Shown in pieces: positions 1 through 34,729 of a stretch of 34,729 nucleotides of DNA. Below the pieces are notes generated by a model. The model was not told the DNA's origin and searched no databases. It saw nothing but the letters and a program-made list of their open reading frames with translations. Position numbers and translations under genes: made by a program. How positions within the stretch are numbered: the first letter of the stretch is position 1; every line of letters begins with the position of its first letter. The stretch is from an uncultured SAR86 cluster bacterium. GTDB lineage: Bacteria; Pseudomonadota; Gammaproteobacteria; Magnimaribacterales; D2472. Where the stretch lies: assembly GCA_902559345.1 (NCBI GenBank), contig CACEHH010000001.1, forward strand, positions 1 through 34,729, written 5' to 3'.

Positions 1-765
1 CATAGCACCAGGATTAGCAATTAAAGTTATGCCCTGCTCTTGGATATAACTTTCAGTAATCTGCAACCCTTCGATAATTCTTTCAGGCGCTGCAAGATAG
101 TTCATAATTTTTGGCATGACTGCTATCAAACCTCTTTCTGAAAAATGCCCTTCTTCAAGATTTGCTAATTTTTTTTCTTCATGACTTAGATGTTCTATAT
201 CTTTTTGAGAAATGCCAAAAAACTCTAAGGCTTTTGTATTCATTATAAACTCATGAAAAGATCTATGAATAATTAAGATAGGTCTGTCTTTTGAGATCAA
301 ATCTAGGTCTTGTCTTGTTAATTTTCCATGAAAGTAATGATGAAATCCCCAGCTTACAAGAGGATTTTTATCATTTAATGAATTTTCAACCAAGCTTAGC
401 CTATCTAGATATTCTTTCCTATTTCTTATGCCATAGGTCTTTTTAGAGGAAACATTCCAATCATCAATGGCAACTATATGTGAATTCATAGTAATAGCAG
501 CAAGCAATGGGTGAATGTGGTGCTCAATAAAACCTGGAACAATGATTTGGTCTTGATGAGAATAATCTACTAAAATATCTGGAAATTCTTTCAGCAGCTC
601 TTCTTTTAAACCCACAGAGTTAATTCTGTTTTCCTTTATATACAGTGCATTAGCATTTGGATACTGATCATCTAGAGTGATAATATTTTTGGCTATAATT
701 ATTCTATCTAGTGAAAATAAATTAACAGAAAATATAAAAATTAAATATGTGAAATATCTAAACAT
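1..765 (-). CDS. Amidohydrolase family 3 (YtcJ-like) protein, N-terminal part
   Basis: The reading frame is open from an ATG at 765 to the window edge (255 codons), so the C-terminal half is missing. Residues 1-17 form a hydrophobic stretch after MFRY that looks like a signal peptide, suggesting export. The frame then shows the classic start of a metal-dependent amidohydrolase: a short beta domain, then PGFIEHHIHP with the HxH metal ligands at His83 and His85. A further WGFHHYFHG segment lies near residue 120. The layout fits the Amidohydro_3 (YtcJ-like) family, usually about 550 residues, whose members hydrolyse C-N bonds in varied substrates; the substrate here cannot be read. The start overlaps the end of the upstream esterase by 8 bp, so the two are probably cotranscribed. 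The family call is fairly firm; the function is open. Confidence 0.8.
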   Translation of the reverse strand, partial: MFRYFTYLIFIFSVNLFSLDRIIIAKNIITLDDQYPNANALYIKENRINSVGLKEELLKEFPDILVDYSHQDQIIVPGFIEHHIHPLLAAITMNSHIVAIDDWNVSSKKTYGIRNRKEYLDRLSLVENSLNDKNPLVSWGFHHYFHGKLTRQDLDLISKDRPILIIHRSFHEFIMNTKALEFFGISQKDIEHLSHEEKKLANLEEGHFSERGLIAVMPKIMNYLAAPERIIEGLQITESYIQEQGITLIANPGAM

Positions 766-1789
766 TTTTATTTAATATCTTAGCAAGATTATCTGCAATT
801 GTATTATTGGCTTCTTGCACAGCAAGACTAATACGCCCTAGTATCAAAAAACTATGTGGAAGGCTATCAAAACAATAATCAATTACCCTTACTCCTGATT
901 TTTTCAAAGCTTTAGCAAACTTTTTGCCTTGATCGCGAATTGGATCAAATCCAGCTGTAACAATTATAGTTGGAGGTAGGTTTGCTAAATCACTCTGATG
1001 CAATGGATTGGCCCATGGATGATCTACATTCTTGTTATTTGGAAATGTTGTATTTCTAAAAAAATCCATCGTTTCAAATGTCATTGGAAATACATCTGCA
1101 CAAGTTTCAAGAGAGGGTTGATTTTCTAGGCTTGTTGTCACCCATGGATAAATTAAACATAGGGCCGCTGGTTGAATCTTACTCATATCTTTGAGCTCTC
1201 TTGCCATTGTTGCTGAAATCATTCCTCCAGCACTATCTCCAACAAGCGCAACAGACTTAGGATCAATATTTAAAAAATTGGCATTTTTTTGAACATAGCT
1301 CCACAAGGCAAAAGCATCATCAATTGCAGCTGGAAAATTATTCTCAGGACATAAACGGTAATTAAGAGAAATTACTGTAGAAGAACATTTATCTGATAGC
1401 AACGAACAAAAATAATCATCTGTCTTATTATCCATAATCACAAATCCTCCTTGATGAAAAAATAGGATTGCTGAATTAGGCCCATGCTTGGATTCTTTTT
1501 TATATATTCTTATTTGCATTTCGCCATCAGGCCCTCTAATTACATCTTCTACAATCTTTATTCCTTTGATGTTAGGCAATGCAAAATTATCTAATAATTT
1601 TGATGCTTTCCTATAATCATTTGGTGAAACTAATTTTTTTGGATTCTCTTTGGAAGATAAATTTGAAATTATCTGAATATTTACATCTAGAGTATTTCCA
1701 TCTATCTCTATTGGATTTCCTGCAAGGAAGCGCAAGACTCTTTTTGGCAAAATTCTTAATAGATCTATGATTAATTTCTGAAATTTCAT
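758..1789 (-). CDS. Alpha/beta-hydrolase of the hormone-sensitive-lipase type (carboxylesterase)
   Basis: This 343-residue protein has the architecture of HSL-family (family IV) esterases. The oxyanion-hole motif is at 112-116 (HQGGF), the nucleophile elbow GDSAGG at 184-189 with Ser186, the acid in FDPIRDQG (Asp282) and the base in PHSF (His312). NYRLCPE (143-149) is also typical of the family. It should hydrolyse small acyl esters or lactones in the cytoplasm; I see no convincing signal peptide. The motif reads HQGG where HGGG is most usual, a small variation in the oxyanion hole. The downstream amidohydrolase overlaps it by 8 bp, so a shared catabolic role for the two hydrolases is plausible. 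The natural substrate is unknown. Confidence 0.85.
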   Translation of the reverse strand: MKFQKLIIDLLRILPKRVLRFLAGNPIEIDGNTLDVNIQIISNLSSKENPKKLVSPNDYRKASKLLDNFALPNIKGIKIVEDVIRGPDGEMQIRIYKKESKHGPNSAILFFHQGGFVIMDNKTDDYFCSLLSDKCSSTVISLNYRLCPENNFPAAIDDAFALWSYVQKNANFLNIDPKSVALVGDSAGGMISATMARELKDMSKIQPAALCLIYPWVTTSLENQPSLETCADVFPMTFETMDFFRNTTFPNNKNVDHPWANPLHQSDLANLPPTIIVTAGFDPIRDQGKKFAKALKKSGVRVIDYCFDSLPHSFLILGRISLAVQEANNTIADNLAKILNKNV

Positions 1790-1914
1790 TTAACTTACTA
1801 TATTACTAGTATTTTTAATAAAATAACTTGGTTTATTGCGGTAAATAAAAATAGATTATGTGCTTTTTTTGATATATATTAAATATACACATATTTAAAA
1901 AAGAGGATTAAATT

Positions 1915-2130
1915 ATGGATAATAGAGAAGTAACAGTAGGAAATTGGCTAGTAGTTTATATTTTGATGTGTATACCATTAGTAAATTTCATTATGCTATT
2001 AGTATGGGCATTTGGAAGCGGTGCACCTGCATCTCAATCAAATTGGGCTAAGGCAACTCTAATCTGGATGGTAATATTAACTATCTTATGGTTTGTCTTG
2101 ATTGCTGGTATGGTTGCGTCATTAGCATAA
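1915..2130 (+). CDS. Small two-helix membrane protein, function unknown
   Basis: This 71-residue protein has two hydrophobic helices at about 10-33 and 44-69, joined by a short polar turn (GSGAPASQSNWAKA). The pattern VGNWL...IP.VN...LVWAFGSG is one I associate with small uncharacterised membrane proteins of many bacteria, but I know no function. A good Shine-Dalgarno (AGAGGA, 1902-1907, 7 nt before the ATG) and a strong terminator right behind it suggest a separately expressed gene with its own short mRNA. The upstream gap from 1790 is AT-rich and must also hold the promoter of the divergent esterase; I could not settle on a -35/-10 pair there. Confidence 0.75.
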   Translation: MDNREVTVGNWLVVYILMCIPLVNFIMLLVWAFGSGAPASQSNWAKATLIWMVILTILWFVLIAGMVASLA

Positions 2131-2143
2131 AAACCTAATTTCT

Positions 2144-2172
2144 AAAAAACCCCTATTTTTAGGGGTTTTTTT
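2144..2172 (+). terminator. Rho-independent terminator of the small membrane protein gene
   Basis: The sequence folds as ACCCCTA-loop-TAGGGGT, flanked by A6 on the left and followed by a T run. It starts 13 bases after the stop codon of the small membrane protein gene. The G+C core within an AT-rich region makes this the clearest intrinsic terminator in the window. Confidence 0.9.
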
Positions 2173-2192
2173 ATCTTTAAAAATTTTGATAA

Positions 2193-2663
2193 ATGAACTT
2201 CAAATATATTACTAAAACTGCTATAGCCATTACAGCTTTAATTGGCTCCTTTAACTTAGAAAGTTTCACTGCTAGTAATAGTCCATTGCTACTGGTTCAT
2301 AAAACACCTACATGCGGTTGTTGCAAGCAATGGATTAAGCATTTGGAAAAAAATGGATTTTCTATATCAACTAAAGATCATCAAAGTCTTCAAGAAATTA
2401 AGGAAAGTTATCAAATTAAATCTGAATACAGATCTTGTCATACCGGTGTATCAAAAGATGGTTATATTTTTGAAGGTCACATCCCAAGTAAATATATAAC
2501 TCAATTTCTATCTGAAGAACATTCCAATGCAATTGGCTTGTCAGTTCCTGGAATGCCTCTAGGCTCACCTGGAATGGAGGTTGAAGGAAAATTTATGCCT
2601 TATGATGTCCTTATACTTTTTAAAGATGGAACAAGTAAGGTATATGCCGAAGTTAGAGAATAA
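2193..2663 (+). CDS. DUF411 family exported metal-binding protein
   Basis: The 156-residue protein begins with a hydrophobic stretch (about 8-21) that looks like a signal peptide, so it is probably periplasmic. The mature part matches DUF411: the CGCC cysteine motif after KTPT (Cys41, Cys43, Cys44), the SCHT motif (Cys82, His83), EGHIP (His96), and VPGMPLGSPGME with Met121 and Met128. Family members often sit beside copper-resistance genes and are thought to bind metal; a direct biochemical role is not well established. The ATG is only 20 nt past the terminator of the previous gene, with no visible Shine-Dalgarno, so its promoter must overlap that terminator or it depends on read-through. The next gene, a COG0523 GTPase, starts 51 bp downstream, and a joint metal-homeostasis role is likely. 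Confidence 0.85.
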   Translation: MNFKYITKTAIAITALIGSFNLESFTASNSPLLLVHKTPTCGCCKQWIKHLEKNGFSISTKDHQSLQEIKESYQIKSEYRSCHTGVSKDGYIFEGHIPSKYITQFLSEEHSNAIGLSVPGMPLGSPGMEVEGKFMPYDVLILFKDGTSKVYAEVRE

Positions 2664-2714
2664 GATTCTTGACAAAGATGCTATATTAAATATTTACACT
2701 TTTAGGAATTTATA

Positions 2715-3920
2715 ATGAATATTACAGACAGATTGCCTGTTACTGTTTTGTCTGGTTTTTTGGGTGCTGGTAAAACAACAGTACTAAGTCATATATTAAA
2801 TAACCGTCAAAATAAAAAAGTTGCGGTTATTGTTAACGATATGAGTGAAATTAATATTGATGCTTCGATGGTAAAAAATGAAGTATCTCTAAGTCACAGC
2901 GAAGAAAAATTAGTTGAAATGAGCAACGGATGTATTTGCTGTACTTTAAGAGAAGATCTGCTGTTAGAGGTAAATAAATTAGCTAAAGATAATAAATTTG
3001 ATCATCTTGTAATTGAATCAACAGGAATTTCAGAACCTCTCCCCGTTGCAGAAACTTTTACCTTTGCTGATGAAAATGGTGTTTCTCTATCAGAAGTTGC
3101 CAAGCTTGATACTATGGTCACAGTTGTTGATGCTGTTAATTTTTTAAAAGATTATGAAGATGCTAAGTATCTTCAAGACACTGGTGAGTCATTGGGTGAA
3201 GATGATGAACGAAGTGTTGCAGATTTATTGGTTGATCAAATCGAATTTGCTGATGTAATTCTGATAAGCAAAACTGATCTAGTTAAAGCTGACGATATAA
3301 CTAAGTTAAAAGCTATTCTCAAGAACCTTAATACTAATGCCCGAATATTGCCTATTACTATGGGTAAAGTGGAAATTGAAGAAGTGCTAGATACTGGCTT
3401 ATTTGATTTTGAGAAAGCAAAAGAAGCTCCTGGATGGCTCAAAGAAATGCGTGGAGATCATACTCCTGAAACTGAAGAATATGGGATAAGTAGTTTTAGT
3501 TATGTTGCCCGTCGACCATTTCTTCCAGAAAAGTTTTTTAACTTTGTTCATGATACTCAAAAGTTTGGAAAATTAATAAGATCTAAGGGATATTTTTGGT
3601 TAGGTTCACGTCTTGAATATGCCGGACAATGGAGTCAAGCAGGTGGTATTGCTCGTTATGGTTTTGCAGGAATGTTTTGGAGATCTGTGCCAAAAAAAGA
3701 CTGGCCAACAGATGAGGAGTCTTTAAAAACTATAAGAGAAAATTGGGTAGAACCATTTGGTGATATGCGACAAGAATTAGTTTTTATCGGACAAAATCTT
3801 GATAAAGAAGCTATGATTCAAGCTCTTGACGATTGTCTTGTCACTGAAGACGATATGCTTAAAGGTGAAGAATTTTGGACTTCATTGGAAGATCCTTTTC
3901 CTCCTTGGCAAGAAATTTAA
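2715..3920 (+). CDS. COG0523/CobW-family GTPase, putative zinc metallochaperone (ZigA-like)
   Basis: A 401-residue G3E GTPase. Walker [10 protein letters not shown] is at 14-22, the metal-binding CICC motif at 73-76 (Cys73, Cys75, Cys76), ESTGISEP follows as the switch/Walker B region, and SKTDLV stands for the NKxD base-recognition motif. The C-terminal half (from about 255) is a CobW_C-type domain. Length and the long C-terminal region fit the ZigA/YciC-like zinc-chaperone branch better than cobalamin CobW, and no cobalamin genes are near. Such proteins deliver metal to client enzymes, often under zinc limitation. Translation signals are good (AGGA at 2704-2707, 7 nt before the ATG). A perfect TTGACA lies at 2669-2674 but the -10 is weak. 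The stop codon is only 4 bp from an oppositely oriented tRNA. Confidence 0.85.
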
Positions 3921-3924
3921 TAAG

Positions 3925-4001
3925 TGGTGGGCCCGGGAGGACTCGAACCTCCGACCAATGGATTATGAGTCCACTGCTCTAACCAACTGAGCTACAGGCC
4001 C
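3925..4001 (-). tRNA. tRNA with anticodon CAU, probably tRNA-Ile2 (lysidine-modified)
   Basis: The 77-nt minus-strand sequence folds as a full cloverleaf: acceptor GGGCCTG paired with CGGGCCC (one G-U pair), D arm GCTC/GAGC, anticodon stem GTGGA/TCCAT around loop CTCATAA, T arm with GTTCGAG, and encoded CCA. The anticodon is CAU, which alone could be elongator Met, initiator Met or Ile2. The acceptor pair C1-A72 of initiators is absent. C4-G69 and C5-G68, known TilS recognition pairs in E. coli tRNA-Ile2, are present, while E. coli elongator tRNA-Met has U4-A69 and A5-U68. I therefore favour Ile2, which reads AUA after lysidine modification. Elongator Met remains possible. Confidence 0.9.
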
Positions 4002-4028
4002 AATGTTCATAAGAACAAAAGAGCGATA

Positions 4029-4034
4029 ATTATA
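4029..4034 (-). promoter_or_regulatory. Candidate -10 box of the tRNA promoter
   Basis: A perfect TATAAT on the minus strand lies 27 nt before the tRNA 5' end, giving a predicted start near 4022 and a leader of about 20 nt. No good TTGACA is seen at the expected distance (best is TTCCTT with a 16-bp spacer). The leader contains a small inverted repeat TGTTC-ATAA-GAACA at 4004-4017, possibly a processing structure. Confidence 0.45.
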
Positions 4035-4079
4035 TAAGAATTAATTTTTTAAGGAAGTCTTTAAATAAACCTGATAGGC

Positions 4080-4085
4080 TATTAT
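4080..4085 (+). promoter_or_regulatory. Candidate -10 box just upstream of the yrbL-like gene
   Basis: TATTAT ends 6 nt before the ATG at 4092. If it is used, transcription would begin at or very near the A of the start codon and the mRNA would be leaderless. There is no Shine-Dalgarno between it and the start. No strong -35 is visible and AT-rich sequence makes such boxes common. Confidence 0.35.
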
Positions 4086-4091
4086 CTTATT

Positions 4092-4727
4092 ATGATTGAT
4101 CTAAATGGTGTAACCCCTTTTGCAGAAGGTGGTAATAGAAGGTGTTTCGTTCATCCCAATAATCCTAATAGATGTCTAAAAGTTATTCATTCAGGATTGC
4201 TTCAAACGATAATGAAAAATAAACCATGGTATAAGAAATTAAGATCAGCAGAGAGTTTTGATGATAATCTAAGAGAAAGAGATGCCTATAATCAAAAAGC
4301 TCTAAGGAATGATAATTCTGAAACATGGAAGCATTTAGCGAAATGGTATGGAATGGTTGAAACGACTATTGGTGCTGCATCAGAAACTGAATTAATAAAG
4401 AATGAGAATTTAGTTGCTGAAACACTTGAAAGTTATTTATTTGCTAATGGGTTTACTGATGAAATAAAGCTATCTATAGAACAATTTCATGACTGGTTAA
4501 GAAAAAATCTAATTTTGACCAAAAATCTTATTCCTCATAATCTTGTTCTTAAAAGAGTGAATAACGACATAATTATAAAGATCGTAGATGGTCTTGGCTC
4601 TCAAGCTTTTATCCCATTGCCAGACTATTCTAATTTTTTTGCTAAAAGATATGTTGAAAGAAGAATTGAATTAATGATGAGTAGAATTAGATGGGATTTG
4701 TCAGGAAGGGTAGGAAATTGGAAATAA
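4092..4727 (+). CDS. YrbL-like protein (PhoP regulatory network protein family, kinase-like fold)
   Basis: This 211-residue protein lines up with E. coli YrbL along its length. The start (PFAEGGNRRCFVHP...RCLKVIH) corresponds to the glycine-rich strand and the ATP-lysine strand of a protein-kinase-like fold, with Lys30 the likely counterpart. RERDAY (61-66) resembles the YrbL helix. LIPHNLVLK (147-154) matches the catalytic-loop region that reads LKPQNIL in YrbL, and KIVDGLGS (163-170) the following metal-binding strand with Asp166. The catalytic-loop Asp of true kinases is not visible, so activity is doubtful. The family has no proven biochemical function; in enterics the gene is PhoP-controlled, but no PhoP context is visible here. 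It stands alone between a divergent tRNA and a small membrane protein gene. Confidence 0.75.
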   Translation: MIDLNGVTPFAEGGNRRCFVHPNNPNRCLKVIHSGLLQTIMKNKPWYKKLRSAESFDDNLRERDAYNQKALRNDNSETWKHLAKWYGMVETTIGAASETELIKNENLVAETLESYLFANGFTDEIKLSIEQFHDWLRKNLILTKNLIPHNLVLKRVNNDIIIKIVDGLGSQAFIPLPDYSNFFAKRYVERRIELMMSRIRWDLSGRVGNWK

Positions 4728-4774
4728 TCAGCGCGCTATCCTAGTGATATTAATTAAACTTTAATATTTATCGC

Positions 4775-4802
4775 TTGTTCAAATGCTTTGTTTTGTTATT
4801 AT
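4775..4802 (+). promoter_or_regulatory. Candidate sigma-70 promoter of the second small membrane protein gene
   Basis: TTGTTC (4775-4780) and TATTAT (4797-4802) are separated by 16 bp. The predicted start near 4809 leaves a leader of about 26 nt that contains the strong Shine-Dalgarno at 4821-4827, so spacing to the gene is consistent. The -35 matches the consensus at only three positions. Confidence 0.4.
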
Positions 4803-4834
4803 TTAACATTAATTAAAAATAGAGGAGAAAAATT

Positions 4835-5140
4835 ATGGCGAGTATGACGTTAAATATGAAAAATCCACAAACTGGTCAAGTTAAACAGGCCCCTGTTGGC
4901 TTTTCATGGACGGTATTCTTATGGGGAATGTTTCCACCATTTTTTAGAGGAGATATTAAGTATGGCTTTATAATTCTTTTTACAGCCTGGCTTGGTAGTA
5001 CTCTTGTTTTTATGTTTATCTACAATAAGCTTTATTTAAGTGACCTTGTTGCTGCAGGTTATCAAAGCATAGATGGAGAAGATATGACAAATATTGCAGC
5101 ATCAAAAGTCGGTATGGTAATACCAAGATTAGAAAACTAG
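4835..5140 (+). CDS. Small membrane protein with a GFSWTVFLWG...FFRGDIKYG motif (HrgC/DUF2628-like)
   Basis: The 101-residue protein has a polar N-terminus (NMKNPQTGQVKQAP), then a motif GFSWTVFLWGMFPPFFRGD at about 23-41, a hydrophobic helix at about 45-63, and a soluble tail. The motif resembles the aromatic 'GFSW..F..G....FRGD.K' signature that I associate with HrgC and DUF2628-type small membrane proteins; the function of these is not established. It has a very good Shine-Dalgarno (AGAGGAG, 4821-4827, 7 nt before ATG) and its own strong terminator. Together with the small membrane gene at 1915 it looks like one of the more strongly translated genes in the window. The family assignment is tentative. 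Confidence 0.65.
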   Translation: MASMTLNMKNPQTGQVKQAPVGFSWTVFLWGMFPPFFRGDIKYGFIILFTAWLGSTLVFMFIYNKLYLSDLVAAGYQSIDGEDMTNIAASKVGMVIPRLEN

Positions 5141-5180
5141 AATAATCTAAGACTTAAATATTTTCGTAGAAATTTTATAT

Positions 5181-5219
5181 AAGTAGTTAAGACTGATACA
5201 AGTCTTAACTACTTTTTTT
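5181..5219 (+). terminator. Rho-independent terminator between convergent genes, overlapping the rpoD stop
   Basis: A perfect 14-bp inverted repeat (5181-5194 with 5201-5214, loop GATACA) runs into T7 at 5213-5219. It terminates the plus-strand small membrane gene. The T run covers part of the rpoD stop codon (5218-5220), so the last rpoD codons and the plus-strand terminator share sequence. On the minus strand the hairpin is followed only by ATATAAAATTT, a weaker terminator, but it could still serve rpoD. Confidence 0.85.
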
Positions 5220-7032
5220 ATTCATCTAAAAAACTCTTTAAATGGCTTGACCTGCTTGGATGTCTTAATTTTCTTAAAGCTTTTGCTTCTATCTGCCTTA
5301 TCCTTTCTCTAGTTACATCAAATTGCTTACCAACTTCTTCAAGGGTGTGGTCTGTATTCATTCCAATTCCAAATCTCATTCTTAATACCTTTGCTTCTCT
5401 AGCGGTAAGAGATGCGAGAACATCGTCTGTTGCAAAATGTAGACTTTCTTCAGTTGCATTTTCTAGAGGTGATTCAATTACAGTATCTTCAATAAAATCA
5501 CCCAAGCTTGAATCTTCATCGTCTCCAATAGGAGTTTCAGTTGAGATTGGCTCTTTAGCAATCTTCAGAACTTTTCTAACTTTATCTTCAGGCATATCAA
5601 GTTCTTTACTTAATTCTTCAGGCGTGGGCTCTCTTCCCATTTCCTGCATCATTTGGCGAGATACTCTATTTAATTTATTTATAGTTTCAATCATATGCAC
5701 CGGAATTCTGATGGTTCTAGCCTGGTCAGCTATAGATCTTGTTATCGCTTGTCTGATCCACCAAGTAGCATAAGTTGAAAACTTATACCCTCTTCTATAT
5801 TCAAATTTGTCTACAGCTTTCATTAAGCCAATATTTCCCTCTTGGATTAAATCTAGAAATTGTAGTCCTCTATTTGTATATTTTTTTGCTATAGAAATAA
5901 CTAGCCTAAGATTTGCCTCTACCATATCTTTCTTAGCACGACGCATTTTTGTTTCACCCATAGACATATTTCTATTTATTTCTTTAATTTCCTTAACGCT
6001 TAAGCCAATCTTATTTTCGAGTTCAATAATATCTTTTTGAGCTATTACTACATCCTTTTTAACTTTCTCTAAAAGATCTTTCTTGTACTTCTTTTGTTTC
6101 ATTAAATTATCAACCCATCTCACCTTAGTAAGATTTTCTGGATATAAACTTAAGAAATCTTTTCTTGGTATTCTGGCATTTTTAACTAACTGGATTTGAA
6201 TAAAATTTTCTTTTTCTCTAAGACTATTCAATCCATGTCTAGCAATTGCTGCTATATCATCAAACATCCTAGGGCTAAATTTTAAAAACTGAAAGATCTC
6301 TCCAAGTTTTTTAAATTCAATATTTGCTTCTTTAGAATGCCTGCCTTTCTTTTCAATAACTTTTGAAGTTTTATTAAATTGACGTTTTAAATTAGTCATC
6401 CTTCTTTGAACTTCTTTCATGTCAGGACCTGAAGAGGTTTCATCGTCAGATGATGAAGCAGCATCAGCTTCCTCTTTTGCTCTTTGAGTTCCTGGACCGG
6501 CTGAAGGAACTTCTTCCATTTCTTCTAAAAACCCTGTTAGAAAATCATTAATCTTTTTTTCTTCATCTTTAACAAGCTGCCAAAATAACAATACATACTC
6601 AACAGTCTTTGGATAATGAACGCTGGCGTTTAAAAGATCTCTCATACCTTCTTCTATTCTTTTTGCAATTTCTATTTCACCTTCACGAGTTAAGAGATCT
6701 ACAGTTCCCATTTCTCTCATATACATTCGAACTGGGTCTGTTGTTCTTCCTGTCTCATTTTCAACAGCCGCGAGAGCTTCAGCAGCTTGCTCCAATGCAA
6801 TATCATCTGAATTTTCTGATTCTGCCAACATTAATGTGTCGGCATCAGGTGCAGTTTCATGAACTTGTAGACCTAAATCATTAATCATCCCAATGATTTC
6901 ATCAACTTGATCTGGATCGGATATATCATCTGGTAAATGATCATTAACATCTGAATATGTAAGATAGCCCTGTTCTCTACCTTTTTCGATTAGCTCAGCA
7001 ATTCTTGAGCCTTTTTGATTTAATTTATCCAC
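5218..7032 (-). CDS. rpoD: RNA polymerase primary sigma factor RpoD (sigma-70)
   Basis: The 604-residue protein has all parts of a primary sigma factor. Region 1.1 is at about 1-80 ([17 protein letters not shown], matching E. coli), region 1.2 follows [16 protein letters not shown] (95-110), and the non-conserved domain (about 130-355) holds an acidic Ser/Asp stretch near 190-205. Regions 2.1-2.4 include [19 protein letters not shown] and [14 protein letters not shown], and region 4 occupies 542-604, with the -35-binding helix-turn-helix at about 563-586. The start is GTG, chosen because region 1.1 begins immediately after it; an AGAGG lies 12 nt upstream. It is last in the directon after dnaG, the usual order of the macromolecular synthesis operon, but no rpsU is in front. 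Confidence 0.98.
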
Positions 7033-7069
7033 GGATTAGTCGTACCTCTAGTATATCCTTATATGTATG

Positions 7070-7091
7070 GATTGATCGGTAAAAATCAATC
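7070..7091 (-). other. Hairpin between dnaG and rpoD
   Basis: GATTGAT and ATCAATC (7-bp stem, 8-nt loop) immediately follow the dnaG stop codon. No T run follows on the minus strand, so it is not a standard terminator. In E. coli the dnaG-rpoD junction is a processing site that sets different stabilities for the two messages; this hairpin could play a similar part, which is inference. Confidence 0.4.
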
Positions 7092-8866
7092 TATTTAGAA
7101 CTTAAATTTCTTAATAAAAGTTCCTCTTCCAGCGACATTCTATCTTTTTTTAAGATAATTTGTTGTAATTCTCTTTTTTCTGAAGAGGTTAATTCATGCA
7201 GGCTATTCTTCTCTTTTAGAATTTCTTCTCTCTCAACATAGGTTTGCGAAATTAGTTCAATACAATCTTCTATCATAGATAAAGCATCTTCTTCCGAAAG
7301 CCTTATCTCAGAGACCAATGCCTCGCCAAAAACATTTTTAATTTTTTCATTATTAATTTTTTCTAAGATAATTGATGCGGGCGAATCAGGATGTTGAATA
7401 TAAATATCTTTTATCTCATTCAAGAATGAAAACTTCGAATCTGGATTTATTAAATTAAATAATGTACTGCTAGCTAATTTTGGATATTGTATTAATGCCA
7501 TAAATATTCCTAAAACTGATTTTTTCATTATTGATTTTGAATCAACAAATATCTTTTCTCTTTTAGGAGCATTGATATTTACTTTACTCTCATCCCCTTT
7601 TATTAATTTGGCAAAATCTAAATTACATACATTTGATGCTTCATTAATATAGGCTTGTTTTAAAGTTTCGTTAGAAATCGACTGTATTAAAGGTAATGCA
7701 AACTTTGCAGCTATAGTTCTGCCTTCTATTTTAGATAAATCATCCCTATTTTTTATAGTTTCAAAAAAATAGTCGGAAAGAGATTTTGAATTCTTAGCGA
7801 TGCCATAAAATGCTTCTTTACCATTTTCTTTGATATAGCTATCTGGGTCTTCTCCTTCTTTTAGAAAAATAAAACTTATCCTAGTATCCTCTCGAAGTAA
7901 CGACATTGAATTCTCGACAGTTCTCCATGAGGCTTTTTGGCCAGCCTCATCACCATCAAAAACAATATAGATTGTATTTGTGTAACTTAAAATTTTTCTT
8001 AATTGTTCTTGGGTAAATGCAGTTCCCGATGATGCAACTGCATTCTTAACGCCATGTTGGAAAAGGCTAATAACATCCATATAACCCTCAACTACAAAAA
8101 TTGAATCAGGCCTTTTATTTGTTTGTCTTACTTCATATAAACCATATAACTCATATTTCTTTTTATAAGTCTTAGTCTCAGGCGAATTGAGATATTTAGC
8201 CTGATTTTCTTTATCTTTTAGCAATCTCCCTCCAAAAGCTATGCAATCGCCTTTGATATTTCTTATTGGGAACATTAATCTATCACGAAACCTATCATAA
8301 AGTTCCCCATTTTCATTAGCGCCAAAGAGTCCTGAATCATTTAACTCATCTATATTAAAATCTTTTGATAATTTTTCATGCAAGCTTGGCTTCTTTATAT
8401 TTGAATATCCAAGATTAAAGAACTTAGCTGTTTCACCTGAAATGCCTCTATTTTTTAAATATGAAATTGTATTTTTTCCATTTTCTTCTTTTAATTGCGC
8501 ATAAAAGATTTCTGCAGCTTTATTGTTTATGTTTGTAGACCTTTTAACTGAAGCGCTCTTTTCTTGTTTTGGAATTTCCATACCTACGTATGACGCTAAT
8601 AATTCAACTGCTTCAACGAAATCTAAATTATCATGCTTCTTCAAGAAACTAATTGCATTACCTGTTTCTTTGCAAGTAAAGCAATGAAAAGTCCCAGTCT
8701 CTTCATAGATCTTCATAGATGCATTTTTTTCCTCTCCACCTTTATGAAAAGGGCATTTACACATGTAAGCACCGCCTCTTCTTTCAACCTGTCTTCGTTT
8801 TTGAATAACTTCAACAATGTTTACTGAACCTAATAAGCGTGCAATAAATTCTTCAGGTATATACAT
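7091..8866 (-). CDS. dnaG: DNA primase DnaG
   Basis: The 591-residue primase makes RNA primers for replication. The N-terminal zinc domain has the CHCC ligands Cys38, His41, Cys62 and Cys65 (CPFH and CFTC). The polymerase core includes the RF.DRLMFPI..IKG..IAFGGR stretch, and the TOPRIM part is visible in FVVEGYMDVISLFQHGV with the catalytic Glu and in YIVFDGDEAGQKAS with the DxD-type metal site. The C-terminal third, which contacts DnaB helicase, is poorly conserved as expected. The length is close to the E. coli enzyme (581). The ATG lies 11 nt after the ruvX stop, with no clear Shine-Dalgarno, and rpoD follows after 58 bp. Confidence 0.97.
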   Translation of the reverse strand: MYIPEEFIARLLGSVNIVEVIQKRRQVERRGGAYMCKCPFHKGGEEKNASMKIYEETGTFHCFTCKETGNAISFLKKHDNLDFVEAVELLASYVGMEIPKQEKSASVKRSTNINNKAAEIFYAQLKEENGKNTISYLKNRGISGETAKFFNLGYSNIKKPSLHEKLSKDFNIDELNDSGLFGANENGELYDRFRDRLMFPIRNIKGDCIAFGGRLLKDKENQAKYLNSPETKTYKKKYELYGLYEVRQTNKRPDSIFVVEGYMDVISLFQHGVKNAVASSGTAFTQEQLRKILSYTNTIYIVFDGDEAGQKASWRTVENSMSLLREDTRISFIFLKEGEDPDSYIKENGKEAFYGIAKNSKSLSDYFFETIKNRDDLSKIEGRTIAAKFALPLIQSISNETLKQAYINEASNVCNLDFAKLIKGDESKVNINAPKREKIFVDSKSIMKKSVLGIFMALIQYPKLASSTLFNLINPDSKFSFLNEIKDIYIQHPDSPASIILEKINNEKIKNVFGEALVSEIRLSEEDALSMIEDCIELISQTYVEREEILKEKNSLHELTSSEKRELQQIILKKDRMSLEEELLLRNLSSK

Positions 8867-8877
8867 AATAACTATTA

Positions 8878-9273
8878 TTATTTGGCATCATTCTCGAACC
8901 AGTTATCTATAAATATTTTGGCAGCATTGGCATCAACATTTTCTTGATTGTTATTTTTTAAAATTTCTCTTGCTTCAAAAGTAGTTAACCTTTCATCAAC
9001 ATATTCATATTTAGCTTCATACATAGATTTAAGTTTTTGATAAAATTTTTCTACTTTTTTCATTATCTCGCTATCTGTGCCATCCATATTTAAAGGCTTT
9101 CCAACTAAAATAAGATCTGGCTTCCATTCATCTAACAATATATTAATTTCATTCCAATTTACCATATTATTTTTGTTTAAAATTATCTGAAGTGGTGAAG
9201 ATGTATTTGTTTCTGTTTGTCCCACTGCAACACCAATTTTTTTTATACCAAAATCAAAAGATAGAATTTGCAT
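8878..9273 (-). CDS. ruvX: Putative Holliday-junction resolvase / pre-16S rRNA nuclease YqgF (RuvX)
   Basis: This 131-residue protein has the RNase H-like fold of YqgF. FDFG with Asp7, LVGKPLNMDGT (57-66), YVDERLTTFEA (91-101) with Glu94, and VDANAA (113-118) with Asp114 supply the expected acidic metal ligands. Family members process the 5' end of 16S rRNA in E. coli, and a resolvase role has also been proposed. It begins directly at the base next to the tonB-like gene's stop and ends 11 bp before dnaG. In many gammaproteobacteria it follows gshB and yqgE; yqgE is absent here. Confidence 0.92.
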   Translation of the reverse strand: MQILSFDFGIKKIGVAVGQTETNTSSPLQIILNKNNMVNWNEINILLDEWKPDLILVGKPLNMDGTDSEIMKKVEKFYQKLKSMYEAKYEYVDERLTTFEAREILKNNNQENVDANAAKIFIDNWFENDAK

Positions 9274-9900
9274 TTAGTTAGAAGAAAAATTCCAGTCTCT
9301 TATAATTTCAAGAATACTGTATTCATTAGACATATCTTTATTAAAAGGAGCGAAAGGTGCCGATTCTTTTAAGATGCTTATTGCCATGTCATCAATAAAA
9401 GAGTTACCAGAGGAAATAAGAACCTTTGAATTTATTAAATTTCCGTTCATATCTAATGTTGCCATAATCTGCACCCTTCCTTCAAAAATTCCTTCTTTAC
9501 TTGCAATTATCTTGTCTCCCGTTGTTTCTATTTTCCTTTGCCATAAATTTAAATAAACTGCTTCTTCAGAAGTCACCACAGAATTTGCTTGAAGCTTTTT
9601 AACCTTAAAAGATTCAGAGGAATTCATAGAAGTTTCTATTTTACCCAATGTATTTGATGATATATCTTTTTTTGAATATTCAAGGTCTCCTAAAGACATA
9701 TTAGTCATATAGTCCTGATTTGAGTTTGCAAATTTAACATTGATTATTGGTGATTCATTAAAGATTGGTAATTTGTAATATGTAGTTATAGAAATACCAA
9801 AGATTAAGAAAGTATGAATAAGTAATGAAATTATTAATGACTTATTAAACGTTAATGATCGTTTGCTTATATTTTGCTCTGGAGATGATGCTAAACTCAT
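9274..9900 (-). CDS. TonB-family energy transducer, short form
   Basis: The 208-residue protein has a cytoplasmic N-terminus, one membrane anchor at about 21-41, and a TonB C-terminal domain at about 115-205 (VQIMATLDMNGNL..SKVLISSG, then AISILKESAPFAPF). The anchor carries the Ser-x3-His pattern (Ser25, His29) used by TonB for coupling to ExbB/ExbD. The long proline-rich periplasmic spacer of classical TonB is missing; the linker (about 45-110) is short and polar. A tonB-like gene between gshB and yqgE/yqgF is known from pseudomonads, where the homologue (TonB3) is linked to twitching motility. It overlaps gshB by 4 bp. Whether this one energises receptors or has an envelope role is unknown. 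Confidence 0.85.
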   Translation of the reverse strand: MSLASSPEQNISKRSLTFNKSLIISLLIHTFLIFGISITTYYKLPIFNESPIINVKFANSNQDYMTNMSLGDLEYSKKDISSNTLGKIETSMNSSESFKVKKLQANSVVTSEEAVYLNLWQRKIETTGDKIIASKEGIFEGRVQIMATLDMNGNLINSKVLISSGNSFIDDMAISILKESAPFAPFNKDMSNEYSILEIIRDWNFSSN

Positions 9901-10820
9901 AGCCCCTTGAAATATTCGGTAATTGGGTTTATTCCTGTTTGATCAAGAATCTCTCGAGCGCAAGTTGGGCTAGTAATATTTATTTCAGTTAGGTATTCTC
10001 CAATAATATCTATACCAGCAAAATTTATACCGATCTTAACCAAATATTCTCCTATTTCCTCGCCAACTTTCCTTTGGAAGTCAGTAATATCCTTTGCAAT
10101 ACCCTTTCCTCCTGCAGCCAAATTACCTTTAAAGTTTCCATCTTGAGGTATTCGAGCTAATGTTTTTTCAAATGGTTTTCCATGAATAATTAATACCCTA
10201 TGGTCTCCATCATATATATCTTCTATAAACTCCTGGCAAATGATCTGAGTTTTTTCTGAATTCGTCATTTCTTGTATGATGTTCAAGTTTTCTTCACTAA
10301 GTTCATTAAATTTATATATTGAAATGCCTCCCATTCCATCAAGCGGCTTCACAATGATAGTTTTATGTGATTCAAAAAACATCTTTATTTTTTCAATTTT
10401 TGAAGTTACTAAAGTTTGAGGAATATATTGACTAAAATGTAATGCAAAAATTTTTTCATTAAAATTTTTAATTGAATTTGGTGTATTAAAGATTTTTGCG
10501 CCTTGTTTTTCAGCAAGATCAAGCAAGTGAAGAGCATTAATATAATCTTCATCAACTGGAGGATCTTTTCTCATAAAGCATAATTTAAAATCTTTGATTT
10601 TAATATCTTCTTTTGAAATACCCTCAACCTGGGTTAATCCTGCAGAAATAATATTTCTTGAGCTTGTGTGAACAATATTATCTTTTATAAATAAATCATT
10701 AATTTCACATTGAAATACATTAAATTTATTCTTAATTGCTTCTTCAATCATTAGGATTGAAGTATCTTTTTTGATATTCAAATCTTTGTAAACATCTGTA
10801 ATAAAAAGCACTTTATTCAT
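9897..10820 (-). CDS. gshB: Glutathione synthetase
   Basis: The 307-residue ATP-grasp enzyme joins gamma-glutamylcysteine and glycine to form glutathione. The FMRKDPPVDEDYINALHLLD region near 110, IIVKPLDGMGG (the ATP-grasp loop), and the C-terminal FAGIDIIGEYLTEINITSPTC all match GshB; ITSPTC is the glycine-proximal end of the active site. The length is normal for the family (about 315). The first enzyme, GshA, is not in the window. It starts 2 bp after rsmE and overlaps the tonB-like gene by 4 bp, keeping the rsmE-gshB order seen in E. coli. Confidence 0.96.
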   Translation of the reverse strand: MNKVLFITDVYKDLNIKKDTSILMIEEAIKNKFNVFQCEINDLFIKDNIVHTSSRNIISAGLTQVEGISKEDIKIKDFKLCFMRKDPPVDEDYINALHLLDLAEKQGAKIFNTPNSIKNFNEKIFALHFSQYIPQTLVTSKIEKIKMFFESHKTIIVKPLDGMGGISIYKFNELSEENLNIIQEMTNSEKTQIICQEFIEDIYDGDHRVLIIHGKPFEKTLARIPQDGNFKGNLAAGGKGIAKDITDFQRKVGEEIGEYLVKIGINFAGIDIIGEYLTEINITSPTCAREILDQTGINPITEYFKGL

Positions 10821-10822
10821 AA

Positions 10823-11560
10823 TTATGAAATTTTACCAAATTGATTTTTAATTAATGAAGAAATATAGATTGGTGCTGTTTCTGCTCTTAAAATATTTTG
10901 ACCTAAATGTCTTTGTTTGGCATTTTTAATGCTTTTTAATTTAATTTCTGTCTCTGAAAAACCAGACTCTGGACCAGTAATAATTATTACAGATGATTTT
11001 TTATTAATTTCTTCTTGAATAAAATACTCTGATGCGTCTGTATCAAAAATAAATATATCACTTTTATCCTCTACTAAAGCAATTGCTTCATTTAAAGATT
11101 CAGATTCTTCAATAGAGGGAAGATGATTATTACCACATTGCTTTGAAACATTTATTACTATCTCATGAGATTTTTTTATAATCCTTTTAAGATCCTTTTT
11201 TGCAACGCTTTGATCAATTAGATCTGGTTTATAAATAATAAATTTATTAACTCCTATCTCAGCAAGTTTTTGGATCATAAAATTAAAATTATTTTTCTTA
11301 ATAAGTGGAACAATAGTTGTGAGCAATCTTTTTGGCTTTAAGTCATGTTTAATATTATTAATTCTTTCTACCTCACAAGTCTTCTTTGAAAAATTAATAA
11401 TCTTACAGCTTGCTGAATTACCATTTCCATCAAAAACCTCAATTATGCTCTCTTCTTTTAACCGAAGCGCCTTAATTAAATGATTTGACTGGGATTCATC
11501 TATTGCAAATCTCTTATTATGCCCAGATACAGATTTACAATATACTCTATGTATTCTCAC
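10823..11560 (-). CDS. rsmE: 16S rRNA (uracil1498-N3)-methyltransferase RsmE
   Basis: The SPOUT methyltransferase modifies U1498 of 16S rRNA. The N-terminal PUA-like part (RIHRVYC..., LIKALRLKEE) and the C-terminal knot, with ITGPESGFSETEI and LGQNILRAETAPI, are clear. I place the start at GTG 11560, giving 245 residues, because homologues begin at MRI.R.Y. The longer frame to 11653 would add an unrelated leader and overlap the divergent histidine phosphatase. No Shine-Dalgarno precedes the GTG, but TATAAT ends 6 nt before it, so the message could be leaderless. It heads the directon that runs through gshB to rpoD. Confidence 0.93.
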   Translation of the reverse strand: MRIHRVYCKSVSGHNKRFAIDESQSNHLIKALRLKEESIIEVFDGNGNSASCKIINFSKKTCEVERINNIKHDLKPKRLLTTIVPLIKKNNFNFMIQKLAEIGVNKFIIYKPDLIDQSVAKKDLKRIIKKSHEIVINVSKQCGNNHLPSIEESESLNEAIALVEDKSDIFIFDTDASEYFIQEEINKKSSVIIITGPESGFSETEIKLKSIKNAKQRHLGQNILRAETAPIYISSLIKNQFGKIS

Positions 11561-11566
11561 AACATC

Positions 11567-11572
11567 ATTATA
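11567..11572 (-). promoter_or_regulatory. Candidate -10 box for the rsmE-gshB-tonB-ruvX-dnaG-rpoD directon
   Basis: A perfect TATAAT on the minus strand lies in the 30-bp gap between rsmE and the divergent histidine phosphatase gene. It ends 6 nt before the rsmE GTG, which would put the transcript start at the start codon. No good -35 is seen. The gap also holds a 10-bp palindrome AGCTATAGCT (11572-11581), which could be a regulator site or chance. Confidence 0.4.
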
Positions 11573-11590
11573 GCTATAGCTGGAAAATAA

Positions 11591-12154
11591 ATGACAGAGA
11601 TTAAAATTATATTTGTAAGACATGGAGAAGCAGCAAGTGCTTATGGAGACCATGAGGATCCAGGTTTGAGTAAAAAAGGCCTATCACAATCAAATGACCT
11701 ATTAAGAAATAATAAACTTCAAAATCTAGAACAATACACTTTCATATCAAGTCCTAAATTAAGAGCTATAGAAACGGCTGAACCTCTAGCAAGAAAATTT
11801 AATAAAGAAATACTGATTGATGATATTTTTATTGAAATTCCTTCAAAAGATATTCAAATAAATAAAAAACAACAGTGGCTTAAACAAATAGTAGATACAA
11901 AAATTAAAGATCTGCCTGAAAATGTAAAATTATGGGTTAATAATATTTTAAAAAGAACTTCTGGCATTCGTGAGCATTCAATAATTTTCACACACTTTAT
12001 GGTTATGAATGCTCTCTTAGGCCAATTAACTAAATCTGAAAAGCTTTTATGTTTCTATCCTGACTATACTTCAATTTTAGAAATTGATGTTAAGGAAGGA
12101 AAAATTAAATCTTTCTCTAAAAAAAATGGTAAAAAAACATACATAAATCTTTAA
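11591..12154 (+). CDS. Histidine phosphatase superfamily protein (phosphoglycerate-mutase-like)
   Basis: The 187-residue protein carries the RHG motif (Arg10-His11-Gly12, the phospho-acceptor His), SSPKLRAIETAE (53-64) with the second Arg58, Glu82 in the acid position, and the second catalytic His135 in FTHFMVMN. It therefore belongs to the branch with phosphatase activity. SixA-like protein phosphatases and small-molecule phosphatases share this layout, and I cannot tell the substrate. GGAA lies 6 nt before the ATG. The gene is divergent from rsmE across 30 bp, and 63 bp separate it from fis, which may have its own promoter. Confidence 0.85.
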   Translation: MTEIKIIFVRHGEAASAYGDHEDPGLSKKGLSQSNDLLRNNKLQNLEQYTFISSPKLRAIETAEPLARKFNKEILIDDIFIEIPSKDIQINKKQQWLKQIVDTKIKDLPENVKLWVNNILKRTSGIREHSIIFTHFMVMNALLGQLTKSEKLLCFYPDYTSILEIDVKEGKIKSFSKKNGKKTYINL

Positions 12155-12217
12155 AAAATCTATTGAGCAATTTTTAAACAACTGTAAACTTAGACCTCTT
12201 TGTTATAAAAATTAATT

Positions 12218-12484
12218 TTGAAAAAGAAAAAAAATTCATTTGATAGTTATTCAAAAAAGCCTCTTAAAGATGAGGTCCGAAAGGCTATGAATAGATATTT
12301 CACCCAACTTGATCAAAAAAATATCCCAATAGATGTTTATCAACTTGTTCTAAAAGAAGTCGAGCCACCTCTCTTAGAAAGCGTGATGAAATTTTGTAAT
12401 GGAAATCAATCTAAAGCCGCAAAGGTTCTTGGTATTAATAGAACAACTTTAAGAACAAAGTTAAACAAATATAATATTAACTAA
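12218..12484 (+). CDS. fis: DNA-binding protein Fis
   Basis: The 88-residue nucleoid protein matches Fis: KPLKDEVRKAMNRYFTQL (14-31) is the dimer helix region and NQSKAAKVLGINRTTLRTKL (63-82) the helix-turn-helix, almost as in E. coli. The start is TTG at 12218; the first in-frame ATG (codon 24) would cut into the conserved helix, so it is not chosen. The N-terminus is shorter than in E. coli (98 residues) and lysine-rich. A TATAAA at 12204-12209 ends 8 nt before the TTG and no Shine-Dalgarno is visible. Its last base is shared with purH. Fis-purH-purD is a known pseudomonad arrangement; dusB, often upstream, is absent. Confidence 0.93.
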   Translation: MKKKKNSFDSYSKKPLKDEVRKAMNRYFTQLDQKNIPIDVYQLVLKEVEPPLLESVMKFCNGNQSKAAKVLGINRTTLRTKLNKYNIN

Positions 12485-14025
12485 TGACCATAATTAAACC
12501 TAAGACTGCTTTAATAAGCTTATCTGATAAATCAAATCTAGAAATAATCATTAATTTTCTTGTAGAGAAAAGTATAAAAATAATTTCAACTGGCGGTACT
12601 TTCAAATCCATTAAAGAAATTACTAGTGAAGTTATTGAAGTTTCAGAGTTTACTGGTTTTGAAGAAATGATGGATGGACGCGTAAAAACGCTTCATCCAA
12701 AAATACATGCTGGTATTTTGGCAAGAAGAGATTCTGATATGGAAACTATTAAAAAAAGAGGTTATGAGCCAATAGATTTAGTAATTGTTAATCTATATCC
12801 ATTCAAAGAAACTATAAAGAATGATTGCTCTTTTCAGCAAGCTATTGAAAAAATAGATATAGGTGGTCCTACAATGATTAGAGCTGCTGCTAAAAACTTT
12901 AATGATGTAACTGTTATCGTTGATCCTAGTGATTACCAAAAAATTATTGACGAATGGAATGCCAATGATGGTATTTCATATAAATCTCGCAAGAAATTAT
13001 CTCAAAAGGTATTTTCTATTATGGCTGACTATGATAAATCTATTTCTTTATATCTTAATCAAGAAGAGCCTAATTTAATTCATGATTATGAATTCAAAAA
13101 AAGTACTGCCTTAAGATATGGAGAAAACCCACATCAAAACGCCTCCTTATATACATTTAAAGGTTTAAATAATAAGAATATTGCCAATGCTGAAATACTT
13201 CAGGGTAAAGAGCTTTCATATAACAATATTGTCGATGCCGATGCTGCATGGGAATGTGTGAGGGAATTCAAAAAACCCTCATGTGTAATTGTTAAACATG
13301 CTAATCCGTGTGGAGTTGCAGAAAGTGACTCTATTTATAATGCATATGATCGCGCATTTAAAACTGATCCTACCTCAGCTTTCGGTGGCATTATAGCTTT
13401 CAATAATAAAGTTGATTTAGATACTGCAAAAGAGATAAATGCTCGGCAATTTGTTGAAGTTGTAATAGCGCCTGACTATCAAACAGAAGCTATTAAAGAA
13501 TTCTCAAACAAAAAAAATGTAAGGATTTTAAAAGTTGATCTAGAACAAGATAACCCCTACCCAGGAACAATTAAGAAAGTATCTGGAGGCATTCTTATAC
13601 AAGATGATGACTCAAAGAATGTAAGTATCAAAGAATTAAAATGCGTAACAAAAAGACAGCCAACAGAAGATGAATTGCAGGATTTAATGTTTGCATGGAA
13701 AGTAGCTAAATTTGTTAAAAGTAATGCTATTGTTTATGTAAGAGATAAACAAACAATTGGTATCGGTGCTGGTCAAATGAGTAGAGTTATAAGTGCGGAA
13801 ATTGCTAATCTAAAAGCTAAAGAAGAAGGATTAGAAGTTAAGAATGCTGTTATGGCATCTGATGCATTTTTTCCCTTTAGAGACGGTATTGATAAAGCTG
13901 CATCTAGTGGAATAGCTGCAATAATACAGCCAGGCGGATCAATAAAAGATAAAGAGGTTGTAGCTGCTGCAGATGAACATAATATTGCTATGGTATATAC
14001 GAGCATAAGGCATTTCAGGCATTAA
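12484..14025 (+). CDS. purH: Bifunctional AICAR formyltransferase / IMP cyclohydrolase
   Basis: The 513-residue enzyme makes the last two steps to IMP. The N-terminal cyclohydrolase domain (about 1-195) shows STGGT and RVKTLHPKIHAGILARRD; the C-terminal formyltransferase domain begins with LRYGENPHQNASLY and includes VKHANPCG with the catalytic Lys-His pair and DPTSAFGGIIAFN. The end (DGIDKAA..G..AIIQPGGS and TSIRHFRH) is intact. The length is near the E. coli protein (529). Its ATG overlaps the fis stop by one base and its own last base is shared with purD, which implies tight translational coupling. Confidence 0.98.
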   Translation: MTIIKPKTALISLSDKSNLEIIINFLVEKSIKIISTGGTFKSIKEITSEVIEVSEFTGFEEMMDGRVKTLHPKIHAGILARRDSDMETIKKRGYEPIDLVIVNLYPFKETIKNDCSFQQAIEKIDIGGPTMIRAAAKNFNDVTVIVDPSDYQKIIDEWNANDGISYKSRKKLSQKVFSIMADYDKSISLYLNQEEPNLIHDYEFKKSTALRYGENPHQNASLYTFKGLNNKNIANAEILQGKELSYNNIVDADAAWECVREFKKPSCVIVKHANPCGVAESDSIYNAYDRAFKTDPTSAFGGIIAFNNKVDLDTAKEINARQFVEVVIAPDYQTEAIKEFSNKKNVRILKVDLEQDNPYPGTIKKVSGGILIQDDDSKNVSIKELKCVTKRQPTEDELQDLMFAWKVAKFVKSNAIVYVRDKQTIGIGAGQMSRVISAEIANLKAKEEGLEVKNAVMASDAFFPFRDGIDKAASSGIAAIIQPGGSIKDKEVVAAADEHNIAMVYTSIRHFRH

Positions 14026-15293
14026 TGAATGTTTTAATAATAGGATCTGGGGGCAGAGAGCATGCATTAGCATGGAAATCTGCTCAAGATAATTCTGTTC
14101 AACATGTTTTTGTTTGTCCAGGTAATGCAGGAACACATCTTGAAAATAAAATTAGTAACATAAGCGTTAATTCAAAAGATTTTGAAGCTATTGAAAATTT
14201 TTGCGTCAGAGAAGATATAGGGCTTGTAATTATTGGTCCAGAACAGCCTTTAGTTATGGGGTTAGCTGATTATTTACAAAATAAGGGCATAAATACTTTC
14301 GGGCCTTCAAAAAGTGCTGCCCAGCTAGAGGGCTCTAAAACTTTTTCTAAGGATTTTTTTGTTAAGTACAACATTCCAACTGCTGGTTACAAATCCTTTG
14401 AAGATTTTAATATAGCACTCAACCATCTTGAAGAAATTAAATATCCTACTGTTGTGAAAGCAGACGGACTAGCTGCTGGAAAAGGCGTTATTATTTGCAA
14501 AAATAAAGATCAAGCTATTGAGGCTCTAAATAGCATATTTAAAGATAAAACATTTGGATCTGCAGGTAATAAAGTTGTTATTGAAGATTTTCTTGAAGGT
14601 GAAGAGGCATCTTTTATAGCTGTAGTAAGTAAAGACAAAATCATTCCTCTTGCTACAAGCCAAGATCACAAAGCTGTTGGTGATGGAGATGTTGGTTTAA
14701 ATACAGGTGGCATGGGAGCTTACTCACCTGCTCCAATTGTAAACGAAGAAATACACCAAAAAATTCTTGATAAAGTAATGTTTCCAACTATGCAAGGCTT
14801 AATAGAAGAAGGTTCGCCATATCTTGGTTTTCTATATGCAGGGCTAATGATCAAAGATGGTGAAATAAAAGTTTTAGAATTTAATTGCAGATTCGGTGAT
14901 CCAGAAACACAGCCAATACTCCTAAGACTTAACTCAAGCCTGGTTGAATTATGTATGGCAGCTATAAACAATAATCTTGATTCATATTCTATTGAATGGA
15001 CTCAAAAACATTCATGTGGGGTTGTTATAGCTTCTGAAGGCTACCCTGAAACCTATAAATCAAATAAAGAAATTAATATTAATGAAAATAAAAATCAAGA
15101 TGCAAAACTTTTTCATGCAGGCACTAAATATGAAAATGAAAAAATCATTACTGCTGGAGGAAGGGTCTTCTGTGCGACTGCTTTAGGAAATGATTTGAAA
15201 GAAGCTCAAGAAAACGCATATAATTTAGTTCAAAAAGTAGAATTTGAGGGTGCTTTTCATAGAAAAGATATAGGTTTTAAAGGAATTAAATGA
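14025..15293 (+). CDS. purD: Phosphoribosylamine-glycine ligase (GAR synthetase)
   Basis: The 422-residue ATP-grasp enzyme catalyses the second step of purine synthesis. GSGGREHALAWK begins the N-domain, GPEQPLVMGLAD follows, VVKADGLAAGKGV is the ATP-binding grasp loop, and NTGGMGAYSPAP and FNCRFGDPETQP are highly conserved active-site stretches. The length agrees with E. coli PurD (429). The ATG shares one base with the purH stop, and coq7 starts inside the last codons (4-bp overlap). Confidence 0.98.
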   Translation: MNVLIIGSGGREHALAWKSAQDNSVQHVFVCPGNAGTHLENKISNISVNSKDFEAIENFCVREDIGLVIIGPEQPLVMGLADYLQNKGINTFGPSKSAAQLEGSKTFSKDFFVKYNIPTAGYKSFEDFNIALNHLEEIKYPTVVKADGLAAGKGVIICKNKDQAIEALNSIFKDKTFGSAGNKVVIEDFLEGEEASFIAVVSKDKIIPLATSQDHKAVGDGDVGLNTGGMGAYSPAPIVNEEIHQKILDKVMFPTMQGLIEEGSPYLGFLYAGLMIKDGEIKVLEFNCRFGDPETQPILLRLNSSLVELCMAAINNNLDSYSIEWTQKHSCGVVIASEGYPETYKSNKEININENKNQDAKLFHAGTKYENEKIITAGGRVFCATALGNDLKEAQENAYNLVQKVEFEGAFHRKDIGFKGIK

Positions 15294-15925
15294 GTATTTT
15301 TAATAACATTGTAAATGAATTTGATATTGCCTTAAAAACATTATCGGATAAAAAAATGGGTACAAAAAGAAAGTATCCGCCCGAACCAATCAAAAAAAAT
15401 AAAGAACAGTTATCAAGAAGTGAAAAAGATCTTTCTATACAAATGATGAGAATTAATCATGCAGGCGAGGTTGCAGCCCAAGCGCTTTATCGCGGTCAAG
15501 CTTTTGTATGTAAGGATCCAAAAGTTAAAGAGCATTTGATACAAGCAGGAGATGAAGAAACAGATCATCTGGTTTGGTGTAAGAAAAGATTGGATGAACT
15601 TGAAGGTAAAAGTTCTCTTTTAAATCCTTTATGGTATGCAGGTTCATTTACCATTGGAGCTATTTTTGGCTCAATGGGGGAAAAAACAAGCCTCGGTTTT
15701 GTTGAAGAAACTGAAAAACAGGTTGTAAAACATCTTCAAAAACATTTAGATAAAGTTTCAACTAAAGACAAAGAAACAATCGAAATTTTAAAGACAATGC
15801 AAGCTGATGAAGATCTTCATGCAGGTCAAGCTAATGCCTCAGGTGCGGAAGAGCTTGAAACACCAACAAAAAAGATTATGGAGGTTACAGCAAAAATAAT
15901 GACCTCTTCTAGTGCATATATATAA
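15290..15925 (+). CDS. coq7: 3-demethoxyubiquinol 3-hydroxylase (Coq7/CoqF)
   Basis: The 211-residue di-iron enzyme hydroxylates demethoxyubiquinol, the penultimate step of ubiquinone synthesis. The six carboxylate-bridged iron ligands can be placed: Glu60 (NHAGE), Glu90 and His93 (ETDH), Glu142, Glu174 and His177 (EDLH). The hydrophobic face around LLNPLWYAGSFTIGAIFGS (about 110-128) would dip into the membrane as in other Coq7 proteins. It uses the Coq7 route and not the flavin UbiF of E. coli. The 4-bp overlap with purD suggests cotranscription with purine genes, which has no obvious metabolic reason. Confidence 0.95.
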   Translation: MSIFNNIVNEFDIALKTLSDKKMGTKRKYPPEPIKKNKEQLSRSEKDLSIQMMRINHAGEVAAQALYRGQAFVCKDPKVKEHLIQAGDEETDHLVWCKKRLDELEGKSSLLNPLWYAGSFTIGAIFGSMGEKTSLGFVEETEKQVVKHLQKHLDKVSTKDKETIEILKTMQADEDLHAGQANASGAEELETPTKKIMEVTAKIMTSSSAYI

Positions 15926-15937
15926 TTATTTTTTTTA

Positions 15938-17254
15938 ATGGATCAAGCCATTTCTAAGAAGCAAGACAACAACATGCGAAAAGTTGCATTAACTGCCTTA
16001 GCTGGAACAAGTATAGAGTGGTATGACTTTTTTCTATATGCAGCTGCAGCAGCATTAATTTTCCCAAAGGCTTTCTTTCCAGAAACCGACCCAACAATAG
16101 CTTTGTTACTTTCTTTTAGTTCTTTTGCTGTTGGATTCCTTGCTAGACCACTTGGAGGAATAATATTCGGTCATTTCGGTGACAAGATAGGGAGGAAAAA
16201 AACCTTAATAATAGCTTTAATGCTTATGGGCATTTCCTCAACTCTAATAGGACTATTGCCCACTTATGGGATTATAGGAATAACTGCTCCAATATTACTA
16301 ACATTACTAAGATTTGCTCAAGGTTTAGCAATCGGTGGTCAATGGGGAGGAGCCATGCTTTTAGTTACTGAAAGTGCCCCTTCCAATCAGAGAGGATATT
16401 ATGGAGCCTTTGCACAAGCCGGTGCTTTTATTGGAGTAATTCTTGCTAATCTTGCTTTAATAATTACAAGTGCTTCAGTTTCTGAAGAATTTTTTTATAC
16501 GTGGGGTTGGAGGATTCCATTTCTTGCAAGCGTGGTTCTAATTTTAATTAGTATGTATATACAATTAAATCTTGAAGATACAAATGCTTTTAAAGAATTA
16601 GTTAGTAAAAAAGAGCTTCTAAAAGAAAAGGTTATTCAAAGATCGCCGATTATTGAAGCAGTAAGCAAGTACCCTAAGCGAATTATCCTTGCTGCAGGAG
16701 CATTTTTATCAGTTCAAGTTACTTTTTATATTTTAATAGCTTTTATGCTTAATTACGGTGTGGAAAGTACAAATATGAGCAAAGACGATATGCTTTCAGC
16801 TGTTTTGATAGGTTCAGCAATAGCAGTTCTATTACAATTTGTATTCTCATCCTACTCTGATAAGCATGGAAGAAAAGGGATATTTATGCTGGGTGCGATT
16901 CTCACAGGCATATGGGCTTTTGCTATTTTCCCTTTGGTAGACACAGGTAACTATTGGTTAATTGTTCTATCTATAACAATGGGATTAACATTTCTTGCAA
17001 TGATGTATGGGCCTCAAGCAGCTTTTTTTACTGAATTATTTAGCACAGAAGTAAGGTATTCTGGGGCAACTTTAGGCTATCAATTTGGAGCAATTCTTGG
17101 GGGAGCCTTTGCCCCAATTATTGCAGTTATGCTATGGAAAAATTTTGGAATTTTCTGGGTATCTATTTACATAGCATGTGCAGCATTGCTTACTCTTGTA
17201 TCTGTAATGGCGCTTACAGAAACATATAAATCTGATCTTAATAAATCGGATTAA
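15938..17254 (+). CDS. MFS transporter, metabolite:H+ symporter (MHS/ShiA-ProP) type
   Basis: The 438-residue protein has about 12 membrane helices. SIEWYDFFLYAAAAAL at the start, LARPLGGIIFGHFGDKIGRKK (motif A between helices 2 and 3) and LRFAQGLAIGGQWGGAMLL are typical of the MHS branch, which imports proline/betaine, shikimate, alpha-ketoglutarate or similar acids with protons. The second half repeats motif A as SDKHGRKGIF. The substrate is not predictable. It begins 12 nt after coq7 without a clear Shine-Dalgarno and ends one base before the convergent thioredoxin-like gene, with no terminator visible in between. Confidence 0.9.
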   Translation: MDQAISKKQDNNMRKVALTALAGTSIEWYDFFLYAAAAALIFPKAFFPETDPTIALLLSFSSFAVGFLARPLGGIIFGHFGDKIGRKKTLIIALMLMGISSTLIGLLPTYGIIGITAPILLTLLRFAQGLAIGGQWGGAMLLVTESAPSNQRGYYGAFAQAGAFIGVILANLALIITSASVSEEFFYTWGWRIPFLASVVLILISMYIQLNLEDTNAFKELVSKKELLKEKVIQRSPIIEAVSKYPKRIILAAGAFLSVQVTFYILIAFMLNYGVESTNMSKDDMLSAVLIGSAIAVLLQFVFSSYSDKHGRKGIFMLGAILTGIWAFAIFPLVDTGNYWLIVLSITMGLTFLAMMYGPQAAFFTELFSTEVRYSGATLGYQFGAILGGAFAPIIAVMLWKNFGIFWVSIYIACAALLTLVSVMALTETYKSDLNKSD

Positions 17255-17255
17255 A

Positions 17256-17807
17256 CTATTTCCATTTAATATTGCATCCCATAGATGGAAATTGTTTATT
17301 AGATACTTCCTTATTTTCTAATATATTATTAATTGCATTTCTAAGATCTCCTCCAGATGGCTGAATATTAGATCCCGGTGATGATTCGTCCATCCTACCT
17401 CTATATACAAGTTTTAAATTTGTGTTAAATAAATAGAATTCTGGGGTGCATTCTGCTTTATATTTTTTTGCAACTTCTTGAGTTTCATCAAATAAATATG
17501 GAAATATTAAGTCTAGATCATTCCATAAACTTTTCATCATTTCAGGTCTGTCTTGAGGATAATTAACTATATCATTTGAACTAATTGCAACTATATTGAT
17601 ATCGTTTTCAAAATCATTGGCGAATCTTTTTATTTCCTTATGATAATGGATTACGTATGGACAATGATTGCAAATAAACATAATTAATGAGGGTTTTGAA
17701 GGATCTAAATGATTGTTAGAGAAATAATCTCCGGTTACCACATTAGGTAGATCAAATGAAATTAACTCTGTATTTAGGGGAAGCATTTTTGAATAAGTTA
17801 AAGACAT
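17256..17807 (-). CDS. Thioredoxin-fold (redoxin) protein with CNHC motif
   Basis: The 183-residue protein has a thioredoxin-like fold of the AhpC/TSA-redoxin type. The redox motif is Cys46-Asn-His-Cys49 in FICNHCPYV; CTPEFYLF holds the cis-Pro loop, and the C-terminus has a further cysteine in GCNIKWK. No signal peptide is present, so it is probably cytoplasmic. This family of 'thioredoxin family protein' with an NHCPYV motif is widespread but poorly characterised; a peroxidase or reductase role is a guess. It is last in the long minus-strand directon, 7 bp after the helicase. Confidence 0.8.
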   Translation of the reverse strand: MSLTYSKMLPLNTELISFDLPNVVTGDYFSNNHLDPSKPSLIMFICNHCPYVIHYHKEIKRFANDFENDINIVAISSNDIVNYPQDRPEMMKSLWNDLDLIFPYLFDETQEVAKKYKAECTPEFYLFNTNLKLVYRGRMDESSPGSNIQPSGGDLRNAINNILENKEVSNKQFPSMGCNIKWK

Positions 17808-17814
17808 TTAAATA

Positions 17815-18984
17815 TTATATGCTCATTTGTTTCCATTTAACTGGAACGCCCTCTAGTTGATACCTATTGGATTCCTCTCTTAATTTTTCATACTCAGTTT
17901 TAGATGAATATACAGTTACTATTAGAGCATTCTCCTTATTTGCAGTAATTCTAAGCACCCTTCCCATTCTTTGAATTCTTTGTCTCTTTGAGGATGAAGC
18001 GCTTAAAATCATTGCACCATCAGCCTCTGGCATATCAAAACCTTCATCTAAAGCAGTACAGCTAACTAGAACATTTAATTTTCCTGATTTAAAAGCATCT
18101 AAATTTTCTTGTCTTTCGCCGTCATTAAGATCGGTATTGTATATACCAGATTTAAATCCTTTTTTATTTATAACTTTATTAAATTCTTTAGCTTGTTTTT
18201 TATTCTCTGTGAAAACAATCCAACTATCTCTCTTATATTTTTGTATTAGCTCTAAGCCGTATGGAATCCTATTTTTTGAATTTTTAACTAATCTTGCTCT
18301 ATTAAAAATAAGCATCTTTAAGGGATAGTCATTCATATTGTTACCGCCAATAGTTGCTGCTCTTCTTTGAATACTTTTTGTAAATTTCTTATATTTATCT
18401 TCTTCTTCTGGAAGCAAAGCAGCATAACCATACAAAAGTTTAAAATTAACTATTACCTCGTCTTCCCTGGCATCAATGTAATCATAATCAAAAATAATAT
18501 CCCCAAGTATCTTTTTTATGATGACATAAAAATTATCATCATAATCTCTTTCAGGTGTTGCAGATAAACCAAGAGTTGCATGCCATTTATTTGTTAACAT
18601 CTCTCCTCTCTTTTCTGTACCGATTTTATGACACTCATCAACAATGAGTAGAGTTTCTTCTGCCTGAAGATTATCAAAAATATTTTTTAATGAATCAATA
18701 GTGGTAATGCAAACTTTTGTGATTGATTCAGTCTTTTCCCCTCCTCCATTTAAAGATATTTCTTTGTCTTTAAAGCTTTGAGAAAGATTCTCATACCACT
18801 GATCTAACAAAGCTATTGATGGAACAACAATCAGAACTGATTTATCAGGATTTTCTTCTAAATATTTATTTAAACAATGAATAGCAAAAAAGGTTTTACC
18901 GCCACCTGTTACAACTTTAATAATGCCTCTTTTTTTTGACCACCATAAAGGAAATGCTTTTTCTTGCCACTCTCTAAGCTTCAA
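17815..18984 (-). CDS. Small SF2 DEAH-type helicase (SSL2/XPB-like)
   Basis: The 389-residue protein contains just the two RecA domains of a superfamily 2 helicase. REWQEKA (4-10) resembles a Q motif, TGGGKT (26-31) is Walker A, DECH (116-119) motif II, SATP (141-144) motif III, and the arginine-finger motif VI reads QRIQRMGRVLR late in the second domain. No nuclease, methylase or accessory domain is fused, and no restriction or defence partner is adjacent. It overlaps the end of trpC by 4 bp and precedes the thioredoxin-like gene by 7 bp, so it appears to be expressed with tryptophan synthesis. A DNA-repair or RNA/DNA remodelling role is possible; the actual function is unknown. Confidence 0.82.
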   Translation of the reverse strand: MKLREWQEKAFPLWWSKKRGIIKVVTGGGKTFFAIHCLNKYLEENPDKSVLIVVPSIALLDQWYENLSQSFKDKEISLNGGGEKTESITKVCITTIDSLKNIFDNLQAEETLLIVDECHKIGTEKRGEMLTNKWHATLGLSATPERDYDDNFYVIIKKILGDIIFDYDYIDAREDEVIVNFKLLYGYAALLPEEEDKYKKFTKSIQRRAATIGGNNMNDYPLKMLIFNRARLVKNSKNRIPYGLELIQKYKRDSWIVFTENKKQAKEFNKVINKKGFKSGIYNTDLNDGERQENLDAFKSGKLNVLVSCTALDEGFDMPEADGAMILSASSSKRQRIQRMGRVLRITANKENALIVTVYSSKTEYEKLREESNRYQLEGVPVKWKQMSI

Positions 18985-19730
18985 GAAAAATCTCCTTTCA
19001 TAAGACTCTCACCAATTAAAAAAGCATTAATATTATTAGCTACTAGCATATCAATATCCTTTTTATTTTTAATTCCTGACTCGGCGACAAAAATATTATT
19101 TTTTTTATAAAGATTTCTTAATCTAATTGAATTTTGAATATCAACTTCAAAAGTTTTTAGATTTCTATTATTTACGCCAATAATTGCATTTGAAAATAAC
19201 TCTACTCTAAAGAGTTCTTTTTCGTTATGCACTTCAATTAAGTAATCTAATTTTAATGTCTCAGCTAAATCTGAAAATTCTCTTAATTGTTTATCATTTA
19301 AAACACTTGCTATTAAAAGTATGCAATCAGCTCCTATCAATTTAGATTCATATATTTGATATGCATCGACTATAAAATCTTTTCTTAGTATTGGAAGGCT
19401 TGTTATCTTTTTTATATCTTTTAAATATTCAATACTGCCAAGAAAATAATCCTCCTCAGTAAGTATTGAAAGCGCAGATGCCCCAAATTCTTCATATTCC
19501 TTCGCTTTTTTTAAAGGATCAAAGTCTTCGGCAATTATTCCAGCACTTGGTGAAGCTTTCTTTATTTCTGCAATAATTGCATGCTCTTTATCTATCAAAC
19601 TATTTTTAAATGAGTTTTGCAAAAAATTGGAAGATTCTATTTCTATTTTTATTTTATCCAAAGGAAGTTCAGTCTTCCGTTTGACTAATTTTGACTTAGT
19701 GTTATCTATAATTTCATCAAGAATACTCAT
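18981..19730 (-). CDS. trpC: Indole-3-glycerol-phosphate synthase
   Basis: The 249-residue TIM barrel converts CdRP to indole-3-glycerol phosphate. AEIKKASPSAGII (54-66) carries the catalytic lysine, LRKDFIVDAYQIYES the second lysine region, GVNNRNLKTFEVD the conserved Asn, and AESGI and LIGESLM the phosphate-binding end. It is the monofunctional form; the PRAI (TrpF) domain fused in E. coli is absent. Overlaps of 4 bp with trpD upstream and the helicase downstream indicate tight coupling. Confidence 0.96.
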   Translation of the reverse strand: MSILDEIIDNTKSKLVKRKTELPLDKIKIEIESSNFLQNSFKNSLIDKEHAIIAEIKKASPSAGIIAEDFDPLKKAKEYEEFGASALSILTEEDYFLGSIEYLKDIKKITSLPILRKDFIVDAYQIYESKLIGADCILLIASVLNDKQLREFSDLAETLKLDYLIEVHNEKELFRVELFSNAIIGVNNRNLKTFEVDIQNSIRLRNLYKKNNIFVAESGIKNKKDIDMLVANNINAFLIGESLMKGDFS

Positions 19731-20737
19731 ATGTTATTTGATACCCTTACATATTCAGCTAGTTTATTAGATGCCATACCATTGTTCATTAGTTCAAAAG
19801 CTAGCTCAACTCCATCGTTTATAGATTCAACAATTCTCGCGATATATAACGCAGCGCCACTGTTCATTGCAATCATATCTTGAACTGCTGACTTTTCTCC
19901 TTCAAAAGCTTCTTTAACCATCATCAGACTTTGTTGAGGTGAATTGGCATAGATTTTCTCAAAAGAAGCCAAACTTATACCAAATTGTTTTGGAGAAATT
20001 TTATATTCTGTAATTTTATGATCTTTTAGCTCAGCAATAGTTGTTTCACTTGTTATTGTTATTTCATCAAGTCCATCATCTCCATGAACGATAAGCACGT
20101 GCTCCATATCTAAATTTTTAGACACTTGTGCAAAAGTTTTTAATAAGCTCATATCATATACTCCTATAACCTGTCTTTTTGCATTGCATGGATTTGTATG
20201 AGGTCCTAATAAATTAAAAATTGTCTTTTGGGCTATTTTCTGCCTTGCGGGCATGACATGCTTCATTGCTTGATGGTGAAGTGGTGCAAATAAAAATACA
20301 AAACCTATTTGATTAAATATCGTAATTAGTTTTTCTCTATCATGATTGATATCTGCCCCTACTTCAATTAAAAAATCTGCACTGCCTGATTTACTGGAAA
20401 TTGCTTTATTCCCATGTTTGGTAATTTTGGCCCCTCCAGCTGCAGCTACAAATGAAGATGCAGTTGAGCAATTAAAAGTATGAATGCCGGTACCTCCAGT
20501 ACCACAGGTGTCTATATGACTTCCATCACCAATATCAAAGTTTAATGACTTCTCTTTCATAACTGAAGCAGCAGCAGTTATTTCATCTTCAGAAATACCC
20601 TTTTTATTTAATCCTAAAAGAAATAATTCTATCTCTGACTGATCAATTTGTCCTGTCATAACCATTTGAATGGCCGACTTCATTTCATCAAAACTTAAAT
20701 CATTATTTTCATTAATTTTTAATAAATATTCTTTCAT
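19727..20737 (-). CDS. trpD: Anthranilate phosphoribosyltransferase
   Basis: The 336-residue enzyme transfers phosphoribose to anthranilate. DTCGTGGTGIHTFNCSTASSF (the PRPP and glycine-rich loop, about 82-102), KHGNKAISSKSGSADFLIEVG and HHQAMKHVMPARQ are all diagnostic. It is not fused to TrpG, unlike the enteric enzyme. Its first base is shared with the trpG stop and it overlaps trpC by 4 bp. Confidence 0.97.
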   Translation of the reverse strand: MKEYLLKINENNDLSFDEMKSAIQMVMTGQIDQSEIELFLLGLNKKGISEDEITAAASVMKEKSLNFDIGDGSHIDTCGTGGTGIHTFNCSTASSFVAAAGGAKITKHGNKAISSKSGSADFLIEVGADINHDREKLITIFNQIGFVFLFAPLHHQAMKHVMPARQKIAQKTIFNLLGPHTNPCNAKRQVIGVYDMSLLKTFAQVSKNLDMEHVLIVHGDDGLDEITITSETTIAELKDHKITEYKISPKQFGISLASFEKIYANSPQQSLMMVKEAFEGEKSAVQDMIAMNSGAALYIARIVESINDGVELAFELMNNGMASNKLAEYVRVSNNI

Positions 20738-21300
20738 TATTTTTCTAAAAAATTTTTAATTAGTTTTTTCCCATCGATCGTTTCAATAGATTCTGGATGA
20801 AATTGAACGCCATATATTGGCCTTTCTTTATGCTCAATAGCCATAATTACATTTGGATCTTCTTCTAAAGTAGCTGTGACCTTTAATTCCTCTGGCATTG
20901 AACTTATATCAACAATTAAACTATGGTATCTAACAACATTATAAGGAGAATGAATCCCTTTAAATAAACCATCTTGAGAATGTTTTACTTTTGATATTTT
21001 TCCATGGAATATTTCAGGAGCTTTGATAATATTACAACCAAATGCGGCGCCTATTGCTTGATGCCCAAGACAAACACCTAAAACTGGAACTCTTGAAGCT
21101 TTTATTAATTCAATAGATATTCCAGCTTCCTTTGGGGTACAAGGCCCAGGAGAAATAACAATTTTTTCAGGATCTAAATTAAGAACTTGATCAACAGTGA
21201 TCTGATCATTTCTAGTAACTTTTACTTCTTTATTTAGCTCACCAATATAATGAACTAGGTTATAGGTAAAACTATCATAATTATCAATAACAAGAATCAT
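20737..21300 (-). CDS. trpG: Anthranilate synthase component II (glutamine amidotransferase)
   Basis: The 187-residue class I amidotransferase supplies ammonia to TrpE. The oxyanion loop is VISPGPCTPKEAG, the nucleophile Cys77 sits in GVCLGHQ, and the His168/Glu170 pair in FHPES. In many bacteria without pabA this subunit also serves p-aminobenzoate synthesis; no pabB is seen here. It overlaps trpE by 4 bp and shares a base with trpD. Confidence 0.96.
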   Translation of the reverse strand: MILVIDNYDSFTYNLVHYIGELNKEVKVTRNDQITVDQVLNLDPEKIVISPGPCTPKEAGISIELIKASRVPVLGVCLGHQAIGAAFGCNIIKAPEIFHGKISKVKHSQDGLFKGIHSPYNVVRYHSLIVDISSMPEELKVTATLEEDPNVIMAIEHKERPIYGVQFHPESIETIDGKKLIKNFLEK

Positions 21301-22763
21301 AGAATCATCTCCATGGCATCTAAAAAGACTTTTGATTTTTGTTTACATTCTAACCATTCACTCTCGGGGTCAGAGTCAGCAACTATCCCTGCTCCAGCAC
21401 CAACATGAATAAGCCCATCTTTAATTACAGCAGTCCTAATAGCAATAGCAGTATCTATGTTCCCATTCCATGTTACATAACCTATTGCACCTCCGTATAT
21501 ACCTCTTGAACTTGGTTCTAATTCATTAATTATCTCCATTGCTCTTATTTTTGGAGCGCCAGAAAGCGTTCCTGCTGGAAGGGATGCTTTAAGCGCATCA
21601 ATAAAATTTTTGTCTTTAGATAATTTTCCAACTACATTAGAAACAATATGCATCACATGTGAGTACTTTTCTATAACCATTTTTTCAGTTACTTTGACAG
21701 AGCCTATCTTTGCAATTTTTCCAACATCATTTCTGCCAAGATCTATTAACATTAAGTGTTCAGATATCTCCTTAGGATCACTCAATAAGTCTTGTTGATT
21801 TAAAAGATCTTCTTTTTCATTTTTACCTCTTTTCCTTGTTCCAGCTATTGGCCTGAGGGTAATATCTCCACCCTCAACTCTCACTAATATTTCTGGGGAA
21901 GATCCAACTATGTTACATTCATCAAGATTCAAATAATACATATAAGGCGATGGATTAAGATGTCTTAAAGCTGAGTATAATTTAAATGCATCTCCTAAGA
22001 ATGATGTATAAAAATCTTGTCCAAGCACAACCTGCATCACATCACCTTCCTTAATATATTTTTTTACTTTGTTTACAGCGGCAATGAATTCCTCCTTAGT
22101 AAAATTTGATTCAAAAGAGATCTTCCCAGATATTGATTGATATTTCATTTCATTAATTTCTGCTTCTGAATCTATACACTCTTCAATTTCCTTTAGCTTT
22201 GCATTTGCTTCTTCGAATGAAGTTTTTGCTGGGTCTGAATTATAAATTGCAAAAGTTTTCCTATTGAAATTATCGTAAACTATTATGCTTTCGGATTTAA
22301 CTAAGTATATATCTGGCATGTGCTCTTTAAACTTTGATTCTTTTGGCCTCAAAGAAGCTATTTTTTTTTCAGCATACTTAGAGCTTTCATATGCAAAAAA
22401 TCCAACATAACCTCCAAAGAATCTTGGAAAATTATCTTGCTCTGGAGCTTTATATTTGCTGATAAGTTTATTTAGATCCTTAAAGGGGTCATCAGTCTCA
22501 TAAGATTGAATTTGATTGCCATTCTTAATCTCAAAGTTATTACCAGATATTTTTATAGTATCATTACATTTCAATCCTATAATTGAGTATTGTGCCCACT
22601 TTTCTCCACCTTCAATAGATTCAAATAAAAAAGTATTTCTTTTATCCTTGATTCTTGAATATAAAATAATTGGAGAATCAGAATCTGAATTAATTTCTTT
22701 AATTAGAGGGACGATATTAAATCCTTCTAATTTTAATTCATCATATTCTTGTTTAGTAATCAC
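21297..22763 (-). CDS. trpE: Anthranilate synthase component I
   Basis: The 488-residue chorismate-using enzyme has an N-terminal regulatory domain with the FESIEGGEKWAQYSIIG segment, where the tryptophan-binding serine lies in the family, and a C-terminal catalytic domain with GDVMQVVLGQDF, ILVRVEGGDITLRPIAGTRKRG, LIDLGRNDVGK and GAGIVADSDPESE. Feedback control by tryptophan is therefore likely. No leader peptide or attenuator can be placed, because the gene starts inside the preceding DUF192 gene (11-bp overlap). Transcriptional control, if any, must lie much further upstream. Confidence 0.97.
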   Translation of the reverse strand: MITKQEYDELKLEGFNIVPLIKEINSDSDSPIILYSRIKDKRNTFLFESIEGGEKWAQYSIIGLKCNDTIKISGNNFEIKNGNQIQSYETDDPFKDLNKLISKYKAPEQDNFPRFFGGYVGFFAYESSKYAEKKIASLRPKESKFKEHMPDIYLVKSESIIVYDNFNRKTFAIYNSDPAKTSFEEANAKLKEIEECIDSEAEINEMKYQSISGKISFESNFTKEEFIAAVNKVKKYIKEGDVMQVVLGQDFYTSFLGDAFKLYSALRHLNPSPYMYYLNLDECNIVGSSPEILVRVEGGDITLRPIAGTRKRGKNEKEDLLNQQDLLSDPKEISEHLMLIDLGRNDVGKIAKIGSVKVTEKMVIEKYSHVMHIVSNVVGKLSKDKNFIDALKASLPAGTLSGAPKIRAMEIINELEPSSRGIYGGAIGYVTWNGNIDTAIAIRTAVIKDGLIHVGAGAGIVADSDPESEWLECKQKSKVFLDAMEMIL

Positions 22764-23202
22764 TCTTAATAATTCCTTTAATATCTATTACATCGCCTGT
22801 TTTTATGTTTTGTTTCTTAAACCAATTCTTATTTACTTCCAAAGCATATTTAACAGGTATTTTTGAACAAACTGATTTTTTTGAAAAAGGAACCATATCA
22901 TGGATACCAATAATCTCTCCATTATCTGCAATATATGCAACACTTAAAGGAATGAAAGTATCCTTCATCCACATACATTGTTTCTTCTTATATTCCCAAA
23001 TAAAGAACATTCCAAATTCATCTGAAATAGATGGAATATACATTAAACCCTTTTTTCTGTCTTCAAAATTAGATGCAATTTCTATTTTAGGAAGTAATTC
23101 TTTTATATCTATTTTTTCAGAAGATTCTAGTTCAAATACTAAGAATAATAGAAATAAATATTTAAACGATTTTTGAACGAAGCTCAGATATAGTTTGCTC
23201 AT
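22753..23202 (-). CDS. DUF192 family exported protein
   Basis: The 149-residue protein has a basic N-terminus and a hydrophobic segment (about 14-24), probably a signal peptide or anchor. The rest is a DUF192 domain: [48 protein letters not shown], then [21 protein letters not shown]. The biochemical role of DUF192 is unknown. The only in-frame ATG before the domain is at 23202, inside the last codons of rpe, so the genes overlap by 41 bp; a signal-less start further in is possible but no ATG, GTG or TTG supports it well. It sits between rpe and trpE, where pseudomonads have gph. Confidence 0.8.
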
Positions 23203-23830
23203 AATTTTCTGTATTAAAAATTGCCGAGCCAGCTACGAAAGTATCGGCACCAGCTTTTGAAGCAAGGCCAATGGTCTCTTTATTAATTCCTCCATCAACC
23301 TCGAGACGTATATCTTTACCAGATTCGTCTATCATCTTTCTTACATGAGTAATTTTATCTAAAGAGCTATTAATAAAAGATTGACCTCCAAATCCTGGAT
23401 TAACGCTCATTATTAAAACAAGATCTATATCATCTAGAACACTTTCTAAAGGACTTAATGAAGTGGCCGGATTAAAAACAAGCCCTGCCTTACAACCTTT
23501 ATCCTTAATAGCATGAATTGATCGATGAATATGTTTTGATGCTTCAGGGTGAAAACTTACTAAATCTGCTCCAGCTTCGATAAAACTTTGTGCAAGTTCA
23601 TCAACTGGGTCAATCATCAAATGGACATCTATAAATTCTTTTATTCCAAAGTCTCTTAATGCCTTGCATACCATAGGTCCGATAGTTAGATTTGGAACAT
23701 AGTGATTATCCATTACATCAAAATGAACCCAATCTGCTCCAGCATCTAGTACATTTCTTACCTCATCTCCCAATCTTGCAAAATCAGATGCTAGAATTGA
23801 AGGGGCTATTATATGTTTTTGGTCACTCAT
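23162..23830 (-). CDS. rpe: Ribulose-phosphate 3-epimerase
   Basis: The 222-residue TIM barrel interconverts ribulose 5-phosphate and xylulose 5-phosphate. [17 protein letters not shown] at the start, [19 protein letters not shown] with metal-binding His and Asp, [19 protein letters not shown] and LEVDGGI are the standard motifs with all metal ligands. It lies 3 bp after murU and precedes DUF192 and trpE; the rpe-trpE linkage is common in gammaproteobacteria, possibly because phosphoribosyl precursors feed tryptophan synthesis. Confidence 0.97.
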
Positions 23831-23833
23831 AAC

Positions 23834-24505
23834 TTAATCTTGGTCATTATATACAGTATTAGCAAGTTTTAAACGTTCAGGTGTTCCTACATCTAACCAG
23901 AGTTCAGAAGAAATCTGACCTGTTACAACACTCCTACTGATATATTTAGGAAGAACAGTGTTCCAAATATTAAAAGAATCATTTTTAAAAGAATTTTCTA
24001 TAAAAATTTCTGGATTAATTACTGAAATCCCACTCCATGTTAAAGTATTTGAATCTGAATTTATTTCAATAATATCTTTAACTAAATTGAAGTCTCCATC
24101 TAAATTATGTTCTGGATTTGGAACGCCTACTAGATGAGCAGCTTCAACATCTTGAGGTAAGTTATTCAGGTCGATCTTGTGAAATATATCTGCGTTTATT
24201 AACATAAAACTTTTATTACCTAATAAAGGTAGTGCTTTTAGAACTCCCCCACCAGTCCCAAGAGGTTTTTTCTCAAATGAAAATGAAATGTTTTCTTTTG
24301 GAAATATTTCATCAATATGTTCCTTTATCTGATCTCCGAGATAGGAAACATTTATTATTATTTCTGAAAAACCATTTTCAATTAATAGCTGAATATTTCT
24401 TTGAATTAGAGTGAAATTTCCAACTTTTAGTAAAGGTTTTGGAATATTTTCTGTAATGGGTAAAAGTCTTTTACCAAAACCAGCAGCTAAAATCATTGCT
24501 TTCAT
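23834..24505 (-). CDS. murU: N-acetylmuramate alpha-1-phosphate uridylyltransferase MurU
   Basis: The 223-residue nucleotidyltransferase carries the pyrophosphorylase signature LAAGFGKRLLPIT...KPLLKVG at 6-27, GTGGG in the base-binding loop, and NADIF with the metal-binding Asp. The short length without a C-terminal acyltransferase or hexapeptide domain fits MurU rather than GlmU or RfbA. Its identity is supported by the 4-bp overlap with amgK and by position near lptD, as in Pseudomonas. MurU makes UDP-MurNAc from MurNAc-1-phosphate and so bypasses de novo synthesis, a route that confers intrinsic fosfomycin tolerance where known. Confidence 0.9.
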   Translation of the reverse strand: MKAMILAAGFGKRLLPITENIPKPLLKVGNFTLIQRNIQLLIENGFSEIIINVSYLGDQIKEHIDEIFPKENISFSFEKKPLGTGGGVLKALPLLGNKSFMLINADIFHKIDLNNLPQDVEAAHLVGVPNPEHNLDGDFNLVKDIIEINSDSNTLTWSGISVINPEIFIENSFKNDSFNIWNTVLPKYISRSVVTGQISSELWLDVGTPERLKLANTVYNDQD

Positions 24506-25464
24506 ATTTGAGAAATCCTTTCTAAAAGAATAGGCTGAACTTTATGTACAATGTTTTCTTTTATATCTTCTTCAGGAATCATAGAAACAAGATTTTGAAA
24601 AATCATTGGCAAATCTTTTAATCTATATGATCTTCCATGAAGTAAGTATAGATTTGCTAAAGTGCCAAGAATTCGCATATTTCTTTGTAAGCAACCATAT
24701 CTTAAAAATTCAAATAATTCTTCTTCTGTAAAAATTATATCGTTTTTCCAATTAAGACTGTTTGAGTAATATTTTAATAAGCTTTTGATGTTGTTTTGAT
24801 CTGAATGATAATAATGATCAATTAATAGGCCGGCCATATCAATACCTATAGGTCCTTTTTTCATGTCTTGGTAATCAATTGCTGTTATTGTTTTATATTT
24901 GTTTAAAATAAGATTTCGTCTTTCGAAGTCAAAATGACAATTTGTCCATGGATGTATTTTTAGTTTATCTATGGTCAAAGAAATAAGGTAATCAATTAAA
25001 CTATCAATCTTAATATTCAAAAAATCTTTCAGAAAGACATCTTTACAAAGATTCATCTGATTTACTAAATCACTATATTTAAACTCCTTAATGTTTTTTA
25101 TATCAGCATTTTGAATTTGAACTAATAAGTCTATGGATTTTTTAAGTAATTCTTCTTTATTTGCCTCATTCAAAATTGTTAATAAATCATCATTCCCAAG
25201 ATCTTCTTGAAGGGTAACTCCTAGCTCATAATTATGATGAATAATATTTACAGCTTTTATATCATTGCTTTTCAAGCTTTCAGATATATTTATGAAATTT
25301 GAATGATCCCCAATATCAGGGTCTAAATAGCATAGTACAAAAGATTCTTTTTTATTACCTACCCGCCAATATTCTCTTCCACTGGCTTCATTCTTTAAAG
25401 GGGAGGCATAATCAGCATTAAAATCACAAAGGCTACTTAATCTTATTGCTTCTATTTCTATCAA
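24502..25464 (-). CDS. amgK: Anomeric MurNAc/GlcNAc kinase AmgK (APH-fold)
   Basis: The 320-residue protein has an aminoglycoside-phosphotransferase fold. The catalytic loop is HFDFERRN with His177, Asp179 and Asn184; IDYQDMKKGPIGID (196-209) gives the metal-binding Asp197 and the following Asp209. The N-terminal lobe shows ASGREYWRV as the nucleotide loop. AmgK phosphorylates MurNAc at the anomeric carbon for MurU. Linkage to murU (4-bp overlap) makes this assignment much stronger than fold alone. It begins one base after the upstream SDR gene's stop. Confidence 0.9.
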   Translation of the reverse strand: MIEIEAIRLSSLCDFNADYASPLKNEASGREYWRVGNKKESFVLCYLDPDIGDHSNFINISESLKSNDIKAVNIIHHNYELGVTLQEDLGNDDLLTILNEANKEELLKKSIDLLVQIQNADIKNIKEFKYSDLVNQMNLCKDVFLKDFLNIKIDSLIDYLISLTIDKLKIHPWTNCHFDFERRNLILNKYKTITAIDYQDMKKGPIGIDMAGLLIDHYYHSDQNNIKSLLKYYSNSLNWKNDIIFTEEELFEFLRYGCLQRNMRILGTLANLYLLHGRSYRLKDLPMIFQNLVSMIPEEDIKENIVHKVQPILLERISQI

Positions 25465-25465
25465 A

Positions 25466-26323
25466 TTAGCTATTTTTTACCTCATCAGGTATTGGTGTGT
25501 CCTCAGGAACAAAGAAATCTGGCATTAATTCATTAAAAGGTACGGATGCGTATTTAGTGAAATCTTTTACTCCTGCCGCATGAAGAACTAGATCATCAAT
25601 GCAAAAGTTACCAGTAAACTCCTTTGAGTCTTTTGTTAATATCTCATATGCGGAATCAGCCATTATCTCTACATTTCTTGAAAGTTTCATTATTTCATCG
25701 CCACCAAGATGGTTTTGAACTGCAGCAGTTGCAATAGCAGTTCTTGGCCATAATGCATTCACTGCTATACCAAACTCTTTGAATTCTTCAGCCATTCCTA
25801 AAACACACATACTCATTGTGTATTTAGCCATTGTGTATGCAACTGTTCCTGCAAACCATTTGGGTTCCATGTCCAAAGGAGGCGATAAATTAAGAATATG
25901 TGGATTAGATGATTTCTTTAAATGAGGTAAGCAAAACTTACTCACCATGTAAGTACCTCTTCCGTTTATTTGATGCATTAAGTCATATCTTTTCATCTCA
26001 GTATCTGTAACATTTGTTAATTGAATTGCTGAAGCATTATTGATACAAATATCTATACCTCCAAAATGCTCTACTGACTTATTTATTGCATCTCTTACGT
26101 TATCTTCACTCCTAATGTCACAAATAATAGGCAGTGCCTCTCCACCAGCTTCTATAATTTCTTCAGCTGCTGTATATATTGTTCCTGGTAATTTAGGATG
26201 AGGATCAGCTGTTTTTGCAGCAACAACTATTTTTGCCCCATCAATAGCAGCTTTTTTTGCCATTGCAAGGCCAATACCTCTACTCCCACCAGATATAAAA
26301 ATTACTTTATCTTTTAAGCTCAT
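25466..26323 (-). CDS. SDR oxidoreductase, HSDL2-like
   Basis: The 285-residue short-chain dehydrogenase has the cofactor motif GGSRGIG (12-18), NNAS (95-98) and a full catalytic set: Ser147, Tyr163 and Lys167 (YTMAK). The stretch HILNLSPPLDMEP..F...VAYTMAKYTMSM is strikingly like the N-terminal domain of hydroxysteroid dehydrogenase-like protein 2, without its sterol-carrier tail. Substrates of this group are not firmly known; fatty-acyl or other lipid-derived molecules are likely. It has one of the few good Shine-Dalgarno sequences in the directon (AGAGG, 7 nt before ATG). A second SDR lies 17 bp upstream. Confidence 0.87.
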   Translation of the reverse strand: MSLKDKVIFISGGSRGIGLAMAKKAAIDGAKIVVAAKTADPHPKLPGTIYTAAEEIIEAGGEALPIICDIRSEDNVRDAINKSVEHFGGIDICINNASAIQLTNVTDTEMKRYDLMHQINGRGTYMVSKFCLPHLKKSSNPHILNLSPPLDMEPKWFAGTVAYTMAKYTMSMCVLGMAEEFKEFGIAVNALWPRTAIATAAVQNHLGGDEIMKLSRNVEIMADSAYEILTKDSKEFTGNFCIDDLVLHAAGVKDFTKYASVPFNELMPDFFVPEDTPIPDEVKNS

Positions 26324-26340
26324 CTTGTTACCTCTTTTGT

Positions 26341-27081
26341 TTAAAACTTTTCCATATATGGACGTAAGTCTAGTTCATGTGTCCATGCACTTCGATTTTG
26401 AGTATGCACAAACCAATATGCATCTGCAATTGATTTAGGCTGAAGAATACCATCTTGTTCTTTGAGGGCATATATATCTGGAAAGTTTTCTTTAATAAAT
26501 GATGTATCAATTGCTCCATCGATTACAAAATGTGCAACATGAATACCTTCTGGTCCTAATTCTCTTGCCATGCTTTGACTAACTGCTCTAAGAGCAAATT
26601 TAGCGCTTGAAAAAGCAGAAAAACCCGAACTTCCTCTCATAGAGGCAGTTGCACCAGTAAAAAATATAGAGCCCTCTTTTCTTTTCTTCATATATTTAGC
26701 GGCTTCTCTACCTGTTAAAAATCCTGCATAAGCTGCCATTTCCCAAACCTTTTTAAAAACTCTTGATGTTGTCTCTTCAATAGGAAAATAAACATTTGCA
26801 CCAGGGTTAAATATCACAACATCTATTGGCGCAATATTTTCTTCAACTTCTTTAAATAAGTCTTTCATTGCGTCCTCATCTCTAGCATCAACACCAAACC
26901 CTTTAGCGCAACCTCCTAAATTATTAATTTCTTCAGCTAAATTATTAACTTTATCTATACTTCTTGGTCTTCTAACAGGACAGACTTTATAACCATGCTC
27001 AGCAAATTTTTTTGATAAAGCAGTCCCAGTAGCATCCCCGGCCCCAATAATAATTGCTGAATATTTTGAAAAATCTTTCAT
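26341..27081 (-). CDS. Atypical SDR-family protein lacking the catalytic tyrosine
   Basis: The 246-residue protein has an SDR Rossmann fold: a variant glycine motif GAGDATG (13-19), DVVIFNPGAN (87-96) in the NNAG position, FTGATASMRG (141-150), then AFSSAKFALRAVSQS. Lys161 of the YxxxK motif is present, but the tyrosine position is Phe157. I recall related SDR proteins with the same 'GATAS.RG...F....KFALRA' pattern, so this may be a subfamily trait and not a lesion. It could be a binding protein or use another acid. It heads the long minus-strand directon; 42 bp separate it from the divergent isomerase-like gene. Confidence 0.8.
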   Translation of the reverse strand: MKDFSKYSAIIIGAGDATGTALSKKFAEHGYKVCPVRRPRSIDKVNNLAEEINNLGGCAKGFGVDARDEDAMKDLFKEVEENIAPIDVVIFNPGANVYFPIEETTSRVFKKVWEMAAYAGFLTGREAAKYMKKRKEGSIFFTGATASMRGSSGFSAFSSAKFALRAVSQSMARELGPEGIHVAHFVIDGAIDTSFIKENFPDIYALKEQDGILQPKSIADAYWFVHTQNRSAWTHELDLRPYMEKF

Positions 27082-27123
27082 ATCAGTGTTTAATTGCTCT
27101 ACTTTACAAAATTGTTAATACAA

Positions 27124-27726
27124 ATGATAGTAGACTTTATTTTTGACGTAGCAAGCCCAAATACTTATTTTGCACATAAGTTAATTCCTGGTTTTGAAAA
27201 AAGGACCGGAACAAAGTTTAAATATATACCATGTTTGCTAGGTGGAATTCATAAACTTTCAAATAATCAACCGCCTTTTATTGCATATGCAGACTGTAAA
27301 AATAAAAGCGCTTATCAGATGATTGAAGTAGAGCGTTTTGTAAAACAACATAAATTAACTAAATATAAATTTAACTCGCATTTTCCTCCTGTAACTATTC
27401 AAGTTCAAAGAGGAGCAATTGCTGCTCAAGAGCTCAATATCTTTAATGAATATTTCGAATGCGTTATTTCTGCAATGTGGGAAAATAATAAGAACATATC
27501 AGATATCAATATTCTTCAAGAGGTTCTTGAAGAAAAAAGCTTTGATGTTAATTCAATAATGAAAATTATTACATCTCAAGACTGCAAAGATAAGTTAATT
27601 GCTAATACTGATAATGCTGTTTCACGTGGAGCTTTTGGTGCTCCTACTTTCTTTTTTGATGATCAAATTTTCTTTGGTAAAGATCACCTTTATCAATTAG
27701 AAGAATATATAAATTCAAAAAAATAA
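27124..27726 (+). CDS. 2-hydroxychromene-2-carboxylate isomerase-like (kappa-GST/DsbA-fold) protein
   Basis: I choose the ATG at 27124 (200 residues), because homologues start just before the first strand; a TTG at 27094 would add ten residues of no family character. DFIFDVASPNTYFAH (4-18) contains the Ser11 that binds glutathione thiolate in this family. GAFGAPTFFFDDQIFFGKDHL near the C-terminus is the standard cis-Pro region and ending. HCCA isomerases act in naphthalene breakdown, but most family members in bacteria without that pathway have unknown glutathione-dependent roles. It is divergent from the two SDR genes; a link to them or to gshB is speculative. Confidence 0.88.
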   Translation: MIVDFIFDVASPNTYFAHKLIPGFEKRTGTKFKYIPCLLGGIHKLSNNQPPFIAYADCKNKSAYQMIEVERFVKQHKLTKYKFNSHFPPVTIQVQRGAIAAQELNIFNEYFECVISAMWENNKNISDINILQEVLEEKSFDVNSIMKIITSQDCKDKLIANTDNAVSRGAFGAPTFFFDDQIFFGKDHLYQLEEYINSKK

Positions 27727-27728
27727 TA

Positions 27729-27755
27729 GAACTTTTTAAAAGATACGCTTTCAAA
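27729..27755 (+). promoter_or_regulatory. Candidate sigma-E promoter for the lptD-surA operon
   Basis: GAACTT (27729-27734) and TCAAA (27751-27755) are separated by 16 bp, the same elements and spacing as known sigma-E promoters such as E. coli rpoHP3 (GAACTT, 16 bp, TCTGA). The predicted start is near 27762, leaving a short leader with GAGG at 27761-27764. In E. coli the lptD-surA operon is sigma-E controlled, so the position makes biological sense. A TATAAA at 27765-27770 is too near the gene to be the main -10. Confidence 0.55.
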
Positions 27756-27778
27756 CCTTTGAGGTATAAAATATAAAT

Positions 27779-30172
27779 ATGTCCGTTGGAAGAAAAAAAA
27801 TATTTTTAATTATGATCCTAGTTTTTCAAGGATACGTAAATAGCGACTTAATTAAGGACGGTGTTCTAACTGAAAATAAAACAAATAATAATATGTGTCT
27901 AATTTACCAGCCATATCTTGGGGTTGTTGAAAGTATTGAAGGCATCGATATTAAATCAGAAAAATTTGAGATAACTGATGATGATGTTCTTTTGCTTCAA
28001 GGTGATGTTGATATTGATTTCCCAGATGGAATTCTTAAATCTAACAAAGTTAAATTAGATAGAACTAATGGATTACTCCAATTTAAAGGTGATAGCAATT
28101 TATTCCTTGAAGATTATTTTTTTAGATCTAACAAAGGCTCTTTTGATAAAGATGAGCAAGCTATAGAGCTATATAATGGGAAAGCCTTTTTTAATGATAG
28201 AAATCTTATTTTGAATTTTGAAAGTCTCAAGGGCAGTTTAAAAAATAAAATCATTCTAAACCAAGTCTCAATGACTTCTTGTGCTGATACAAAAAATGGA
28301 TGGGAATTTATTGCTGAAAATATTGAATTGAATGATAAATCTAAAAGAGGATATGCAAAAAATGTAAAGATAAAAGTTCTAAATAAAACCATAGCAAAGC
28401 TTCCCTTAGTCCCTTTTGCAACTTCTGATCAAAGAATGACTGGCTTTTTAGAGCCTTCAATATCTTATTCTTCAGATGGATTAGATTTTATGATCCCCTA
28501 CTACAAAGTACTATCAGACAAGTCTGATATCACTTTAGCTCCTAGAAACATTTCTGAACGTGGATTCGGATTTGAGGGTAATTATAGAAGATTGCATGGT
28601 GATGAAAAAAATCTTAGTAACTTTGATTTTATTTATTTCAATAAAGATAAAGATTATAACGAGCTATACCCGAACAAGGCTAATAACAGGTGGGCATTTA
28701 GCCTTAATGATTCATACGGTAAAGATAATAAATTTTGGATAAATATTGATTGGGCAAAAGCTTCTGATAGTCTTGTTCTTAGGGACATCTCAGGTGATAT
28801 TACTTCTATAGGCAGTCAAAGAGCTCAAAACTTAAGACAGAATATTTCAATTAATGGCGTCGTTGGAAATCTTGGTATTAAGGTTGAGCATCAAGGATTT
28901 CAAACATTGAATCCAATTCTTACAAATGGTTATAGAAAAATGCCCTCCTTAGAGTTTCAATTCTTTAAAGATTTTAAGAATTTCACTGTACATGAGCAAT
29001 TAAATATCTCTTATTTTAAAGCTGATAATATTCATGGTTTTTATGGTTACCAAGAAAAAAATAATAAATTTCTTTATTCAATAGCTGATCCAGCTGAAGG
29101 TTCAAGAGTTTTCTCAAACTTTAAAATTACTAACCACACAAATTTAAATGGTTTGAATATTTCTTCATCATTAGGATTTAAAAGCATTAATTATAATTTA
29201 GACGATAAAACAATAAATACAAATTCAGTAAATGTTCCAAGTTTTAGATTGGATATAAATACTCTCTTTTACAAACAAGACAAAATGGCTGTTCATTTAT
29301 TAAAACCCAGGCTGGTATTCGGATATGTTGGATATGAAAAACAAGACATGAATCCTGTTTTTGATACTCACAGCCTTTCAATGATGAATCAGCTATTTAA
29401 TACTGATAGATTTACCGGCATGGATAGAATAGGAGATCAAACATTTTATACCCTAAACCTTGAATATAAAAAACGTGAAATGAGTATGGATAAAATATCA
29501 ATTAATATTTCTAAAAAGTTTTATCTAGAAGATAGGAAGGTTTTGATCAATAGCATGGACATGCCTCAAATGAATATGCCGATGACAGATATGACAATGA
29601 TGGATATGGGTATGTCTGGCATGATGAGTGATATGGATGAGGGCCCATTAATGATAATGGGGAAATGGATGCCAGATATGAATACAATGATCATGACATA
29701 TGGTAGTTATGTAAAAGATCTTAAGAAATTTCCTATGGCAGGATTAACTGTTAAGAAGAAATTTGAAGTTGGTACTTTTGGTTATGCAAAAAGATATAAG
29801 AAAATGTCCGGTGATTTTAATACTGTATTAGATTATTCAGAAATTTCTGCTGACTTTGAGATTAGAAATAATCTAAGTGTAATTGCTAAATTAAAAAGAG
29901 ATGATGATTCGGATTCTAAAATTGAATCTATATTAGGCTTAGGTTATGAGAATTGTTGTTTTGTTTTTAGATTAACAGCTTCTGACAAAAACCTATCAAA
30001 GTATCTTCCAGATATTGAATCAGATTCTTATATGTATCTTAATGATGCATGGGATAATATAATAAGAATTGAAAACAAGAGTAGGGTTAATTTTCAGTTT
30101 GAGTTTAAAGGCTTAAACTCCTCTTTTGAGAAAATTAATAGATTGATGAATAACTCTATTTTTAACTATTAA
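27779..30172 (+). CDS. lptD: LPS-assembly outer membrane protein LptD, with a Met-rich insertion
   Basis: The 797-residue protein inserts LPS into the outer leaflet. A signal peptide (1-22) is followed by the OstA-like jellyroll (about 50-170) and the LptD barrel (about 200-797). The four cysteines of LptD's disulfides are all present: Cys40, Cys168 and the adjacent Cys726-Cys727 (YENCCF). PFATSDQRMTGFLEPSISYSS is the conserved start of the barrel. Residues 593-639 contain 19 methionines, mostly as MxM and DM pairs with several aspartates; this is not a feature of LptD I know and lies where an extracellular loop is likely. A sigma-E-like promoter precedes the gene and surA follows after 5 bp. 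Confidence 0.93.
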   Translation: MSVGRKKIFLIMILVFQGYVNSDLIKDGVLTENKTNNNMCLIYQPYLGVVESIEGIDIKSEKFEITDDDVLLLQGDVDIDFPDGILKSNKVKLDRTNGLLQFKGDSNLFLEDYFFRSNKGSFDKDEQAIELYNGKAFFNDRNLILNFESLKGSLKNKIILNQVSMTSCADTKNGWEFIAENIELNDKSKRGYAKNVKIKVLNKTIAKLPLVPFATSDQRMTGFLEPSISYSSDGLDFMIPYYKVLSDKSDITLAPRNISERGFGFEGNYRRLHGDEKNLSNFDFIYFNKDKDYNELYPNKANNRWAFSLNDSYGKDNKFWINIDWAKASDSLVLRDISGDITSIGSQRAQNLRQNISINGVVGNLGIKVEHQGFQTLNPILTNGYRKMPSLEFQFFKDFKNFTVHEQLNISYFKADNIHGFYGYQEKNNKFLYSIADPAEGSRVFSNFKITNHTNLNGLNISSSLGFKSINYNLDDKTINTNSVNVPSFRLDINTLFYKQDKMAVHLLKPRLVFGYVGYEKQDMNPVFDTHSLSMMNQLFNTDRFTGMDRIGDQTFYTLNLEYKKREMSMDKISINISKKFYLEDRKVLINSMDMPQMNMPMTDMTMMDMGMSGMMSDMDEGPLMIMGKWMPDMNTMIMTYGSYVKDLKKFPMAGLTVKKKFEVGTFGYAKRYKKMSGDFNTVLDYSEISADFEIRNNLSVIAKLKRDDDSDSKIESILGLGYENCCFVFRLTASDKNLSKYLPDIESDSYMYLNDAWDNIIRIENKSRVNFQFEFKGLNSSFEKINRLMNNSIFNY

Positions 30173-30177
30173 ATTAT

Positions 30178-31419
30178 ATGAATAAATCTCTTATTACAAT
30201 ATCGATCTTAATTTCTTCCTTATCTTATGCAAAGGTTGAGGTGCTAGATAGAATTGCAATTATTGTTGATGACGGTGTAGTCATGGAGTCCCAAATCCAA
30301 TCTACTATTGATGAGGTTATAGACAGGTACGAAGATCAAAATCTTGAAAAACCACCTCAAGATATTTTGGAAGAGCAGGTTAAAGAAAAGCTGATAATTG
30401 AAGAGCTTCAGTTACAAATGGCGGATAGAGCTGGTATTAAAATAAGTGATGCTGAGCTAAACCTTACAATGAGTAGACTTGCATCTAATAATGGAATGGC
30501 TTTAGAAGAATTCATTCAGTTCATTGAAAATAATGGTGATTCATACGAAGAATTAAGAGAACAGATGCGCAGAGAAATGAGAATTCAAAGAATTCAAAGA
30601 GGCAGAGTAAATTCAAGTATTGATATAACTGAAAAAGAGTTTGAAGCCTTTTTAGCAACAGATGAAAGTCTAAAATTATTAGAGCCTGAAATATTAGTGA
30701 GACAAATATTGGTTAAAGATATTTTGTTGGCAAAAGAAACTATTGATGAAATTAATGGTGGAGCCGATTTCGGAGAAATTGCTAAGAGAGTTTCTATTAG
30801 CTCAAATGCTTCCACTGGGGGCCTTATGAATTGGAGAAAAATAATTGATATGCCTGAATTATTTGAAAAAGCTTTAGAAAAAAAATCGATTGGTTTTATC
30901 TCAGAGCCACTGGAAAGTGGATCAGGATTTCATATATTAAAGCTTGAGGATAAAAGAGGAGAGTTTGTAAAATTTGAGGACCAATGGCAATCGCGACATA
31001 TTCTCTTAATTCCCTCAGCAATAAGAAATGAAAAAGAAACAGAAAAACAACTTAATGAAATAAGACAAAGAATTATAGATGGTGATGATTTTGGGTCCCT
31101 TGCAGATGAATTTTCTGAAGATCCTGGATCAGCAAAACAAGGTGGTGATTTAGGATGGCTAGGCTTGGGTGTTCTAGCAACTGAATTCGAAAATATCATG
31201 CTTGAAACAAGCATTGGCAATCTATCGCAGGTGTTTCAAACTGAATTTGGTTTTCATTTTCTTGAGGTTTTAGGAAAAAGAAGCCATGAGCTAACTGATG
31301 AGTTAATAAAAGATAGAGCATATTCTATTCTTTATGCAAGAAAATTTGATGAAGAACTCGAAAATACTCTAAGATCAATGAGAGCAGAAGCATTCGTTGA
31401 ATTTAAAGATCTAGATTGA
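30178..31419 (+). CDS. surA: Periplasmic peptidyl-prolyl isomerase/chaperone SurA
   Basis: The 413-residue protein folds outer-membrane proteins, LptD among them. It has a signal peptide (1-18), the SurA N-terminal chaperone domain (RIAIIVDDGVVMESQI, then long helices to about 150), and two parvulin domains. The first (about 170-260) has GGLMNWRKI and GFHILKLED; the second (about 275-385) has SRHILL, DPGSAKQGGDLGWLG and FGFHFLEV and looks the more canonical, probably the active one. The C-terminal helix that rejoins the chaperone core is present. Length and order after lptD match E. coli (428). It overlaps pdxA by 4 bp. Confidence 0.96.
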   Translation: MNKSLITISILISSLSYAKVEVLDRIAIIVDDGVVMESQIQSTIDEVIDRYEDQNLEKPPQDILEEQVKEKLIIEELQLQMADRAGIKISDAELNLTMSRLASNNGMALEEFIQFIENNGDSYEELREQMRREMRIQRIQRGRVNSSIDITEKEFEAFLATDESLKLLEPEILVRQILVKDILLAKETIDEINGGADFGEIAKRVSISSNASTGGLMNWRKIIDMPELFEKALEKKSIGFISEPLESGSGFHILKLEDKRGEFVKFEDQWQSRHILLIPSAIRNEKETEKQLNEIRQRIIDGDDFGSLADEFSEDPGSAKQGGDLGWLGLGVLATEFENIMLETSIGNLSQVFQTEFGFHFLEVLGKRSHELTDELIKDRAYSILYARKFDEELENTLRSMRAEAFVEFKDLD

Positions 31420-32396
31420 AAAAAATAATTTACTCCCCTGGGGAACCTGCAGGCATTGGACCAGATCTAATTATTAAATTAGCTACATCAAAATCATGGG
31501 AAGCTTTTAAAATACCTATTGTTACGATTGGCGATCCTGATCTATTTTTAGATAGAGCTAAATTATTAAAAAAAAGAGTTGGCATTATTGAAATAAATAA
31601 TATTCAAAAAGCAAAAAAAAATAAGTCAGGCTCTATTCAATTAATTAAAGTTTCAAAATGTAAAAGTACGTCTGCTGGAAAGATTTTGAAATCGAATGCT
31701 AAATATGTTTTAGATAATTTGAATTATGCGATTAAAGAAACGATTATTAATAAAAAAACAGCTCTCGTTACTGGCCCTTTAAATAAAGAAGCATTGATTT
31801 CAATTGAAAAAAAATTTACTGGGCATACTGAATATATTCAAAAAATTACAAAAAGTAATGATGTGCTAATGATGCTTGCATCAAATAAATTAAAGGTTGC
31901 ATTGGCCACAACTCATATTCCTCTAAAGAAAGTTGCAACAAACATTACAAAAAATTTGATAATAAATAAGATAAAAATTCTTAATAATGATCTTAAAACT
32001 AAATTTAATATTAAAAAACCAAATATAAAAATTTTAGGTTTGAATCCTCATGCAGGAGAAAATGGAAAGATTGGCAAGGAAGAGTTAGACCATATTAAGC
32101 CTGCTGTTTCTGAATTAAGAAGAAGTAAGATTAATGTCTCAATGCCTATTTCAGCAGATACTGCTTTCTCACAAAAAATCTTAAAAGAAACTGATGCATA
32201 TCTTGGCATGTACCATGATCAAGTCTTGCCAGTTCTAAAGACACTTAGTTTTGGTAATTCAATCAATATAACACTTGGTGTTCCAATAATTAGAACGTCC
32301 GTTGATCATGGGGTTGCATTGGATATTGCTGGAACAAATAAATCTGATGTATCTTCTCTTTCTCTTGCGATAAAAACTGCAAAAAAACTAATCTAA
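31416..32396 (+). CDS. pdxA: 4-hydroxythreonine-4-phosphate dehydrogenase
   Basis: The 326-residue enzyme oxidises 4-hydroxythreonine 4-phosphate in the DXP-dependent route to pyridoxal phosphate. GEPAGIGPDLI lies at the N-terminus; the three metal-binding histidines are in FTGHTEY, LNPHAGENG and MYHDQVLPVLK; SVDHGVALDIAGT is the conserved end. The start is TTG at 31416, followed by lysine codons; no ATG lies before the GEPAGIGP motif, so TTG is well supported. It overlaps surA by 4 bp and rsmA by one base. Confidence 0.95.
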   Translation: MKKIIYSPGEPAGIGPDLIIKLATSKSWEAFKIPIVTIGDPDLFLDRAKLLKKRVGIIEINNIQKAKKNKSGSIQLIKVSKCKSTSAGKILKSNAKYVLDNLNYAIKETIINKKTALVTGPLNKEALISIEKKFTGHTEYIQKITKSNDVLMMLASNKLKVALATTHIPLKKVATNITKNLIINKIKILNNDLKTKFNIKKPNIKILGLNPHAGENGKIGKEELDHIKPAVSELRRSKINVSMPISADTAFSQKILKETDAYLGMYHDQVLPVLKTLSFGNSINITLGVPIIRTSVDHGVALDIAGTNKSDVSSLSLAIKTAKKLI

Positions 32397-33163
32397 TGAG
32401 TGTTAGGGATATTAGAAGAAAGTATGGGCAAAATTATTTAAAGGATCCTGCTGTTTTATTTGAAATGGGTGAAGCAATTTCACCAAATACTTTTGATACT
32501 TTCATCGAGATTGGTCCAGGCCTTGGAGCTCTTACTAATCAAGTAAATAAAGAAAATGTAAATATTATTGGCATAGATATAGATGAAGATAACATTGAAG
32601 TCCTTAAAAGCAAGTTTAAGGGTCCAGCTAATTTTCAATTCATAAATGCAGATATTTTGAAATTTAATCTAGAAGATTCTGGAACTTCCCTAAGAATAAT
32701 TGGCAACCTACCCTACAATATCTCTACTCAAATAATATTAAATTATGTAGATAGCTATAAAAAAATTATAGATATGCATTTTTTAGTTCAAAAAGAAGTT
32801 GCGCAAAAAATTGCAGGCAAGGTTTCAACAAAAGACTGGGGCAAGCTCGCCATTAAGATTTCTGCATTCTTTGAAATCGAAATTTTATTCGATGTTCCTC
32901 GCGAGGCATTTGATATCAAACCAAAAGTAAATTCTACTTTTATAAGACTCCTTCCAAAAAAAGATTTAAGCTATAACCTATCTATTAAAAATAATCTTTA
33001 TAAAATAATTGATTTAGCATTTTCCTCAAGAAGGAAAACAATTAAAAATAATTTAAAGAGTCTCGATATTGACTGGAATAAAATAAATATAAATTCATCA
33101 AAAAGATCAGAAGAAATTTCCCTCAAGGACTATATAAACATTGCAAAGGACTATTCTGCTTAA
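32396..33163 (+). CDS. rsmA: 16S rRNA (adenine1518/1519-N6)-dimethyltransferase (KsgA)
   Basis: The 255-residue methyltransferase dimethylates two adenines in helix 45 of 16S rRNA. KYGQNYLKDP is the N-terminal signature, EIGPGLGALT motif I for SAM, GIDIDED the acidic loop, NADILKFN the next, and NLPYNIST the catalytic motif IV. The C-terminal small domain is complete (FSSRRKTIKNNLK). The length compares well with E. coli KsgA (273). One base is shared with each neighbour, pdxA and apaH. Confidence 0.96.
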   Translation: MSVRDIRRKYGQNYLKDPAVLFEMGEAISPNTFDTFIEIGPGLGALTNQVNKENVNIIGIDIDEDNIEVLKSKFKGPANFQFINADILKFNLEDSGTSLRIIGNLPYNISTQIILNYVDSYKKIIDMHFLVQKEVAQKIAGKVSTKDWGKLAIKISAFFEIEILFDVPREAFDIKPKVNSTFIRLLPKKDLSYNLSIKNNLYKIIDLAFSSRRKTIKNNLKSLDIDWNKININSSKRSEEISLKDYINIAKDYSA

Positions 33164-33969
33164 TGGCTCATTATGTTATTGGCGATGTCCAAGGTTGTTA
33201 TGATGAGCTAAGTTTGTTGTGTAAAAAAATAAGGTTTAATCCTAATAAAGATCGATTAATTTTTGCAGGTGACTTAATTAATAGAGGTCCAAAATCGAAA
33301 GAAGTCTTAGATTTTTGTCTTAAATATAAACATTCAATTAAGAGTGTTTTGGGTAATCACGATTTCTATTTACTTTATCTTATAGAACATAAAAAAAAGA
33401 ATAAGCCTCTTAATAATATTCTCAATGCAAAGAATATTAATAAAATCCATAAATGGTTGAAGAATTGCCCTCTTGTTCTAAGAATTAAGATAAAACAAAC
33501 TAAAGAAACATTTTGGATTACTCATGCTGGAATACCTTTCATTTGGAGTCTTGATAAAGCAAGAGAGTTATCAGATGAAATAAAAGTTGTCATGAAAAAA
33601 GATTCTTATAACGTCCTAGAAAATATGTGGGGCGACAAACCAATACTTTGGAAAGATGATTTGAAAGGTTATAAAAGATATAGAACAATAATTAATTACC
33701 TAACTAGAATGCGTTATCTGGATAAAAGAGGAGCTTTAAAACTTAGGAAAAAAGACTTAAAGCAAGAAAATAATCACATACCTTGGTTCAAACAAACTCA
33801 CCCAAACTTAAAAGATAAGGAAAATATTATTTTTGGTCATTGGGCTGCGCTTGAAGGTAAAACAAAATTAGATAATATAATTGGTCTAGATACTGGTTGT
33901 GTTTGGGGAAATAAACTAACAGCTATAAGATTAGAAGATAAAAAGTTGTTTCAAATTAAGAATAAATGA
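33163..33969 (+). CDS. apaH: Diadenosine tetraphosphatase (symmetrical) ApaH
   Basis: The 268-residue metallophosphoesterase splits Ap4A into two ADP, and removes Np4 caps from RNA in E. coli. GDVQGCYDEL, AGDLINRGP and LGNHDFYLL are the metal-binding blocks, with HAGI and FGHWAALEGK further on. The first motif reads GDVQG where many phosphoesterases have GDxHG, a variation also familiar in ApaH proteins of pseudomonads. ALDTGC-like GLDTGCVWG is present. The gene normally between rsmA and apaH in E. coli (apaG) is missing. It overlaps cca by 4 bp. Confidence 0.94.
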   Translation: MAHYVIGDVQGCYDELSLLCKKIRFNPNKDRLIFAGDLINRGPKSKEVLDFCLKYKHSIKSVLGNHDFYLLYLIEHKKKNKPLNNILNAKNINKIHKWLKNCPLVLRIKIKQTKETFWITHAGIPFIWSLDKARELSDEIKVVMKKDSYNVLENMWGDKPILWKDDLKGYKRYRTIINYLTRMRYLDKRGALKLRKKDLKQENNHIPWFKQTHPNLKDKENIIFGHWAALEGKTKLDNIIGLDTGCVWGNKLTAIRLEDKKLFQIKNK

Positions 33970-34729
33970 AGATTTATAAAGTTGGTGGTGCTGTAAGAGA
34001 TTCTTTTTTGGGTGTAAGAGCTGATGATAATGATTGGGTGGTTATTGGTTCTTCCCCAGAAGAAATGGTAGCTCAGGGTTACAAACCTATCGGTAGAGAT
34101 TTTCCAGTTTTTCTGCATCCAGAAACTAATGAAGAATATGCTTTGGCAAGAACAGAAAAAAAATCTGGAACTGGATATCATGGCTTTACCTTTTATTTTG
34201 GTAAAGATGTAACTCTTGAACAAGATCTATATAGAAGAGACTTTACTATCAATGCTATGGCTGAAGATGAAAAGGGTAATATTATCGATCCCTATGATGG
34301 TCGAAAAGATCTTAAGAAGAAATTATTTCGCCATGTTTCTGATGCATTTTATGAAGATCCTTTGAGAGCCATCAGATTAGCTAGATTTCATACTTACGAT
34401 CATTTAAAAGATTTTAATATTGACGAGGCAACTATAAAAAGTGTTCATAATATTGTTGCTAATGGCGAAATATCTGAATTATCTCCAGATAGAGTTTGGT
34501 CAGAAACTTCAAGAGCATTAAAAAGTAATAATCCAACCATTTATTTTGAAAAAATTATCTCATTAAATCTACAAGATCCTTTTTTTGAGGATCTTAATAA
34601 CCCTTTTTGTGATAGCTATGAGGAAGAAGAAATCAGATGGTCTGAGCTTCAAATTAATAATAATTTTAATTTAGGTAAAAATTTACCAATCCCCAGTGGA
34701 TACAAAAATGCTTCTGAAATGTTAAGAAA
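33966..34729 (+). CDS. cca: CCA tRNA nucleotidyltransferase, N-terminal part
   Basis: The frame from ATG 33966 is open to the window end, giving about 254 codons of a protein usually near 400. KIYKVGGAVRDSFLG is the class II nucleotidyltransferase start, DND in ADDNDWVVIG supplies the two catalytic aspartates, GRDFPVFLHP and EYALARTEKKSG follow, RRDFTINAMA and EDPLRAIRLARF are the nucleotide-recognition motifs. It closely tracks the E. coli bacterial CCA-adding enzyme over this length. It adds or repairs the CCA tail; the tRNA in this window already encodes its CCA, so repair would be the main role for it. Any C-terminal HD domain lies outside the window. Confidence 0.96.
   Translation, partial: MKIYKVGGAVRDSFLGVRADDNDWVVIGSSPEEMVAQGYKPIGRDFPVFLHPETNEEYALARTEKKSGTGYHGFTFYFGKDVTLEQDLYRRDFTINAMAEDEKGNIIDPYDGRKDLKKKLFRHVSDAFYEDPLRAIRLARFHTYDHLKDFNIDEATIKSVHNIVANGEISELSPDRVWSETSRALKSNNPTIYFEKIISLNLQDPFFEDLNNPFCDSYEEEEIRWSELQINNNFNLGKNLPIPSGYKNASEMLR

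Follow-up and report, generated by a model that had tools for sequence, protein, structure and literature searches.

The window, the whole 34,729-nucleotide stretch of DNA analysed here, comes from an uncultured SAR86 cluster bacterium whose genome (G000) comprises 0.92 Mb and is about 72% complete. It carries lptD as one open frame of 797 amino acids (Table 1), followed directly by surA, which starts at 30178 and in whose ORF both SurA_N and Rotamase were matched. The lptD frame scored 91.7 bits against the PF04453 cut-off of 22.4, and its PDB matches at E ≤ 0.001, 15 sequences in all, are without exception LptD, one of them going by the name 'LPS biosynthesis protein'. The AlphaFold2 model of the protein, made from a 69-row alignment (mean pLDDT 79.5, pTM 0.63), found its best fold match in 9kn3_A (Z 24.5, rmsd 5.6, 686 aligned), and solved LptDs gave Z of 20.8–24.5 over the first 28 rows; the jellyroll and 26-strand barrel are assigned by this fold match and not by a strand-by-strand count. 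Cysteines 40, 168, 726 and 727 are all present. The earlier note on this DNA had read the frame as continuing into genuine LptD with a Cys pair at 726–727, and the Pfam match, the PDB matches and the cysteine content bear this out. A protein search of named genomes returned 10 loci, from eight SAR86 cluster bacteria, one SAR86B and one uncultured Gammaproteobacteria.

Table 1. Features of lptD in the window; facing and side of the membrane are predicted
Feature	Coordinates	Strand	Basis
lptD	27779..30172	+	PF04453 E=7.8e-26; predicted fold matches solved LptD
Cys40, LptD disulphide cysteine	27896..27898	+	nearly invariant, 69 rows
Cys168, LptD disulphide cysteine	28280..28282	+	invariant, 69 rows
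Met535-Met536, long loop 518-553, possible further member	29381..29386	+	Met in 29/39 and 21/39 looped rows; 0/4 loop-less g9 rows
Met568 and Met570, where strands 554-567 and 570-582 meet in a short turn, predicted periplasmic	29480..29488	+	Met in 36/39 and 37/39 looped rows; 0/4 loop-less g9 rows
Residues 593-619, loop L9, predicted extracellular and disordered, with 13 Met; spacer residues mostly D/N/S/G/P/T	29555..29635	+	pLDDT < 50 at 592-616
Residues 621-645, predicted barrel hairpin adjoining L9, Met 625, 627, 631, 634, 637, 639	29639..29713	+	model strands 621-633, 636-645
Met627, predicted lumen-facing	29657..29659	+	mean hydropathy -3.19 in 50 other LptDs; Glu in 37/50
Met631, predicted lumen-facing	29669..29671	+	mean hydropathy -2.33 in 50 other LptDs; kept in 4 loop-less g9 rows too
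Met634, predicted periplasmic turn of hairpin	29678..29680	+	model turn 634-635; Met in 31/39 looped rows
Met637 and Met639, predicted lumen-facing	29687..29695	+	both Met in 39/39 looped rows; hydropathy means -1.55 and -1.95 across 50 other LptDs
Cys726-Cys727 pair, periplasmic anchor for topology	29954..29959	+	invariant, 69 rows

Residues 593–639 (nt 29555–29695) hold 19 methionines in 47 positions, each encoded by ATG as had been reported for the window frame, and the remaining 750 residues hold 18. The highest count reached in any 47-residue stretch over 2000 whole-protein shuffles was 11. This is also the Met-richest 47-residue stretch among the 125 ORFs kept on the window's own 110.7-kb contig, where no other ORF exceeds 6 Met per 47 residues. 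In a relative, G008, LptD again ranked first for Met density among 1058 ORFs in 1.08 Mb, with 12 Met per 47 residues against 10 for the next, a GroEL-like GGM tail. These density scans took in, from the window's genome, that one contig, and from G008 and a second relative, G026, all but about 0.2 Mb and 0.4 Mb, respectively. A general richness in Met of SAR86 outer-membrane proteins was rejected for G008 and the window's contig, as no other ORF came close. Searched alone against solved structures, the segment returned no match at E ≤ 10, as expected for low complexity.

We then compared LptDs across the family. The lptD gene was detected in 27 of the 34 genomes of the window's genus (g1) and in 91 of the 107 family genomes, from which 71 LptDs were read. 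Over alignment positions 591–643, all 26 rows of g1 hold 12–25 Met. A frameshift, which the earlier note had likewise rejected, or another artefact as the source of the segment is ruled out by the recurrence of the same open frame and segment in these 26 rows from separate assemblies; absence from close relatives is excluded by the same rows, in which it is the Met-rich composition, and not the position of the Met, that is conserved. Over the same positions, g9 has 9–15 Met in 10 rows and 2–4 in the other 4, g4 has 10–13 (3 rows), g8 has 8 (1 row) and g6, with a short loop, has 5–7 (3 rows). The remaining genera hold few or none: one in g2 (1 row), none in g3 (7 rows), 1–2 in g5 (12 rows), 0–2 in g7 (3 rows) and one in g10 (1 row). 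A tree built without the loop separates all of g1 from the other rows by one branch (support 100) and all of g9 by another (99); it does not settle how g8, g2, g4, g9 and g1 are ordered, and some of its joins are flagged as long-branch. Together, the genus counts and the loop-free tree indicate that the feature is confined to one part of the family and was weakened or lost in up to three g9 lineages. Rows L026 and L028 (both from G024, whose lptD has several stops, so that the loop was not read) and L034–L043 (copies from the named collection, L043 being also a truncated frame) were dropped; L008, which contains unknown residues, was left out of the non-redundant set, and the partial L027 was counted among the 26 same-genus rows and left out of the 39 looped rows.

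Beyond the family, we scanned 50 LptDs, 20 of them from the order's other families and 30 from the class, and every 47-residue stretch had 5 Met or fewer. The class rows are the 30 best PF04453 loci out of 266 genomes with a match, so that this sample leans to typical LptDs. A profile of the loop and its flanks (A2) matched 2 of 369 class genomes, both in the window's genus. The earlier note knew of no LptD with such a loop, and our literature search returned no record joining LptD with 'methionine-rich'.

The placement of the methionines was taken from the model and from the cysteines. In LptD, the turn bearing Cys726–727 pairs with the N-terminal domain, and it must therefore be periplasmic. 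Counting back from this turn, taken as periplasmic, gave the topology and the loop number L9, and from this we infer that residues 583–620 lie outside the cell and that residues 634–635 and 568–569 lie at the periplasmic side. The predicted strands run over 554–567, 570–582, 621–633, 636–645, 650–662 and further, and the region of low pLDDT falls between the second and third of these. Residues 593–619 are the variable but Met-preserving part of the segment. The proposal that the Met-rich segment lies in an outer loop is thus upheld, as a prediction, for residues 593–619 with their 13 Met; the other six, a third of the Met, are placed in a hairpin of the barrel wall, though with side chains that probably face the lumen.

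Which way each hairpin residue faces was judged from column hydropathy in the 50 other LptDs. Besides 627, 631, 637 and 639 (Table 1), the columns at 629, 641 and 643 are polar (means −1.47, −0.92 and −1.80), and those at 624, 626, 628, 632, 638 and 642 are hydrophobic (means 1.27 to 3.13). Met627, Met631, Met637 and Met639 therefore occupy places that elsewhere carry polar side chains pointing into the lumen, suggesting that these four methionines face the lumen of the barrel. Within the family, 24 rows lack the loop; in them the alternation of polar and hydrophobic columns is clear at 636–643 and not at 624–631, which weakens this reading. Column 625 is hydrophobic both in these 24 rows and in the 50 other LptDs.

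Four of the hairpin methionines are nearly fixed wherever the loop is present. Among the 39 looped rows, positions 627 and 631 are Met in 38 each, with the counts for 568, 570, 634, 637 and 639 given in Table 1. The four loop-less g9 rows hold 1, 0, 1 and 0 of the six track methionines (568, 570, 627, 634, 637 and 639), and all four keep Met at 165, 220, 238, 548 and 631. Extra methionines elsewhere in LptD were seen at 165, 220, 238, 548 and 676, and the first four of these served as control positions. Within g9 (n = 14), loop Met correlated with track Met (Spearman 0.82) and not with control Met (−0.13); over the whole family (n = 70), loop Met correlated with both (0.91 and 0.74, respectively). 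The track and control columns were chosen after the Met counts of the looped rows had been seen, the rows are related, Met631 is kept in loop-less rows and the pattern rests on at most three lineages, so this co-loss is a description and not a test.

To ask whether methionine itself is kept, we compared 14 non-redundant rows of the window's genus. In the loop half (593–619), Met was kept in 0.73 of comparisons and other residues in 0.18; in the hairpin half (620–639) the values were 0.96 and 0.65, and in the rest of LptD 0.64 and 0.60. Alignment alone draws Met onto Met, and we therefore shuffled each loop within its row and realigned: the true loops, realigned, gave 0.776 for Met and 0.203 for other residues, compared with 0.571 (sd 0.040, maximum 0.674) and 0.120 for the shuffled ones. 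Neutral codon simulation (300 runs) left on average 2.3 of 13 Met (maximum 7) at 20% spacer identity and 4.5 of 13 (maximum 11) at 40%. Independently of any alignment, the number of Met stays steady while the spacers turn over. With Met kept at 73–78% and other residues at 18–20%, random drift of the Met positions is ruled out, and the flexible low-complexity insertion that the earlier note had offered as an alternative is disfavoured.

The loops are 43% Met, followed by S, N, D, G and P. Cys is absent, His is scarce, and I, L and V add up to about 2%, so Met is no stand-in for just any hydrophobic residue. The motif MxMxxM occurs 47 times against 28.0 in shuffles (sd 4.2), a count reached by none of 1000 shuffles, and is found in all 14 non-redundant loops. 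MxxMxM is also frequent (39 against 28.1; reached by 7 of 1000 shuffles) and MxM mildly so (89 against 76.8 expected, sd 5.3), whereas Met directly next to Met is under-represented (42 MM pairs, with 79.1 expected). The suggestion that the segment carries MxM-type motifs like those of copper proteins is borne out by MxMxxM, though MxMxM shows no enrichment in the 14 loops (35 against 29.1; reached by 140 of 1000 shuffles). As the rows are related and the shuffles ignore kinship, neither the motif nor the retention counts are to be read as probabilities.

LptE sits inside the LptD barrel. The Pfam LptE model gave few and weak matches, in 6 of 107 family genomes, and two of the ORFs that it found showed an insert rich in Met and His, after which we built an LptE profile from five of these ORFs. 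This profile matched 92 of 106 genomes, and 70 LptEs were read. An insert bearing M[DN]H is present in 11 of the 70 rows, all among the 29 from the window's genus: eight carry MDHSM, two carry MNHNM and G031 has DHSM and MDHST. The LptE of the window's genome, encoded outside the window, has no such insert. Among genomes of the genus for which LptD and LptE were both read, the insert accompanies 10 of the 11 rows of one LptD branch and none of the 12 others, the window's own included; the exception in that branch is G001, with an LptD almost the same as that of G029 and an LptE that lacks the insert. In the model the insert is predicted to be disordered (residues 108–138, pLDDT < 50), between strands 92–104 and 142–151. 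In G026 (853 ORFs, 800 kb), LptD is the densest ORF for Met plus His (14 in 30 residues), LptE is among five ORFs at 9, and LptE is the sole ORF of the 853 with M[DN]Hx(0–2)M.

The partner ORF is LptE, on the strength of its profile match, fold, invariant cysteine and gene place. A 69-row profile of it matched three LptE chains at E of 3e-4 to 5e-4, its best fold rows were 2r76_B (Z 13.7, rmsd 2.5, 125 aligned) and 5ixm_F (Z 13.5), and most of the best-scoring fold rows are LptE chains. The rows share one invariant Cys, at position 21 of the first. In G008 the ORF lies after one read by eye as LeuS and before one read by eye as polymerase delta subunit. Single rows fall short of the Pfam cut-off: of five, three scored 0.016–0.064 and one 0.00013, and three others gave no match.

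These LptDs and LptEs belong to the known LptD/LptE translocon (PF04453/PF04390) by sequence family, the four cysteines, the predicted barrel fold and the LptE fold. They differ from it by the Met-rich L9, the Met predicted to face the lumen and, in one sub-branch, the Met/His insert of LptE. PMC8983717 describes several outer loops of LptD as dispensable, namely 5, 11, 12 and 13, with L9 not among them. The added segments resemble those of the multicopper oxidases CutO and CueO, described in PMC8456105 as Cu(I)-binding, disordered or flexible extracytoplasmic Met-rich inserts with D, G, S and H. The CutO segment printed there carries MDH repeats like those of the SAR86 LptE insert; in composition, the SAR86 loop has a cosine of 0.82 with it and of 0.48 with whole LptD, and the LptE insert has one of 0.68 with the CutO segment. 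The hosts differ, a copper enzyme in one case and lipid transporter proteins in the other, and deletion of the segment is reported there only to have weakened copper resistance in the case of CutO (PMC8456105). The N-terminus of Ctr1 likewise is extracellular and bears a methionine-only MxMxxM motif, selective for Cu(I)/Ag(I) according to PMC9117721, with the spacing that is enriched in the SAR86 loops. Ctr1, however, is a eukaryotic trimeric importer unrelated to LptD, and transport of metal through LptD would be conjecture. A third case is CopM of Synechocystis, a Met-rich extracytoplasmic protein (23 Met, 8 His) for which tight binding of Cu(I) in vitro is described (PMC4335983); unlike LptD it is soluble, DUF305-based and copper-induced, and we claim no homology. 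Literature searches returned no record joining LptE with copper and 'methionine-rich', no title on metal binding by LptD among the matches listed for LptD, copper and lipopolysaccharide, and no title on the subject among those listed for SAR86 and copper. LptD and Met-rich copper segments are thus each known, and we found no record of both together.

We next looked for copper genes in the family, in a search that covered TIGR01511, PF07732 and DUF411. The Cu-exporting ATPase model TIGR01511 matched none of the 107 family genomes and all 14 control genomes, and Cu-oxidase_3 (PF07732) none of the 107 and 8 of the 14. These two absences thus give no hint that a copper programme surrounds the loop. 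DUF411, found in 55 of the 107, does not track the loop: loop-less genera have it and the looped G008 does not. No copper gene lies beside lptD. The lack of an exporter match may be read both ways, as a need for buffering at the surface or as a sign that little copper is met. With such genes neither nearby nor co-occurring, we do not class the segment among the copper proteins; what we propose is that it acts in their manner.

Because of the likeness to published Cu(I)-binding Met-rich segments, we consider copper (or silver) binding by LptDE the best reading. The LptDE of one SAR86 branch would have gained a module that binds soft metal, most likely Cu(I) and also Ag(I), and perhaps relays it, a reading to which we give about an even chance. 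The disordered L9 would act as a flexible cloud of thioethers capturing an ion at the cell surface. The fixed, probably lumen-facing Met627, Met631, Met637 and Met639, with Met634, Met568 and Met570 on the putative periplasmic side, could form inner sites, to which, in the sub-branch, the LptE inside the barrel would add its MDHSM/MNHNM segment. An ion might be held at, or handed along, this Met track towards the periplasm, so that LptDE would double as a copper buffer or entry point. The stronger version, in which the translocon is an outer-membrane copper(I) conduit, with L9 capturing the ion and the track Met (plus the LptE segment of the sub-branch) passing it to the periplasm, and copper uptake or sensing tied to LPS export, is conceivable yet doubtful.

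Methionines at the surface might instead be sacrificial, soaking up reactive oxygen species in sunlit water to guard an essential machine and being repaired by an exported Msr. The preference for Met over I, L and V would fit, as would MsrA: 103 of the 107 family genomes gave a match, and many of them have a further copy whose frame spans some 420–460 amino acids; the second copy read in one genome, G008, has a signal-peptide-like start followed by MsrA. However, second copies are also present in the loop-less genera g3 and g5, a periplasmic Msr would not be expected to reach an extracellular loop, and we know of no Met-repair enzyme outside the cell. Such a sink, which we judge unlikely, also leaves unexplained the four near-invariant barrel positions, the Met of the periplasmic turns and the His of the LptE insert. 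Alternatively, flexible, unbranched Met side chains could provide a surface both greasy and adaptable, in contact with the acyl chains of lipid A or with the barrel's inner walls, that aids LPS release or gating. That the loop is on an LPS transporter, that Met is its sole frequent hydrophobic residue and that further Met occur elsewhere in LptD are consistent with this, but the polar spacers, the predicted disorder of the loop, the avoidance of adjacent MM and an LptE insert of which 22% of residues are His, unfit for a greasy surface, make it distinctly unlikely. It is improbable that the loop reflects escape from phage, its length and repeats shifting under phage pressure. Phages of other bacteria use LptD as a receptor (PMC12685063), cryo-EM entries show LptDE with a phage receptor-binding protein, loop length varies and some relatives have repeat-like units; yet this predicts changing chemistry where Met is kept, the contacts described in PMC12685063 are loops 4 and 5 rather than L9, and the LptE insert is left unexplained. 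A neutral, functionless repeat expanded by slippage, as visible repeat units in some loops and the naturally ATG-rich tract might suggest, is highly improbable, given that Met persists while the spacers change freely, that simulated neutral decay leaves far fewer Met, and that Met of the hairpin are near-invariant.

PMC11582366 describes SAR86 as one of the bacterial groups with the highest abundance in the surface ocean. Were its LptDE to bind copper, a machine that is essential and otherwise conserved would have acquired a further task, and the outer membrane would offer a copper handle to a streamlined cell lacking the usual exporter and oxidase matches. Metal state and outer-membrane assembly would then be linked in a way that experiments can test, and a proven copper conduit would be more than a variant of the known kinds of LptD or of Met-rich segment.

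Repeat-like units were found in the LptD loops of four relatives' loci (L018, L021, L017 and L032), for example MSNSMNMGMM, NMPMNMMDM and MNSMNQ, and the loop seems to grow by in-frame duplication. One of these proteins, that of genome G001 (L021), is nearly identical to the LptD of G029; its partner LptE (L246), however, is of a different type that lacks the Met/His insert, a mismatch for which recombination and a mixed assembly are the alternatives. The lptD gene of another relative, G024 (L026/L028), is broken by several stops, six in one piece and one in the other, reflecting either sequencing error or a broken copy of the gene. Such stops are unexpected in an essential gene.

Further ORFs in the window and in relatives' genomes are collected in the table. 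LptD requires disulphides, and the ORF preceding its gene is DsbA-like, although it may alternatively encode an unrelated isomerase sharing that fold. DUF411 is present in 55 of the 107 family genomes, with a distribution that does not track the LptD loop, and neither the Cu-exporting ATPase model nor Cu-oxidase_3 had any match in this set of 107 genomes from the SAR86 family, which includes many incomplete ones.

Features in the window and in relatives' genomes
Feature	Location	Strand	Remarks
DUF411 protein	window 2193-2663	+	PF04214 match at 2427-2576
CobW-type GTPase (putative, read by eye)	window 2715-3920	+	after DUF411 ORF
DsbA-like thioredoxin-fold ORF	window 27094-27726	+	PF01323 match; immediately upstream of lptD
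Second MsrA ORF	L103, G008 C1 772311-773585		~424 aa; signal-peptide-like start
TonB-dependent receptor	L303:3228-5504, G026	-	PF00593 + PF07715

Long frames like the second MsrA ORF of G008 occur in many family genomes. Judged by eye, the G008 ORF has additional domains resembling thioredoxin and MsrB. Within the TonB-dependent receptor of G026 lies an Asp/Glu/His-rich stretch, DHMDEDEHHEDEDEHHEGEDEHHEDEDDDH, which may be a metal-capturing loop of a different kind.
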